Origin: Nesterenkonia sp. E16_10
Lineage (GTDB): Bacteria > Actinomycetota > Actinomycetes > Actinomycetales > Micrococcaceae
DNA: 64,000 nucleotides
Assembly: GCF_017347085.1 (NCBI RefSeq)
Contig: NZ_JADPSA010000001.1
Location: forward strand, 62,001-126,000
Direction of reading: 5' to 3'
Both the position numbers and the translations under genes were made by a program. Below the pieces are notes generated by a model. It made no database searches. It saw nothing but the letters and a program-made list of their open reading frames with translations, and was not told the DNA's origin. Below, in pieces: positions 1 through 64,000 of the stretch (position 1 is the first letter of the stretch; every line of letters begins with the position of its first letter).

Positions 1-167
1 GCAGAGATCCGTCCCTCATCTCCATCACTCTGAGGTCTTCCATCGAGAGCGACCGCTTTACCCGACCGTGACAGGTCAAGCACTTGGATCAGCTGTTAGC
101 GACGACCGTATTGCAAAGATGCAGGCCATCGCACTGGCTTCTTCTCAATAGGCCTTATGCACGAAAA

Positions 168-196
168 CCGCCCCACCCTCGTCTGAGGATGGGCGG
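168..196 (-). terminator. Rho-independent terminator after the phage lysis genes
   Basis: A 12-13 bp stem (168-180 with 185-196, one bulge) has a four-base loop. On the minus strand it is followed by TTTT. It lies just downstream of the holin stop, so it probably ends the lysis transcript. I see no gene in bases 1-214. Confidence 0.6.
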
Positions 197-214
197 CTCT
201 GTGTGATGCGGTGG

Positions 215-490
215 TTAGTCTCCGAGTGCCGCGGGGATCTCGGTCACGGGCTTGGGCTCGTCGTCGCTGAGATTCAGCACTGCCAGTGCGTGCGGGACCA
301 GTGCGGCGAGGGCGGCCGCGACCAGACCGATCTCGACCACCACGGTCTCGGTAGCCTGCCGAATCTGCTGGACACTCCCCGGCTCGAGGAGCTCCGCGAC
401 AACGGCGCCGACCAACACGAGGATGGCGACACCACCGATCGCGTAGAGGACCGTGCGTGGGGTCTTGGTGAGTAGGTGCTTCGTCGCCAT
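215..490 (-). CDS. Phage holin-like protein
   Basis: This 91-residue protein has two hydrophobic segments, at about residues 14-34 and 52-72, and a short acidic C-terminal tail. Its size, its two membrane spans and its place directly after an amidase gene (start 3 nt past the endolysin stop) fit an actinophage holin that opens the membrane so the endolysin can reach the wall. No family-specific motif is visible, so the call rests on topology and context. It is the last gene of the minus-strand lysis transcript and is followed by a hairpin terminator. It could be another small phage membrane protein. Confidence 0.65.
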   Translation of the reverse strand: MATKHLLTKTPRTVLYAIGGVAILVLVGAVVAELLEPGSVQQIRQATETVVVEIGLVAAALAALVPHALAVLNLSDDEPKPVTEIPAALGD

Positions 491-493
491 GGT

Positions 494-1485
494 CTATCCC
501 TTTCCATGGATGATGTCGGCCTGCCAGTTGAGCCAGTCGACGGTGGCGTTGGCGGTCTGCGGGCCCCGCTTGCCGTCGATGCGCCCGGTGTAGAAGCGGC
601 GCCCGGTCTTGGGGTTGGTGCGCCGGGAGAGGCTGGTCTGCCACGCCCGGGTGCTGGATGGTCCCACCACGCTGATGTGAGTGATGAGTCCTCGGTAGGT
701 GCCGTCCTTCTTGCACCACTTCTGGAGCCGCTGGGCGAAGGTACCCGTGTACCCGACCCGGCCGAGGAGGTCGTGCAGCGCCTTGTCCTGGTGCTTGTTC
801 CGCTTGCCGGCGCGTGAGAGGTACGCGTCGGGCCAGGGGCGGCGGCCAGAGGGCCACGGCTTCGAGCTCTTCGCGGCGGGCTTGGACGCGGCAGGCTTGA
901 CCGGTGCGGGCTTCGTAGCGGCAGGCCTGGCCGCGGACCACGATCCGCGCTTGATAGCGGCACGGAGCGCAGACCAGCCACCGGGCACCCGCGTGGGGTC
1001 AGACCGGTCGGTGGGGTTCCAATCGCCGTGCATCATGTGCACCAGGTTGCCGCCCCAGTCTTCGGTCATAGCCTTCCCGACCTTCGCGGCCGACTCGAGC
1101 TGTGCCGCGGTGACCGGGTACTTGGAGCTGTTGGCGTCGAAGCTGAACGCGATCGCCTCACGGTTGACGTCGTCGCGGTCATGCCACCACGGGAACCCCG
1201 GCCAGCGTGGGCGCACGAGCCAGCGGCGACGATGTACGCCTTGCCGGAGCGGCCATAGAGCACGTTGTAGAGCGGATACCCCTGGCCGTCGACCACGTAC
1301 CCCAGGGTCGGTGCGTCCTTGCCGCTGGCGAAGGCCGAGTCAACGGTCTCCGTGGTGTGATACGTCGCGGCCTTGATCTCATCGGCGAGGCCAGCGCGCC
1401 ACAGACTGCGCTTCTCCCGGCCCGGCACCACCTCATACTCCACCCCCGCAGGCTGCGTAATCCGGATAAGTCCTGTGACGAACAT
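494..1485 (-). pseudogene. Phage endolysin, N-acetylmuramoyl-L-alanine amidase type, frameshifted
   Basis: The N-terminal frame (from 1485) gives an amidase-like start with a likely zinc-ligand His in TYHTTE and a second in CAHAG, then loses sense. From about 1204 the adjacent frame resumes with PGFPWWHDRD and continues with AIAFSFDA to a stop at 494. The two halves join into one protein of about 330 residues if one base is restored in the run near 1194-1204. The distal half has an Ala/Lys/Pro-rich linker, then a C-terminal region like a wall-binding module (repeated Trp, Tyr and Arg-Gly). Such enzymes cleave the bond between muramic acid and L-alanine during lysis. The shift may be real decay, a sequencing error or recoding. 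The holin follows immediately. Confidence 0.65.
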
Positions 1486-1508
1486 GCATGCCTCTTGGGC
1501 ATAGGAAA

Positions 1509-1533
1509 GGCCCCGACCAGTTGGTGCGGGGCC
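1509..1533 (-). terminator. Hairpin between the FRG gene and the endolysin
   Basis: A GC-rich stem pairs 1509-1515 with 1527-1533 and is extended by ACC/GGT inside it. It sits between the FRG gene stop (1554) and the endolysin start (1485). It could end or attenuate the FRG transcript. No strong T-tract is seen, so it may not be a strong terminator. Confidence 0.4.
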
Positions 1534-1553
1534 CTAACCAATGCGCGCTTGTT

Positions 1554-2795
1554 CTACTCCGTAAAGTTCACGGTGTTGAGGTGTTGCGCAAGGGCCTCCA
1601 TGTCGGGATAGATGTAAGACCGGGTGAATCCGAACCGACTCTCGAGATAGGAGCGGATCTCGTTCTTAGCCTCCGCAGCGATTCTGAATCCGAATGTCGG
1701 AGCTAAGTTGTTTTTCCTCGGAACTGGCTTCCGGGAAGGCGAGTCCGCCTTCATGTAGATGGAGGAAACCGCTAGAAGGTCGGCACGCCGATAGTACTTT
1801 CCCAGCGCCTGGTCAGGTTGGGAGTTTTTGTGTGGCCAGAAGTAGCTCGACATTTTGTGGGACGTGATCGGGACTCCGTCCAGGAGGAAGCCTGCATTCT
1901 GGACAGTGATGCGCGAGTGGTAAGCAGGTGGGATCCAGTGCCACCTCCGGGAGCCAGTTCCCCAGTCGAATTCCTGCCTGGCTACATTGTCCGTCCACTG
2001 GTGCCATAAGGGTGTGTATCCGCCCCACGCAGGGTCCAGGCTGACCCGTGAGCTTACGGCAGCTTCATCCTCTACTGCTCGCACCGGTTCAGCGGAGAAC
2101 GCCAGCAGGCGACTGTCGTGCTCATCGGTTTCTTCGTGGCGTTCGACAGCGAACCACGCCGCGACATACGGATTCAGTGTTATATCCAGCAATCTGGTTG
2201 GTCCTCCAAAGTGCTGAATTCGCGCAAAAATTTCCAGTGCCGACATGCCGTCGAATCGCCAGTCGTTTCTTGCGGTGGTGAGGATGCGCCGTTCAGCCTC
2301 GACCATCTGATCTTCATCGGGATAGTCCTGTTCACCCCTTGGGGAATCCCCGGGTGCAACTACACCGTTCTCTTTCATGAGCCGCCTAAAGAGCCCGCTG
2401 TGCACTCCCCACGAGACGCTCCTGGCTCCCCTCCAAAGTAACCTGAGGTCTGGGGCTCGTTTCACCAGGTTCTCGATTTCCTTGTTGAGATCGGAGACCG
2501 AACCAATAGTGGCCTCTCGCCCCTCGAAGTAACCCTCTACTCCATTCTTCAAGTGACCTGAGTACGGTCCACTCGGAGAATCCGGATTCCTGAAGTTCTT
2601 TTCTTCGCTGAGAGTTATCCACTTATCGATCAATTCCCGGAATCGATCGTTGTATGGTCTCAGAATCCGACTAGTCAATTCGGGACTGGCGACGCCCTTT
2701 ACCAACTCAGACATCTGCCGAGTTACCCGGTCTGCACCGGTCATTTTCGACCAGTCGAAGTTGCCGTAGGGCCCCTCAGGAGTATCAGTCGACAT
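1554..2795 (-). CDS. FRG-domain protein, phage-borne cargo
   Basis: This 413-residue protein carries the FRG family signature: LLWRGA at about 119-124, then QHFGGPTRLLD at 194-204 and NPYVAAWFA at 208-216. The C-terminal half has the family's RITVQNAGF stretch, and near the end a YIYPDMEAL motif. FRG domains are seen in phage- and plasmid-borne accessory proteins, some linked to anti-phage defence or toxicity, but their biochemistry is poorly known. The gene lies between the lysis module and the attachment site, a usual place for cargo, and its codon use is less GC-rich than the host genes. The ATG start has AGGG about eight bases upstream. No partner antitoxin is visible beside it. Confidence 0.8.
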   Translation of the reverse strand: MSTDTPEGPYGNFDWSKMTGADRVTRQMSELVKGVASPELTSRILRPYNDRFRELIDKWITLSEEKNFRNPDSPSGPYSGHLKNGVEGYFEGREATIGSVSDLNKEIENLVKRAPDLRLLWRGARSVSWGVHSGLFRRLMKENGVVAPGDSPRGEQDYPDEDQMVEAERRILTTARNDWRFDGMSALEIFARIQHFGGPTRLLDITLNPYVAAWFAVERHEETDEHDSRLLAFSAEPVRAVEDEAAVSSRVSLDPAWGGYTPLWHQWTDNVARQEFDWGTGSRRWHWIPPAYHSRITVQNAGFLLDGVPITSHKMSSYFWPHKNSQPDQALGKYYRRADLLAVSSIYMKADSPSRKPVPRKNNLAPTFGFRIAAEAKNEIRSYLESRFGFTRSYIYPDMEALAQHLNTVNFTE

Positions 2796-2974
2796 AGGAG
2801 AACCCTAACCGGTCGCGGTCTCCGAGGGCAGTAATGGTGTGGGTGTACTCCGAGTGATTTACTGGGCTGTCAAAGGCACGCTGTGCCCTTTTCTGCGTCC
2901 CCGGGGAGAAGATCGGGCAGGGGTACCCCGACACCCCGTGACGTGTCCGACCTGGGCGTTACTGTCCAGTAGAT

Positions 2975-3409
2975 GTGGATCTCGAACACTACGCACATGC
3001 TCTCGGCGTCCGCGTGGTGCGGCAGATCCCGGCAGGCAACCGCTGGGGCTCCTACTCGCATCACATGCGAGCCATCCGGCTCTACCCCGGCCTGTCCCCG
3101 ATCCAAGAGCCGTACGTCCTTAGCCACGAGATCGCCCACGCCTACTACGGTCACGACGACCGCCTTCCCCGCTGGAATCATGACGCCGATGCATTCACCG
3201 CGACCCTGCTCATCCGGCGGCAGGATTGGCGCCGAGCCACACAGATGCACGCGACACTCGACGCCGTGACGCACGAGCTCGATGTGCATCCCCATGTGGC
3301 GATGATCTACTCCTCGCACGTGACCCACACACCCACCGAATCCATCTCCCCAGTGGGGACAGAATATGGGTCACAGAGGGTCGATACGTTCGTAGAAGAT
3401 CGTCATGAC
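2975..3409 (+). CDS. ImmA/IrrE-type metalloprotease of the phage element; end uncertain
   Basis: From a GTG at 2975 the frame reads a short ImmA/IrrE-like protein with the zinc motif HEIAH in LSHEIAHAYYGH at about residues 50-61, followed by an Asn/Asp-rich stretch (RWNHDADAF) that could hold the third ligand. In ICEBs1-like elements such enzymes cleave the phage repressor. It is divergent from the FRG gene. The frame has no stop here: it stays open through the tRNA-like attachment site and into host DNA as far as 4183, where it overlaps a real lipoprotein gene. I set the end before the hairpin at 3426 because the later residues lose family character. The true phage stop probably lies beyond attP. 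Confidence 0.6.
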
Positions 3410-3425
3410 CGTGGGCCTTCAATGC

Positions 3426-3458
3426 CCCTGCATCCCTTCATTTTCAAGGGATGCAGGG
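3426..3458. terminator. Perfect 13-bp hairpin beside the attachment site
   Basis: The 13-bp arms 3426-3438 and 3446-3458 pair perfectly around a seven-base loop containing TTTT. It lies just inside the phage side of the junction. It could be a terminator or part of the attP arm structure. There is no clear T-tract after it on the plus strand. Confidence 0.5.
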
Positions 3459-3480
3459 CGTCTGAGGTGGTCGTAACGTT

Positions 3481-3507
3481 GGTGGTTCAAATCCCCCATC
3501 CTCCGCC
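3481..3507 (+). other. Attachment site: 3' end of a tRNA gene (probably tRNA-Ser)
   Basis: The bases read as a T-arm with loop TTCAAAT followed by acceptor strand ATCCTCC, discriminator G and CC, as in bacterial tRNA-Ser (5' strand GGAGGAT). No 5' half is present: the bases upstream form an unrelated hairpin and the would-be T-stem has one mismatch. A terminator follows at once, as after a tRNA gene. This is the pattern left when a phage integrates into the 3' end of a tRNA, with the intact gene at the other end of the element, left of the window. Confidence 0.65.
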
Positions 3508-3511
3508 GAGT

Positions 3512-3548
3512 GAAGCCCGTCAGTCTGGACACCAGACCGGCGGGCTTC
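3512..3548 (+). terminator. tRNA terminator hairpin
   Basis: The outer stem GAAGCCCG/CGGGCTTC (3512-3519 with 3541-3548) and inner stem GTCTGG/CCAGAC (3523-3528 with 3532-3537) form a strong hairpin ending in TTC. It lies four bases past the tRNA-like 3' end, as expected for the host tRNA terminator left on the far side of the element. Confidence 0.7.
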
Positions 3549-3647
3549 TTCGTGTCCGGCGGCACTGTGCGTCAAGGACCCGGGGTACCGTTGGCATGCG
3601 CGCCCTGCGGCATCCGCCGACACCCATCACTCACCCCTGGAGGGGTC

Positions 3648-4163
3648 ATGCACAAGCCAGCCGCTGCCGGGATCGGTGTCCTCGCGATCCTTGGCCTGGT
3701 CAGCTGCGCCGGGGAGCCCGAGGAATCGGCGGGACCCGACGAGCAGCCGACCGCCCAGGCCACAGCCACGGCGACGCCGGGGCCCGGACAAGGCTCAGCG
3801 GCCGAGGCACCGGGCGCTGCCTGGTTGGCCGAGGCCCGGGATCTCCACCTGGACGAGCTCGAAGCATGGCACCGCGAGTACCTCCAGGCCGACTGCGTGG
3901 CCGCGGAACCCCGGTGCCACGACCTCTTCGCCGAGGCTCTGCCGCTCATGGCCGATTACAGCTACTGGATCCGAAATCAGACCGCGGACCTCCCCGAGTA
4001 CGTCCCGGGGTCCTACCCCTCGGATCTCGGGGCGGCCGCGCGCGGCCTGGTCTCCTGGTCCTACGCCTGCCCCGAGGGCGAGGACTGCGCGGAGATCGCC
4101 CGAGACGCCGAATCCCGAGCATCTCAGGTGATCACGGAGGTTTCGGACTGGCCAGAGCAGTGA
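3648..4163 (+). CDS. Small lipoprotein of unknown function
   Basis: This 171-residue protein starts MHKPAAAG, with GGAGGGG four to nine bases before the ATG. A lipoprotein signal peptide ends in LGLVSC, so Cys18 would be lipidated and the protein held on the outer face of the membrane. A low-complexity Ala/Thr/Pro/Gly linker (about 24-53) follows, then an alpha-helical domain of about 115 residues with four Cys that may form two disulphides (ADCVAAEPRCHD and YACPEGEDCAE). I do not recognise the family. It is the first host gene after the element and stands alone. Confidence 0.7.
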   Translation: MHKPAAAGIGVLAILGLVSCAGEPEESAGPDEQPTAQATATATPGPGQGSAAEAPGAAWLAEARDLHLDELEAWHREYLQADCVAAEPRCHDLFAEALPLMADYSYWIRNQTADLPEYVPGSYPSDLGAAARGLVSWSYACPEGEDCAEIARDAESRASQVITEVSDWPEQ

Positions 4164-4225
4164 GCGTTGCCTGGCTGACCTGAGGGGCGACTCTCAGGCG
4201 ACGCTCCAACGACCCTCAGCGACGC

Positions 4226-4387
4226 TCAGCGGCTGAAGAGCCTGCTGAGGAATCCGCCGGAGCGCGTGGGCTCATGTCCCGGGCAGCGCTGGGCGGGACT
4301 GACCCCGCGCATCACCTGATCGACATGCTGGCCGCATCCGGCCCAGGTGGTCTTGTGACAGGTCTGGCAGGTCACGGCTCGACACAT
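4226..4387 (-). CDS. Small Cys-rich protein, 53 residues
   Basis: Reading the minus strand from an ATG at 4387, with GAGGAG five bases upstream, gives a 53-residue protein that begins MCRAVTCQTCHKTTWAGCG and has QRCPGH near residues 33-38. The paired Cys and His (C2, C7, C10, H11, C18, H21, C35, H38) suggest one zinc or other metal site. Very similar short proteins are common in actinobacteria as uncharacterised genes. The C-terminal tail is basic. A perfect 18-bp palindrome lies 35 bases upstream, so it may be metal- or sulfur-regulated. It falls below the usual size cut-off and is easily missed. Confidence 0.75.
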   Translation of the reverse strand: MCRAVTCQTCHKTTWAGCGQHVDQVMRGVSPAQRCPGHEPTRSGGFLSRLFSR

Positions 4388-4421
4388 GGTGGCTCCTCTG
4401 CTTGGTTGAACGGTACCCCAT

Positions 4422-4439
4422 TATACCCCCGGGGGTATA
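4422..4439. promoter_or_regulatory. 18-bp palindrome, CsoR/CstR-like operator
   Basis: TATACCCCCGGGGGTATA is a perfect palindrome. Operators of the CsoR/RcnR/CstR family have this plan, a G/C core flanked by TA-rich ends. It lies 35 bases before the Cys-rich small protein (minus) and about 240 bases before the nuclease (plus). No csoR gene is in the window, so the assignment is by resemblance. Confidence 0.5.
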
Positions 4440-4675
4440 TTCTGCGCACCCTCATCATCCTCCCGCCCCGTGCTGCGCCGTCATCCTTGCAGGTCACATG
4501 CGGTGCTGGGTTTCCTCATCTGTAGCACGCCGTTCACATGACCCTGCTTGGATTCGATGGTGGGCTGGGTCTGCGGCGCTCTCTGCACGGCGGCCCGGTC
4601 CACGCTGACACCACTGACGTGACCATCGGTGAGCGCACGAGACGATCACCTCGAATGGAAGAAGACTCCACCTTG

Positions 4676-7600
4676 ATGAGCATCCCCCACCAGACCGCCC
4701 CACCCGGGCGAGGACGTCCGCTGCCGCGGGCACTCGCCGCCCTGGGGCTCAGCGCAGCCCTGCTGGCCCCCGCCCCCGCCTTCGGCTCCACCGACTCCCC
4801 TGCCCCTGAGGAGGGCAGTCCCGCGGGTGCCGACTGCGTCGTGATCAACGAGGCCTTCCCGAACGGCGGGAGCGGATCCGCCGCCCTCTCCCACCGGTTC
4901 GTGGAGCTGCTGAACACGTGTGAGTACGCCGTGGACCTCAGCGACTGGTCGCTGCAGTACCGCGCCCGGACCTCCACGGGCGCCCCGAGCTCCACCGTCG
5001 AGCTCAGCGGCGAGATCGAACCCGGGGGGCACTATCTGATCCAGGGCGGCGGGAACAACGGCGACGGCGCAGCCCTGCCCACCCCGGACGCCCAGACCGG
5101 TGCGGCCATCGGCGCCGCCGCGGGAGGCACGTTCATCCTGGCCACGACATCCGAGGCGCTGGAGGAACTGCCGCTGGACTCGGTGGTGGACCACGACCAG
5201 GTGGCGGACCTGCTGGGCTTCGGCACCAGCAACACGTTCGAGACCGCACCGGCCACCGCCGCGACGAACACGACCTCGATCGGCAGGGCCGAGGGCGTGG
5301 ACACCGATGACAACTCCGTGGACTTCACCCGCGGCGAGCCCTCCCCGACCAATGCCGCTGGAGAGACCCTCGGCGCGACGGAACCGACGGATCCCGAGCC
5401 CAGCGACCCGGCAGATCCCGAGCCGACCGATCCTGCAGATCCTGCAGATCCCGAGCCGACCGATCCTGCAGATCCTGAGCCCACAGACCCTGAGACTCCG
5501 ACCGAGCCCAGCGAGCTGGAGATCGCCGAGATCAACGCCGCACTGGACTCCGATGGCGAGGACCGCCCGGTGACCACCCGTGGCGTGGTGACCGCGGTCT
5601 ACCCCGCCGAGCAGAGCTTCAACGGCTTCTACCTGCAGACCGCAGGCTCCGGCGGCGATGTGGATCTGAGCAGCCACGAGACCTCGGAGGCGATCTTCGT
5701 GTACTCCCCGGACGCGATCTCCCAGGAACTCGTGCAGATCGGGGACTTCGTGGAGATCACCGGAGACGCCGAGATCTATTACGACGCTCCGCAGATCAGT
5801 CTCTATCCGGAGTCCACCCAGACCCCGCACCACGAGCTGGCGCTCATCGAGGACGAACCCTTCGAAGCGGTCAAGCCGGCCTCTCTCGAGGTTCCGGAGG
5901 ATCCGCAGCAGCGCGAATCGCTGCTGGGCATGCTGCTGGACCCGCAGGGCAGCTACACGGTCACCGATCACTACACGCTGAACCAGTACGGCGAGATCGG
6001 CATCGTCCTGGGTGAGGAGCCGCTGATCAATCCCACCTCAGCCTTCCGCCCGGGCGCCGAGGCCGAGGCGCTGGCGGCGGAGAACGATGAGCGTGTGATC
6101 TATCTGGACGACGCGGCGTCGACCTCTTGGCAGGCCTGGAGCGATGATCGGGACCAGCCGCTGCCGTATCTGAGCATCGAGGATCCGATCCGGATCGGCG
6201 CCGAGGTGCTCTGGCAGACCGATGTGATCATGGACTACCGGTTCGAGGAATGGCGGCTCCAGCCGCTGAGCAAGCTCACGCCCGAGACGGCCGAGCAGGT
6301 CCAGCCGGCGCAGTTCGAGAACACCCGCGAAGGCAACGAGTCCCCTGCCGAGCGCGCCGGCGATGTGCGCATCGCCGGGTTCAACGTGCTGAACTACTTC
6401 GTCTCGCTGGGTGAGGACGAGCCCGGATGCGAGTTCTACACCGATATCGACGGCAATCCCACCACGAATGACTACTGCGACGCCCGCGGCGCCTACAACC
6501 AGGCCAGCTTCGAGCGCCAGGAGGACAAGATCGTGACCGCCATCAGCGGACTCGATGCCGACGTCGTGGCACTGCAGGAGATCGAGAACAGCCGCTACTT
6601 CGTGGAAGACGGTGATCGTGACCGCGCGCTGGCCGCACTGGTCGAGGCGCTCAACGGCGCCGAGGGCACCGCCGGCACCTGGGACTACGTCGAATCCCCC
6701 GAGGAGGTGCCCGCTGACGAGGATGTGATCCGCAACGGATTCATCTATCGCACCGATCGCGTGGCACCCGAGGGCGATTCACGGATCCTCTTCGAGGACG
6801 GGGTCGAGGACCTCGATCAGGAGGCCTTCGCCGGATTGGACCTCGAGGAGATCTTCTCCAACGCACGGGAGCCGCTGGCCCAGGAGTTCACCGCGGTCGA
6901 GGGCGGAGCCCAGAACGGCGGAACACAGGAGGACGAGAGCTTCCTCGCGATCGTCAACCACTTCAAGTCCAAGGGCGGCAGCGGCACCGGCGAGAACGCC
7001 GACACCACCGGGCAGGGCTCCTTCAACGGGGACCGCGTCCAGCAGGCGCGGGCGCTGGTGGCCTTCGCCGATGCGCTCGAGGAGGAGGTCGAGACCGAGA
7101 AGACCTTCCTGATGGGCGACTTCAACTCCTACGAGATGGAGGACCCGCTGCAGGTCATCGCCGAGGCCGGTTATACGAACCTCTCGGCTGAGACCGGTGG
7201 GTACAGCTACATGTTCGACGGCGCGGTGGGGTCCCTGGATCACCTCTTCGCCTCCGAGGCCGCCGTGGCCGATGTCGTGCAGACCGAGATCTGGAACATC
7301 AACTCCGTGGAGCCGCTGGCGCTGGAGTACAGCCGCTATAACTCCGTGGGCACCCTGCTCTACTCCCCGGACCAGTGGCGCTCCTCAGACCACGACCCGA
7401 TCCTCGCTGACCTGGTGCTCTCAGGCTCCGAGGCTCCCGGGGACGGGGACCAGGACGAGGAGGAGTCTCCGGAGCACGAAGCCTGGAGCTCCGGGGCGGT
7501 CTACACCCACGGTGACACCGTGAGCCATGACGGCGGCGTCTACCGGGCGCTCTGGTACACCCAGAACCAGGAGCCCGGGGCCTCCCCATGGAGCGCCTGG

Positions 7601-7783
7601 TCCCAGATCGGCGCCCCCACCGCCTGCTCCGGTGAGACCTGGGCGCAGTGGGCGCCGAGCTCACAGTTCGACGGCGGCGAGACCGTCGTCCACGACGGGG
7701 TCCGCTACACCGCGAAGTGGCACACCCGGAACCAGGAGCCCGGAGGCCGCTACGGTCCCTGGGAGGAGTCCGGCAGCTGCTGA
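4676..7783 (+). CDS. Secreted nuclease: lamin-tail, EEP nuclease and chitin-binding modules
   Basis: This protein of about 1035 residues starts with a signal peptide (basic start, hydrophobic core, APAPAFG near 35). A lamin-tail-like domain (about 53-205, CVVINEAFPNGG) follows, then an acidic EPTDPADP repeat linker, an OB-like region (about 280-540), and an endonuclease/exonuclease/phosphatase domain (about 562-905) with FNVLNYF, ALQEIENS, NHFKSKGG, GDFNSYE and SSDHDP. The C-terminus holds two repeats of about 45 residues (W..G..Y..GD.V...G..Y.A.W.T.NQEP) like chitin-binding ChtBD3 modules. The order resembles ExeM/NucH-type extracellular DNases. It probably degrades DNA outside the cell while bound to chitin or another glycan. 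The chosen ATG has GGAAGAAG upstream; an in-frame ATG at 4655 is possible. Confidence 0.88.
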   Translation: MSIPHQTAPPGRGRPLPRALAALGLSAALLAPAPAFGSTDSPAPEEGSPAGADCVVINEAFPNGGSGSAALSHRFVELLNTCEYAVDLSDWSLQYRARTSTGAPSSTVELSGEIEPGGHYLIQGGGNNGDGAALPTPDAQTGAAIGAAAGGTFILATTSEALEELPLDSVVDHDQVADLLGFGTSNTFETAPATAATNTTSIGRAEGVDTDDNSVDFTRGEPSPTNAAGETLGATEPTDPEPSDPADPEPTDPADPADPEPTDPADPEPTDPETPTEPSELEIAEINAALDSDGEDRPVTTRGVVTAVYPAEQSFNGFYLQTAGSGGDVDLSSHETSEAIFVYSPDAISQELVQIGDFVEITGDAEIYYDAPQISLYPESTQTPHHELALIEDEPFEAVKPASLEVPEDPQQRESLLGMLLDPQGSYTVTDHYTLNQYGEIGIVLGEEPLINPTSAFRPGAEAEALAAENDERVIYLDDAASTSWQAWSDDRDQPLPYLSIEDPIRIGAEVLWQTDVIMDYRFEEWRLQPLSKLTPETAEQVQPAQFENTREGNESPAERAGDVRIAGFNVLNYFVSLGEDEPGCEFYTDIDGNPTTNDYCDARGAYNQASFERQEDKIVTAISGLDADVVALQEIENSRYFVEDGDRDRALAALVEALNGAEGTAGTWDYVESPEEVPADEDVIRNGFIYRTDRVAPEGDSRILFEDGVEDLDQEAFAGLDLEEIFSNAREPLAQEFTAVEGGAQNGGTQEDESFLAIVNHFKSKGGSGTGENADTTGQGSFNGDRVQQARALVAFADALEEEVETEKTFLMGDFNSYEMEDPLQVIAEAGYTNLSAETGGYSYMFDGAVGSLDHLFASEAAVADVVQTEIWNINSVEPLALEYSRYNSVGTLLYSPDQWRSSDHDPILADLVLSGSEAPGDGDQDEEESPEHEAWSSGAVYTHGDTVSHDGGVYRALWYTQNQEPGASPWSAWSQIGAPTACSGETWAQWAPSSQFDGGETVVHDGVRYTAKWHTRNQEPGGRYGPWEESGSC
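5414..5477 (+). repeat. 33-bp tandem repeat coding the Asp/Pro linker
   Basis: A 31-bp stretch starting at 5414 is repeated exactly from 5447 (period 33). It encodes repeats of EPTDPADPADP in the linker between the lamin-tail and OB regions of the nuclease. Related but diverged units flank it on both sides. Slippage here would change linker length without breaking the frame. Confidence 0.85.
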
Positions 7784-7802
7784 GCCGACCCGCCCCGACG
7801 TG

Positions 7803-7874
7803 AAAAAATCGTAGGGCTGGGGGATGTCGTAGAGCCCACGCCCTGCGACATCCCCACAGCCCTACGATTTTTTT
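7803..7874. terminator. Bidirectional terminator between nuclease and guaB3
   Basis: A near-perfect stem of about 27 bp (7803-7829 with 7847-7874, one bulge) has an A-run on the left and a T-run on the right. It can therefore end transcription from both sides. It separates the convergent nuclease and guaB3 genes. Confidence 0.9.
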
Positions 7875-7888
7875 GCCGAGAAGCAGGC

Positions 7889-9031
7889 TCAGCGGGTCTG
7901 CTGGCCCATCGGGGAGACGATCGCGTCCACACGCTGGAAGGACTTCAGATCCACGTAGCCGGTGGAGGCCATCGCGTGGCGCAGGCCGCCCATCAGGTTT
8001 GAGGAGCCGTCGGTGTGATGCGCGGGCCCCCAGAGCACCTCCTGCAGCGGTCCCACGGTCCCGACCCGGGTGCGATGGCCGCGCGGGAAGTCCTGGTGCA
8101 CCGCCTCGAGTCCCCAGTGCCAGCCTTGCCCCGGCGCCTCTTCGGCGCGGGCGAGGGTGGTGCCGAGCATCACGGCGTCGGCGCCCATCGCAAGGGCCTT
8201 GACCAGGTCTCCGGAGGAGCCCATGCCGCCGTCGGCGATGACGTGGACGTAGCGGCCGCCGGACTCATCCAGGTAGTCCCGGCGTGCCGCGGCGACGTCG
8301 CTGATCGCGGTGGCCATCGGCACCCGGATGCCCATGGCGCGGCGGGTGGTGGTGGCGGCCCCGCCGCCGAAGCCCACCAGCACGCCGGCAGCGCCGGTGC
8401 GCATCAGGTGCAGCGCCGGGGTGTACCCCGCGACGCCCCCGACGATGACCGGCACATCGAGCTCGTAGATGAACTCCTTGAGGTTCAGCGGCTCACCGTT
8501 CTGCGCCACGTGCTCGGCCGAGACGGTGGTGCCGCGGATCACGAACATGTCCACCCCCGCCTCGATGACGGTGCTGTAGAACTCCTGGGTGCGCTGGGGA
8601 GTCAGCGAGCCGGAGACGACGACGCCGGCCTCCCGGATCTCGGCCAGCCGTGCGGTGATCAGCTCGGCCTTGATCGGCTCGGCGTAGAGCTGCTGGAGCC
8701 GGCGGGTGTTCTGCGCCGAGACCTCCTCGGCGCCCAGCGCCGCGATCTCGGCGAGCACCGGCTCCGGGTTCTCGTAGCGGGTCCAGAGGCCCTCCAGGTT
8801 GAGGACCCCGAGGCCGCCCTGCCGGCCGAGCTCGATGGCGGTGGCCGGGGACATCACCGAGTCCATGGGGGCGCCGACCACGGGCATGGAGAAGGAGTAC
8901 GCGTCGATGCGCCAGTCCAGACTCACATCCGCGGGGCTGCGGGTGCGTCGATTCGGGACGATGGCGACATCGTCCAGCGCCCAGGCCCGACGGCCGTTCT
9001 TGGCCAGGCCGATGGGGATCTCGTTGCTCAA
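7889..9031 (-). CDS. guaB3: GuaB3-family IMP dehydrogenase-related protein
   Basis: This 380-residue protein has the IMPDH TIM-barrel fold without CBS domains. Family marks are DDVAIVPNRRT near the start, PMDSVMSP, IVGGVAGY, the phosphate-binding HVIADGGMGSSGDLVKA and SNLMGGLRHAMAS. Actinobacteria usually carry it next to guaB. The loop where true IMPDH has its catalytic Cys reads GFGGGAATTTRR, with no Cys, so dehydrogenase activity is doubtful; a role as GMP reductase or regulator is possible. The start is a TTG with a perfect AAAGGAG seven bases upstream, inside the 13-bp gap after guaB, so the two genes are co-transcribed. Confidence 0.9.
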   Translation of the reverse strand: MSNEIPIGLAKNGRRAWALDDVAIVPNRRTRSPADVSLDWRIDAYSFSMPVVGAPMDSVMSPATAIELGRQGGLGVLNLEGLWTRYENPEPVLAEIAALGAEEVSAQNTRRLQQLYAEPIKAELITARLAEIREAGVVVSGSLTPQRTQEFYSTVIEAGVDMFVIRGTTVSAEHVAQNGEPLNLKEFIYELDVPVIVGGVAGYTPALHLMRTGAAGVLVGFGGGAATTTRRAMGIRVPMATAISDVAAARRDYLDESGGRYVHVIADGGMGSSGDLVKALAMGADAVMLGTTLARAEEAPGQGWHWGLEAVHQDFPRGHRTRVGTVGPLQEVLWGPAHHTDGSSNLMGGLRHAMASTGYVDLKSFQRVDAIVSPMGQQTR

Positions 9032-9044
9032 AGCTGCTCCTTTA

Positions 9045-10703
<1,659 letters not shown>

Positions 10704-10709
10704 TTTCGT

Positions 10710-10736
10710 CTAGCACTCGAGACCCTCGGGTGCCAG
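10710..10736. promoter_or_regulatory. Second, degenerate CIRCE-like site
   Basis: CTAGCACTC, nine bases, then GGGTGCCAG. The left arm matches CIRCE at 8 of 9 positions and the right arm at 6 of 9. It begins 20 bases after the first CIRCE ends and covers the likely transcription start. Paired CIRCE sites occur before other actinobacterial groE genes. Confidence 0.6.
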
Positions 10737-10740
10737 CTTG

Positions 10741-10763
10741 TCCGCGGGTCGTCAACCCGCGGA
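10741..10763 (+). other. Hairpin in the groES leader
   Basis: TCCGCGGGT, five bases, then ACCCGCGGA: a perfect 9-bp stem early in the groES 5' leader. Further short GC stems can be drawn between 10840 and 10890. It may stabilise the leader or act in post-transcriptional control. The rest of the 341-bp guaB-groES gap holds no gene. Confidence 0.5.
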
Positions 10764-10924
10764 GATCAGCCTGACGGGGCACCATCCGGCACCGCGACGA
10801 CGGTTGGCCACTCCCAAGGCGTGCGACAGATCTCGGCTCGTCGAGCACCCCGGAAGCACCGGGAGTCTCTGGACGGGTCTGTGCTGATAAACCGAATCCA
10901 CACCACGCAAAGGAGAGTACTGAC

Positions 10925-11221
10925 GTGTCAGTCTCTATCAAGCCTCTCGAGGATCGCATCGTTGTTCGCCCCCTGGAAGCAGAGCAGACCACCGCTTCCG
11001 GGCTGGTCATCCCCGACACCGCGAAGGAGAAGCCCCAGGAGGGCAAGGTCATCGCGGTGGGCCCAGGTCGCTTCGACGAAAAGGGCAAGCGCATCCCGGT
11101 TGACGTCTCCGAGGGCGACGTCGTCATCTACTCCAAGTTCGGCGGCACCGAGGTCAAGGTCAGCGGCGAGGAGTACCTCGTGCTCAACGCTCGCGATGTC
11201 CTGGCCATCATCGAGAAGTAA
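10925..11221 (+). CDS. groS: Co-chaperonin GroES
   Basis: This 98-residue protein has the GroES family start [10 protein letters not shown], a mobile loop ([23 protein letters not shown] at about 18-40) and the closing [12 protein letters not shown]. Seven copies form the lid on the GroEL ring and help release folded protein in the cytosol. The GTG start has AAGGAG about seven bases upstream. It is the first gene of the groES-groEL operon behind the CIRCE-controlled promoter; groEL follows after 73 bases. Confidence 0.97.
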
Positions 11222-11291
11222 GAACGGACCACTGAAGGTTCTTCACGGACCCGATCACGATCCGATTCTCACACTCTCAAAGGAGCACTAA

Positions 11292-12890
<1,599 letters not shown>

Positions 12891-12911
12891 TCGTCTCTGA
12901 GTCTTCCCTCA

Positions 12912-12951
12912 CAGCTGGGGCCCTGACCGTTCTCGGTCAGGGCCCCAGCTG
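12912..12951. terminator. Terminator between groEL and the CPBP gene
   Basis: A perfect 17-bp stem (12912-12928 with 12935-12951) has a six-base loop. It lies between two convergent genes and can serve both. It lacks a clear T-run on the plus strand. Confidence 0.75.
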
Positions 12952-12959
12952 CGTTCGGG

Positions 12960-13805
12960 CTAGGAGAGCGCGATGAGCTGCAGCACCAGCGGGAAGGCCA
13001 GGAACGCGACCACGTCCAGCAGCAGGTGCGCGATCACCAGCGGCATCACACGGCCGTAGCGGTGGTAGATCCAGCCGAAGATGATGCCCATCAGCAGGTT
13101 CCCGATGCCCGGCCCGAAGCCCTGGTAGAGGTGGTAGGCCCCGCGCAGCAGCGCCGCCGCGAGGATGATCAGCCAGATGCTCACCCGGGGCCAGATCCGG
13201 CGGGCCCGGTCGAAGAGGTACGCGACCATGATCACCTCTTCGAGCAGCGAATGCCGCAGCGCGGCCAGGATCAGCACCGGAGTGGTCCACCAGTGCTCGC
13301 CGACGTCGGCCGGGATGATCTCGGTGGTGATCCCCGCCGCCCGACCCAGCCCGTAGACCACCAGCGTGCCCAGCCCGATGATCAGAAACAGTCCGACGCC
13401 GAGGCTGAGGTCCCGCACGGGACGGCGCAGGTCCAGCCCGAAGCGGCGGAACGGGTTCATCCCCTGCAGGAAGAACAGATAGCAGACCAACACCACCGGG
13501 AAGAGCGCGAACACCGAGTCCAGCACCTGGTAGCTGAAGTCGAAGAACTCCGCCCGGGATCGCGAGGACTGCACCGTGGCGCTCTGCTCGGACAGCGGCG
13601 CCAGGCTCAGCCGTTCCATGAGCCGCAGCACCGCGTAGACGGCGGAGCGGCCCAGCGAGAGGCCGAGCACGATCGCGAGCTCCCAGCCCAGGAACCGCCG
13701 ACTCATCGGAGTGGGCGCTCCCTGCGCGCGCACAGGGAGCGCCGATCCCGATGAGTCGGTGGACTGCGGACCGGAGACCTCCGGCGTCGTTGGCTTCACG
13801 CTCAA
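12960..13805 (-). CDS. CPBP-family intramembrane protease
   Basis: This 281-residue membrane protein has about six to eight hydrophobic segments and the CPBP (Abi/CAAX protease-like) motifs: SLLEEVIMVAYLFDRA with the glutamate pair at 189-190, RGAYHLYQG with His225, and AHLLLDVVAF with His260. Eukaryotic relatives cleave prenylated proteins; many bacterial members act in protein secretion, bacteriocin immunity or have no known substrate. The first 35 residues are polar and low in complexity. The start is a TTG at 13805 or the GTG two codons later. It is divergent from the phosphatase gene, with 37 bases between the starts. Confidence 0.88.
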   Translation of the reverse strand: MSVKPTTPEVSGPQSTDSSGSALPVRAQGAPTPMSRRFLGWELAIVLGLSLGRSAVYAVLRLMERLSLAPLSEQSATVQSSRSRAEFFDFSYQVLDSVFALFPVVLVCYLFFLQGMNPFRRFGLDLRRPVRDLSLGVGLFLIIGLGTLVVYGLGRAAGITTEIIPADVGEHWWTTPVLILAALRHSLLEEVIMVAYLFDRARRIWPRVSIWLIILAAALLRGAYHLYQGFGPGIGNLLMGIIFGWIYHRYGRVMPLVIAHLLLDVVAFLAFPLVLQLIALS

Positions 13806-13842
13806 GAGTCTAGATCTGACCAGCGTCGAGGAGTGTGGTCAG

Positions 13843-14430
13843 ATGGAAGCCATGACTGAGACTTACACCCTGCTCGCCGTCTGCACCGGCAATATCTGCC
13901 GCTCCCCCGCCATGGACCGGCTGCTCGCCCATGAGTTGGGTTCCGAGCCTGGCATCACCGTGGGCTCCGCGGGCACCCACGCCCATGTCGGAGACGACAT
14001 GGAGGCGCAGATGAAGGATCGGCTGGTGGAATACGGCGCCGACACCGAGAATTTCGAGGCCCAGCAGCTGGAGCCCGCGCTGGTCCGCAGCGCCGATCTG
14101 GTGCTCACCGCCACCCGGGGACATGTGCGCGACATCCTCGCCGATGTCCCCGAGAGCGGGCAGAAGGTGTTCACGCTGCGCGAGTTCGTCCGGCTCCTCG
14201 ATTCCCTGGACCCCACCGCTCGTGCCGAGGCCCTGGAGAGCTCACAGACCGTGGCGGGGAAGCTTGCAGCCCTGCTGCCGCTGGTGGCAGACCAGCGCGA
14301 TCAGACCCAGTCGCCCACGGCGCAGGACGATGTGGTGGACCCGTACATGATGCCCGAGGACGTCTTCGATGAGTCCTTCGCCCAGGTGCGCGAACCGATC
14401 ACGACGCTGCGCGAGACCCTGCGAGGCTGA
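13843..14430 (+). CDS. Low-molecular-weight protein-tyrosine phosphatase
   Basis: This 195-residue cytosolic phosphatase has the P-loop signature CTGNICRS near residues 13-20, where the Cys is the nucleophile and the Arg binds phosphate. A distal DVVDPYMM matches the Asp-Pro general-acid loop. Family members remove phosphate from tyrosine residues, in actinobacteria often on kinases of capsule or wall synthesis, but no kinase gene is nearby. It is somewhat longer than the usual 150-160 residues, mainly in the helical part before the DP loop. GAGGAG lies nine bases before the chosen ATG. An ATG three codons later is possible. Confidence 0.88.
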   Translation: MEAMTETYTLLAVCTGNICRSPAMDRLLAHELGSEPGITVGSAGTHAHVGDDMEAQMKDRLVEYGADTENFEAQQLEPALVRSADLVLTATRGHVRDILADVPESGQKVFTLREFVRLLDSLDPTARAEALESSQTVAGKLAALLPLVADQRDQTQSPTAQDDVVDPYMMPEDVFDESFAQVREPITTLRETLRG

Positions 14431-14516
14431 GCGGCCGGTCTCAACCTCCCGCGGCCCGCCCAGCGCACCGGCCCAGCGCCTGCGCTCCGCAGGTTCGCCC
14501 CGCAGGTTCGTGCCAC

Positions 14517-17736
<3,220 letters not shown>

Positions 17737-17738
17737 CT

Positions 17739-18644
17739 ATGCCGAAGCCTGAGAACGTGAACCCCGAAAGCGTGGACCCAGCGATCGTTGCCCCACAGAA
17801 GCTGAGCCCGCAGAAGCTGCAGGACCTGTTGGAGATCGCCCATGAGGCCGCCGCCGCCGGTGCCGGGGTCCTGGCCGAACGCCAGGACGTCTCCCCCTCC
17901 GGGCTGGTCCTGGGTCAGGAGCACTCCGGGGTGCAGACCAAGTCCTCGGCCTCGGATCTGGTCACCGACTTCGATCGGCGCGCCGAACAGGCCGTGCGCG
18001 AGGTGATCAACCGGCGTCGACCCTCCGATGAGGTCTCCGGTGAGGAGTACGGCACCACCACACCGGCTGAGCCCAGCGGCTACCGGTGGTCCATCGACCC
18101 GCTCGACGGCACCACGAACTTCATCCGCGGGATCGTCTACTACGGAACCTCGGTGGGTCTGCAGGGCCCGGACGGCAGCTGGCTGGCCGGCGTCGTCGTG
18201 GCTCCGGCGCTCTCCCGCATCTGGTGGGCCAGCGCCGGAGCCGGCGCCTGGAGCACCCACGGGGACTCCGAGCCGACCCGGCTGGGCGGACCCACCGGCG
18301 AGCTCGACGCCGGGCTGCTCTCCACCGGCTTCGGCTATGACCCCGCCCGACGCGCCGAGCAGACCCGTGCGGTCAGCGCGATGCTGCCGCACTTCGGCAA
18401 TATGCGCCGACTCGGGGCCGCCGCTCTGGACATCTGCATGGTGGCCGATGGCACCCAGAACGCCTACGCCGAGTACGGCATCTGGGAGCACGACTGGGCC
18501 GCCGGGGCGCTGATCGCCGAAGAGGCCGGGGTCTTCGTGCGCCGCCCGATCGCGGCAGACAGCAGCAAGACCCCGGATTGGACCGTGATCGGGGACATCG
18601 GCATCGACCCCAGCGAGCTCTCCCCGGCTCCGCTGACCCGCTGA
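17739..18644 (+). CDS. Inositol monophosphatase family enzyme
   Basis: This 301-residue enzyme has the lithium-sensitive phosphatase motifs: SDLVTDFDRRAE, the metal site WSIDPLDGTTNF and C-terminal WEHDWAAGALIAEEAG. Such enzymes remove phosphate from inositol-1-phosphate, and related members act on histidinol phosphate, fructose-1,6-bisphosphate or adenosine 3',5'-bisphosphate. The exact substrate cannot be told from the sequence. The N-terminal 25 residues are a polar extension. It starts two bases after the ligA stop and is probably co-transcribed with it and the GNAT gene that follows. Confidence 0.9.
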   Translation: MPKPENVNPESVDPAIVAPQKLSPQKLQDLLEIAHEAAAAGAGVLAERQDVSPSGLVLGQEHSGVQTKSSASDLVTDFDRRAEQAVREVINRRRPSDEVSGEEYGTTTPAEPSGYRWSIDPLDGTTNFIRGIVYYGTSVGLQGPDGSWLAGVVVAPALSRIWWASAGAGAWSTHGDSEPTRLGGPTGELDAGLLSTGFGYDPARRAEQTRAVSAMLPHFGNMRRLGAAALDICMVADGTQNAYAEYGIWEHDWAAGALIAEEAGVFVRRPIAADSSKTPDWTVIGDIGIDPSELSPAPLTR

Positions 18645-18649
18645 GCGCC

Positions 18650-19201
18650 ATGGACCGGAACCACTCGCAGCCCAGCGGCGCCCGAACCGACTCGGGGTCG
18701 ATGCACATCCGCCCCGCCGCCGTCGCCGACTGGGACCGGATCGCGGAGCTGACCGTGGCCGCCTATGTCGACGGCGGCTTCCTCAGCGCAGGAGACTCCT
18801 ACGTCTCACACCTGAGCGACGTCGAGACCCGCGCCCGCGGCTCGCAGCTTCTGGTCGCCGAGGTGGACACCCTCGAGGGCCCCGCGGTGGCCGCCTCCGT
18901 GGCGGTCGCCGATGCCGGAGGCCCGATGGCCGAGGTGGCCCGGGCCGGGGAGATGGAGTTCAGGATGCTCGCCGTCGCGCCGGAGCATCAGGGCCGGGGC
19001 ATCGCACGGGCCCTGGTGCGTCACATCATCGGCCTGGCCGAGTCGCGCCCGGAGATCCACGCGCTGACCCTGTGCAGCCTGACCTCGATGACCACTGCGC
19101 ACGCGCTCTACCGCTCCGAGGGCTTCCGCCCGATGCCGGAGCGGGACTTCTACCTGCCCGAGAAGTCAGCACGGTTCCCGTTCTTTCGGCGTGAGGTCTG
19201 A
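18650..19201 (+). CDS. GNAT-family N-acetyltransferase
   Basis: This 183-residue protein has the GNAT acetyl-CoA site MLAVAPEHQGRGIARALVRHII (motif A, Q/R-x-x-G-x-G/A) and a C-terminal ALYRSEGFRPMPERDF typical of the family. It transfers an acetyl group from acetyl-CoA to an amine; the substrate is unknown. It begins five bases after the phosphatase stop, so it is the third gene of the ligA transcript. A second in-frame ATG 17 codons in (MHIRPA) would remove a polar leader and is a reasonable alternative start. A terminator follows. Confidence 0.85.
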   Translation: MDRNHSQPSGARTDSGSMHIRPAAVADWDRIAELTVAAYVDGGFLSAGDSYVSHLSDVETRARGSQLLVAEVDTLEGPAVAASVAVADAGGPMAEVARAGEMEFRMLAVAPEHQGRGIARALVRHIIGLAESRPEIHALTLCSLTSMTTAHALYRSEGFRPMPERDFYLPEKSARFPFFRREV

Positions 19202-19224
19202 GCCCGGCGCATGCAGGCACGAGA

Positions 19225-19267
19225 AAGCCCGGTGGTTCCTCTCCCCTCGAGAGGCACCACCGGGCTT
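19225..19267. terminator. Bidirectional terminator between GNAT and symporter genes
   Basis: An 18-bp stem (19225-19242 with 19250-19267, one mismatch) has a seven-base loop. It has AA on the left and TT on the right. It separates convergent genes. Confidence 0.85.
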
Positions 19268-19305
19268 CATCGTTCATCGCGACGTGTCGCGAAGAGCTGC
19301 TGGGA

Positions 19306-20859
19306 TCAGCGGCGCTCTGCCAGCTCGTGGGGCAGCGGCTCCGGATCCTCCAGCAGACGACCCGCCTTGCGGTCCGCCAGGTACTGCTTCATCTCTTCCT
19401 TGACCTTCGGCGCCAGGATGACCAGGCCGATGACGTTGATGAAGATGCACATGAACAGCGCCGAGTCGGCGAAGTCGAAGATGTTCTGCGTGGAGACCAG
19501 GCAGCCCAGGACCACCAGGGTCAGTGCGATGATCCGGAAGATCGTGTCACCGACCTTGGTGGTGCCGAAGAGGTGCCGCCAGGCCTGGATGCCGTAGTAC
19601 GCCCAGGTGATGAGCGTGGAGAAGGCGAAGAGCAGCACCGCGACGGTCAGCACGATGTTGAAGCCGGGCAGGAAGGAGTCGAAGGCCGCCGAGGTCAGGC
19701 CCACGGGGTTGTCTGCGCCACCGGCGTCCAGTGCTTCCTGGTACTCGGGGGTCCAGGCGAAGATGATGACCAGTGCGGTCATGGTGCAGATCAGGACCGT
19801 GTCGATGAACGGCTCGAGAGCAGCGTTGAAGCCCTCGGAGATCGGACGGCGCGTCTTCACGGCGGAGTGGGCGATCGGTGCGGAACCGATGCCGGCCTCG
19901 TTGGAGAAGGCCGCGCGGGTCACACCGATGATGATGACGCCGAGCACGCCGCCGGAGATGCCCTCAGGGGAGAAGGCGCCGCCGATGATCGCGCTGAAGG
20001 CCTCGCCGATGTTGGAGAAGTTCACCCCGATGACGATGAGGCAGGCCACCACGTAGATGATGGCCATGGCGGGAACCAGCTTGGCGGTGACCGCACCGAT
20101 GGACTTGATGCCGCCGATGATCACCACGCCGACCAGTCCTGCGAAGACCAGGCCGAAGATCAGTGCGGCGAGGTCCGAGCCGAAGAGGCCTTCCTCTCCG
20201 CCGGTGGCGGCGCGCAGCTGGCCGAAGGCCTGGTTGGACTGGAACATGCCGCCGCCGACCACGCCGAAGAGCATGATGGCGATGGCGAAGAGGCCGGTGA
20301 TGATGGCCACCGGGATGCGACCGAGCTTGTGGTAGGCGACCTTGAGGTACTGGAAGGGTCCGCCATGGACGATCCCGTTCTCATCGATGTAGCGGTACTT
20401 CACGCCCAGCGTGCACTCCACGAACTTGGTGCACATGCCGAAGAGACCAGCGACGATCATCCAGAAGGTGGCGCCGGGGCCGCCCAGTGAGACCGCGGCG
20501 GCCACACCGGCGATATTGCCGAGACCCACGGTCGCCGAGACCGCTGAGGTCAGCGCCTGGAAGTGGGAGACCTCGCCGGGGTCCTTCTCGGTGGTCCACT
20601 TGCCGCGGAGCACCTCGAGGCTGACCTGCGGGGTGCGGAACTGCACAAAGCCGAAGTAGATGGTGAAGCCGATGGCGGCCAGGATCGACCAGAGCACCAC
20701 GACGGGTGCGTCGAAGCCGCCCAGTGGAACGGTGGCGAAGATGATTCCGGAGAAGAACTCCGTGATTCCGGCGAACCAGCCGTCCACGGTGTTGGCGGCC
20801 CCCTGCAGCGCGGATTCCTCCGTGGCTGCCGCCGAGATGTATGCACTCATGGTGCTCAT
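19306..20859 (-). CDS. Alanine/glycine:sodium symporter, AGCS family
   Basis: This 517-residue membrane protein with about ten helices has the AGCS family signatures VSATVGLGNIAGVAAAVSLGGPGATFWMIVAGLFGM and AFSNEAGIGSAPIAH. The family imports D- or L-alanine or glycine together with Na+ or H+. The N-terminal 25 residues are polar. It stands alone on the minus strand with a 312-bp upstream gap containing a pair of 22-bp direct repeats. Glycine riboswitches control some members, but I see no such structure here. Confidence 0.92.
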   Translation of the reverse strand: MSTMSAYISAAATEESALQGAANTVDGWFAGITEFFSGIIFATVPLGGFDAPVVVLWSILAAIGFTIYFGFVQFRTPQVSLEVLRGKWTTEKDPGEVSHFQALTSAVSATVGLGNIAGVAAAVSLGGPGATFWMIVAGLFGMCTKFVECTLGVKYRYIDENGIVHGGPFQYLKVAYHKLGRIPVAIITGLFAIAIMLFGVVGGGMFQSNQAFGQLRAATGGEEGLFGSDLAALIFGLVFAGLVGVVIIGGIKSIGAVTAKLVPAMAIIYVVACLIVIGVNFSNIGEAFSAIIGGAFSPEGISGGVLGVIIIGVTRAAFSNEAGIGSAPIAHSAVKTRRPISEGFNAALEPFIDTVLICTMTALVIIFAWTPEYQEALDAGGADNPVGLTSAAFDSFLPGFNIVLTVAVLLFAFSTLITWAYYGIQAWRHLFGTTKVGDTIFRIIALTLVVLGCLVSTQNIFDFADSALFMCIFINVIGLVILAPKVKEEMKQYLADRKAGRLLEDPEPLPHELAERR

Positions 20860-20881
20860 GTGATTCCCTCACTCGATGATC

Positions 20882-20927
20882 GGTGCAAAGCGCGTGTGAT
20901 GTGTTGGTGCGAAGCGCGTGTGATGTG
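20882..20927 (-). repeat. Two 22-bp direct repeats upstream of the symporter gene
   Basis: 20882-20903 and 20906-20927 differ at one base and are separated by TT (period 24). They lie 23-68 bases before the symporter ATG, so within its 5' leader or promoter. They could be paired operator sites or a recent duplication. The rest of the gap (20928-21072) is AT-rich, with a TTGCG/CGCAA inverted repeat at 20988-21000, and holds no gene. Confidence 0.75.
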
Positions 20928-21072
20928 ACGGTCCGAGGTCAGGCCTCGGGTTGCGCAATAATCTACTCCCCCACTGTTACGGCCAGTTTGCGACACGCAA
21001 TGATTGTGTATCGAGCATGTTGCCAGGTGGTGGAATATTGCACAAGAGAGAATTGTGCCATAGAACACAAAA

Positions 21073-21112
21073 ACGGCCCAGAATCGCGCTCAGGGAGCGG
21101 ATTCTGGGCCGT
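21073..21112 (-). terminator. gatCAB terminator
   Basis: The 13-bp arms 21073-21085 and 21100-21112 pair perfectly around a 14-base loop. On the minus strand the hairpin is followed by TTTTT. It lies 60 bases after the gatB stop and should end the gatC-gatA-gatB transcript. Confidence 0.9.
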
Positions 21113-21171
21113 CTGTCAGGGTCTCGGTGGTGTGCCGGGGCGGCTGCGGCGCCGCGATGCGGCGGGCCGGT

Positions 21172-22692
21172 TCAGCCCTCGATCCCCAGCTTGGCCAGCA
21201 CGATCTCGCGGACCTTGCCGGCGTCTGCCTGACCCCGGGTCTCCTTCATCACCGGGCCGATGAGCGCCCCGATGGCCTTGAGCTTGCCGGCGGCGATCTT
21301 CTCCACCACGTCAGGGTTCCCAGCCATCGCCTTCTCCACCGCAGCGGTGAGCGCACCGGAGTCATCCGAGACGACCTCCAGTCCGCGGACAGTGACGATT
21401 TCCTCCGGGGTTCCCTCCCCGGCGATCACGTGCTCCAGAACCTGGCGGGCGATCTTGTCGTTGATCCGACCCTGGGTGATCAGCCCGTTGAGCGCGCTGA
21501 TCGTGCCGGGCTCCACGCCGAGGGCGGCGGGTTCGAGGTCGCGCGCGTTGGCCAGTCGGGAGATCTCCCCCATCCACCATTTGCGGGCCACGCTCGGGGA
21601 GACCCCGGCGGCCACGGTCTCATCGATCTCATCGAGCAGACCGGCGGCGACCACGTCGCGGAACTCCTGCTCGGAGAAGCCCCAGGCGGCGAGCAGTCGA
21701 CGCTTGCGATCGGCGGGCGGCTCGGGCAGCTGCGCGCGCAGCTCCTCGACCCAGGCGGCGGTGGTCACGATCGGGACCAGATCCGGCTCCGGGAAGTAGC
21801 GGTAGTCATCGGCGTCGGATTTCGGGCGGCCCGAGCTGGTGGTGCGGCTGCCCTCCTGCCAGTGCCGGGTCTCCTGCACGATGGTGCCGCCGGCGGCCAG
21901 GATCCCGGCGTGGCGGCGCATCTCGTAGGTGACCGCATGCTCCACGGCGCGCAGCGAGTTCACGTTCTTGGTCTCCGAGCGGGTGCCGAAGGTGGTGGTG
22001 CCCTTGGGCATCATCGAGACGTTGGCGTCGCAGCGGACGTTGCCGCGCTCCATCTTCGCGTCGGAGATGTCGAGGCCCTTGACGATGTCGCGCACCGCGG
22101 AGACGTAGGCCCGCGCGAGCTCCGGCGCCCGAGCACCGGCACCGACGATGGGCTTGGTGACGATCTCCACCAGCGGGATCCCGGAGCGGTTGTAGTCCAC
22201 CAGGGAATAGTCCGCGCCCTGGATCCGCCCGGAGGTGCCGGCGTGGGTCAGCTTGCCCGCATCCTCCTCCATGTGGGCGCGTTCGATCTCCACGCGGAAG
22301 ACCTCCCCGTCGTCGAGCTCGATGTCGAGGTAGCCGTCGAAGGCGATCGGCTCGTCGTACTGCGAGGTCTGCCAGTTCTTCGGGGTGTCCGGGTAGAAGT
22401 ACTGCTTGCGGGCGAAGCGGCAGCGTTCGGCGATCTCGCAGTTCAGCGCGAGCCCGAGCTTGACCGCGTACTCCACGGCCTTGCCGTTGACCACCGGCAG
22501 GGTGCCCGGGAGTCCCAGGCAGACCTCGTTGACGTTGGTGTTGGGCTCGTCGCCGAAGGCATTGGGCGCCGAGGAGAACATCTTGGTCTTGGTGTTGAGC
22601 TCCACGTGGACCTCGAAGCCGAGCACCGGGTCGAACCGCTCCAGTGCCTCCTCGAAGCTCAGCGGGGACGCGTCGGTCAGCGTGTCAGTCAT
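21172..22692 (-). CDS. gatB: Asp-tRNA(Asn)/Glu-tRNA(Gln) amidotransferase subunit B
   Basis: This 506-residue subunit binds the misacylated tRNA and activates its Glu or Asp with ATP, so that ammonia from GatA can convert it to Gln or Asn. It shows GFEVHVELNTKTKMFSSAPN, GLPGTLPVVN and SKYFYPD-like ARKQYFYPDTPKNWQTSQYDEP, plus the C-terminal YqeY-like tail (GALIGPVMKETRGQADAGKVREIV). The chosen ATG has GAAGGAAG just upstream; an alternative start is four codons earlier. It is the last gene of gatC-gatA-gatB. Confidence 0.97.
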   Translation of the reverse strand: MTDTLTDASPLSFEEALERFDPVLGFEVHVELNTKTKMFSSAPNAFGDEPNTNVNEVCLGLPGTLPVVNGKAVEYAVKLGLALNCEIAERCRFARKQYFYPDTPKNWQTSQYDEPIAFDGYLDIELDDGEVFRVEIERAHMEEDAGKLTHAGTSGRIQGADYSLVDYNRSGIPLVEIVTKPIVGAGARAPELARAYVSAVRDIVKGLDISDAKMERGNVRCDANVSMMPKGTTTFGTRSETKNVNSLRAVEHAVTYEMRRHAGILAAGGTIVQETRHWQEGSRTTSSGRPKSDADDYRYFPEPDLVPIVTTAAWVEELRAQLPEPPADRKRRLLAAWGFSEQEFRDVVAAGLLDEIDETVAAGVSPSVARKWWMGEISRLANARDLEPAALGVEPGTISALNGLITQGRINDKIARQVLEHVIAGEGTPEEIVTVRGLEVVSDDSGALTAAVEKAMAGNPDVVEKIAAGKLKAIGALIGPVMKETRGQADAGKVREIVLAKLGIEG

Positions 22693-22700
22693 GTCTTCCT

Positions 22701-24260
22701 TCACTTCCCGGCGGCGTGAGCCGCCGCTTCCGCAGTCTCCGCCAGCTCTGGGGCCTGGGCCCAGAGTGGTTCAGCGTCCTGGGTCAGCAGCTTCTCCAGC
22801 GCCGCGCCGGCGCGGTAGACCCGGGCGTCCTCTCGGATCGGGGCGAGGAACTGGATCCCCACCGGCAGGCCTTCGGAGAGTCCGCCGGGCACCGAGAGGC
22901 CGGGGATCCCGGCGAGGTTGGCGGGGATGGTGGCCACATCGTTGAGGTACATCGCCAGCGGGTCGTCGTCCTTCTCTCCCAGTGGGAACGCCACGGTGGG
23001 CGAGGTCGGGGAGATCAGCACGTCGGCCTTGGTGAAGGCCGCGTCGAAGTCCTGCTGGATCAGCGTGCGGACCTTCTGGGCGGACCCGTAGTAGGCGTCG
23101 TAGTAGCCCGCGGAGAGCGCGTAGGTGCCCAGGATGATGCGACGCTTGACCTCGTCGCCGAACCCGGCGGCCCGCGTGGAGCCCATGACCCGTTCGATGG
23201 TCAGCGGCCCGGCCTCAGGCAGCACCCGGGTGCCGTAGCGCACGCCGTCGAACTTCGCGAGGTTGGAGGAGGCCTCCGAGGGCATGATCAGGTAGTAGGC
23301 GCCCAGCGCGTATTCGAAGCTGGGGCAGTCGACCTCCACGATCTCGGCCCCGGCGGCGCGCAGCGCGTCCAGCGCTTCGTGGAAGCGGGCCAGCACGCCC
23401 TCCTGGTATCCCTCGCCCTGCAGCTGCTTGATCACCCCGACCCGCAGACCGGACACATCGGCGCCGCGGACGGTCTCGGCCAGGGCCGGGACCTCTCCGG
23501 TGAGCGAGGTGGAGTCCTTCGGGTCGTGTCCTGCGATCAGCTCGTGGAGCAGCGCGGCATCTTCGGTGGTTCGCGCCACCGGGCCGATCTGGTCCAGCGA
23601 GGAGGCCATCGCGATGGCCCCGTAGCGGGAGACCGCGCCGTAGGTCGGCTTGCCGCCCACGGTCCCGGTCATCGCGCCGGGCTGGCGGATCGAGCCCCCG
23701 GTGTCGGTGCCCAGGGCCAGCGGCGCCTCGAAGGCGGCGACCGCGGCCGCGGAGCCTCCCCCGGAGCCGCCGGGGATGCGGGTGATGTCCCAGGGGTTGC
23801 GGGTCACCCCGTAGGCGGAGTGCTCGGTGGAGGAGCCCATCGCGAACTCGTCCAGGTTGGTCTTGCCCAGGATCGGCAGCTTCGCGTCGCGCAGCCTGGT
23901 CACCACGGTGGCGTCGTAGGGGCTCATCCAGCCGTCGAGCATCTTGGACCCGGCGGTGGTGGGCTGGCCCTGCGTGACGATCAGGTCCTTGACCGCGATC
24001 GGCACCCCGGCCAGCGGGTGCAAGGCCTCAGCCTCGGCGCCGCCGGCGGCGCGGATCGCGTCGACCTCGGCGGCGGTGCGCAGCGCCTCCTCCTCGGAGA
24101 CATGCAGGAAGGCGTTGATCCCGCGCTCGCCGCCGTCGACGGCGGCGATCCGGTCCAGGTGCGCCTGGGTCAGCGCCACGGAGGTGATCTCCCCGGCGCG
24201 CAGCTTCGCGGCCATCTCGGCGGCGGTGAGCCGGATCAGCTCATGGGTGTGGGTGGTCAT
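22701..24260 (-). CDS. gatA: Asp-tRNA(Asn)/Glu-tRNA(Gln) amidotransferase subunit A
   Basis: This 519-residue glutaminase subunit releases ammonia from glutamine for GatB. It has the amidase signature with the Ser-cisSer-Lys triad: Lys in VAVKDLI, and the paired serines in [14 protein letters not shown] and [10 protein letters not shown]. The ATG at 24260 has GAGGAG eleven bases upstream and follows the gatC stop by eight bases. A GTG at 24272 would overlap gatC. Eight bases separate it from gatB, so all three are one transcript. Confidence 0.97.
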
Positions 24261-24268
24261 ATCGGGGG

Positions 24269-24565
24269 TCACTCCTCGTCCAGGATCGCCGGGACCTTGA
24301 AACGGCCGGCTTCAGCGTCAGGTGCATTGAGCAGCGACTGTTCAGCGGTGAAGACATGCCCGACCTCGTCCTCGCGGAAGACGTTGGTCAGCGGCAGCGG
24401 ATGACTGGTGGCGGGGATCTCGCCGGAGACGGCCTCGGAGACGGTCGCCACGGAATCCACGATGACGGCCAGCTCGTGCGCCATCTTCTCCAGCTCCTGC
24501 TCAGTCATGCTGATGTGCGCGAGTTTTGCAAGATGCTCAACGTCTGCGCGCGAGATCTCAGACAT
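24269..24565 (-). CDS. gatC: Asp-tRNA(Asn)/Glu-tRNA(Gln) amidotransferase subunit C
   Basis: This 98-residue subunit links GatA and GatB and is needed for their stability. It shows the family start [25 protein letters not shown], with [16 protein letters not shown] in the second half. It is the first gene of the operon. The run of three subunits shows that this organism makes Gln-tRNA and/or Asn-tRNA by the indirect route. Confidence 0.96.
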
Positions 24566-24622
24566 GCAGCTCCCTCGGGGATCGGTGGTGGATGAACTCG
24601 GTCCAGTCTATCGGCCAGCACG

Positions 24623-24707
24623 ACGACGGCGGCCGCGTCGAGCGACCACCCGCGAGGAGGCTGCCGAGATCACCTCCCGGGTCGAGCAGGTGGGCGGCCG
24701 CCGTCGT
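24623..24707. repeat. 14-bp inverted repeat in the gatC upstream region
   Basis: 24623-24636 and 24694-24707 are perfect reverse complements separated by 57 bases. The whole 220-bp gap between gatC and the baeRF2 gene is otherwise without a plausible gene. It could be the baeRF2 transcript end, a structured RNA, or an operator pair acting on gatC. Confidence 0.6.
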
Positions 24708-24785
24708 GGTGCCGGGCTGATCAGTCGATTCGACCGATGACTCGGTCAAGCTGGTCAGCCAGCCGGGTGGTGCTGGGGTGTCTGC

Positions 24786-25844
24786 TCAGTCGGCGACGTC
24801 CTGGACCGGGGCCTCGTAGCGCAGGACCGCGGCCGCGGCGCCGGAGACCGGCGCGCCGACCAGGCCGAAGGAGGCGCCGCTGGCGGAAGCGTCCGCCAGC
24901 AGCTGGTCCTCGCCCTCGGCGCGCTCATCCTGGCGCAGCAGAAGCGTGTCCACCGCGCCGAGCCGGATGGCCGCGCGGACCTCCTCGACGCCCTCTGCGG
25001 AGCGGCCGTGTCCGGTCGCCTCGCCGTAGCGGTCGGTCTGCTCGTTGCCGCGGGCGATGACGACGCGACGAGCGATCACGGTCAGCTCATCGCGCAGCGC
25101 CTGCTCGGTGCCTTCGTCTGCGTGGCCGGCGGGGATTCCGCCGCCGGTCTCGGCCTCGACGGTGAGCTCCTGGAGCGCCTTGGGCAGCTCCTCGTGCAGG
25201 GTCCGACGGCCCTGGGTCTCGCCGGCGACCACGATCACGTCCGGGTTCCAGGAGTCGGCGATCTTGGCGACCCGCTGGGTGATGTCCCGAATGTTCTGCG
25301 TGGCGGCCTCGTCGGCGGATCGCTGGATCTGCTTATGGCTCAGCGCACCCTGGCGGGGCTTGTGCACCGACTCGACGCTGCTGCCCTGGACCGACTCCTC
25401 TTCTCCTGACGCGAGCAGGTCCTCGCCGGAGACGACCAGGCGGCGGATGACGGCCTGCTGCTGGTCAGCGATGACCACCAGCATCCGGGCGGCCCCCAGG
25501 CGGTGGCGGACATAGTCGCCGAGCTGCGGCGGCTCGCCGACCGTAGCCAGGTCACCGGAGCCCTGGGCGGCGTCGAAGTGCTCGTTGAGGACCACACGGG
25601 TCTGATCGGCCACGAGGACGCGACCCTCGGTGTGGACCTCGGTAGGGGCTGGCCCGGTGACGGCCTCATCCAGCGCGGTCAGCGCGACATCGGGGGTTCC
25701 CGCGTCGGCCAGCTGAGTGCGAAGGTCCTGCCAGCGGAGCCGAAGCTGGTCCTCGGCATCGGCGGCGGGGGAACGTGCTTCAAGGTAGACGGTGGCGAAC
25801 GGGCCCTGGGCCTCGTAGACGCCTCGGAGATTGGTCAGCTGCAA
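24786..25844 (-). CDS. baeRF2-type protein (Rv2629-like), eRF1/peptidyl-tRNA-hydrolase-like
   Basis: This 352-residue protein resembles the bacterial archaeo-eukaryotic release factor family 2, of which mycobacterial Rv2629 is a member. It opens LQLTNLRGVYEAQGPFATVYLEA and has a central DVIVVAGETQGRRTLHEELP and a C-terminal AIRLGAVDTLLL segment, as in the eRF1 domain 3/Vms1 fold. The family is proposed to act on ribosome-bound peptidyl-tRNA or in stress dormancy, but this is not proven. I chose the TTG at 25844 because GGAAGGAG stands five bases before it and it matches the family start; a longer frame is open upstream. Confidence 0.75.
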   Translation of the reverse strand: MQLTNLRGVYEAQGPFATVYLEARSPAADAEDQLRLRWQDLRTQLADAGTPDVALTALDEAVTGPAPTEVHTEGRVLVADQTRVVLNEHFDAAQGSGDLATVGEPPQLGDYVRHRLGAARMLVVIADQQQAVIRRLVVSGEDLLASGEEESVQGSSVESVHKPRQGALSHKQIQRSADEAATQNIRDITQRVAKIADSWNPDVIVVAGETQGRRTLHEELPKALQELTVEAETGGGIPAGHADEGTEQALRDELTVIARRVVIARGNEQTDRYGEATGHGRSAEGVEEVRAAIRLGAVDTLLLRQDERAEGEDQLLADASASGASFGLVGAPVSGAAAAVLRYEAPVQDVAD

Positions 25845-25962
25845 CGGTGCTCCTTCCTGCATCCGACGGCGACGGAGACGCTGCTCCAGATCGCCGCCCG
25901 ACGCGAGCTGTTGGTGACAACAGGTGACTGTCTCCGACGCTATCGACGACGGAAAGGCAGGG

Positions 25963-26742
25963 TCAAGCGATCTGTTCCTGCACGTCCACGACGACGACGG
26001 TGACGTTGTCGCGGCCACCGGCGCGCAGCGCCTGGTGGATCAGCCAATCCACGGTGTCCTGGGCGTTGCGGCCGGCGCCGAGGATGCGTTCCATCTCGGA
26101 GTCGTTCAGCTCTCCGCTGAGTCCGTCGGAGCAGATCATCAGCCGCTGACCGGCGCGCACCTCGGAGGTGAAGTAGTCCGCGTCCCACATGTCTCCAGCG
26201 CCCAGGGCGCGGGTGATGACATTGCGCTGCGGGTGGGTGTGCAGCTCCTCGGCGGTGATCAGGCCGGATTCGAACATGTCCTGGACCTGGGAGTGGTCGC
26301 GGCTGAGCTGCCGCAGCTGGGACTGCTCGAAGAGGTAGGTGCGGGAGTCCCCGATGTTGAAGACGATCCAGTTCAGTCCGGCGCCCTCGTCGGCCAGCAG
26401 CGCCCCGGAGACGGTGGTGCCGGCCTTGGAGTCGGTGGCCTCGCGGATCCGCTGATCGGCCTCGGCCAGAAAGGTCTGGATCTGGTCCCGGGCCACGTGT
26501 CCTTCGGCCCGGTTCCAGCCATCGGCGAGGGTCTGCACGGCAAGCGCCGAGGCGACCTCTCCTGCCTCGTGGCCGCCCATGCCATCGGCCACGGCGAAGA
26601 GCGTGTCGGTGATCACCGAAGAGTCTTCGTTGAGTTCCCGGCGCAGGCCCACATGGGACCCGTACCCATAGTCGAGGTAGAGGCCTGCGGGCGGGGTCTG
26701 CTGGACCCGGGGTTCCTCTGGACTTTCTGCGCTGGCTGCCAC
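25963..26742 (-). CDS. PP2C-family Ser/Thr protein phosphatase
   Basis: This 259-residue soluble phosphatase has all the PPM motifs: RELNEDSS, VADGMGGHEAGEVAS, GTTVSGALL, FNIGDSRTYLF, ICSDGLSGEL and GGRDNVTVVVVDV. The Asp residues in these motifs bind two Mn2+ or Mg2+ ions. It removes phosphate from Ser/Thr, as PstP does in other actinobacteria, but it has no membrane anchor and no kinase gene beside it. It lies downstream of the adenylate cyclase gene on the same strand, 125 bases apart. Confidence 0.93.
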   Translation of the reverse strand: MAASAESPEEPRVQQTPPAGLYLDYGYGSHVGLRRELNEDSSVITDTLFAVADGMGGHEAGEVASALAVQTLADGWNRAEGHVARDQIQTFLAEADQRIREATDSKAGTTVSGALLADEGAGLNWIVFNIGDSRTYLFEQSQLRQLSRDHSQVQDMFESGLITAEELHTHPQRNVITRALGAGDMWDADYFTSEVRAGQRLMICSDGLSGELNDSEMERILGAGRNAQDTVDWLIHQALRAGGRDNVTVVVVDVQEQIA

Positions 26743-26867
26743 ATCACCATCTTGTCACGGGGCCGGTCGCTGTGGTGACGATAGGGCGCGTTTCGCTCCA
26801 CTCGGGCGCGGGTCGCGCACGGTTCGAGCGCTGCCGTCGTGAGCACCGGGTCTCGGCGCGGGTCGGG

Positions 26868-28442
26868 TCAGCGGCGCTCGGTGACGATCCCGGCGCCCTG
26901 GCCGCGCAGCAGCATATTGGGCTGGACCTCGCCGAAGCCGCGCACGATCCGGGGCGGCTGCGGCACCAGCAGATAGTCGGGATTGGACTCCAGCGTCTGG
27001 GCGGTGACCTGGTCCACCAGGATCGTGCCCGGATCCGCCAGTGAGGTGAGCCGGGCGGCGAGGTTCACGGTGGGTCCGTAGATGTCCCCCATCCGGGAGA
27101 GGACCCGTCCCCAGACCACCGAGACCCGCGCCTCGGGCAGGACGTCGTCGGCGGCGATGGACTCGGCCAGGGCGAGCGCGATCTCGGCGCCGGCCTCGGG
27201 GGTCTCGGCGTTGTAGAGCACCTCGTCCCCGACGGTCTTGACCAGCCGGCCGCCGCCGATGGAGATGATCTCGGCACATTTGGACTCGAAGTGCTGCACC
27301 ATATGGGCCAGGGTGCGCTCGTTCATCTGCCGGGAGAGCGAGGTATAGGAGACCAGGTCGGCGAAGCCCACGGCGCGGGCCAGCGGCAGGGCGGCGTCGT
27401 CCTCGGCGCCGGTGCGTCCGTGCGCGGTGGCGGCCAGCCCGGATTCGACCCGGACGGTGAGCCGCTGCAGGGCCGCCGAGAGCTGGCGGCGCCAGGTGTA
27501 GCCCATGAGCTTTTGGATCGGTTCGATCAGCTGGGGCAGCGTCCCCACGACCTGGGTGCGCGCCACGGCGTCGGAGAGCTGGCCGTTGGCGATCTTGTCC
27601 TCCACCAGGGCCTCGATCTGCCAGACCACCATGCGGTCGGTCATCTGACCCACCGAGCGGGTCAGCGAGATCGCGGTCTCCTCGTTGAGGTGCCCGTCCC
27701 GGACCAGCTCGATCATTGTGGCCAGCGCCTCGACGTCGGTCTTGGTGAACGCCTTGACGTCGTCGTCGAGGTTGGGGAAGCCCAGCGCCCGCCAGAGCCG
27801 GCGGGCGGATCGGGTGGAGACGCCCAGCTGATGCGCCATCTCCCGGTAGGTCAGGGTGCGTTCAGCCCCGAGCAGCCGGTGTTCCAGTTCCCGGATGGTC
27901 CGGTGCCACTCCCGCTGCTCCATGCTCGGGATCGGGATCGCGGCGGTCTCCGGGGCACGCTCATGGCCGGTGAGCGGCGTGGCGCTCCGACTCGTCGCGG
28001 CGGCGGCCCCGGCGCTCTCGAACTGGGCGTCGCGCCCGTCGGGCGCCTCGCGGTCCGCGCGGCCGGCGCTCCGGTCGGCCAGTCCTTCGACGGGGACGGC
28101 GAGGTCGGGGCCGTCGGTGATGCTGCTCTCCCCCGCCTCCTGCAGCACGGTCTGGCGGACCTGACCCTGCAGCCGCGGAGAATTGAAGTCCGACCAGTCC
28201 TGGCGGGCGGCTTCGAGCTCGGCGGCAGAGTAGTGCGCCGACACCTCGGCGGGCGGCGCCGCGGCTCCCGCCGCCTCGGCCGATCCGGCGGCCTCCGGGG
28301 TGAGACGGGTGGGCTCGCCGCTGAGCTCGAGTCCGCGGCTGGCTCCTGGAGGCGTGTAGCGCACCGCCCGCCATGAGGCGTCGGTGTCCTCGCCGCCGAG
28401 GTAGACCGGTCTGCGGTCGGGTCCTGGCGGGTTCTCAGGCAT
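26868..28442 (-). CDS. Class III adenylate cyclase with Rv1264-like regulatory domain
   Basis: This 524-residue protein has a Pro/Ala-rich N-terminal part of about 165 residues, then a regulatory region (YREMAHQLGVSTRSARRLWRALGFPNLDDDVKAFT and following helices) like the pH-responsive domain of mycobacterial Rv1264. A class III cyclase domain follows, with metal-binding Asp in VGFADLVSYT, substrate Lys/Asp in VKTVGDEVLY and transition-state residues in YGPTVNLAARLTS. It makes cAMP from ATP, probably as a dimer in the cytosol. Its start overlaps the end of the PH-domain gene by eight bases, suggesting coupled translation. Which signal it senses here is unknown. Confidence 0.88.
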   Translation of the reverse strand: MPENPPGPDRRPVYLGGEDTDASWRAVRYTPPGASRGLELSGEPTRLTPEAAGSAEAAGAAAPPAEVSAHYSAAELEAARQDWSDFNSPRLQGQVRQTVLQEAGESSITDGPDLAVPVEGLADRSAGRADREAPDGRDAQFESAGAAAATSRSATPLTGHERAPETAAIPIPSMEQREWHRTIRELEHRLLGAERTLTYREMAHQLGVSTRSARRLWRALGFPNLDDDVKAFTKTDVEALATMIELVRDGHLNEETAISLTRSVGQMTDRMVVWQIEALVEDKIANGQLSDAVARTQVVGTLPQLIEPIQKLMGYTWRRQLSAALQRLTVRVESGLAATAHGRTGAEDDAALPLARAVGFADLVSYTSLSRQMNERTLAHMVQHFESKCAEIISIGGGRLVKTVGDEVLYNAETPEAGAEIALALAESIAADDVLPEARVSVVWGRVLSRMGDIYGPTVNLAARLTSLADPGTILVDQVTAQTLESNPDYLLVPQPPRIVRGFGEVQPNMLLRGQGAGIVTERR

Positions 28443-29010
28443 AGTGCGCCTCTCCGTATCCTCCAGGAGCAGGAGCCTGGTTCGCGTATTGCGCCGCGAC
28501 GTGACGCCGGTATTCACCCAGCTCCTCGGCGATGACGGTCTGGAAGTGCGCGGCATCGGGCATATTGGACAGCCGGGTCCGCTGGTGCTGGCCGTAGGCG
28601 CCGTGGAGCAGGATCAGGTCCCCAGCCTCGGACATGGACTGGATGCGGGACTGCTTGAGCTGCACCTCGGAGAGCAGCCCCAGCGGCACGACGCTGGCCT
28701 GGGCGGCCCCCAGCAGGTTCTTCTGCACCAGGCGATGGCTGGTCAGGTAGGTCATGCGGTTGCCCCAGCTCAGCAGGGGCTTGAGCGTGCCGAACGCGAA
28801 CGCGAGGAGTCCGCCCGCCCAGATCAGGAAGACCCCGATGTGCTGGTAGTGCTCGACGAACGCGGGCTGGTCGGCCCGGGAGATATAGCCCAGCAGGAAG
28901 CTCATCACCGTCACGGTGACGAGCAGGTTCAGCAGGGCGGGCAGCAGCGCGCGGTAGTGCGCGCGGGTCCGGATGACCACCTGTTCGCCGTCGACCAGCT
29001 TGAGCTTCAT
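28435..29010 (-). CDS. PH-domain (bPH2) membrane protein
   Basis: This 191-residue protein has two transmembrane helices at about 23-44 and 55-75, then a bacterial PH-like domain (TYLTSHRLVQKNLLG, VPLGLLSEVQLKQS, AGDLILLHGAYG). The YdbS/YdbT-like family has no firm function; some members protect against antimicrobial peptides. The C-terminal tail is Gly/Ala/Tyr-rich. The ATG has GGAGG twelve bases upstream. Its last codons overlap the adenylate cyclase start, so the two are likely made together and could form a membrane-linked signalling pair. Confidence 0.8.
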   Translation of the reverse strand: MKLKLVDGEQVVIRTRAHYRALLPALLNLLVTVTVMSFLLGYISRADQPAFVEHYQHIGVFLIWAGGLLAFAFGTLKPLLSWGNRMTYLTSHRLVQKNLLGAAQASVVPLGLLSEVQLKQSRIQSMSEAGDLILLHGAYGQHQRTRLSNMPDAAHFQTVIAEELGEYRRHVAAQYANQAPAPGGYGEAHYA

Positions 29011-29268
29011 CGTGAGCCACAGCCTCCTGCCGGTCTTCGTCCACGCCCCCTGAGCCCAGGGCGCGCCAGTAGTGCCGATGTCGATCGCCAGTCTACCGGC
29101 ACAGCCCTGGGGTTCGTCCGGGAGGCCCACAAGCTGAATAGTTCGGGATCCCGCTCGTGCCACCTGCATGGCCAGAGAACTGCCTGGCGTGCACTGACCG
29201 CTGAATCTTGCATTCGGCTCAATCGAGCCACAGGTGACTCCTCAGCCAGACAGGTCCAAGCGGTCTGC

Positions 29269-29652
29269 TCAGCGGCTGCAGTTGATCGGGGTATAGGTCG
29301 TGGACGACCGATTCCAAGACATCGAGTCCCCGGTATTAACGGTTGTGCGCTGGTACAGGTCACACCCTCGGTACACGGCGTCCGAGAATTCACTGGGCCA
29401 CTGCAACGTGTAGGCGACCTGGCAGGCATGACTGTAGCCAGCTGGAAGTCGGGTGCATGCCACGCGACCCAATGAACCGGCATTGTGAGCCGCTACAACC
29501 TCTTCATTGGGGAGGTAGTGGGTGATGACGTTGGGTGGGTTATCAACCCCGCCACCAGCCCAGTCCGCGGCACTGGCAGGCGCCGCTGCACCGAAGATCG
29601 CTCCAGCTCCAAGGACCCCTGCGGAGAACATCGATATTATTCGCTTCTTCAT
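29269..29652 (-). CDS. Secreted four-Cys protein, unknown function
   Basis: This 127-residue protein begins MKKRIISMFSAGVLGAG with a clear Sec signal peptide ending in APASAA; cleavage after ASA leaves about 94 residues. The mature part has four Cys (VACTRL, HACQVA, RGCDLY and the near-terminal INCSR), consistent with two disulphides, and is rich in Asn, Thr and aromatic residues. I do not recognise the family. Its DNA and upstream region are clearly more AT-rich than the neighbours, which suggests acquisition. It has its own promoter. No immunity, export or processing partner is beside it. The 258 bases between it and the PH-domain gene hold nothing I can identify. Confidence 0.65.
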   Translation of the reverse strand: MKKRIISMFSAGVLGAGAIFGAAAPASAADWAGGGVDNPPNVITHYLPNEEVVAAHNAGSLGRVACTRLPAGYSHACQVAYTLQWPSEFSDAVYRGCDLYQRTTVNTGDSMSWNRSSTTYTPINCSR

Positions 29653-29682
29653 GAGTCTCAACTCCAAAACCAGTTTTGAATC

Positions 29683-29712
29683 ATTATCAACCGTATAATC
29701 TCGTGCGTTCAA
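29683..29712 (-). promoter_or_regulatory. Promoter of the secreted four-Cys gene
   Basis: On the minus strand TTGAAC and GATAAT are 18 bases apart, a good housekeeping-type promoter. The -10 lies 31 bases before the ATG. The surrounding 115-bp gap to birA is AT-rich, unlike the rest of the window. Confidence 0.6.
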
Positions 29713-29767
29713 CATAATATGCACGGTGGCCCAGTATTTCAACAGGTCCCATTATTTCTAATTCTAA

Positions 29768-30844
29768 TTAATCCCTGATGCCGAATGGATCGAAACGACG
29801 CAGATGAACTACGTCGCCGGCCGAGAAGGCCTTGGGCTCCGGCATGCAGGACTGCCATCCCTGCTCGGTGGTGGCGCGCCGGGCAGTGACCTCCACCTGG
29901 AGCGCCCCCTGGGAGGTCAGCCGCTGCGCCACTCCGCGCTCGGCGCTGCCGTCGGGGAGCTCCACGCGGACCTGTTGACCCAGGGTGCTCAGCACCTGGG
30001 ACACCATGGTGACCAGCACCTCCGAGACCGTCTCGGGAGCCCGTCGCGCAGCCGCTTCGACGGGGCCCAAGAGATCCGCGAAGCGCTCCAGGAAGCAGCA
30101 CAGCAGCTCGGTGCGCAGCGCCCCGGGCTCCTGGCTCTCCGGTCCCTGGGCAGCCGAACCCTGGCCCTCCGGCCCCTGAGCGCTCTCAGCGAGCCTCGGG
30201 TCGAGCTGCGCCGCGCGGCGGCGCAGTTCGATCAGCACCGAGGTGGAGCCCTCGATGGGGAGCTGCTCGGGCGTGAGCAGCACGTTGATCCCGACTCCCA
30301 GCACGACGGTGCCCGGCGCTGCGGGGCGCCCGGGGACGGCGGAGGCGAGAATCCCGCTGATCTTCTTCTCCGGCCCCTCGGTCTGGGTCACCTGTACGTC
30401 ATTGGGCCACTTGAGCACCGCGCGCTGGTCTGCGGCATCGAGTCCGAAGTCCTGGCGCAGCGTGTCCACCAGTGCCCGACCGGCGAGCATCGAGAGCCAG
30501 CCCAGGTGTTCCGCCGCCAGCTGCGGGCGCAGCACGATCGAGGTCGAGAGAGACGCCCCTTTCGGCGAGCTCCAGGCGCGCCCCAGCCGGCCGCGGCCGC
30601 CGGTCTGTTCCTCCGCGGTGAGCACCGAGAGGTGCGGCCACGCCGTCGGAACCTGCCGTCGCGGCGGCGTGTCCGAGTGCGAGCCCGGCTGCGCCTGCGT
30701 CTCGGCGGCCAGCGCTCGAGTCAGCCATTCATTGGTGGAACCGACGGACTCCACCCGTTGGATCCGCGCGTAGGCCCCTCCGGCCTCGCTGAGGAGTCGC
30801 CGGGCGAGCAGGGCGTCGTCGAGTGGTGGCAGTGCGGCGGTCAT
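29768..30844 (-). CDS. birA: Biotin--[acetyl-CoA-carboxylase] ligase
   Basis: This 358-residue enzyme attaches biotin to the carrier Lys of carboxylases by way of biotinyl-AMP. It shows VGSTNEWL, the catalytic TGGRGRLGRAWSSPKGASLSTSIVL (biotin/AMP loop), VLKWPNDVQV with KKISGILA, and LGVGINV. It lacks the N-terminal HTH of the E. coli repressor, so it is an enzyme only. A Ser/Gln/Pro-rich insert near 245-265 is unusual. It lies 1.4 kb from accD, divergent, so it serves the carboxylase genes to its right. Confidence 0.93.
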   Translation of the reverse strand: MTAALPPLDDALLARRLLSEAGGAYARIQRVESVGSTNEWLTRALAAETQAQPGSHSDTPPRRQVPTAWPHLSVLTAEEQTGGRGRLGRAWSSPKGASLSTSIVLRPQLAAEHLGWLSMLAGRALVDTLRQDFGLDAADQRAVLKWPNDVQVTQTEGPEKKISGILASAVPGRPAAPGTVVLGVGINVLLTPEQLPIEGSTSVLIELRRRAAQLDPRLAESAQGPEGQGSAAQGPESQEPGALRTELLCCFLERFADLLGPVEAAARRAPETVSEVLVTMVSQVLSTLGQQVRVELPDGSAERGVAQRLTSQGALQVEVTARRATTEQGWQSCMPEPKAFSAGDVVHLRRFDPFGIRD

Positions 30845-30951
30845 CAGCTCAGGCTAAGCCACCGGATCCTGGGTTCGCCGCGCAGCCGCAGCGCAGCGGT
30901 TGGGGCAGCCGCGGTGACAGTCGTGGTGGCAGCAGGGGTCGCAGTCGCCGT

Positions 30952-30986
30952 CGGGGTCGCAGGCTCAGCCGGGGTCGCAGGCTCAG
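30952..30986 (-). repeat. Two 17-bp direct repeats at the end of the SDR gene
   Basis: 30952-30968 and 30970-30986 are identical (CGGGGTCGCAGGCTCAG, period 18). The right copy overlaps the SDR stop codon. Other GTCGC- and GCAG-rich partial copies lie to the left. It is probably a slippage expansion in the birA-SDR gap. Confidence 0.7.
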
Positions 30987-32026
30987 AGGAAGGCGTCGGG
31001 GATCAGCTCGGCCTCGGGGTCCACCGCATAGTCGGTGAAGTCCTCGACGCCCAGCTGGCGCAGCACCTGCTCGTCGGTGAGGAAGGCCCCGCTGATCGGG
31101 TGCGGCGTCCCATCGGCCCCGGGGGTGCTCACCTGCCCGGAGAGCAGCGCCACAGCGGCGTCGGCCACGATCTCCACGCGGCGGGCCCCACGGATCATGG
31201 TCTCGCCCTGCTCACCGGCGAGCGCGGCGAGGTTGCGGATCGCTGCGGTGTCAATATAGGTGGCGGGCCAGAGCGAGTTCACCGCCACGCCGTCGGGCTC
31301 GAGCTCAGCGGCCAGGCCCACGGTGGTCATCGACATTCCGTATTTGGACATCGTGTAGCCCAGGTGCCGGCCCAGCCAGACCGGATCCAGCCCGGCCGAA
31401 CTCAGCGCCAGCGGCGGGGAGAGGGTCAGGATCTGCGGGGTGAAGCCCGGCTCGGAGCCTTTTGAGGAGACGGCGTCTGCCGCCGCGCCCTCCGCGGCGG
31501 CCTGGTGCTTCGCGGCGCTGGTGCGCAGGTGCGGGGCCGCGGTCTTGGAGAGCAGGAAGGTGCCGCGGACGTTGATGTCGTGCATCAGGTCGTAGCGCTT
31601 CATGTCCAGCACCTCGGTGGGCGAGAGGTCGATCGCGGAGGCGTTGTTGATGACGATGTCGATCCCGCCGAAGGTCTCCACGGTGCGCTCCACGGCGGCG
31701 AGCACATCCTCGTCGCGGCGCACATCGCCGACCACGGCGAGTCCCTGGCCGCCGGCCGCACGGATGTCCTCGACCGCGGTGTGGACGGTGCCGGCGAGCT
31801 TCGGGTGCGGGGTGTCGGTCTTGGCCAGCAGCGCCACATTCGCACCGCGGGCGGCCAGAGCGACCGCAATGGCATGTCCGATGCCGCGGGACCCGCCGGA
31901 GATCAGAACAGTCCGCCCCCTGAGGTTCCCGGCGCGCTCGGCCGGTCCGGTGGCGGCGGGATCGGTGTGGGTATCGGTGTCGGGGTTGGTGTCGGCGGCG
32001 GGCTCAGACGTTGTGAACTGGGTCAT
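30983..32026 (-). CDS. Short-chain dehydrogenase/reductase (HSDL2-like)
   Basis: This 347-residue enzyme has the SDR nucleotide site ISGGSRGIGHAIA (SGGxxxGIG), the NNASAI segment and the catalytic YTMSKYG (Tyr-x3-Lys). After the core, the segment EPDGVAVNSLWPATYIDTAAIR and the longer C-terminus resemble the HSDL2 group of lipid-linked SDRs. The first 35 residues are an acidic Thr/Asp/Pro-rich tail of unknown use, and there is an Ala-rich insert near 165-185. It would reduce or oxidise a carbonyl with NAD(P)H; the substrate is unknown. It sits between birA and the divergent accD. Confidence 0.87.
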   Translation of the reverse strand: MTQFTTSEPAADTNPDTDTHTDPAATGPAERAGNLRGRTVLISGGSRGIGHAIAVALAARGANVALLAKTDTPHPKLAGTVHTAVEDIRAAGGQGLAVVGDVRRDEDVLAAVERTVETFGGIDIVINNASAIDLSPTEVLDMKRYDLMHDINVRGTFLLSKTAAPHLRTSAAKHQAAAEGAAADAVSSKGSEPGFTPQILTLSPPLALSSAGLDPVWLGRHLGYTMSKYGMSMTTVGLAAELEPDGVAVNSLWPATYIDTAAIRNLAALAGEQGETMIRGARRVEIVADAAVALLSGQVSTPGADGTPHPISGAFLTDEQVLRQLGVEDFTDYAVDPEAELIPDAFL

Positions 32027-32205
32027 AGCAGCACACTACCGGTGAGTAACCACGGGTGGAAGCAGGCAGCTCCGTCCAAGCCTGCAAGTCCGGGCCGGCT
32101 TTTTGTAGAGAGTCCACAGCGGAACCACCCTCTGCCGTGGATAGACTGGCCGCTGAATTGTGGACTTCCTCCAGCCTGCGATCGGAAAGGTGCCACCGCG
32201 CAGCC

Positions 32206-33789
32206 ATGACGTCAGATCTCACCACCACCGCCGGCAAACTGGCAGACTTCCGCCGGCGACGCGACAAGACCCATGCCCCTGCCGGGGAGGAAGCCGTGGC
32301 CAAGCAGCACAGCCGCGGGAAGAACACCGCCCGGGAGCGCATCGACATGCTGCTGGACCCGGACTCCTTCGTCGAGCTCGACGCCATGGCGGTGCACCGC
32401 TCCACCTCCTTCGGGATGGAGACGCGCCACCCGCTGGGCGACGGCCTGGTCTCGGGCTACGGCACCATCGACGGCCGGCTCGTCGCGGTGTACTCCCAGG
32501 ACTTCACCGTCTTCGGCGGCTCCCTCTCCAAGGTCAACGGCGAGAAGATCGTCAAGGTCCAGGAGTTCGCCGCGCGCAACGGCTGCCCGGTGATCGGGAT
32601 CAACGACGGCGGCGGCGCGCGCATCCAGGAGGGCGTGTCCTCGCTGGCGATGTTCGCCGACATCTTCCGGAACAACGTCCACGCCTCGGGCGTGGTCCCG
32701 CAGATCACCCTGATCATGGGCCCTGCCGCGGGCGGCGCCGCCTACTCCCCCGCGCTGACCGACTTCGTGATCATGGTGGACAAGACCTCGCACATGTTCA
32801 TCACCGGACCCGATGTCATCAAGTCCGTGACCGGTGAGGACGTCGATATGGAGACCCTGGGCGGAGCACGCTCGCACTCCACGGTCACCGGCACCGCGGC
32901 CTATATGGCCTCCGACGAGGCCGACGCGGTGGAGTTCGCCAAGGAGCTGCTGGAGTTCCTGCCGCTGAACAACCTGGCCGAGGCGCCCATCGAGGACCAC
33001 GAGGAGCGGCCCAAGATCGAGGCTGGGGACGAGGCGTTGAACGCGCTGATCCCAGACTCCTCCTCCGCCCCCTACGACATGCGGATCCTGATCGAGCAGA
33101 TCCTCGACGAGGGCCATTTCCTGGAGCTGCAGAGCCTCTACGCGCCCAACGTCAGCATCGGCTTCGGCCGGGTGGAGGGCCGCTCGGTCGGGGTGGTGGC
33201 GAACCAGCCCACGCAGTTCGCCGGCACCTTGGACATCGCCGCCTCCGAGAAGGCCGCCCGGTTCGTCCGCTTCTGCGACTCCTTCAACATCCCGATCCTG
33301 ACCCTGGTGGACGTCCCGGGCTTCCTGCCCGGCACCGACCAGGAGTTCAACGGGATCATCCGGCGCGGGGCCAAGCTGCTCTACGCCTACGCCGAGGCCA
33401 CGGTCCCGAAGATCACGGTGATCACCCGCAAGGCCTTCGGCGGCGCCTACATCGTGATGGGCTCCAAGAAGCTCGGCGCGGATGTGAACCTGGCCTGGCC
33501 CACCGCGCAGATCGGCGTGATGGGCGCCCAAGGCGCGGTGAACATCCTCTACCGCCGCGACCTGGCGGCGGTGGAGAAGTCCGGTGGGGACGTGGAGGGC
33601 CGGCGCAGATCCTTGATCGCCGACTATGAGGCCGAGCTGCTCAATCCCTACCAGGCGGCCGAGCTGGGGTACATCGACGCGGTGATCGAACCGGCGGAGA
33701 CCCGCTGGCAGATCGCCAACGCGCTGCGCGCCACCCAGCACAAGCGTGAGGCGCTGCCGGCCAAGAAGCACGGAAACATTCCGCTCTAG
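32206..33789 (+). CDS. accD: Acyl-CoA carboxylase beta subunit (carboxyltransferase)
   Basis: This 527-residue carboxyltransferase moves CO2 from carboxybiotin to acetyl- or propionyl-CoA. It matches the PccB/AccD5 group: [19 protein letters not shown] near the start, [32 protein letters not shown], and in the second half [13 protein letters not shown] with [16 protein letters not shown]. It works with AccA, whose biotin domain lies 3 kb downstream. The ATG has GGAAAGG about 15 bases upstream, a rather long spacing. It is the first gene of accD-accE-maf. Substrate preference cannot be told here. Confidence 0.94.
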
Positions 33790-33803
33790 AAGGGCTTCAG
33801 ACC

Positions 33804-34241
33804 ATGACTCACGCAACTCTGAGCACCGACCCGGTCCCCGGGACCGACGCTGCGGCCACCGACTCGACCGACCGGTCCGAGACGGTCGGGGCGGCCGATC
33901 CCGTGACGCCCGCCGAGGCAGAGCAGGGCTCCGAGAACCGGCAGGACGCGGAGAACCGGGAGGACTCTGAGCCCGAGTCGGATTCCGACGCTGAGTCGGA
34001 TGCCGAGGACCTGACGGATCCGGCGGGCTCGGACCTGCAGCTGGCGGGAGGCTCCCTGACCGATGAAGAGCTCGCCGCGGTCACCGCCGTGCTGGGCACC
34101 CTCGCCGGGTCCCCGGAGGTCGAGCACAACGGCGCCGGCAGCGCCGGGCCCAGTGACCGCACCCTGCAGCGACGCCGTCGGCTCGGCCTGTGGGGACGCC
34201 CGGGGCCGGACTCCTGGAAGCATGCGGCGGGCCTGCGATGA
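33804..34241 (+). CDS. accE: Acyl-CoA carboxylase epsilon subunit
   Basis: This 145-residue protein has a long acidic, low-complexity N-terminal part (about 1-75, Asp/Glu/Ser) and a short conserved end. LAGGSLTDEELAAVTAVLGTLA and [21 protein letters not shown] match the actinobacterial carboxylase epsilon family. In other actinobacteria the epsilon subunit binds the beta subunit and raises its activity. AAGGG lies 11 bases before the ATG. It follows accD by 14 bases, and its stop overlaps the maf start (ATGA). Confidence 0.88.
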   Translation: MTHATLSTDPVPGTDAAATDSTDRSETVGAADPVTPAEAEQGSENRQDAENREDSEPESDSDAESDAEDLTDPAGSDLQLAGGSLTDEELAAVTAVLGTLAGSPEVEHNGAGSAGPSDRTLQRRRRLGLWGRPGPDSWKHAAGLR

Positions 34242-34882
34242 CCCGCCTGATCCTCGGCTCCGCCTCGACCAGCCGTGCCCGGATCCTGACCCAGGCCGAT
34301 GTGCGCTTCACCGTGCGCGTCTCCGATGTGGACGAGCCCGCCGCGGTGGCGGCCGCTCAGGAGAAGCTCGGCGAGGAGCAGCTCACCCCGGCCCTGGAGG
34401 CTCAGCTGCTGGCTGACCTGAAGGCCGCCGCCGTCGCGGACCTGCCTGGCATCAACAGCCGGCCCTCCGTGATGGTGTTGGGCTGCGACTCGGTCTTCGA
34501 GCTCGACGGGGTCAGCTATGGCAAGCCCTATGAGGTCGACGTGGCGGTGCAGCGCTGGAAGCAGATGCGCGGACGCACCGGGGTGCTCCACACCGGCCAC
34601 GCCCTGGTCGACGCCGCCACCGGCGCCCGAGCCCAGCGCACGGTCTCCACCCGGGTCAGCTTCGGGGAGCCCAGCGACGCCGAGATCCAGGCCTATGCGG
34701 AATCCGGGGAGCCGCTGAACTGCGCCGGGGGGTTCACCATCGACGGTCGCGGCTCAGCCTTCGTGGACCGCATCGAGGGCGATCACCTCTCCGTCATCGG
34801 AGTCTCCCCGGAGGCGCTGCACTCGATGCTCGCCGAACTGGGCCATTCCATCATCGACCTGTGGTCTCCGCCTCCGCGGTGA
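34238..34882 (+). CDS. maf: Maf-like nucleoside triphosphate pyrophosphatase
   Basis: This 214-residue protein has the Maf/HAM1-like motifs [31 protein letters not shown] and the C-terminal [24 protein letters not shown]. Family members hydrolyse dTTP, UTP or modified nucleotides, keeping them out of DNA and RNA; older work linked Maf to septum formation. The start ATG overlaps the accE stop by four bases (ATGA), so translation is coupled. It sits between the carboxylase subunit genes, an arrangement common in Micrococcales. Confidence 0.92.
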
Positions 34883-34973
34883 GCCACACCTGAGACACCC
34901 CAGGGGCGGCACTTCCCGCACCTGCAGACCCACCGAGCCAAGGTGGGTGACAGCGAAAGCAGAGAGAGGAACC

Positions 34974-36848
34974 ATGACCGAGTTCACCAAGGTCCTGATC
35001 GCCAATCGCGGCGAGATCGCCGTCCGCGTGATCCGCGCCGCCCAGGATGAGGGGCTGGCCGCCGTCGCCGTCTATGCCGACCCGGACCGTGACTCGGTGC
35101 ATGTGCGCATGGCCGACGAGGCCTATGCGCTCGGCGGCGCCAGCGCCGCCGAGAGCTACCTGAGCATCCCCAAGATCCTCGCCGCGGCCCGCGCCACCGG
35201 CGCCGACGCCGTGCACCCGGGCTATGGGTTCCTCTCCGAGAACGCCGAGTTCGCCCAGGCCGTGATCGACGCCGGACTGACCTGGATCGGTCCCCCTCCC
35301 AAGGCGATCGACACCCTCGGGGACAAGGTCTCCGCGCGGCAGCTGGCCGAACGGGTCGGCGCGCCGCTGGCACCGGGGACCAAGGAGCCGGTCAAGGATG
35401 CCAAGGAGGTCATGCGCTTCGCCGAGAAGCAGGGGCTGCCGCTGGCCATCAAGGCCGCCTACGGCGGCGGCGGACGCGGCATCAAGGTGGTCCGCGAACG
35501 TGACGAGATCGCCGAGCTCTTCGAATCCGCGGTGCGTGAGGCGGTCTCCGCCTTCGGCCGCGGCGAATGCTTCATCGAACGCTTCCTGGACTCCCCACGC
35601 CACGTCGAGACCCAGTGCCTGGCCGACGAACACGGCAACGTCGTCGTAGTCTCCACGCGCGACTGCTCGCTGCAGCGGCGCAACCAGAAGCTCGTCGAGG
35701 AGGCTCCGGCGCCGTTCCTGACCCGGGCGCAGAACCGGCAGCTCTACCGGGCCTCGAAGGCCATCATGCGCGAGGCCGGTTACGTCGGCGCCGGCACCTG
35801 CGAGTTCCTCATCGGTCAGGACGGCACCATCAGCTTCCTGGAGGTCAACACCCGGCTGCAGGTCGAGCACCCGGTCTCCGAGGAGGTCACCGGTATCGAC
35901 CTGGTCCGGGAACAGTTCCGGATCGCCCGCGGCGAGCGCCTGGGCTACGAGGACCCTGAGATCCGCGGACACAGCATCGAGTTCCGGATCAACGGCGAGG
36001 ATCCGGGCCGGAACTTCATGCCCGCACCGGGCACCCTGGAGACCTTCGACCTGCCGCACGGACCCGGGGTCCGGGTGGACTCCGGCGTCCACGCCGGGGA
36101 GACCATCTCCGGGGCCTTCGACTCGATGATCGCGAAGGTCATCATCACCGGCGCCACCCGGGAGCAGGCGCTGCGCCGGGCCCGGCGTGCGCTGAAGGAG
36201 ATGAAGATCGAGGGCATGCCCACGGTGCTGCCCTTCCACCGCGCGGTGCTCGAAGACCCCGCCTTCGCCCCGGAGCTGGCTCCGGCCGCCCAGCCCGCCT
36301 CTGCACCCGGTGCGACGGCAGGCTCCGGCAGCCCGGTCTCCCAGGCCGCCGAGCGGCTGGCTCGACGCCGGGCCTCCGCCCCGGAGAACTTCCACGTGCA
36401 CACCCGGTGGATCGAGACCGAGTTCGACAACCAGATCCCGCCGTATAACGCGCTGATGGCGCACCCGGCCCATGACCACGAGGAGCCGCGCGAGTCGGTG
36501 GTCATGGAGGTCAACGGCAAGCGCATCACCGTGAACCTGCCCGCCGCGCTGGCCGGCGGCAAGCTCGGCGGCAAGCCCGCCGGGGGCAAGAAGCGGCGCA
36601 AGTCACGCAGCAGCTCCGCCGCTGCGGTCTCCGGTGATGACCTGACCTCACCGATGCAGGGCACGATCGTGAAGGTCGCCGCGAAGGACGGCTCCAAGGT
36701 TGCCGAAGGGGACCTGGTGCTGGTGCTGGAGGCGATGAAGATGGAACAGCCGATCACGGCGCATAAGGCCGGCCGGCTCAAGGGGCTCAAGGCCAAGGCC
36801 GGGTCCACCGTGACCGCAGGCCAGGTCGTGGCCAGCATCGTCGACTGA
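34974..36848 (+). CDS. accA: Acyl-CoA carboxylase alpha subunit (biotin carboxylase and carrier)
   Basis: This 624-residue protein joins biotin carboxylase and biotin carrier. The N-terminal part shows [25 protein letters not shown], the ATP-grasp Gly-rich loop [13 protein letters not shown], and [22 protein letters not shown]. The C-terminal carrier has VLEAMKMEQ with Lys589 as the biotin site. It carboxylates biotin with ATP and bicarbonate, and AccD passes the carboxyl on. Between them lies a Lys/Gly-rich linker. AGAGAGGA precedes the ATG. It starts 91 bases after maf and may be on the same transcript. Confidence 0.96.
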
Positions 36849-36903
36849 GCCTCCCCACCCCGCGATCCCCCAGCCTGCCCCCACCCCACGGTCCGTCTGT
36901 CGA

Positions 36904-36957
36904 GGCCGCGGGAGAGGGGGCAGGAGCGGGGGCAGGTGGAGGACGCTCCTCGCGGCC
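36904..36957. terminator. Hairpin between accA and mtlD
   Basis: GGCCGCG (36904-36910) pairs with CGCGGCC (36951-36957) and the stem extends inward with GAG/CTC. The stem encloses a long loop of about 40 nt. It lies between convergent genes and has no T-run, so it is a weak call. Confidence 0.4.
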
Positions 36958-36963
36958 CCGCCG

Positions 36964-38106
36964 CTAGCCCTGCCGCGCGGCGACCAGCTCGCGGACCCTG
37001 CCGTAGAGCGGATCCTCCGGCCGCAGCCCGGTGACCTGGGTGGTCAGTGCGTCGGCGTCAAGCTCGGTCAGCAGCTTCTGCAGCTGCTGGGTCTGCTCAT
37101 CGGCGGCGGACTCGAAGTACAGTGCAGCCTCGACGACGGCGAGCAGCCCCGCCACGCTCAGCCCGCGCTCTTCGGCCTCCGCCGCAGGACCGACGAGCCG
37201 TTCGTTCCGGGAGAGCTTGCGCAGCGGCTGCCGGCCCACCCGGTCCACGGTGTCGGGCAGCTCCGGGTTACGGAAGCGCTCCAGGATGGTCTCGCGGTAG
37301 GCCGCCATCTCCTCGGCGGCGAAGCCGTGCTTGGCCACCAGCAGCGCCGAGGTCTCCTGAAGTGCCGCCCGGACTCCGGCGAAGACGGTCTCATCGGCCA
37401 GCGCTTCGGCGATCTTTCTGCGTCCGGCGCGGAAGCCCAGATACGCCGCAGCGGCATGCCCGGTGTTCACGGTGAAGAGCTTGCGTTCGATATACGGTCC
37501 GAGGTCCTCCACGAAATGGGCGCCAGGAATGTGAGGCCGGTCGGCACCGAACGGACCGGCCTCGATGGCCCATTCATAGAACGGCTCCACGGTGACGTCG
37601 ACTCCCCCGTCGGCGGGCTGTCCCGGGACGATCCGGTCCACCGCAGTGTTGGCGAAGACCGCTCGGGCGGAGAGCTGCTCCCACTGGTCCCCAGCGAGCT
37701 CCTGCACGTGCCCACGCAGGGTGTCGGTGGCGCCCAACGCGTTCTCACAGGCCATCACCTGCAGCGGCTTGGCCTCGGCGGGACGCTGCTGCAGCCCGGC
37801 GAGGACATGCGGGGCGATGAATTTCAGGATGGCCGGGCCCACCGCGGTGGTGACCACATCGGCTGCGGCCACCTCGGCGGCGACCGTCTGCGGGTGCTCC
37901 GCGCTGTTGATCGCCCGGAAGTTCGTCACCTGCCGGTCCACGCCCCCGGCTCCGACCTCATGGACGGTGTAGCTCTCCGCTGCTGTGAGTGCATCCACCA
38001 GAGGTGCGGCGACGTCGGAGAAGACCACCTCGTAGCCTCCTTCGTGCAGCAGGGTTCCTACGAAGCCTCGACCGATGTTTCCCGCACCGAAATGGACTGC
38101 CAGCAT
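36964..38106 (-). CDS. mtlD: Mannitol-1-phosphate 5-dehydrogenase
   Basis: This 380-residue enzyme oxidises mannitol-1-phosphate to fructose-6-phosphate with NAD+. It begins MLAVHFGAGNIGRGFVG (NAD-binding) and shows the family stretch LFTVNTGHAAAAYLGFRAG with the catalytic region, and ERFRNPELPDTVDRVGR. Length equals the E. coli enzyme (382). It follows mtlA in the same direction after a gap of 131 bases that holds a strong stem-loop. It completes the pathway: MtlA imports and phosphorylates mannitol, MtlD feeds it into glycolysis. Confidence 0.95.
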   Translation of the reverse strand: MLAVHFGAGNIGRGFVGTLLHEGGYEVVFSDVAAPLVDALTAAESYTVHEVGAGGVDRQVTNFRAINSAEHPQTVAAEVAAADVVTTAVGPAILKFIAPHVLAGLQQRPAEAKPLQVMACENALGATDTLRGHVQELAGDQWEQLSARAVFANTAVDRIVPGQPADGGVDVTVEPFYEWAIEAGPFGADRPHIPGAHFVEDLGPYIERKLFTVNTGHAAAAYLGFRAGRRKIAEALADETVFAGVRAALQETSALLVAKHGFAAEEMAAYRETILERFRNPELPDTVDRVGRQPLRKLSRNERLVGPAAEAEERGLSVAGLLAVVEAALYFESAADEQTQQLQKLLTELDADALTTQVTGLRPEDPLYGRVRELVAARQG

Positions 38107-38151
38107 GTTGACTCCCGAAGATTGAGTGCTCAGATTCATGTCGTGTGTACA

Positions 38152-38204
38152 GAGTCGAAGGGGGTGCGCCACCGGGTGATCCCGTGACACACCCCCTTCG
38201 ACTC
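38152..38204 (-). other. Intercistronic stem-loop between mtlA and mtlD
   Basis: The 15-bp arms 38152-38166 and 38190-38204 pair perfectly around a 23-base loop. There is no T-run next to it on the minus strand. It probably protects or separates the mtlA message and lowers mtlD relative to mtlA. It could also be a partial terminator. Confidence 0.65.
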
Positions 38205-38237
38205 AACGGATGCCCGCAGGCACCTGTGTCAGCGGAC

Positions 38238-40280
38238 TCAGCCCGCGTTGACCGCCGAGAGCAGCTCCAGCAGCTCCTCCTCGGAGGAGGCCCGCTTGAG
38301 CTTGGCGACCTCGGCCTCGTCGGAGAAGAGCTCCGCGATCTTGGAGAGGATCTCGAGGTGCTCGTCGCCGACCCCGGCGATGCCGATCACGAAGGTGACC
38401 GTCTCCCCGGACCAGTCCACGCCGCCGTCGTAGCGGGTCACCGACAGGGCCGAGGCCAGAATCGCTGACTTCGCGTCGTTGGTGCCGTGCGGGATGGCCA
38501 GCTCGTTGCCCATGTAGGTGGAGACCGTGGCCTCGCGCTCCTTCATGGCCGAGAGGTACTCACCGGTCACCGCGCCGGCCGCGCCGAGGATCTCGGCGGC
38601 TTCGGTGAGCGCCTCGTCCTGGCTGGCGGAACCGGAGTGGATCCGGACCTGTGAGCGGGTGAGGATCTGTGCCTCGCTGCGCACCCGGGTGTCCGTGGCG
38701 ACGCCCCAGGCGGAGGACTCGCGTGATTCCGTGGTGTCATCGGCGCCGGCCACCGAACCGGAGCCCGAGGCGTTGGCCTCACTCTCGCGAATCAGCGTGA
38801 CGACGTCGTCGTACTCCGGTGCGTTCATGAAGCTGTCCACGGAGACATGCACCGCCTGGGGCTCCTTGGCCCGTGCCCGATCGGTGAGCTGCTGCTGGGT
38901 GATGACCAGGTCAGCGTTGCCGGGCAGCGAGGCGACGGCCTTGTTGGTGACCGTGACGCCCTCGATGCCGGCGCCGCTGATCTTCTTGCGCAGCACCGAG
39001 GCGCCCATGGCGGAGGAGCCCATGCCGGCGTCGCAGGCGAAGATCACGTTGGTGATCTTCTGTGCCGGGACCTGGGTCGCAGCGGAGAGGTTCGCCAGAT
39101 GCGAGGAGGACTTGCCCTTATTGGCCTCGGTCTTGGCCACCGCGGCGGAGAAGCTGTCCACCTCCATCTCGAGGTCGCGCTTGCGACTGGCGAGCAGGAT
39201 CGCCGCAGCGACGGCGAAGGTGACACCCGCGGAGAGGATCACCGAGAGGGTGACACCCACGTAGGAGCCCGGGGCGGTCAGCAGCATCACGGAGATGATC
39301 GAGCCTGGTGCCGCAGCTGACTGCAGACCGGAGTCGAAGACCATGTTGGTGCCCACGCCGGTGGCGCCGCCGGCGACGACTGCCAGCAGCAGCGCCGGCT
39401 TCATCAGCACATAGGGGAAGTAGACCTCGTGGATGCCGCCGACGAACTGGATGAGCAGAGCGCCAGGGGCGGTAGCGCGTGCGACGCCGGTGCCAAAGAT
39501 GGTGAAAGCGAGCAGCACCCCGAAGCCGGGGCCGGGGTTGGCCTCGAGCAGGAAGAGGATCGACTTGCCGTTCTCGGCCGCGTCCGCGACGCCCAGCGGG
39601 GTCAGCACTCCGTGGTTGATGGCGTTGTTGAGGAAGAAGACCTTCGCCGGTTCGATGATGATAGAGGTCAGCGGCAGCAGGTTCGTCTCGATCAGCCAGC
39701 GCACACCGTTGCCCATGACCTCCATGAGAGCGTTGATCACCGGCGCGACCCAGTAGAAGCCGGCGATGGCCAGCAACAGACCGCCCAGCCCCGCGGAGAA
39801 CATGTTCACCAGCATCTCGAAGCCGGACTTGATCTTGTTCTCCCACAGCCCATCCAACGCCTTGATCGCATAAGCACCGAGCGGGCCCATGATCATGGCG
39901 CCGATGAACATATGCACCGGGTTGAGTGTGTCGGCACCCTCGGGAAGCGCGGCATTGAACTCGGCGACTAGCCAGTCGGAGCCGGCGATGACGCCCATGG
40001 TGGCGATCGCGCCGACCACGGCGCCGCGGCCCTCATAGACCATTCGGCCACCCTGCATCGCGATCAGCAGCGGCAGCAGGTAGTGGATCATCGGGTCCAC
40101 GATCGAGGCGAGTGCCTCGTTCGGCAGGAATCCGACCTCGATGAACAGTGCGGTGATGACGCCCCAGGCGATCAGGGCTGGAATGTTGGGCATGATCATG
40201 CCCGATAGGAATGAGCCGAATCGCTGGACGGCCACACGTGCGCCGCCCCGATCCTTCGTCTCAGCTGACACCGTTGTCAT
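38238..40280 (-). CDS. mtlA: PTS mannitol transporter subunits IICBA
   Basis: This 680-residue protein fuses three PTS parts. The membrane IIC part (about 15-365) has the family motifs NNAINHGVLTPLG and GGIHEVYFPYVLMKP. IIB (about 408-500) has FACDAGMGSSAMGAS with the phosphate-carrying Cys416. IIA (about 540-680) has ELAIPHGTND with His598. The phosphate passes from HPr to IIA His, IIB Cys and mannitol as it enters. The segment 500-535 between IIB and IIA is a Ser/Ala/Glu-rich linker. It is the fourth gene of the cluster, 96 bases after ptsI. Confidence 0.96.
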   Translation of the reverse strand: MTTVSAETKDRGGARVAVQRFGSFLSGMIMPNIPALIAWGVITALFIEVGFLPNEALASIVDPMIHYLLPLLIAMQGGRMVYEGRGAVVGAIATMGVIAGSDWLVAEFNAALPEGADTLNPVHMFIGAMIMGPLGAYAIKALDGLWENKIKSGFEMLVNMFSAGLGGLLLAIAGFYWVAPVINALMEVMGNGVRWLIETNLLPLTSIIIEPAKVFFLNNAINHGVLTPLGVADAAENGKSILFLLEANPGPGFGVLLAFTIFGTGVARATAPGALLIQFVGGIHEVYFPYVLMKPALLLAVVAGGATGVGTNMVFDSGLQSAAAPGSIISVMLLTAPGSYVGVTLSVILSAGVTFAVAAAILLASRKRDLEMEVDSFSAAVAKTEANKGKSSSHLANLSAATQVPAQKITNVIFACDAGMGSSAMGASVLRKKISGAGIEGVTVTNKAVASLPGNADLVITQQQLTDRARAKEPQAVHVSVDSFMNAPEYDDVVTLIRESEANASGSGSVAGADDTTESRESSAWGVATDTRVRSEAQILTRSQVRIHSGSASQDEALTEAAEILGAAGAVTGEYLSAMKEREATVSTYMGNELAIPHGTNDAKSAILASALSVTRYDGGVDWSGETVTFVIGIAGVGDEHLEILSKIAELFSDEAEVAKLKRASSEEELLELLSAVNAG

Positions 40281-40376
40281 GACGGAGCCTCTTTCTTATG
40301 GTGACGCCCCTTGTGGTGCGTCCAAGGTGGTGGACCCTCTGCTGAGAGACCAGTTAGGAGTGATTCAGCGGGTGGT

Positions 40377-42035
40377 TCAGGACTTCTGCGCCGCCCCCTG
40401 CGCGGCTTCCCGGGCCTGCGCCGCCGTGGCGGCGGTCAGCGCGGCGGCCGCGATGGAGCGTGCCTGCTCCAAGGTGTGCAGCTTCAGCTCGGCGCGCACC
40501 TCGGCGAGCGCGGCCGGGGACATCGACAGCGTGTTCACGCCGAGCCCGACCAGGACGACGGCGAGCAGCGGATCCGCGGCGGCCTCGCCACAGACTCCGA
40601 CCGGCTTCTCCGAGGCGATGCCCGCCGCGCCGACTGTACGGATGAGCCGCAGCACCGCGGGGTGCCAGGGATCCTGCAGGGACGCCACGGAACCAAGCAG
40701 CCGGTCGGCCGCCATCGTGTACTGGGTCAGGTCGTTGGTGCCGATCGAGGCGAAGTCGGTGCGCGAGAGCAGCTCATCGGCCATCAGTGCGATGGAGGGA
40801 ACCTCCACCATGACCCCTGCGGTGGCCAGACCGTGCTCCTTGGCCAGGGCGGTGAACGCCTCGGCCTCCTCCACGGTGGAGACCATCGGAGCCATCACCC
40901 AGACATCGGCCTCGGTGTTCTCCTGGGCCTGGGCCAGGGCCGTGAGCTGGTCGCGAAGGATCTGCTCATTGGCCATCAGTGCGCGCAGTCCGCGCAGTCC
41001 CAGTGCCGGGTTCTCCTCGTGTGCGTCGTTGAGGAAGCTCAGCGGCTTGTCAGCACCGGCGTCGAGGGCTCGGACCACGACCTTCTGGCCTGGGAAGGCC
41101 TCGAGCACCGACTGGTAGGCCTCGCGCTGCTCCTGCACCGAGGGCGCCTCGTCGGCGCTGAGGAACAGGAACTCGGTCCGGAAGAGCCCCACGCCTTCGG
41201 CACCGAGCGCCACGGCCTTCTCGGTGCTCTTGGCGGAACCGAGGTTCGCCAGCAGCGGCACCGCGGTGCCGTCTGCCAGGGCGCCGGGGGTGATCGGTGC
41301 CGTGGCCTGTGCGGCGTGTGCCGCGCGGCGGGCCTGGGCCTCGTCGAGCTGCTCCTGGCTGGGATCGGTGATCACGGTGCCGGCTCCGGCGTCGACGATC
41401 ACCTGCTGGCCCTCGGTGAGGCTCTCGGCCTCGGCGACACCGACGATGGCGGTGATGGACTTCTCGCGCGCCAGGATCGCGGTGTGCGAGGTGGGACCGC
41501 CCTGGATGGTCACCAGGGCCTGGACCTGGTCCAGGTTCAGCAGCGCGGTGTCTGCCGGGGCCAGATCCTCGGCCACCAGGATGAACGGGTGGCCGGGGTC
41601 TGGCACGCCGGGGGCGGGGAGCCCGCGCAGGCTGGCGATCACCCTCTGGGAGACGTCGGAGAGGTCTGAGGCGCGCTCGCCGAGGTAGCCGCCGAGCTCC
41701 TCGAGCGTGGCGCGAAACTCAGCGAAGGCCTCATGCACGGCGTATTCGCCGGTCTTGCCCGCCTGCAGCCGAGTCGCGACCGCGTCATGCAGGGTGGGGT
41801 CCTGGGCCATCATGGCCTGGGCCTCAAGCACGTCGCGTGCCATGCCGCCAGCGGTGCGACCGCGGGCTTCCAGCTCGGCAGCCACCTCGGCGACCGCCCC
41901 CTGCACACGCTGCGTCTCAGCCTCGGCGCTCAGCGCGGAGGCTTCGTCGGCAGGTGCTGGCGGAGGAGGGGACATCCGGGCCACAGGCCCCGCAGCGATG
42001 CCCCTTCCCACGCCGATCCCGGAGAGCTCCGGCAT
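40377..42035 (-). CDS. ptsI: PTS enzyme I
   Basis: This 552-residue enzyme takes phosphate from phosphoenolpyruvate and passes it to HPr. It shows the phosphohistidine site IQGGPTSHTAILAR with His184, the PEP-binding LFRTEFLFLS, and GVCGEAAADPL near the C-terminus. Its ATG shares its first base with the ptsH stop (TGATG). As the general PTS enzyme I it would serve any PTS sugar system of the cell, yet here it lies within the mannitol operon. Its length is slightly under the usual 570-575. Confidence 0.96.
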   Translation of the reverse strand: MPELSGIGVGRGIAAGPVARMSPPPPAPADEASALSAEAETQRVQGAVAEVAAELEARGRTAGGMARDVLEAQAMMAQDPTLHDAVATRLQAGKTGEYAVHEAFAEFRATLEELGGYLGERASDLSDVSQRVIASLRGLPAPGVPDPGHPFILVAEDLAPADTALLNLDQVQALVTIQGGPTSHTAILAREKSITAIVGVAEAESLTEGQQVIVDAGAGTVITDPSQEQLDEAQARRAAHAAQATAPITPGALADGTAVPLLANLGSAKSTEKAVALGAEGVGLFRTEFLFLSADEAPSVQEQREAYQSVLEAFPGQKVVVRALDAGADKPLSFLNDAHEENPALGLRGLRALMANEQILRDQLTALAQAQENTEADVWVMAPMVSTVEEAEAFTALAKEHGLATAGVMVEVPSIALMADELLSRTDFASIGTNDLTQYTMAADRLLGSVASLQDPWHPAVLRLIRTVGAAGIASEKPVGVCGEAAADPLLAVVLVGLGVNTLSMSPAALAEVRAELKLHTLEQARSIAAAALTAATAAQAREAAQGAAQKS

Positions 42036-42307
42036 CAGGAGGCCTCGTCGTGGTCGGTGGTGAGGAACGTCTCCAGGCTGTCCAGGGTCTGCTCCTCGTT
42101 CTCACCCTCGGCGGTGAGCAGCACCTGGTCATCGCGCTCCACGCCCAGCGAGAGCACCCCGAGGATGCTGGCCGCGTTCACGGACTTCTCGCCCTTGGCG
42201 ATCGTCACCTGGGCGCCGGAGGCCTGGGCGGCCTCGACGAACAGCTTGGCCGGACGGGCGTGCAGTCCCTGCGAGGAGGCGACGGTGACAGTGCGAGTGG
42301 AGCTCAT
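42035..42307 (-). CDS. ptsH: Phosphocarrier protein HPr
   Basis: This 90-residue carrier has the phosphorylation site SQGLHARPAKLFVEAA with the active His16 and the Ser-46-type stretch KSVNAASILGVLSLG. It moves phosphate from enzyme I to the EIIA domain of MtlA and to PRD-type regulators such as MtlR. Its ATG overlaps the stop of the EIIB gene (ATGA), and its stop overlaps the ptsI start. The three are translationally coupled. Confidence 0.97.
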   Translation of the reverse strand: MSSTRTVTVASSQGLHARPAKLFVEAAQASGAQVTIAKGEKSVNAASILGVLSLGVERDDQVLLTAEGENEEQTLDSLETFLTTDHDEAS

Positions 42308-42651
42308 GAGAGTCCCTTTCGGGTTGATGCGGCGGCAGCCGCGTCGGGCATGGGGAAGACCTCGAGGATCAGCGCCAGGGCGCTGGTGCCCTCGAGGTCG
42401 GTGTAGATGTCTTCAGGAAGGAGCCTCACCACGGTGCCTGCCGGCGCGGTGAGTCCTCGGATGTCCTGAAGCGAGTCCGCGAGGTGCGGGCCGAGCAGGA
42501 TCAGATCCGCGGAGTCGAGATCATGGAGCAGGGAGGCCTGATTTCCGGCGCGCACCGCGTAGGGGACGCCGCAGCGGCGCATCGCCAGCTTCAGGCGCTG
42601 TGCCACGAAGGTGCTGGACGCGCCAGCACCGCAGACCACCAGGATCTCCAT
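42304..42651 (-). CDS. Orphan PTS EIIB-like protein
   Basis: This 115-residue protein opens MEILVVCGAGASSTFVAQRLK, the P-loop and active Cys8 of lactose/cellobiose-type EIIB. The middle and end match the small EIIB fold (DLILLGPHLADSLQDIRG). No matching EIIA or EIIC gene lies beside it. It is the first gene of the EIIB-ptsH-ptsI-mtlA-mtlD run, with GGAGAG before its ATG. It may carry phosphate to or from an unlinked IIC, or act as a regulatory acceptor for MtlR. I cannot choose between these. Confidence 0.8.
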   Translation of the reverse strand: MEILVVCGAGASSTFVAQRLKLAMRRCGVPYAVRAGNQASLLHDLDSADLILLGPHLADSLQDIRGLTAPAGTVVRLLPEDIYTDLEGTSALALILEVFPMPDAAAAASTRKGLS

Positions 42652-42678
42652 TGATCGCACTCTCCTTCCTCCTCGATT

Positions 42679-42704
42679 GTGCAGTGATTCAGGGCACACT
42701 GCAC
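42679..42704. promoter_or_regulatory. Inverted repeat in the divergent PTS/mtlR promoter region
   Basis: GTGCAGT, twelve bases, then ACTGCAC forms a perfect 7-bp inverted repeat in the 130-bp divergent region between the EIIB and mtlR starts. Its place suggests an operator, possibly for MtlR or a catabolite regulator. No regulator consensus is matched. Confidence 0.45.
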
Positions 42705-42781
42705 CGGCCTGGGGCCGAGAGTTCTTTCCGCTGGGGAGGAAAAACGGGTGCCTCGAGAGGGCCGCCCGGTAAGGTTTGAGC

Positions 42782-44722
42782 GTGGACCGGATGAGCAAGC
42801 GCCAGGAGCAGCTGATCAATGTGCTCCTGCGTGAGCCCGGGTGGATCACCGCCGGTTCTCTCGCTGACCTGCTCGGGGTCACCCCGCGCAGCGTCCGGTC
42901 CTATATCGCGCAGCTCAATGCACGCGTCCCCGCCGGCGCACCTGCGGCGGATCCGCAGACGACTCCGATCGAATCCGGGCCCGCGGGATACCGAGCGGAC
43001 CGGGCCGCGCTGGCGGCGCTGCGCAGCGACTCCGGCCGCGCCTCGACCCGGGACCGGCTCCACGGCCTGGTGCGCGAGCTGCTCGAGGCGCAGAACGGGG
43101 TCGATCTGCGCCGCGCTGCCGAACGGCTCTATGTCTCGGTGGCCACGCTGGAAGCAGATCTGGTGCGGGTGCGCGAGCTCCTCGCCGGAACCGGCAACAC
43201 CGTCCAACGCTCAGGCTCGCGTGCGCTGCTCATCGGCGATGAGCTGGCCCAGCGTCGGCTGGTCTCGAAGCTCGCCCACGAGGAGATGGAGCACGGTTCC
43301 TTCGACGGGGAGGGCCTGCGCCGCGCGGCGGGGCTGGGCTCGTTGGAGGCGGAGGCCTTTGGTCCGTTCAAGCGGGAGCTGGCGACGCAGCTGGCCGAGC
43401 AGGGCTACTACGTCAACGAGTTCGCCTCCACGGACGTGGTCCTGCATGTGGCGATCGCCGCGGATCGGGTCAGTCACGGACACCCCTTGGCGGGCACCCA
43501 CCTCGAGCCCAGCGCCCAGCAGGAGCGGCTGGCCGGCGTCGTCGGCAGGCTGGCCTCGGCGCATTTCGGAGTGAGTCTGGGGCAGGGCGACCTGCAGCAT
43601 CTGGCCTCGCTGGTGCTGACCCGGGTGGTCGCCTCCGACGGCAGCGCCGGCACCGAGGTGCCGCTGGACGCCGAGGTGGAACGGGCGGTGATCCGCGCCG
43701 TGGGCCACGCCGCGGAGGAGTATCTGGTGGACATCGCTCACGAGGACTTCATCCGCCGGCTGAGCCTGCACGTGCAGAACCTGGTCCACCGGGCACGCGA
43801 GCAGGCGTTCTCCCGCAATCCGCTGACCAAGTCGCTGAAGTCCAGCTATCCGATGATCTTCCAGGTGGCGGTCTCCATCGCCAGCGACGTCTCGGAGCAG
43901 CTCGACGTGCTGATCCGCGAGGATGAGATCGCCTATATCGCCATGCATGTGGGCGGCCGGCTGGAGCGCAGCCGCCGCACCGAGGCGGCGCTGACCGCGA
44001 CCATCGTGTGTCCTGGCTACTACGAGCTGCATGACCTGCTGCGCTCCCGGCTCGATGAATCCCTCGGTCCGGGCATCGAGGTCACCGCGGTGGAGACCCG
44101 GACCGATCCTGACTGGGCCGGAATGGACACCGATCTGGTGCTGACCACGATCGAGCCGCCGATGCCCGATGAGCGCACGGTGCAGCTGGCCCCGTTCATC
44201 ACCGACGCGGACATCCAACGCATCGCTGCGGTGGCTTCGAAGCGGCGTCGCGCCCGGCGGCTCACCCGGCTGCGCGGAGAGCTTGAGCGCTATTTCAGTC
44301 CCGAGGCCTTCATCCGCCCGCTGAAGGCCAGAGATGAAGTGGACGCGATCCGCCAGCTCAGCGCGCCGCTGCTCGTGCAGGGCATCATCGATGAGGACTA
44401 TGTGCTTGGCACCATCGAGCGCGAACGCCTCTCCTCCACGGCCTTCACCGAATCGCTCGCGGTCCCGCACGCGCTGACCATGACCGCTCGGCGCACCGCG
44501 CTCTCCATCGGGATCGCCGAGGGCTCGATCCGCTGGGGCGAAGGACGGATCCAGGTGGTCGCCCTGGCGGCGTTCTCCGAGTCCGAGCGCGAGGCGTTCC
44601 AGACCGTCTTCGAACAGCTCGTCGAGGTGCTCAGCGAACGCGAGTCGCTGCAGCGGATCCTGCGCCGCGGCACCGACTTCGGCGGATTCCTCGACGAGCT
44701 GGTCGCCGTCATCGACGGCTGA
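42782..44722 (+). CDS. mtlR: PRD-containing transcriptional activator, MtlR-type
   Basis: This protein of about 646 residues has an N-terminal HTH (SKRQEQLINVLLREPGW, LADLLGVTPRSVRSYIAQLN), a second HTH region, two PRD domains (about 185-290 and 305-410, the second with HEDFIRRLSLHVQNLVHRAR), a small EIIB-like domain with Cys in IVCPGYYELHDLL, and a C-terminal EIIA-like domain with LAVPHALTMTAR. In MtlR proteins HPr~P and EII components phosphorylate these His and Cys residues to report sugar supply. It is divergent from the PTS operon, which it probably controls. I chose the GTG at 42782 with AAGG upstream; a TTG two codons earlier and an ATG three codons later also exist. Confidence 0.87.
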   Translation: MDRMSKRQEQLINVLLREPGWITAGSLADLLGVTPRSVRSYIAQLNARVPAGAPAADPQTTPIESGPAGYRADRAALAALRSDSGRASTRDRLHGLVRELLEAQNGVDLRRAAERLYVSVATLEADLVRVRELLAGTGNTVQRSGSRALLIGDELAQRRLVSKLAHEEMEHGSFDGEGLRRAAGLGSLEAEAFGPFKRELATQLAEQGYYVNEFASTDVVLHVAIAADRVSHGHPLAGTHLEPSAQQERLAGVVGRLASAHFGVSLGQGDLQHLASLVLTRVVASDGSAGTEVPLDAEVERAVIRAVGHAAEEYLVDIAHEDFIRRLSLHVQNLVHRAREQAFSRNPLTKSLKSSYPMIFQVAVSIASDVSEQLDVLIREDEIAYIAMHVGGRLERSRRTEAALTATIVCPGYYELHDLLRSRLDESLGPGIEVTAVETRTDPDWAGMDTDLVLTTIEPPMPDERTVQLAPFITDADIQRIAAVASKRRRARRLTRLRGELERYFSPEAFIRPLKARDEVDAIRQLSAPLLVQGIIDEDYVLGTIERERLSSTAFTESLAVPHALTMTARRTALSIGIAEGSIRWGEGRIQVVALAAFSESEREAFQTVFEQLVEVLSERESLQRILRRGTDFGGFLDELVAVIDG

Positions 44723-44755
44723 TCCTGCCCGGCTGGCCCGGGGCCGGACACAGAA

Positions 44756-44793
44756 CTGCCCCGTCCCTGACTCATGAGTCGGCGACGGGGCAG
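44756..44793. terminator. Terminator between mtlR and the MFS gene
   Basis: A 10-bp stem (44756-44765 with 44784-44793) has an inner palindrome GACTCATGAGTC. It separates two convergent genes. No long T-run follows. Confidence 0.7.
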
Positions 44794-44807
44794 CTGGAGC
44801 CGTCTGA

Positions 44808-46220
44808 CTACTTGGCGGCCTCGGTGTAGAGCGACTTCTTCGAGGTCTCCGGGGCCAGGATCAGCGCGATCAGCGTCAGCACGCCCAGGCCGGCCAGGTA
44901 GAGCCCGACCGCTCCGACGCCGAAGGCCTGGACGAGCCAGGCCGCCACGAAGGGGGTCAGCGCCGCGCCCAGGATGGAGGCGGCGTTATAGGCCACGCCC
45001 GATCCGGTGTAGCGGGTGTTCGTGGGGAACAGCTCCGGCAGCACCGCGGACATCGGTCCGAAGGTGAGCCCCATCAGGGTCATGCCGACGGCGAGGAAGG
45101 CCAGCATCTGCCAGACGTTGAGGTCCTCCCCCGTGCCCATGGAGTCTGCGGAGAGCCAGTAGCGGAAGCTCAGTCCGAAGGCCATGATCGCCAGGGTGAC
45201 CACGATCAGCATCGGGCGGCGGCCGAAGCGGTCGGCCAGTCGGCCGGCCACCGGGACGAAGATCGCGAAGAAGGTGATCGCGATGATCTGCAGCACCAGG
45301 AAGTCCTGGTACCCGTAGCTCAGCCCGCCGACCTCGGCGCTGCCGATGGCGTAGGAGAGCACCCAGGTGGTCATCAGGTAGAACAGTCCGTAGGTGGCCA
45401 GCATGATGAAGGTGCCCAGGATGATCTCCCACCAGTTGCGCCGGAAGACCTCCCCGATGGGGGCCTTGACCCGCTCGTTGCTGGCCATGGCCTTGGCGAA
45501 GACCGGGGTCTCCTCGATCCGGAGCCGGACATAGAGTCCGACGGCGACCATGATCACCGAGAGCAGGAACGGCAGGCGCCAGCCCCAGACCAGGAACGGG
45601 TCGTTGAGGTCGCGTGCCGTGGAGTCGTAGGCGAACAGGGTGGCCAGCAGCAGGAAGAGCCCGTTGGCGAGCATGAAGCCGAAGGGGGCACCCAGCTGTG
45701 GCCACATGGCCGCCTGCGCTCGCTTGCCCGGCCGGGCGGTCTCGGAGGCCAGCAGCGCGGCACCGGACCATTCGCCGCCCAGGCCGAGGCCCTGGCAGAA
45801 ACGCAGGATGGTCAGCATCGCCGGCGCCCAGAGCCCGACCTGGTGATAGGTGGGCAGCGCGCCGATCAGGAAGGTGGCGATGCCCATGGTCAGCAGCGCA
45901 CCCACCAGGGTGGCCTTGCGCCCGATCTTGTCCCCATAGTGGCCGAAGATGATGGCACCCAGCGGCCGGGCCACGAAGGCCGCACCAAAGGTGGCCATCG
46001 AGGCCAGCAGCGCGGAACCCTCATCGCCGTAGAAGAAGAGCAGCGGGAAGATCGACACGGCCGCGGTGGCGTAGATATAGAAGTCGTAGAACTCGATCGT
46101 GGTCCCGATCAGCGAGGCCATGATGATCCGGCGGCGCGGGACTGTCAGGTTCTCATCCGCCACGCCGTCGACTTTTCGTTTCGAGGCGCCGGGCGCTGAG
46201 GGGTCAACAGAGGTAGACAT
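44808..46220 (-). CDS. MFS transporter, metabolite:H+ symporter (MHS) type
   Basis: This 470-residue protein has twelve predicted helices and the MHS/ProP-like signatures: GTTIEFYDFYIYATAA, GHYGDKIGRKATL between helices 2 and 3, RFCQGLGLGGEWSGAALL in helix 5, and RLADRFGRRPMLIV in the second half. Family members import dicarboxylates, shikimate, proline/betaine or similar solutes with H+. The first 28 residues are polar. The solute cannot be told from sequence. It lies after the mtlR terminator and does not appear to belong to the mannitol operon. Confidence 0.9.
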   Translation of the reverse strand: MSTSVDPSAPGASKRKVDGVADENLTVPRRRIIMASLIGTTIEFYDFYIYATAAVSIFPLLFFYGDEGSALLASMATFGAAFVARPLGAIIFGHYGDKIGRKATLVGALLTMGIATFLIGALPTYHQVGLWAPAMLTILRFCQGLGLGGEWSGAALLASETARPGKRAQAAMWPQLGAPFGFMLANGLFLLLATLFAYDSTARDLNDPFLVWGWRLPFLLSVIMVAVGLYVRLRIEETPVFAKAMASNERVKAPIGEVFRRNWWEIILGTFIMLATYGLFYLMTTWVLSYAIGSAEVGGLSYGYQDFLVLQIIAITFFAIFVPVAGRLADRFGRRPMLIVVTLAIMAFGLSFRYWLSADSMGTGEDLNVWQMLAFLAVGMTLMGLTFGPMSAVLPELFPTNTRYTGSGVAYNAASILGAALTPFVAAWLVQAFGVGAVGLYLAGLGVLTLIALILAPETSKKSLYTEAAK

Positions 46221-46717
46221 TGCTGGGCATCTCCACAGAAGGGTTGATGGTGAGCGGCGCCGAGTGCGGCGCAGACCAGAAATGATAGGTCGGGGCCAGG
46301 AGCGTGCTGTACCCGGGTCACGGCAGTCTCAGCAGTTGAGACTTCAGGGACATCTCCCGGGGCCCGACCTACAACGAAGAGCGGTGCGAATTCACCGATT
46401 CGCCCGCAGCTTCCTCAGTAAATCTAGAGTTCGGTATTGCAAAGGACGCACCACCGTGAAGGCACCTCAGGCGCTGGTCGAACCGTGGATTTGGGCGAAG
46501 GTAAATTGTAGTTTCGGGGACTCCAGGCCGCGCCTGAAGAGCGTAGCTGCCAACCAAGTTGTGCGGCAGAAGTAGGTGAACCTTCAGGGTGCGCGGCCAT
46601 CGAAGCGATCTTAGAAAGCTCCAAGCGCCTAAGCTGTACCAAATATTCATGAGCAAGGTAGTGATCGGCGCCATTCCTGTCGCGCTACCACAATGCGCAT
46701 TCGACTAGGAGGCTTAC
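46221..46717. other. Gene-free region before the helicase gene
   Basis: These 497 bases contain no convincing gene. The left 140 bases have host-like composition; from about 46360 the DNA is noticeably less GC-rich, like the helicase gene that follows. Short open frames here lack ribosome sites and family resemblance. The right end has AGGAGG at 46707-46712 for the helicase ATG. It may hold a promoter or the edge of an acquired segment. I found no tRNA or repeat marking the boundary. Confidence 0.6.
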
Positions 46718-49700
46718 ATGTCCGGCACCGAAGCGCATGGAATCGTTCTGACAGACGAATTTAGAACGGCGCTTTCACTGCTTGAGCAGGGTGAAAGTAT
46801 TTTCCTCACCGGAAAGGCCGGCACGGGCAAATCAACGTTGATCCGAGAGTTTCTCTCTCTAACTGCACGGACAGCGATAGTCGCCGCACCAACCGGAATC
46901 GCCGCACTGAATGTCAACGGATACACGATTCACCGTTTATTTTCGTTCTGGCCTGGTGTGACTGTCGAGCACGTCCGTTCAGATGCCTACTACCCGAAAA
47001 GGTTCGGACGAGTCCTTTCGAAGATCGACACACTGGTTATTGATGAGGCATCGATGGTCCGTGCCGACCTTTTCGATTGCCTGACGACTGCGCTTGAGCG
47101 CTTCGGCCCACGTCCAGGGGAACGTTTCGGTGGCGTCCAGGTAGTGCTTGTGGGCGACCTATTTCAGCTACCTCCAGTAGTAGTGGAAGCGGAGGAGCAT
47201 TACTTCTCTGAGGTCTACGACTCGCCCTTCTTCTTCTCTGCTCGGAGCTACGAAGAGCATCGGTTCCCGGTTGTAGAGCTGACCACGGTCTTCAGACAAG
47301 TCGGCGATACACAGTTGGTCGACATACTTAATTCCGTCCGGAACGGATCTCTCGGCGACTACGAGCGGCAGGTGCTCAATCAAAGAGTGAATCCCTCGTT
47401 CGACCCACCGCTTGACGAATACTGGCTGACTCTCACCACTACGAATCGGATCGCGACTGCTCGGAACAAGGCAATGCTTGATCAGATCAGAGCGGAGACG
47501 TCGACCAGTTACGCCGTGATCACCGGCGAGCTGGATGGGTTCGACATTCCCACTGACGAGACGCTTGAGTTCAAGGTCGGGACCCAGGTAATGCTTCTGA
47601 CCAATGATGGCGCAGATCGTTGGGTCAACGGCAGCATCGGCAAGATCGTGGAAGTCTTCGATGACACGGATGACCCCTCCATCTCTGTTCAACTAAACGA
47701 CGGAAACACGGTTCGTGTGGAGCGACATGTCTGGGAAGTCACTCGACCTGTCGTAAACGGAAGTCGCCTCCAGCACGAGGTGGTGGGCTCGTTTACTCAG
47801 CTGCCCTTTCGACTTGCCTGGGCCATCACGATCCACAAGAGCCAGGGACAGACTCTAGACCAATGCCGTGTGGACCTATCGGGCGGCATCTTCGCTGACG
47901 GACAACTGTATGTAGCACTAAGCCGATGCACCTCTCTGAACGGACTCGTCCTGGCCCGAGCCGTGGAACCTAAACACCTTCGGGTCAATCAACGGATCCG
48001 TCGGTTCCTCGATACGGGCGGTCGATTGACGGGATCAAAAGGAGGAGCGTATCTAGGCGTGTCCCTCGTAGGAGATGTCGGTCGACAGTGGAAGCCCAGG
48101 ATCGTAGAGCTTGCCGTCGTGACCGATGACGGACAAGAAGCCACGACCCTGGTGGCCCCGGGCCGTGATGTGGGAGATTCTCAGCAACGGTACGGAATCA
48201 CGGCAACAGATGTGCATCTGGCTCCAACTCTGCATGAGGCTTGGAACGCGCTTTCTCCGCTGCTGGAAGGCAGGACTCCGGTTGGCGTCCGTATCGATGA
48301 GACCCTCGAGTACATCGACTTCGAACTTAAGCGCGGCGGGCTGGTCACCCACATCCCCGTGGGAGATGACGTCGCAGAGCTGATTTCCGAAGCAGCCGGC
48401 GCCAATTTCGAGTCGCTTCCGGCCATCGAGAAGGCGAGATCTGTTCGAGAGTTGGCCCTCGAAAATGGGGTCGCTTCCTCCTCAGATGTGTTCACCCCAG
48501 CGAAGCACACACCCGGTTTTCTCAAGGGTCGCGATCGAAGTTCTACCGGCATCGACTTCAGAGTCCGGTGTTCTCCTTCCGAGAACCCAGTGCAAGTTCT
48601 CGCCGAGCTCCTCAGCGAGCGGCCCCACCTGGCACACAGCGGCGTGCCCGACAGTGTCGAGATCCTCCGACAGCTTCAGGACGAGTCTGGCGTTGTCCTT
48701 GCGGCTGGTCTACACGAGGACGCACCCGACATTCGAATCGCGGACGTGTTGCAGCCAGGGGTACGGGTTTGCTTCACGGGTTCGGCCACGGATCGTGAGG
48801 GGAGGAAGATCCCCCGCGATGATCTAGAGGCGCAAGCTTCCTCAAGGGGCTTGGAAGCAGTAGATACCGTCACGAAAACCCGCTGCGACGTACTCGTAGT
48901 TGCCGAACGAGGAACCCAATCGGGCAAAGCGCGGCAAGCAGGTAAATTCGGGAAGCCGATCTTCACGGTTGACGAGTTCATCGACTGGCTCGAGGGAAAC
49001 GTCGTCCCCCGTGAGAGACCAGCCGAAGGCAAGGCACAATTCACTATCGAACGGATATCAACCACAGAGGCGGAACCAAAGGACATCGCTCAGGTCCTCA
49101 CCGGGGCTAGCGATCGCGTCGCCAACGAACGCCACTCCCCCGAACGAGACCGCATCACCGAATCCGAAGGAAGACCAGGAGCGCCGAACTCATTCAAGCA
49201 GGACGCAGTAGAGACGTATGAGGCACTTACGGCGAACGTCCAGAGACGTGAGCCTTTCGCCGTGGCTTACACAGATTCGAACCTAGATGAACTCCTCAGC
49301 CCAGGTTCAATAATCGCGTTCTCGGGAATCATCACCTCTCCCCGAACCGGACAGAGACTCACGCGCCCGGAGTTGGCAGGGCTCGTAGAACCAAGGGGAC
49401 TCGTCGTAGATACTGCAGTAACCAAGGCAAGGACGAGCGTCCTCATTCACGTCGGTGCCAACCCTGACTCGGTCCAGGTGAGGGCAGCGGTCAAGTACGG
49501 AAAACCCATCGTTCCAGTGGGCGCCTTCTTCGCTTGGCTGGACCTCGCTGAACCGGCTTCGCACCCTCAGGGAGCTGACTGGAAGTCGGGCTCAGACCAG
49601 GGTGAAGCACCCCTTGCGCCTCGGTCTTCGGCGCCGCAAGTCCCGACAGACTCCCAGTTGATCGACTCCACCTCTTCGTTGCCAACATCTACCCATGACC

Positions 49701-50005
49701 ACAGGCACCTGACGCCAAGCAGTAGGAACTTCGACGAGGCGGCGCGGACTGAACCTTGTGAGTCGGACGACTCTTCTGCCCCGAAACCGCACCGGCCTGC
49801 TCCGCGGTTCCATCTGAAGATGCTTGGACTTCTGCTCGCTCTCCTGGTTGCTCTGCCGTTCGTAGGTGCACTTATCGCCATCTCAGTTCCAGCGGTTGAC
49901 ACCGTGATGGCGGTGCTAGTATTCGCGTCCTTTCTGGCAGGGGCGCTTCTCATTCCCATATGGATAGTTATAGCTATCAGACGCTTGCGAAGAAGTCGTC
50001 GATAG
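46718..50005 (+). CDS. Pif1-like helicase fused to two BRCT domains and a membrane anchor
   Basis: This 1095-residue protein starts at an ATG with a perfect AGGAGG five bases upstream. Residues 1-435 form a Pif1/RecD-type SF1B helicase: Walker A FLTGKAGTGKST (29-40), Walker B TLVIDEASMV, VLVGDLFQLPPV (143-154), then AITIHKSQGQTLD and LYVALSRCTSLNGL. Residues 445-560 look like a worn DnaQ-type exonuclease fold lacking the first Asp-x-Glu. Two BRCT-like domains follow (about 681-760 and 863-943), each opening with a CFTGSATD- or AFSGIITS-type strand. After a polar linker come two hydrophobic helices (about 1035-1057 and 1061-1087) with a basic tail. The DNA is less GC-rich than the neighbours. 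No partner genes adjoin it. The whole arrangement is unknown to me. Confidence 0.85.
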   Translation: MSGTEAHGIVLTDEFRTALSLLEQGESIFLTGKAGTGKSTLIREFLSLTARTAIVAAPTGIAALNVNGYTIHRLFSFWPGVTVEHVRSDAYYPKRFGRVLSKIDTLVIDEASMVRADLFDCLTTALERFGPRPGERFGGVQVVLVGDLFQLPPVVVEAEEHYFSEVYDSPFFFSARSYEEHRFPVVELTTVFRQVGDTQLVDILNSVRNGSLGDYERQVLNQRVNPSFDPPLDEYWLTLTTTNRIATARNKAMLDQIRAETSTSYAVITGELDGFDIPTDETLEFKVGTQVMLLTNDGADRWVNGSIGKIVEVFDDTDDPSISVQLNDGNTVRVERHVWEVTRPVVNGSRLQHEVVGSFTQLPFRLAWAITIHKSQGQTLDQCRVDLSGGIFADGQLYVALSRCTSLNGLVLARAVEPKHLRVNQRIRRFLDTGGRLTGSKGGAYLGVSLVGDVGRQWKPRIVELAVVTDDGQEATTLVAPGRDVGDSQQRYGITATDVHLAPTLHEAWNALSPLLEGRTPVGVRIDETLEYIDFELKRGGLVTHIPVGDDVAELISEAAGANFESLPAIEKARSVRELALENGVASSSDVFTPAKHTPGFLKGRDRSSTGIDFRVRCSPSENPVQVLAELLSERPHLAHSGVPDSVEILRQLQDESGVVLAAGLHEDAPDIRIADVLQPGVRVCFTGSATDREGRKIPRDDLEAQASSRGLEAVDTVTKTRCDVLVVAERGTQSGKARQAGKFGKPIFTVDEFIDWLEGNVVPRERPAEGKAQFTIERISTTEAEPKDIAQVLTGASDRVANERHSPERDRITESEGRPGAPNSFKQDAVETYEALTANVQRREPFAVAYTDSNLDELLSPGSIIAFSGIITSPRTGQRLTRPELAGLVEPRGLVVDTAVTKARTSVLIHVGANPDSVQVRAAVKYGKPIVPVGAFFAWLDLAEPASHPQGADWKSGSDQGEAPLAPRSSAPQVPTDSQLIDSTSSLPTSTHDHRHLTPSSRNFDEAARTEPCESDDSSAPKPHRPAPRFHLKMLGLLLALLVALPFVGALIAISVPAVDTVMAVLVFASFLAGALLIPIWIVIAIRRLRRSRR

Positions 50006-50222
50006 TGAATGCAGGGTCAATCGACCGCAGCACGGGAAGGAACCCGTCCTCGTAGGGCGGGGTAGGTAGGCCGGCGGTCTGACTCCGACTACCCTCACAG
50101 GGGCATAGCTGCGTCCGAAGGGCAACAGCAACTTCGTTGACTTGTGATGCCTCGATCAACGCCAGTCAGCCGCGGCGAAAAGGAAATCCTAGCTCTGTCG
50201 AGTCTTGGTCGCCCACGGAGGC
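50006..50222. other. Gap between the helicase and siderophore ATPase genes
   Basis: These 217 bases lie between convergent genes. I see no gene, no clear terminator and no attachment-like repeat. Composition moves back toward that of the host genes. Confidence 0.5.
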
Positions 50223-50993
50223 TCAGTAATACACCGCCAGCGGCCCGCGAGGACCCTCGATCACCGTGACCTCGGTGTCGAAGACCCGGGTCAGCACCGC
50301 ATCCTGCATGATCTCCGCCGGTGTTCCGTGCTCGATGACCACGCCGTCCTTCATCGCCAGGATCTTGTCCGAGTAGCGGGCGGCGAAGTTGATGTCATGC
50401 AGCACGATCACCACGGTGCGGCCCAGCTCGTCGGCGGCGCGGCGCAGCTGCTGCATCATCTGCACCGCGTGCTGCATGTCCAAGTTGTTCAGCGGCTCAT
50501 CGAGCAGCACATAGTCGGTGTCCTGGGCCAGCACCATGGCCACATAGGCCCGCTGACGCTGACCACCCGAGAGCTGATCCAGGTAGCGGCCCTCCAGCGC
50601 GGTGAGGTCCAGGAAATCGATGGCCTCGGAGATGTGCCGCTCGTCCTGGAGGGTGAGCCGGCCCCGGGAGTGTGGGAACCGGCCGAAGCCCACCAGCTGA
50701 CGCACCGTGAGCCGGGTGACGAAGTGGTTCTCCTGGCGCAGGATGGAGAGAATCTTCGCGATGGTCTTCGAGGGCGAGCTCACAACGTCATGCCCGGCCA
50801 CCTCGATCCGCCCGGAGTCCACATCGAGCAGCCGCCCGATCATGGTCAGGATGGTGGACTTTCCGGCACCGTTGGGACCCACCAGGGCGGTGATGCCGCC
50901 GGCGGCGATGTCCACGCTGACCGGGCCGATGGCCACGGTGTCGCTGGCCCCTTCTGTGCCGTAGTTCTTGGCGACCTCGGTGAGGCTGATCAC
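50223..50993 (-). CDS. Iron-siderophore ABC transporter ATP-binding protein
   Basis: This 256-residue ATPase powers import by the two permeases next to it. It has Walker A GPNGAGKST, the Q-loop near LRQENHFVTRL, the signature QLSGGQRQRAYVAMVLAQ, Walker B YVLLDEPLNNLD and the H-loop VLHDINFAARYSDKI. It belongs to the FecE/BtuD-like group; the YclP-type Bacillus transporter is a close analogue in arrangement. Its start overlaps the end of the upstream permease by four bases (ATGA). It is the last gene of the operon. Confidence 0.94.
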   Translation of the reverse strand: MISLTEVAKNYGTEGASDTVAIGPVSVDIAAGGITALVGPNGAGKSTILTMIGRLLDVDSGRIEVAGHDVVSSPSKTIAKILSILRQENHFVTRLTVRQLVGFGRFPHSRGRLTLQDERHISEAIDFLDLTALEGRYLDQLSGGQRQRAYVAMVLAQDTDYVLLDEPLNNLDMQHAVQMMQQLRRAADELGRTVVIVLHDINFAARYSDKILAMKDGVVIEHGTPAEIMQDAVLTRVFDTEVTVIEGPRGPLAVYY

Positions 50994-52081
50994 AGGCGAC
51001 CCTTTCGCATCAGGACTATCAGGAAGACGATTCCGCCGAGGAGCTCGATGATCAGGGTCACCGCGCCCTGGGCGTAGAAGATGTTGCGCATGATGAAGTA
51101 CGCCCCGGTCAGGACGGCGTACCCGATGAGTATGGCCATCGGGAACAGCATCCGGTGCGAGTAGGTGTCGGCGAACTGGTAGGCCAGGGTCGCGACCAGG
51201 AAGCCCAGGAAGGTCATCGGGCCGACCAGGGAGGTGCTCATCGCCATCAGCACCGAGACCAGCGCCAGGATGATCAGCACTTCGCGCCTGTGGTGGACCC
51301 CGAGGTTGTTCGCGTTGTCACGTCCCAGCGCGACCACGTTGAGCCGTCGCGCCCGCCACCACAGCACCCCTGCGGCCACCAGCGCGATCGGGATCGCGTA
51401 GGGCAGGTACTCCCCGCGGGCGTTGCCGATATTGCCGAAGAGCCGCGCGGTGAGCACGTCGAACTCGCTGGGGGTCAGCACCCGCTGCATGAAGGTCGAC
51501 AGCGAGCCCAGTCCCCCGCCGATCACCACACCCACCAGCAGCATGATGTGGATGTTGGAGAACTTCCCGCTGAGCAGCCAGGAGTAGAGGATCGTCGCGA
51601 AGAGCACCATCGCCCCGGCCTGCATCAGGAACTGCGGCAGCCCGGTGACCAGGGTGACCCCGGCGATGCCGAAGAAGAACACCGCACCGGTCTGGATCGC
51701 CACATACAGCGATTCGAATCCCATGATCGAGGGCGTGAGGATCCGGTTGTTGGTCGCGGTCTGGAACGACACCGTGGCCATCGCCTGGCAGAAGACGACG
51801 ACGCCGATCACCAGCACGGTCTCTGCGCGCATCTTGGCGATCAGCCAGTACCCCTCGGAGCCCAACGGCATCGGGTTCTCGTAGCTGAGGATCCCCGCGG
51901 TGAAGAGCACCGAGAGACCGGCGAGCAGCGCCATGATGCCCCAGTAGCGCAGGCCGTGGCGCGTGGTGGTGATTGCCCCGGAGCGCCGGCCGTCCCGGTG
52001 CCGCGACCTGGGTGCCGCTGACCCGGCACCTCCGGCCGGGTCAGATGTGGCGCGGTGTTCGCGGTCGAGCTGCGTGGTCAT
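50990..52081 (-). CDS. Iron-siderophore ABC transporter permease, second
   Basis: This 363-residue FecCD-type permease has about nine or ten membrane helices after a polar N-terminus of some 40 residues. It shows TNNRILTPSIMGFESLYVAIQT, GALSTF-like GLGSLSTFMQRV, and the ATPase-contact stretch LGVHHRREVLIILALVSVLMAMSTSLVGPMTFLG. It pairs with the other permease to form the channel. Its ATG overlaps the stop of the first permease gene (ATGA) and its own stop overlaps the ATPase start. Confidence 0.93.
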   Translation of the reverse strand: MTTQLDREHRATSDPAGGAGSAAPRSRHRDGRRSGAITTTRHGLRYWGIMALLAGLSVLFTAGILSYENPMPLGSEGYWLIAKMRAETVLVIGVVVFCQAMATVSFQTATNNRILTPSIMGFESLYVAIQTGAVFFFGIAGVTLVTGLPQFLMQAGAMVLFATILYSWLLSGKFSNIHIMLLVGVVIGGGLGSLSTFMQRVLTPSEFDVLTARLFGNIGNARGEYLPYAIPIALVAAGVLWWRARRLNVVALGRDNANNLGVHHRREVLIILALVSVLMAMSTSLVGPMTFLGFLVATLAYQFADTYSHRMLFPMAILIGYAVLTGAYFIMRNIFYAQGAVTLIIELLGGIVFLIVLMRKGRL

Positions 52082-53115
52082 GCGGGAAGCCCCCCTTTCT
52101 TGCGCTGCCGCAGCAGCAGTCCGACGAACACCACAGCGCCGACCAGGCCCAGCACCAGTCCGACAGGAATCTCGAACGGTGCGCGGATGGTGCGACCGAT
52201 CAGGTCGCAGACGGTCACGGTCGCGATCCCGAGCAGCGCGACCCATGGCAGGTTGCTGCGCAGGTCATCGCCGCGGAAGAGTGAGACGATATTGGGCACC
52301 ACGAGCCCCAGGAAAGGCAGCGTGCCGACCACTGTGGCGGTGACCCCGGTGGCCACCGCGACCATTGCGGTGCCCATGAAGAGCACGGCGGTGTAGTTCA
52401 GGCCCACGTTGGTGGCCATGTCCTTGCCGAGTCCGGCGACCGTGAACTGGTCGGCGGTGACGAACACCAGGATGCTCACCCCCAGCACCAGGAACATCAG
52501 CTCGTAGCGCCCCTCGACCACTCGGGTGAAGGAGCCCGCGAACCAGATGCCCAGGGTCTGCAGGTGGTCGGTCATCAGCGCGATATAGGTCGTGAAGGAG
52601 CTGACCACGGCGCCGAGCATGATCCCGATGATCGGCACGATCAGCGAGGACTTCAGGGTGACCCGTTGCAGGAAGAGGAAGAAGATGACGGTGCCGATGA
52701 AGGCCATCGTCACGGCCCCGCCCATCCGGGCGAGCATCGAGGCTCCGGGGAATAGCCAGAGCACCAGTATCAGCCCCAGTCCCGCCCACTCGGTGGTGCC
52801 GGTGGTGGTGGGCTCCACGAAGCGGTTCTGCGTGAGCAGCTGCATGATCAGCCCGCACATGGCCATCGAGGCGCCGGCCAGCACCAGTGCGATGGTGCGC
52901 GGGACCCGGGTGATGCCGAACATCCAGAACCCGTCTGCGGAGAAGACGTCGTACTGCCCGGTGGTCAGCGAGAGCACCAGCAGCCCTGAGGTGATCAGCG
53001 CGGCGATCAGCAGCGCCGGGGTGAGGAGTCGCTGTCGGCGAGTCTCGCGGGGGCCATGTGCGTCCGGAGTCGCGAGGTCCTCCCGACTCGGCGCCGCAGA
53101 GGGAGTGTCGGGCAT
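52078..53115 (-). CDS. Iron-siderophore ABC transporter permease, first
   Basis: This 345-residue FecCD-type permease has RVPRTIALVLAGASMAMCGLIMQLLTQNRFVEPTTTGTTEWAGLGL near the first helices, the classic family segment, and GLGKDMATNVGLNYTAVLFMGTAMVAVATGVTATVVGTLPFLGLVVPNIV in the second half. The N-terminal 28 residues are polar and cytosolic. It follows the binding-protein gene by 179 bases with a strong stem-loop between them, and overlaps the second permease gene by four bases. Confidence 0.93.
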   Translation of the reverse strand: MPDTPSAAPSREDLATPDAHGPRETRRQRLLTPALLIAALITSGLLVLSLTTGQYDVFSADGFWMFGITRVPRTIALVLAGASMAMCGLIMQLLTQNRFVEPTTTGTTEWAGLGLILVLWLFPGASMLARMGGAVTMAFIGTVIFFLFLQRVTLKSSLIVPIIGIMLGAVVSSFTTYIALMTDHLQTLGIWFAGSFTRVVEGRYELMFLVLGVSILVFVTADQFTVAGLGKDMATNVGLNYTAVLFMGTAMVAVATGVTATVVGTLPFLGLVVPNIVSLFRGDDLRSNLPWVALLGIATVTVCDLIGRTIRAPFEIPVGLVLGLVGAVVFVGLLLRQRKKGGLPA

Positions 53116-53211
53116 CGAAGGGGCTTTCTATGATGAGCCGGAACTATGCAGTGGTCTGCATACTCCGCCCGCGGCGGGCCTGAATAGGTGATACAGGTAT
53201 TTCGTATTGGA

Positions 53212-53252
53212 GACGGTCCCGCGCAGGTTGTCCAGGCCTGCGCGGGACCGTC
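53212..53252 (-). other. Intercistronic stem-loop in the siderophore operon
   Basis: The 16-bp arms 53212-53227 and 53237-53252 pair perfectly around a nine-base loop. It lies between the binding-protein stop and the first permease start. It probably lets the binding protein be made in excess over the membrane parts, by stabilising its message or by partial termination. Confidence 0.75.
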
Positions 53253-53294
53253 GATCGACCATCATTCACCGACTGGCAAGAGAGTGAACTGCGG

Positions 53295-54455
53295 TCATTC
53301 CGCGGCTTCGAGTGCGTCTGCGAAGTCGCGGAAGAATTCGGTGTAGGCCTGGATGTCTTCGGTGAGGTAGAAGTTCTCCGGCAGGTACACGATCTGGTCG
53401 TTCTCCACGGCGGAGACGTTGGCCAGTGCGGCTGACTCCTCGACGATCTCGGCCGCGGGGCTGTACTCCTCCCCCTCGTCCAGGGAGAGCCGGGCATCGC
53501 GGTCCAGCACGAGCATCCAGTCTGGGTTCGCGGTGGCGATGGCCTCCACAGAGATGTCATCGCCGTGGGACTCGTTCTCACCCTCCTGCTCCAGGGCGGG
53601 AGTGAGGTCGAAGGTGTCGAAGACCGGACCGATGGCACGACCCTCAGGTCCTGGTGCCACGTAGCTCATGTCACCGCCGGAGGTGAGCAGCCCCATCACC
53701 GTGGACTCGCCGTCGTAGGCGTCCTGGACCCGCGCCATCTCGGCTTCGAGCTCTTCTACGAGCTCCGTGGCGACACCCTCCTCGCCGAAGACCTCGCCGA
53801 GCGATTCAGTCTTCCGAATCAGCTCTTCGACCAGGTCAGCGTCCTCCTGTGGCTCGAATTCCAGAACGGTGGCCTCGGGCGCAAGACCGCTGAGGTCCTG
53901 GTAGTACTGCTGGAAGCGCTGCCCGTTGATGATCAGATCGGGCTCCGCCGCGACCACATTCTCCAGGTCCGGCTCACGGTGATTGCCCAGGTCCAGGATG
54001 GACTCATCCTGGGCCCAGTCATGGGTCTGCGCGTCCATCAGGCTGCGCGCGGCGGCAGTGGGCTCGACGCCGAAAGCCTCCAAGGTCCGGTAGGACCTGT
54101 TGTCGGTGACGACGACGCTCTGGGGATCGGTGGAGACCTCGTGGGTGCCGTGGTCATCCTCGATGGTGACCGTGGCAGCGGCTTCACCCTCCGCCTCACC
54201 CTCGGCATCCTCCGCATCGGCCGCTTCCGCTTCGGTGGCCCCGGCCTCGGGCTCCTCAGCCTCGGCCTGCGAGCCGCAGGCCCCCAGGGCGAAGATCGCG
54301 ATGAGACCCAGAGAGAGCGCACCCACGGTTCGGGAACGCGACGTCGGCGCCGCGCTGCGCGCCATGGGCTCAGGTGCTGCGGCCCCGACAGCGGGGCTCT
54401 TGGGCACAGTGCTCTCGGAGGCGGTGCCCTCGGGTGCGAAGTCTTCAGTGGGCAT
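53295..54455 (-). CDS. Iron-siderophore substrate-binding lipoprotein
   Basis: This 386-residue protein binds ferric siderophore outside the cell and delivers it to the permeases. After a polar leader of about 30 residues comes a lipoprotein signal (RTVGALSLGLIAIFALGAC); Cys60 would be lipidated. A very acidic Glu/Ala/Asp linker follows, then the FecB/FepB-type fold with DPQSVVVTDNRSYRTLEAFGVEP, AAEPDLIINGQRF and NPDWMLVLDRDA. I kept the ATG at 54455, which has AAAGG upstream. An internal ATG at 54365 would give a standard short signal peptide. The operon is preceded by a DtxR-type iron box. Confidence 0.9.
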   Translation of the reverse strand: MPTEDFAPEGTASESTVPKSPAVGAAAPEPMARSAAPTSRSRTVGALSLGLIAIFALGACGSQAEAEEPEAGATEAEAADAEDAEGEAEGEAAATVTIEDDHGTHEVSTDPQSVVVTDNRSYRTLEAFGVEPTAAARSLMDAQTHDWAQDESILDLGNHREPDLENVVAAEPDLIINGQRFQQYYQDLSGLAPEATVLEFEPQEDADLVEELIRKTESLGEVFGEEGVATELVEELEAEMARVQDAYDGESTVMGLLTSGGDMSYVAPGPEGRAIGPVFDTFDLTPALEQEGENESHGDDISVEAIATANPDWMLVLDRDARLSLDEGEEYSPAAEIVEESAALANVSAVENDQIVYLPENFYLTEDIQAYTEFFRDFADALEAAE

Positions 54456-54507
54456 GGCCCTGCCTTTCACGGTGATTGCTCCGGGTACCCCGGAAGGAGA
54501 TGTGGAC

Positions 54508-54526
54508 TTAGTGTCCCCTAAGCTAA
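54508..54526 (-). promoter_or_regulatory. DtxR/IdeR-type iron box
   Basis: TTAGTGTCCCCTAAGCTAA matches the DtxR/IdeR consensus (TTAGGTTAGCCTAACCTAA) at 14 of 19 bases. It lies 53 bases before the binding-protein ATG, at the right place to block its promoter. With iron bound, the regulator would switch off siderophore uptake. The regulator gene is not in the window. Confidence 0.7.
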
Positions 54527-54683
54527 ATAGAAACTACCGACTTATCTAATTGAGCGCAAATGGGGTGCAAATATGACGGGAGTGTGAGATTCGGTCATCA
54601 GTTCGTGATGTATTGCTTGGGATGAGGTCTCCAGTGCGCGGATTCACCCGGATCGGCAGGAAGCTACCGGTACCGTAGGAGCG

Positions 54684-55973
54684 GTGTCCTCCCCCACCGC
54701 TGATCCGCTCTCCCCAGTCCTCACCCCGGAGGGGTGGGAGCTGCTGAACTCGCTGCCGCCCTATGACGAGGAGTCGGCCTTCGGCCTGAACCTTCGACTG
54801 CGCGAGGCCGGCCACCCGCCGGACCGGGTGGCGGCGGCCCTGACCCAGTCCCGGCTTCGCGCGGCGGCGCGCAAGAAGTTCGGCGAGTTCGCCGGCCGGA
54901 TGCTCTTCACCCACGAGGGTCTGCAGCAGTCGACCCGGCTGCCGGTGGCAGCGCGCCACGCCCAGCGTTTCCGCACCGCCGGTCTGGACCGGGTGATCGA
55001 TCTCGGCTGCGGCTTGGGCGGTGATGCCATGGCAGCGGCCTCTCTGGGACTGGCCGTGACGGCGGTGGAGGCCGATGAGCGCATCGCGGCAGCGGCCACG
55101 ATGAACCTGCACCCCTTCCCGGAGGCGGCGGTGGAGCACGGCACCGCCGAGGACTTCGCCGCGACCTTTGATCTGCTCGGCGCCGGGGCTCCCCCAGGCT
55201 GGGGCCTGTGGTTGGATCCGGCACGCCGCGACCCGCACGCGGCCCAGGATGCCGCCTCGACCGGGCCCTCTCGGCTCTGGGACCCGGAGTCCTTCTCGCC
55301 CCCGCTGAGCTTCGTGACCGCCCTGGCGAGCACCGGCGCCCCGATGGGGGTCAAGCTGGGCCCGGGGCTGCCGCATGACCTGATCCCCGCCGACTGTGAG
55401 GCCGAATGGGTCTCTGTGGATGGAGATCTGGTGGAGGTGGTGCTCTGGTTCAACGCCCTGGCCCGTCCCGGGGTCCGCCGTGCCGCGACGCTGCTGCCTG
55501 GCGACGGCGCCGCGCCCGTGGAGCTGATCAGCGAGACCGACTTCGGCTCCGGCGCGCAGCTGGAACCCGAGGGGCGAGCCGGGCTCTCCGGGGTGCTGCA
55601 TGAACCGGACCCGGCGGTGATCCGTTCCGGGCTCGTCGCCGAGCTCGCCGACGCGTTGGATGCTCATCTGCTCGATGAGCACATCGCCTATTTCTGCGCC
55701 GAGGAGCCCGTGGGGGACCCCGCCTATCGGTTCTCCCGGCAGTTCCGGGTGCTCGAGGTCAGGCCCTACAACGTCAAGTCGCTCAAGGCCTGGGTGGCCG
55801 ATTCCGGGGTGACGACCCTGGAGATCAAGAAGCGAGGGGTCGACGTCGTCCCGGAACAGCTCCGCCAGCAGGTCCTGCCGAAGAAACGCGCCAAGGGGCC
55901 CCGGCACCGGGCCACCGTGGTGGTCACCCGGCTGGGCGAGGAGCGGGTCTTCGCCGTGGTGGAACCGCTGTAG
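54684..55973 (+). CDS. THUMP-like class I SAM-dependent methyltransferase
   Basis: This 429-residue protein has the SAM-binding motif VIDLGCGLGGDAMAAASLGLAVTAVEADERIAAAA at about residues 111-145, then LWLDPARRDP, a catalytic-type motif. The C-terminal third ([40 protein letters not shown]) is like the THUMP-related end of a common actinobacterial methyltransferase of unknown target, probably an RNA. The start is a GTG with GGAG five bases upstream. It ends four bases from the convergent hexosaminidase gene and stands alone. Confidence 0.82.
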   Translation: MSSPTADPLSPVLTPEGWELLNSLPPYDEESAFGLNLRLREAGHPPDRVAAALTQSRLRAAARKKFGEFAGRMLFTHEGLQQSTRLPVAARHAQRFRTAGLDRVIDLGCGLGGDAMAAASLGLAVTAVEADERIAAAATMNLHPFPEAAVEHGTAEDFAATFDLLGAGAPPGWGLWLDPARRDPHAAQDAASTGPSRLWDPESFSPPLSFVTALASTGAPMGVKLGPGLPHDLIPADCEAEWVSVDGDLVEVVLWFNALARPGVRRAATLLPGDGAAPVELISETDFGSGAQLEPEGRAGLSGVLHEPDPAVIRSGLVAELADALDAHLLDEHIAYFCAEEPVGDPAYRFSRQFRVLEVRPYNVKSLKAWVADSGVTTLEIKKRGVDVVPEQLRQQVLPKKRAKGPRHRATVVVTRLGEERVFAVVEPL

Positions 55974-55977
55974 CCGC

Positions 55978-57789
55978 TCAGCAGGCGGAGTGGCCGCGGG
56001 GCAGCTCGCCCACCTCCACGGGGAGCGCTCCGGGCGCCTCGGCGCCGGCGAGCACCGCGGCGAGCGCCTCGAAGGATTCCTGGGTCCGGCCGTAGAGCGC
56101 GATCTGGGTGGGGGCGTCGGCCCCGGCCAGCACCTCGGGACGGTCCAGGGCCACGGCGACGTCACCGCCGGCGGCGCTGGACTCCCCGACCAGGTTCACC
56201 ACCGCGCCGGTGCCCACGGTGAGCCCGGCCGCCTCGGCGGCCGCGGTCAGCCGGGAGCGGTCCTGTTCGCTGCCGCCGAGGATGGTGATCCCGGCATCGG
56301 CCAGATCTGCCTCACACTCTCCAGCGACAAGGGTCACCGCGGATTCGCTCAGCTCCGTCGCGGTCTCTTCGGGGCTGCCGGATTCTGATTCCTGGTCGGC
56401 GTCTGCTTCAGCATCTTCACCGCGCAGCTGCTCGGGCAGCTGAGCCCCGGGGCCGGCGGCGAGCTCTCCGGCGGCCAGCTCGGCCTGCCAGAGCTGCAGC
56501 GCGGCCACGCGTTCGGCCGCCTCCTGAAGGCGAGAGCGGTCGAGCTCGCCCGACTCCACCGCCGCGACGATGCCGGTGTGGGCGCCGCGGAGGTCAGCGG
56601 GCATCAGCAGCAGGTCCGCGCCTGCGCTCAGCGCGGTCACGGCGGCCTGGTCGCCGCCGTAGCCCTGGACGATGGCACCCATGTTCAGCGCATCGGTGAC
56701 CACCACGCCCTCATGGCCCAGCTCGCGCAGCTCGGTGTAGGCGGCGGCGGAGAGCGAGGAGGGAACGCCTGCTTCCAGCGCGGGCACCTCGATGTGGCCC
56801 ATCATGACCATCGGAACACCGGCCTCGGCAGCCTCGGCGAAGGGCGCCCAGTCGCGGGCACGCAGCTCCTCGAGGCTGGCGCCCTGGACGGGGAGTGTCT
56901 GGTGGGAATCCTCGGTCACGGAACCATGCCCGGGAAAGTGCTTGACCGAACCCGCAAGCCCGCCCTCGGCGAGACCCCGGATGCCCTCCATACTCAGTTC
57001 GGCCACGGACCCGGCATCCGATCCGAAGGACCGGGAGCCGATGGTCGGATCGGAGGCCCCGACGGTGACGTCGCCGTTGGGCGCGAAGCTGGTGGTGAAC
57101 CCCAGGTCAGCCAGCTCAGCGGCGAGGAAGCGGTGTCCAGACCGGGTGAGCGCGCCGTCGTCGTCCTGCGCGTCCGCCTCCGGCTGTTCCTGCTCCGGAT
57201 CGTCCTGGCCTGAGGCGGCGGCTCCGTAGGCCATCGGGGTGGGCCATTCGGTGAGCGGGGCGCCGACCCGGGTGACCAGGCCGCCCTCCTGGTCCACGCT
57301 GATCATCGGGGGCACCTCACGCTCCCCGGCGGCCTCGCCGAGTGTGCTCAGCGCGGCGGCCAGCTCCTGCGTGTCGACACCTCTCTGGGCGAGCGGGACG
57401 TTGGCGCCCATGATGATGGCACCGCCGAGGTGCAGCTCCTCGATCAGGGCCGCCATGCCCGAAGCATCGGGGGTCGCGTACTCCCCCACCAGCACGGATC
57501 CGGCCAGCTCGCTGAGGGAGTACTCCGCCACGAGCTCGGCGGCCCGTTCCTGGTGGTCCTCTCCGGGCCCGGCGAGCGCGGCCTCCTGGGCCTGCTCGGC
57601 CTCGACGCGGCGCTGCTCCTCGGCCTCCGCCGCGGCATCCTCGGCGCTCTGCTGGCTCGGCTCGCTCGGGTCCGACGGATCCCCGGAGGCCTCCGGATCG
57701 GAGCCTCCGGCGCAGGAGCTCAGCAGCAGGGAAGACAGCAGCACCGCCGCCACGAGGGGGCGAGGACGTGAGGAACCGGCAGAAGACAT
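55978..57789 (-). CDS. nagZ: Lipoprotein beta-N-acetylhexosaminidase, GH3
   Basis: This 603-residue enzyme has a lipoprotein signal (AAVLLSSLLLSSC), a Glu/Ala-rich linker, and a GH3 domain from about 80. Its motifs are ISVDQEGGLVTRVG, SVKHFPGHGSVTEDSHQ, with the acid/base His of the NagZ group, and EGVVVTDALNMGAI with the nucleophile Asp. It should cut N-acetylglucosamine from muropeptides at the cell surface, as expected for Gram-positive NagZ. A C-terminal extension of about 150 residues after the barrel is Ala/Glu-rich and like a degenerate second GH3 domain. The ATG at 57789 starts the signal peptide; the frame is open further upstream. Confidence 0.87.
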   Translation of the reverse strand: MSSAGSSRPRPLVAAVLLSSLLLSSCAGGSDPEASGDPSDPSEPSQQSAEDAAAEAEEQRRVEAEQAQEAALAGPGEDHQERAAELVAEYSLSELAGSVLVGEYATPDASGMAALIEELHLGGAIIMGANVPLAQRGVDTQELAAALSTLGEAAGEREVPPMISVDQEGGLVTRVGAPLTEWPTPMAYGAAASGQDDPEQEQPEADAQDDDGALTRSGHRFLAAELADLGFTTSFAPNGDVTVGASDPTIGSRSFGSDAGSVAELSMEGIRGLAEGGLAGSVKHFPGHGSVTEDSHQTLPVQGASLEELRARDWAPFAEAAEAGVPMVMMGHIEVPALEAGVPSSLSAAAYTELRELGHEGVVVTDALNMGAIVQGYGGDQAAVTALSAGADLLLMPADLRGAHTGIVAAVESGELDRSRLQEAAERVAALQLWQAELAAGELAAGPGAQLPEQLRGEDAEADADQESESGSPEETATELSESAVTLVAGECEADLADAGITILGGSEQDRSRLTAAAEAAGLTVGTGAVVNLVGESSAAGGDVAVALDRPEVLAGADAPTQIALYGRTQESFEALAAVLAGAEAPGALPVEVGELPRGHSAC

Positions 57790-57958
57790 GTCAGCCAGGA
57801 TATCCGCGCCGCCTGGACGGCCCAGCCGGACCTCGGACGCGAGTCCCGGGGGCCCGGGCCTCCAGGGGAACTTCGGGCCGTGCATCGGGGATCGTCCAGC
57901 CGGGGCAGTATTCTGTGTGTTGATGTGGCCGCCGGCCCTGACACCCTGAGGAGCCAAG

Positions 57959-59122
57959 TTGGAATTACCCTTCGCGCAGTCACGACGTTCCACCCTGGGC
58001 CTTGAGTGGGAGCTGGCCCTGGTGGATCGGCAGTCCGGAGATCTCCGGTCCGTGGCGGACCAGATCCTCAGGTCCTGCCACGCGGACCTGCCGGATCTGA
58101 GCCCGGAGGAGGAACACCCCTATGTGAAGCAGGAGCTGCTGACCAACACCGTGGAGCTGATCACCGATGTCTGCCCGGATGTGAACACCGGGGTGGATCA
58201 GCTGCGCGAGACCGCCAGCAACGTGATGCGCCACTGTGAGCCGCTCGACGTCGAGCTCTACTGCCAGGGCTCCCATCCCTTCGCCGCACCCACCGAGCAG
58301 GAGGTGACGGATAAGGAGCGCTACGCGGAGCTGATCCGGCGCACCCAGTGGTGGGGCCGGCAGATGGTGATCTACGGGGTGCACGTGCACGTGGGTCTCG
58401 ATGACGTGGCTCAGGCGATGCCGGCGGTCAACGCCCTGTGCAACTACAACGCCCACTTCCAGGCGCTCACCGCCTCCTCGCCCTATTGGTCGGGTGAGGA
58501 CACCGGATACGCGTCGCAGCGGGCGCTGGTCTTCCAGCAGCTGCCCACCGCCGGCGCGTCCTTCCAGTTCGAGGAATGGTCCGGCTATGAGCGGGCCGTC
58601 AGCGACCTGGAGCACACCGGCGTGATCAACGATGTCACCGAGGTCCGCTGGGACGTGCGTGCGGTGCCGCGGCTGGGCACCGTGGAGCTGCGGGTCTGTG
58701 ACGGTCTCGCCACGCTCGAAGAGATCGCCGGGGTCGCGGCGCTGACCCAGTGCATCGTGCACTCCACGGTCAAGGACCTGGAGAACGGCGGCAAGGTGGT
58801 CTCGATGCCGCCGTGGTTCGTGCAGGAGAACAAATGGCGCGCCGCGCGCTACGGCCTGGACGCCGAGATCATTCTCAACGCCGAGGGCGACGAGATGCTG
58901 GTCACCGATCACCTTCAGCAGGAGCTGAACCGGCTGGAACCGGTGGCCAAGGAGCTCGGCTGCGCCGATGAGCTCGCCCTGGTCGAGCAGATGATGCGCG
59001 ACGGCGCGGGCTATATCCGTCAGCGTCAGGTCGCGGAGACCCACCAGGGGGACCTGCGGCAGGTGGTGCTCGACGCGGCCGCCCGGACCCGGATGTCGAT
59101 CAACGGTCCGCGGCGGGTCTGA
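57959..59122 (+). CDS. YbdK-type carboxylate-amine ligase (GCS2 family)
   Basis: This 387-residue protein belongs to the GCS2 family: TLGLEWELALVDRQSGDL, KQELLTNTVELITDVC, the HVHVG metal-like motif in GVHVHVGLDD, and WDVRAVPRLGTVELRVCDG. Family members form gamma-glutamylcysteine; YbdK-type members have weak activity. Actinobacteria make mycothiol rather than glutathione, so the real substrate is uncertain. The start is a TTG with GAGGAG six bases upstream. It is divergent from the hexosaminidase gene and convergent with tsaD. Confidence 0.88.
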   Translation: MELPFAQSRRSTLGLEWELALVDRQSGDLRSVADQILRSCHADLPDLSPEEEHPYVKQELLTNTVELITDVCPDVNTGVDQLRETASNVMRHCEPLDVELYCQGSHPFAAPTEQEVTDKERYAELIRRTQWWGRQMVIYGVHVHVGLDDVAQAMPAVNALCNYNAHFQALTASSPYWSGEDTGYASQRALVFQQLPTAGASFQFEEWSGYERAVSDLEHTGVINDVTEVRWDVRAVPRLGTVELRVCDGLATLEEIAGVAALTQCIVHSTVKDLENGGKVVSMPPWFVQENKWRAARYGLDAEIILNAEGDEMLVTDHLQQELNRLEPVAKELGCADELALVEQMMRDGAGYIRQRQVAETHQGDLRQVVLDAAARTRMSINGPRRV

Positions 59123-60310
59123 TCAGACGCTGATCCGCTGCACCGGTTGGGAGGAGTCGGCCGGGATCTGCAGCGAGGAGGGCGTGACTCCGGCGGCGAC
59201 GAGCTGCGCGCCCAGGGCCGCGACCATGGCACCGTTGTCCGTGCACAGGCTCACCGGTGGAATCCGAAGCTCGATGTCGGCCTCCGCGCAGCGCTGGGTG
59301 AGCAGCTCGCGCAGCCGCTTGTTCGCCGCGACTCCCCCGCCCAGCATCAGCGTGGTGATGCCGTGTTCGCGGCTGGCGCGCACCGCCTTGGCGGTGATCA
59401 CATCCACCACCGCCTCCTGGAAGCTGGCGGCGATGTCTGCCACCGGGACCGGCCGGCCGGCGACCTCAAACTGCTCCACCGCGCGCGCCACCGCGGTCTT
59501 GAGCCCGGAGAAGGACCAGTTGTGCCGATGCTTACCCGGGGTCTGCGCAGAGCCTTCGAACTTCGGCATGGTCAGGCCGCGCGGGAAGCGGAAGGCGTGT
59601 GGATCCCCGGCCACCGCGGCGGCGTCGATCGCTGGGCCGCCGGGGTAGCCCAGTCCCAGCAGCCGGGCGGTCTTGTCGAAGGCCTCACCGGCCGCGTCGT
59701 CGATCGTCGAGCCCAGCAGCTCCACGTCGCTGGTCAGCGAGCCGACTCGAAGGATCTCGGTGTGGCCGCCGGAGACCAGCAGCGCCCCGGTGTTCTCCGG
59801 CAGCCTGCGCATGCCGCCCGGCTCGGGCTCGGGCTCCGCATCCGGCTCTGCGTCGGGGCCTTCGGCGCGGTGCCCGGAGGGGTTCCCGTGGGAGTCCCCG
59901 TGGGAGTTCGCGTGGGGCTCGAGCAGCCCGACGCCCACGTGGGCGACCAGGTGATTGACTCCATAGAGCGGCTTGTCCGCGGCCAGGGCGAGCCCCTTCG
60001 CGGCGGAGAGCCCGACCATCAGCGCCCCGGAGAGCCCGGGGCCGGAGGTGACGGCGATCGCGTCCACCTCGTGCAGCTCGATCCCGGCGGTCTCCAGCGC
60101 CTCTCGCAGCGTCGGGAGGAAGGCCTCGAGGTGGGCGCGGGCCGCGATCTCCGGAATCACCCCGCCGAAGCGGACGTGTTCCTCCATCGAGGAGGCGACG
60201 GTGTTCGCCAGCAGCTCGGTCCCGCGGACGATCCCGATCCCGGTCTCGTCGCAGGAGGTCTCGATGCCGAGCACCAGCGGGGCCCTGCGGGCTGAGAGGG
60301 TCTCGCTCAT
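59123..60310 (-). CDS. tsaD: tRNA threonylcarbamoyladenosine transferase TsaD
   Basis: This 395-residue enzyme transfers the threonylcarbamoyl group to A37 of ANN-decoding tRNAs, with TsaB and TsaE. It shows [15 protein letters not shown], the iron-binding [10 protein letters not shown] with His120 and His124, [11 protein letters not shown] and, in the C-terminal part, [16 protein letters not shown]. An insert of about 40 residues after the His motif (about 129-168, rich in His, Gly, Asp, Glu and Pro) makes it longer than the usual 340-350 residues. Its start overlaps the rimI stop (ATGA). It is the last gene of the alr-tsaE-tsaB-rimI-tsaD run. Confidence 0.96.
59880..59925 (-). repeat. 12-bp tandem repeats in the tsaD insert
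   Basis: About three imperfect copies of a 12-bp unit (GGGAGTCCCCGT-like) encode the Ser-His-Gly-Asp/Asn repeat in the TsaD insert. A following stretch of repeated Asp/Glu-Pro codons makes the insert low in complexity. Slippage is the likely origin. Confidence 0.6.
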
Positions 60311-60867
60311 GTGAAGGGGCTCCTGAGGTCTGCGGCCGAGCTGGGTGCGGTGAGGTCGATCAGCGGCTTCGCCATGATCAGCGCATCCTCGCCGTCCGGG
60401 TAGTACTGCGCGCGGGTATGGATGTGGCTGAAGCCCTCCCGGCGATACAGCGCCTGGGCCCCCGGGTTGTCGGAACGGACCTCGAGCAGGATCTGCTCGG
60501 CGGACTGCTCTCGGGCCGAGCTGATCAGCAGGCGCAGCAGCCGGGTGCCGAGTCCGTGACCCTGGGACTCGGGGGCCACTGCCAGGGTCTGCACATCGGC
60601 CAGCGGCAGCACGCACATCATGCCGGCGTAGCCGGCGAGCCGACCCTCGGCGTCTCGGGCCACCCAGTATCGACGGGTGGGCTCGGTCCCCGGGCCCGAG
60701 ACGGTATGTGCCAGTTCGTCGTAGAAGAAGCTCTCGGGCCAGGCGTCCTGCGGGAAGAGCCGGCGCTCCAGGGCGAGCACCTCATCCACGTCAAGCGCCG
60801 TCATCGGGGTGAGGCCGTAAGCCTCGGCGGCAGGGTTGACGGGGTGCGGCGGGGTCGTGTCGGTCAT
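60307..60867 (-). CDS. rimI: Ribosomal protein S18 alanine N-acetyltransferase RimI
   Basis: This 186-residue GNAT enzyme has [21 protein letters not shown], the acetyl-CoA site [22 protein letters not shown], and [19 protein letters not shown], all typical of RimI, which acetylates the N-terminus of ribosomal protein S18 and perhaps other proteins. The N-terminal 15-20 residues are a polar extension. It overlaps tsaB upstream and tsaD downstream by four bases each. In many actinobacteria tsaB, rimI and tsaD stay together. Confidence 0.93.
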
Positions 60868-61592
60868 GACGTCTGCTTCGCGCGCATGTGGGCCGGGACC
60901 TTGGCGTCGGATTCGCGCAGGTACAGCGGAAGCGGTTCGAGCAGCCCCGCCCCGACGGCTGTCGCGGCCGGTTCCCCGCGGCGCTGCGGCTCCGGGATCT
61001 GCCCCAGCCGACGCTGGGCGAGCTGGCCCAGCTCCACGGCATCGGGCAGCCAGTGCGATTCCGCCGTCCCACGGGCGGCGAGGTCCTGCGGATACAGGCT
61101 GGCACCCACCCCGACCACAGGGAGCTCCGGCAGCTCGCTGGCGGCGCTGACCCGGGGGCCCTCGAGCAGCTCGGCGAATCCCTGAGGCTCGGCACGGTAG
61201 CGCGCCCAGTAGACCTCGCGGCGGCGGGCGTCGCTGGCGACCAGGAACTCGTGCGATGTCGAGGTTCCCGAATCCGCCGGCTGGTTCACGGCGCGCTGCG
61301 CCAAGGAGTCCAGGCTGCACACTCCATAGAGCGCGACGCCCCAGACCTCGGCGAGCGACTGCGCGAGCGCGAGACCGACCCGCAGCCCGGTGAACGGGCC
61401 CGGGCCCACTCCGACGACGACGCCGCGGAGCCCGGCACCGGTCGCCTCGGCGTCGCGCATCGTGAGCGCCACCGCCTCGGCGAGCACCTCGGCATGGGTC
61501 GTGGTCTCGGCGGTGCGCCATTGGGCGCGCACCCCATCGGCGTCGAGCACCGCCACGGAGGCGCCGGCGGAGGAGTCGATCGCAAGAATCAC
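60864..61592 (-). CDS. tsaB: tRNA threonylcarbamoyladenosine biosynthesis protein TsaB
   Basis: This 242-residue partner of TsaD opens VILAIDSSAGASVAVLDADG and has VVVGVGPGPFTGLRVGLALAQSLA, the two hallmark stretches of the family. TsaB is an inactive ASKHA-fold relative that forms a complex with TsaD and TsaE for making t6A. I chose the GTG at 61592; the GGAGGG site just before it is unusually close. The reading frame stays open for long upstream, overlapping tsaE. It follows the tsaE stop by 17 bases and overlaps rimI. Confidence 0.92.
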   Translation of the reverse strand: MILAIDSSAGASVAVLDADGVRAQWRTAETTTHAEVLAEAVALTMRDAEATGAGLRGVVVGVGPGPFTGLRVGLALAQSLAEVWGVALYGVCSLDSLAQRAVNQPADSGTSTSHEFLVASDARRREVYWARYRAEPQGFAELLEGPRVSAASELPELPVVGVGASLYPQDLAARGTAESHWLPDAVELGQLAQRRLGQIPEPQRRGEPAATAVGAGLLEPLPLYLRESDAKVPAHMRAKQTS

Positions 61593-61609
61593 CCCTCCAT
61601 GGTAGTTCC

Positions 61610-62200
61610 TCACAGCTGCGGGGGCTGAACCCAGGCAGGCCCGTAGCCGCGCAGCACTGCGCGCCGCCGGGACCCCAGCACATCGGCCTCGGTTTCGGAG
61701 AAGTCGGTGATGATCTCGGCCGCCCGGTGGGCATCCTGCGGGGCGGCTTCCGTATGTGAATCCCTGATCAGCTCGAGATCCAGCCAGGACCCCGCCGTTC
61801 CGACCAGTGCCGCCTCGACCATTCCGCGGCCCCATTCCACCACGGTCACGGAATCGGCCATGGTGGAGCTCAGATCCAGAGATTCCAGGCCCTGCGCGTC
61901 GGTGCGGTAGGCGTCCACATGGACCAGGTCGGGTCCGAAACCCTGCGCACGGTGGATGCGGCTGAGGGTGAAGGTCGGGGAACTGATCATCCCGCTGACG
62001 CCCAGTGCGTCGCCCAGGGACTGGGTGAAGGTGGTCTTGCCCGCCCCGAGGCCTCCGGTGAGCACCAGCAGCGTGCCCGGCGTCAGCTGTCCGGCGAGAT
62101 CTGCGGCGAACCTGGCTGTGGCCTGCAGATCCTCCAGGACCACCTCGATGCTCCACCGCTGCCCCTCCAGGGGGGCGGCGGGGCTCTGCAGGCCGCTCAT
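61610..62200 (-). CDS. tsaE: tRNA threonylcarbamoyladenosine biosynthesis ATPase TsaE
   Basis: This 196-residue ATPase supports the TsaBD complex. It has the Walker A LTGGLGAGKTTFTQSLG, the SPTFTLSRIH segment and the DAYRTDAQGLESLDL and VVEWG motifs of the family. The first 17 residues and the last 45 or so, with no family match, are extensions beyond the usual 150 residues. The ATG overlaps the alr stop by four bases (ATGA). Confidence 0.94.
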   Translation of the reverse strand: MSGLQSPAAPLEGQRWSIEVVLEDLQATARFAADLAGQLTPGTLLVLTGGLGAGKTTFTQSLGDALGVSGMISSPTFTLSRIHRAQGFGPDLVHVDAYRTDAQGLESLDLSSTMADSVTVVEWGRGMVEAALVGTAGSWLDLELIRDSHTEAAPQDAHRAAEIITDFSETEADVLGSRRRAVLRGYGPAWVQPPQL

Positions 62201-63399
62201 GCGGAGCCCTGCTGCGAGGTGGCGGCGGCGGGTGCCTGCTCGGAGTCCAAGACCAGGCGGGGCACGCGTTCCCCGATCCGGGTGATGATCTCGTAGTTGA
62301 TCGTGCCGGCCGCGCTGGCCCAGTCCGCGGCCTCGATCCCGGAGTCTCCCCCGAAGATCACCACCTCGTCCCCGACCTGGACCGGGGTGTCGAGCTCCTC
62401 GAGGTCCACCACGAACTGGTCCATCGCCACTCGGCCCACCGACTGGTAGCGCCGGCCGTTGATCCACACCGGGGCGTGGACCGCCACCCGGGGGATCCCG
62501 TCGGCATAGCCCAGCGGAACCAGCGCCAGGCTGGTCGGCCGGTCCACCCGGTGGGTGAGTCCATAGCTGATCCCCTGGCCGGTCGGGACCTGCTTGACGT
62601 TGGCCACGGTGGTGCGCAGCTCCATCGCCGGACGCAGTCCCAGGTCTTCTGCGGTCCGGTCCGCGAAGGGGCTGTGCCCGTAGACCCCGACCCCGACCCG
62701 CACCATGTCGAAATGCGCGTCCGGACGGGAGAAGGCGCCGGGCGTGTTCGCCACATGGCGAAGGTCCGGCACGATCCGGTGCTCCTGCGCCACCTCGAGC
62801 GCGTGGCGGTACACCTCCAGCTGGTCATCGGTCTCCCGACGGTCAGGCTCGTCGGCCACGGCGAGATGGGTGAAGATGCCCTCCACGCTGATCAGACCGC
62901 GCTCCTGGCACTGCGCGGCGAGGCTCAGCAGCTCGGGCCACTGCTCCACGGTGCAGCCGTTGCGGCCCAGTCCGGTGTCGATCTTCAGGTGCACGCGGGC
63001 CGGCTTCTGCAGGGCCTCTGCCGCACGCGCCACGTGGTGGATCTCCCAGCCGGAGATCCCCAGATCGATGTGTTCGGTGATGGCCGCGGCGAAGTCGGTC
63101 CCGCGGGTATGCAGCCAGGCCAGGATCGGCGCCTCGATGCCGGCTGCACGCAGCGCCAGCGCCTCGGTGACATGGGCGGTGCCCAGCCAGTCTGCTCCAC
63201 CCTCGAGTGCGGCCCGCGCCGCGGTGACCGCTCCGTGCCCGTAGCCCTCGGCCTTCACAGCCACCAGCACCTTGGCCGGCTGCACGTAGGAGGCGATGGT
63301 GCGCACGTTGTGCCGGATCGCGGCGGGGTCGATCACGGCCGCACGCTCGGCGGCCTCGGGAAGACGGGGGGTGGCGCGGGGGTCGCCGATGATGCTCAT
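62197..63399 (-). CDS. alr: Alanine racemase
   Basis: This 400-residue PLP enzyme interconverts L- and D-alanine for wall precursors. It shows the PLP-Lys motif VLVAVKAEGYGHGA with Lys49, the substrate-side Tyr in VGVGVYGHSPF, and LALVPLGYADGIPR; VGDEVVIFGG and NYEIITRIGERVPR close the C-terminal domain. The motif is KAEGYGHG where most have KADAYGHG. The first 20 residues are a short extension. It overlaps tsaE by four bases, linking wall-precursor and tRNA-modification genes in one run. Confidence 0.95.
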   Translation of the reverse strand: MSIIGDPRATPRLPEAAERAAVIDPAAIRHNVRTIASYVQPAKVLVAVKAEGYGHGAVTAARAALEGGADWLGTAHVTEALALRAAGIEAPILAWLHTRGTDFAAAITEHIDLGISGWEIHHVARAAEALQKPARVHLKIDTGLGRNGCTVEQWPELLSLAAQCQERGLISVEGIFTHLAVADEPDRRETDDQLEVYRHALEVAQEHRIVPDLRHVANTPGAFSRPDAHFDMVRVGVGVYGHSPFADRTAEDLGLRPAMELRTTVANVKQVPTGQGISYGLTHRVDRPTSLALVPLGYADGIPRVAVHAPVWINGRRYQSVGRVAMDQFVVDLEELDTPVQVGDEVVIFGGDSGIEAADWASAAGTINYEIITRIGERVPRLVLDSEQAPAAATSQQGSA

Positions 63400-63444
63400 G
63401 GAACCACCCTATCGAGAGCCACGGACACAGATGCGGTGCGGCGG

Positions 63445-64000
63445 CTACTCGCGCAGCGCGCCGATGAGCGCGCTGGCTCCGAACTGTCCCCGACCGTGGG
63501 GATCCAGACGCTGGGCCGCGGCGGCGTGCAGCCGGGCGCCCTCGGCGGCGATCCGGGAGAAGTCCAGGTCCTGCGCGCTCGAGGCGGTGGCCAACAGCGC
63601 CCCGATGATCCCGGTCAGGACGTCGCCGGTGCCTGCGGTGGCCAGACCGGGGGTCGCGGAGCGCACGATCAGCGGGGCGGCGCCGTCGGGACCGGCCACC
63701 ACGGTGCTGGGTCCCTTGAGCAGGACCGTGGCGCCGAGGGTCTCGGCCAGCGCACGGGCGGACTCCAGGGTGTCAGGCTCCCCGGCGAGCAGCCGCTGCA
63801 GGGTCTGGTCCTCCAACGCCTCGGCGATTCGACGGGCCTCGCCCAGGTGTGGGGTCAGGATCAGCTGGGCGCCGAGTCCGCCGGAGCTGAGCAGGTCGCC
63901 GCGGAGCAGCTCCAGCCCGGTGGCGTCGAGCACGCAGGGCATCTGGGCCTCCACGGTGGCGCGCAGCATCGTCTCGGCCTCCACCTGGCGGGAGCGGTCG
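63445..64000 (-). CDS. nnrD: NAD(P)HX dehydratase / epimerase, C-terminal part, cut by window edge
   Basis: The frame is open to the right edge, so only the C-terminal 185 or so residues are seen. It has CVLDATGLELL, LTPHLGEARRI, VLLKGPSTVVAGPDG and the ribokinase-like TPGLATAGTGDVLTGIIGALL with the catalytic Asp. This is the NnrD (YjeF C-terminal) domain, which repairs hydrated NADH and NADPH with ADP or ATP. Many actinobacteria fuse it to the NnrE epimerase at the N-terminus; whether that part exists lies outside the window. It precedes alr by 45 bases. Confidence 0.88.
   Translation of the reverse strand, partial: DRSRQVEAETMLRATVEAQMPCVLDATGLELLRGDLLSSGGLGAQLILTPHLGEARRIAEALEDQTLQRLLAGEPDTLESARALAETLGATVLLKGPSTVVAGPDGAAPLIVRSATPGLATAGTGDVLTGIIGALLATASSAQDLDFSRIAAEGARLHAAAAQRLDPHGRGQFGASALIGALRE

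Follow-up and report, generated by a model that had tools for sequence, protein, structure and literature searches.

A Pif1 helicase with a degenerate exonuclease fold, BRCT domains and a predicted membrane hairpin on a low-GC insert in Nesterenkonia

Described systems closest to the protein

Pif1 enzymes are known chiefly from replication and genome stability, their roles in bacteria being less known, and the bacterial enzymes comprise the helicase core with either limited ends or a C-terminal WYL domain; BRCT domains are not mentioned in the part of that source considered here (PMC9964779). The protein described in the following is encoded in a window of 64,000 nucleotides (the whole stretch of DNA that was analysed) from Nesterenkonia sp. 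E16_10. It shares helicase core, fold, and motifs with bacterial Pif1 (8bns, 8bnx, 5ftb) but adds an exonuclease fold, two BRCT domains, and a hydrophobic hairpin after the core, and no WYL domain was matched in it by Pfam. A DEDDh-fold domain is likewise joined to a DNA helicase in DinG with a 3′–5′ exonuclease (8zef); in contrast, the DinG helicase belongs to SF2 and its exonuclease is reported active, with no mention of BRCT in the part of the source considered (PMC12345164). The closest solved BRCT by profile is that of RFC1, itself a part of a clamp loader, and the isolated RFC1 BRCT binds recessed 5′-phosphate DNA ends according to the excerpt used (PMC9293004).

In SNIPE, a variable transmembrane part tethers a DNA-acting protein to the inner membrane, as the hairpin is predicted to do here, but SNIPE is distinguished by a single N-terminal transmembrane segment, a DUF4041 domain, and a GIY-YIG nuclease that cuts, the portion of the source at hand making no mention of a helicase (PMC13190303). 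Neither DUF4041 nor GIY-YIG gave a Pfam match in the window protein at E ≤ 1. The PADLOC candidate PDC-S48, for whose profile PADLOC sets no cut-off, matches the window protein in three stretches covering its exonuclease and BRCT parts (E 5.7e-32) and the relative L021 at E 3.6e-91. Judged by these match positions, PDC-S48 would combine DEDDh and BRCT domains; it is itself only a candidate, and its name was not found in a literature search. We infer that PDC-S48 needs intact DEDDh catalytic residues, which are present in L021 and L379 and absent from the window protein; the latter has a dead exonuclease and carries a Pif1 helicase.

Domain architecture

The coding sequence (46718..50005, forward strand, 1095 residues, from the list of open reading frames) is preceded by AGGAGG at 46707..46712 on the same strand, a probable ribosome-binding site read from the sequence five nucleotides before the ATG. 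A Pif1 SF1B helicase core at residues 9–431 (46742..48010, forward strand) is recognized by Pfam PIF1 (E 1.2e-24, 87.5 bits against a curated cut-off of 25.9), by a PDB sequence match to 8bns (E 2.2e-109), and by Foldseek, which returns the Pif1 fold of the same structure (E 2.7e-44, TMt 0.90). The patterns of helicase motifs I, II, III, and VI occur in all 65 rows of an alignment chosen from 95 loci, so that the complete SF1B motif set claimed in an earlier, sequence-only reading is borne out. By sequence and modelled fold, the protein is a complete Pif1 helicase, for which ATP-dependent 5′→3′ unwinding is predicted. Identity as RecD2 was rejected at 81 bits against an NCBIfam equivalog cut-off of 500.

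The middle of the protein (about residues 440–600; 48035..48517, forward strand), placed by profile and Foldseek, folds as DnaQ (8h18, E 2.5e-5, TMt 0.67), matches intact DEDDh exonucleases by profile (probability score 95.7), and also matches the DinG structure 8zef. The catalytic positions D1, E, and D2 are acidic in only 1, 1, and 4 of the 65 rows, respectively, in agreement with the degenerate nuclease-like middle proposed before. Sequence and model alike indicate a DnaQ/DEDDh exonuclease fold whose active site is lost, and on alignment the family as a whole keeps this fold without the active site.

BRCT1, common to the family, spans residues 676–762 (48743..49003, forward strand; profiles and structure model), and BRCT2 residues 853–945 (49274..49552, forward strand; BRCT1 matches of other loci and modelled fold). 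Pfam BRCT gave no match to the protein at E 1, and a single-sequence structure search found no BRCT structure. The family profile matches the RFC1 BRCT (2ebu, 2k6g; E 0.005), NCBIfam PRK06063 matches residues 677–764, BRCT2 matches BRCT1 of 25 other loci (E ≤ 4e-4), and both domains are modelled with confidence, which upholds the earlier assignment of two BRCT-like domains. Among the 95 loci, BRCT2 is otherwise found only in a Corynebacterium hylobatis protein. A recent internal duplication was rejected, BRCT2 being 36% identical to BRCT1 and no closer to it than to BRCT1s of other species.

A disordered Pro/Ser/Thr-rich linker (residues 946–1030; 49553..49807, forward strand; pLDDT < 50, composition) leads to two predicted membrane helices on the same strand, at residues 1030–1056 (49805..49885) and 1058–1087 (49889..49978), each placed by hydropathy, a model helix, and the module designated A2. 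Hydropathy over 19 residues peaks at 2.72 and 2.57 here, compared with at most 1.51 before residue 1000. The model places helices at 1030–1056 and 1058–1094 with moderate confidence (pLDDT mostly 64–83). The protein ends in AIRRLRRSRR with a net charge of +6, the basic tail RRLRRSRR lying at 49979..50002 (forward strand; composition). The C-terminus is therefore, as the first reading had it, a predicted two-helix membrane hairpin with a basic tail.

A lone gene on an insert and its scattered family

The gene lies on a foreign insert of about 3.87 kb (46343..50216), delimited by comparison with genome G019 (L362), whose site is empty: homology to the window extends up to 46342 and resumes from 50217, with 27 bp between the two ends. 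In relatives, the site is either empty or occupied by other cargo. Outside the insert lie, to the left, an MFS transporter gene (44808..46220, reverse strand), which adjoins the ABC gene in insert-free relatives, and, to the right, a siderophore-type ABC ATPase gene (50223..50993, reverse strand; comparison with relatives), both named by eye. At a GC content of 0.577, the insert is the lowest 3.9-kb stretch in the 64-kb window (100-base steps), and GC3 of the gene is 0.616 compared with 0.86–0.93 in five neighbour genes. No other gene is evident on the insert, so that both the lower GC content relative to the neighbours and the lack of a partner gene, as originally noted, hold. A scan of promoters and terminators gave no signal exceeding shuffled sequences. 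In a tree, the window protein stands apart from the other Nesterenkonia homologues (AU p 2.7e-7), and horizontal acquisition is therefore probable; as far as sequence comparison goes, this is probably an accessory gene on a foreign insert.

The Pif1, pseudo-exonuclease, and BRCT core defines, by sequence, a family scattered over Actinomycetota; a single-protein query over genome contigs found nothing, and its members were found by an alignment-based scan. Members of a sister clade carry an intact DEDDh exonuclease in addition, and L021 and L247 also an Lsr2 DNA-binding domain. A viral origin was rejected: the best 80 of 368 IMG/VR relatives all match the helicase core alone (query residues 1–447). 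The one long match in a phage collection, MT835623 (53% identity) looks like bacterial DNA, its neighbour gene also occurring in the bacterial locus L323. A plasmid home was likewise rejected, since only 286 of 72,556 plasmid records match and none covers 80% of the query at a single site. This also bears on a role in DNA uptake, conjugation, or plasmid control, in which the protein would handle single strands crossing the membrane and aid or block establishment. Such a role fits a helicase with a predicted anchor and a weak profile similarity to the helicase domains of relaxases (TraA), but no relaxase, T4SS, or competence gene adjoins the locus (by eye, 42–56 kb) or recurs among homologues, and we consider it very improbable.

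The surroundings of the homologues are mixed. Most family members seen lie among ordinary genes, some next to genes read by eye that we take to be LigD (L065, L069, L072), LigA (L070), and XseA (L316, L334). Among hand-picked genes, judged without a background rate, a PD-T4-5-like gene lies 30 nt upstream in L058, a CAP12 TIR gene about 400 bp from L379, and NERD and McrB-like genes no more than about 4 kb from L078, while L093 has an Mrr/ResIII restriction gene at a distance of about 50 bp; next to the window copy, L062, and L064, no defence gene was seen by eye. No gene family keeps a fixed place across genera among the neighbours of the 95 loci, and the earlier caveat of a constant housekeeping context does not apply. 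A housekeeping operon was rejected, since members of the widest neighbour cluster (17 of 95 loci) occur on either strand and at distances of up to 6 kb on both sides, and clusters of steady place do not extend beyond one or two sets of related genomes.

The main rival to a defence function is an accessory genome-maintenance helicase that would load at nicks, gaps, and broken ends via BRCT and unwind flaps or G-quadruplexes, the membrane-bound copy of this strain serving DNA at membrane-proximal replication or segregation machinery. We regard this as a real possibility, well short of an even chance. The putative LigD, LigA, and XseA neighbours speak for it, as does the occurrence of the family in many species of few genera. 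So do the principal setting of Pif1 enzymes (PMC9964779) and the proximity of the BRCT profile to the RFC1 domain that binds recessed 5′-phosphate DNA (PMC9293004), both as given in the parts of the sources considered. Against it, no match to the protein was found in 20 of the 30 Nesterenkonia genomes (two of the 20 being less than 85% complete), the gene is foreign-looking, low in GC, and lone in this strain, no operon is shared, and tailed or close kin have PD-T4-5, TIR, and restriction-type neighbours.

The hairpin module and possible functions

Only three of the 95 loci carry the hydrophobic tail in the same protein: the window, one of another genus (L062), and one Corynebacterium, whose version probably arose separately. 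Since 92 loci show no tail (L067, L313, and L322 among them with broken frames), an anchor does not characterize the family. The hairpin recurs, however, in a gene of its own that lies 12 nt upstream of the Pif1-pseudo-exonuclease-BRCT gene in L064 and at the end of DEDDh-exonuclease-BRCT-type proteins (L078, L379) in defence-like surroundings, and is thus no one-off. The earlier caveat that homologues might lack the helices therefore applies to nearly all loci and yet not to the hairpin as such. A hairpin profile built from six rows matched 10 of the 290 genomes of the family, that of the window among them. Seven of these matches are strong, of which six are rows of the profile itself and one, G183 (L379), is new. 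In a 228-genome sample of the order, only one other match, a weak one, was found, so that the hairpin is not a generic transmembrane signal. By appearance, the weak matches G159 (L079) and G250 (L382) are membrane proteins without relation to the module.

At the recX-miaB site of another genus, which is also the place of the L062 fusion, there are free-standing small ORFs of a related two-helix type. For one such pair (L076 and L077), dN/dS is 0.22 over 103 codons, indicating constraint and disfavouring dead remnants; other comparisons gave 0.26–0.63 or saturation. Because these ORFs stand alone at that site, the tail was perhaps picked up by chance, and the helices might form a soluble oligomerisation hairpin or be a fusion by-product, the protein then acting like its cytosolic kin. 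The rarity of the tail and the moderate model confidence are consistent with this; the hydropathy peaks and basic tail, the reuse of the module, both in DEDDh-BRCT-type proteins and in a gene of its own, and the constraint on the stand-alone pair argue against it and make it improbable. A further speculation, which we consider rather doubtful, is that Actinomycetota possess modular DNA-end effectors that form a class of their own, are tethered to the membrane, and watch it for incoming DNA ends. One anchor would be combined, in one protein or two genes, with an intact DEDDh-BRCT unit or a Pif1-pseudo-exonuclease-BRCT unit, an arrangement that is equally doubtful. That the window protein would, within such a class, work by its helicase and not by a nuclease is put forward with the same reserve.

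The best explanation, tentative and only a little short of an even chance, is a single-gene defence in which a self-contained, probably horizontally acquired variant of the family, tethered to the membrane, would work as a DNA-end helicase on incoming DNA. The hairpin would hold the protein on the inner side of the membrane, with both hairpin ends presumably cytosolic because the tail is basic, and the flexible linker of about 80 residues would give the enzyme part reach. The BRCT domains may dock on DNA ends, as the isolated RFC1 domain does, while the Pif1 part would travel 5′→3′ and unwind; the dead exonuclease fold may grip the end or single-stranded DNA, or regulate, without cutting. The likeliest target would be phage or plasmid DNA reaching the membrane with free ends, amounting to an entry defence of the SNIPE type by unwinding instead of cutting.

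Several observations touch on this defence reading. In its favour are the lone-gene insert, the origin outside the genus, the reused hairpin, the defence-type neighbours, the PDC-S48 match, and the sister clade with intact DEDDh. On the other side, most kin lie among ordinary genes, some beside ligD, ligA, or xseA look-alikes, the protein has no recognizable active nuclease, 92 of 95 loci lack the tail, no defence gene adjoins the window copy, L062, or L064 (by eye), and PDC-S48 is only a candidate.

A widespread actinobacterial family, of which a literature search found no description, is hereby marked out, and its two-helix module may be used to find further membrane-bound DNA enzymes. If the membrane-tethered defence helicase is real, a helicase held at the membrane would act in a new manner on DNA as it enters, and the idea of entry defence, known from the nuclease SNIPE, would come to include unwinding machines.

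Domain composition and the degenerate exonuclease fold

The window protein is encoded in a single frame of 1095 residues (46718–50005, + strand) preceded by AGGAGG, and is classed solely as a Pif1-family helicase. A Pfam search returned PIF1 (87.5 bits against a cut-off of 25.9) together with overlapping P-loop families; neither BRCT nor exonuclease families were among the matches. A sequence search against solved structures matched the bacterial Pif1 8bns (E 2.2e-109), and the modelled helicase resembles Pif1 structures in Foldseek. An AlphaFold2 model computed from a selection of 65 family members (mean pLDDT 81.7, pTM 0.72) places the helicase at residues 10–435, followed by a second folded unit, BRCT1 at about 674–760, BRCT2 at 853–945 and, at moderate confidence, two C-terminal helices, with disorder at 785–849 and 946–1030.

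When residues 436–768 were modelled separately (61 rows, mean pLDDT 91.6), a structure search ranked DnaQ/DEDDh exonucleases at the top (8h18, E 2.5e-5, TMt 0.67), with further matches to DinG (8zef) and Pol III epsilon and, at rank 50, to the RFC1 BRCT 2ebu (E 0.01). The domain alone retrieved nothing at E 1 in a PDB sequence-profile search; an intact DEDDh profile aligns with the profile of this pseudo-exonuclease at a probability of 95.7 over 88 columns. The places of the catalytic D and E were assigned by eye to the first strand, and that of the second D comes from the profile-profile alignment; acidic residues occupy these three positions in 1/65, 1/65 and 4/65 rows, respectively. At the Asp place of the HxxxxD motif, a region assigned by eye, 48 of 65 rows have arginine and 2 a gap, and the window protein has lysine. 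Across the rows examined, the fold is thus retained and the active site lost.

Single-sequence searches found no BRCT structure for either BRCT1 or BRCT2; a profile covering both matches the BRCT of RFC1 (E 0.005). The isolated RFC1 domain is reported to bind recessed 5′-phosphate DNA tightly (PMC9293004), and the BRCTs of the window protein might do likewise.

The C-terminal hairpin and its relatives

Hydropathy of the window tail peaks at residues 1037–1055 (2.72) and 1067–1085 (2.57), all 19-residue windows before residue 1000 staying at or below 1.51, and the chain terminates in AIRRLRRSRR. By the positive-inside rule, a guide to membrane topology, both ends of the predicted hairpin would face the cytosol. 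In a single-sequence search the tail matched genomes G120, where it is likewise fused (locus L062), G201, G252, G264 and G296. The hairpin of G264 (L064) is a separate 103-aa ORF that stops 12 nt before the Pif1 gene, and that of G296 (L078) forms the end of an exonuclease-BRCT-type protein, whose BRCT we recognized by eye. A hairpin profile built from six sequences found matches in 10 of 290 genomes, 7 of them at E ≤ 1e-20; six of these seven are the profile's own rows, and the seventh, G183, encodes another DEDDh protein with the hairpin and LigA-type BRCT matches (L379). In an order sample of 228 genomes, one other match only was obtained, a weak one.

Small stand-alone two-helix ORFs were detected in G201 and G252 and, weakly, in G245 and G136, lying between genes that we take by eye to be recX and miaB. 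As the L062 fusion occupies this same site, the tail may have originated from a small membrane gene resident there. The two-helix membrane ORFs at this site, of one genus, lie at L076:9378-9713, L077:9732-10043, L380:6468-6764 and L381:6757-7080; for one pair of them, dN/dS is 0.22. Separately, the DEDDh exonuclease-BRCT-type proteins at L379:6582-8195 and L078:4238-5830 end in the same predicted membrane hairpin and have intact-looking catalytic motifs; they are candidates for a membrane-bound exonuclease defence in their own right.

Distribution, ancestry and insertion site

Within the genus, 10 of 30 genomes encode homologues of the window protein. At family level, 21 of 295 genomes hold matches at E ≤ 1e-100 and 40 any match at 1e-3; at order level, 48 of 396 hold matches at E ≤ 1e-170 and 114 at 1e-20, those beyond the 48 being helicase-only or fragments (family and order counts tallied from listed rows; own genome included at all three levels). 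Hosts among the best 80 of 494 relatives include Leucobacter, Mycolicibacter, Mycobacterium, Dietzia, Actinomycetaceae, Pilimelia, Trueperella and Corynebacterium hylobatis; past the first nine of these 80, the listed matches stop in the helicase.

The hydrophobic tail is present in 3 of 95 loci, namely the window, L062 and L093. The last, from C. hylobatis, combines Pif1, pseudo-exonuclease, two BRCTs and a hydrophobic hairpin, with no detectable similarity of its tail to the hairpin module, and its BRCT2, unlike that of the window protein, is closest to its own BRCT1 (46%). The four-part plan therefore probably arose twice; L093 is also a very long branch in the tree. No description of this architecture was found in the titles and abstract starts of the literature searched.

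An N-terminal DEDDh motif was found by pattern in 7 of the 95 loci, which form one clade (support 100). In L021 and L247, those checked with Pfam, RNase_T and an N-terminal Lsr2-type DNA-binding domain (Lsr2_DNA-bd) were confirmed. The N-termini of L021 and L323–L327 mark a Pif1-family clade with an intact-looking DEDDh exonuclease in addition to the pseudo-exonuclease, so that live and dead exonuclease folds share one chain. L021 is MT835623, an entry of a phage collection labelled Bacteriophage sp.; its Pif1 gene and adjacent epimerase-type gene also occur in the bacterial stretch L323, and MT835623 is probably bacterial DNA.

In a tree of 91 cores, the window protein and L062, from another genus, form a pair (SH-aLRT 98); both are long branches that drew a tool warning, and L058 and L064 of a third genus come next (88). 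Grouping it with its nine genus-mates was rejected (lnL difference 124.8, p-AU 2.7e-7, 36 rows), in a test that constrained the genus and was run once the first tree was known. The gene has a GC3 of 0.616, compared with 0.864–0.926 for five neighbours, and no 3.9-kb stretch of the window is lower in GC than the insert.

Of the 30 genomes of the genus (own included), 20 carry the flanking MFS-type gene and 28 the flanking ABC-ATPase gene. By coordinates, the two lie less than 250 bp apart, in the same order and on the same strands, in eight genomes (G010, G011, G012, G014, G017, G019, G026 and G028). Against G019, which has the empty site, homology of the window ends at 46342 and restarts at 50217. 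G024, G020 and G004 share nearly the same left boundary (46343–46367), followed by other cargo, so that the insertion spot is variable; in G004 its two sides fall on two contigs. The other cargo includes a BrkB-type membrane protein (Pfam, L354) and, as named by eye, a TetR-type regulator and stress-type genes. Cargo between the MFS and ABC genes of close relatives (L354, L355, L363/L364) outlines a small hotspot of changing content.

Gene neighbourhoods and prospective function

The neighbours of the window gene, L062 and L064 look ordinary by eye. L058 carries a PD-T4-5-like gene (10861–11556), recognized by PADLOC at E 7.3e-12 and matching nothing in Pfam or NCBIfam; it lies 30 nt upstream of the Pif1 gene, at the position held by the separate hairpin gene in the sister locus L064. 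A CAP12 TIR gene lies about 400 bp from L379; L093 has a Mrr/ResIII restriction gene about 50 bp away and an adjoining Fic gene; and around L078 a NERD gene and a McrB-like gene lie at distances of about 1 kb and about 4 kb, respectively. In the wider family, ten hand-picked neighbour proteins place Fic/Doc or antitoxin genes by five loci (L086, L087, L306, L325 and L344), all such neighbour statements describing chosen genes. Other neighbours there were taken by eye to be LigD, LigA, XseA, GuaB and GroEL. The tailless members L065, L069, L072, L070, L316 and L334 adjoin genes that by eye resemble ligD, ligA and xseA, a hint that the cytosolic forms may be connected with DNA repair.

Two known systems invite comparison. 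The likeness to the membrane-bound nuclease SNIPE (PMC13190303) is one of working, SNIPE's domains being absent from the window protein. Kin resembling PDC-S48, a PADLOC candidate system for which no paper was found in the literature searched, possess an intact nuclease, whereas the window protein does not. In sum, the evidence favours a mobile DNA-end helicase that is predicted to be tied to the membrane, with defence against entering DNA as its likeliest single role and DNA repair close behind.
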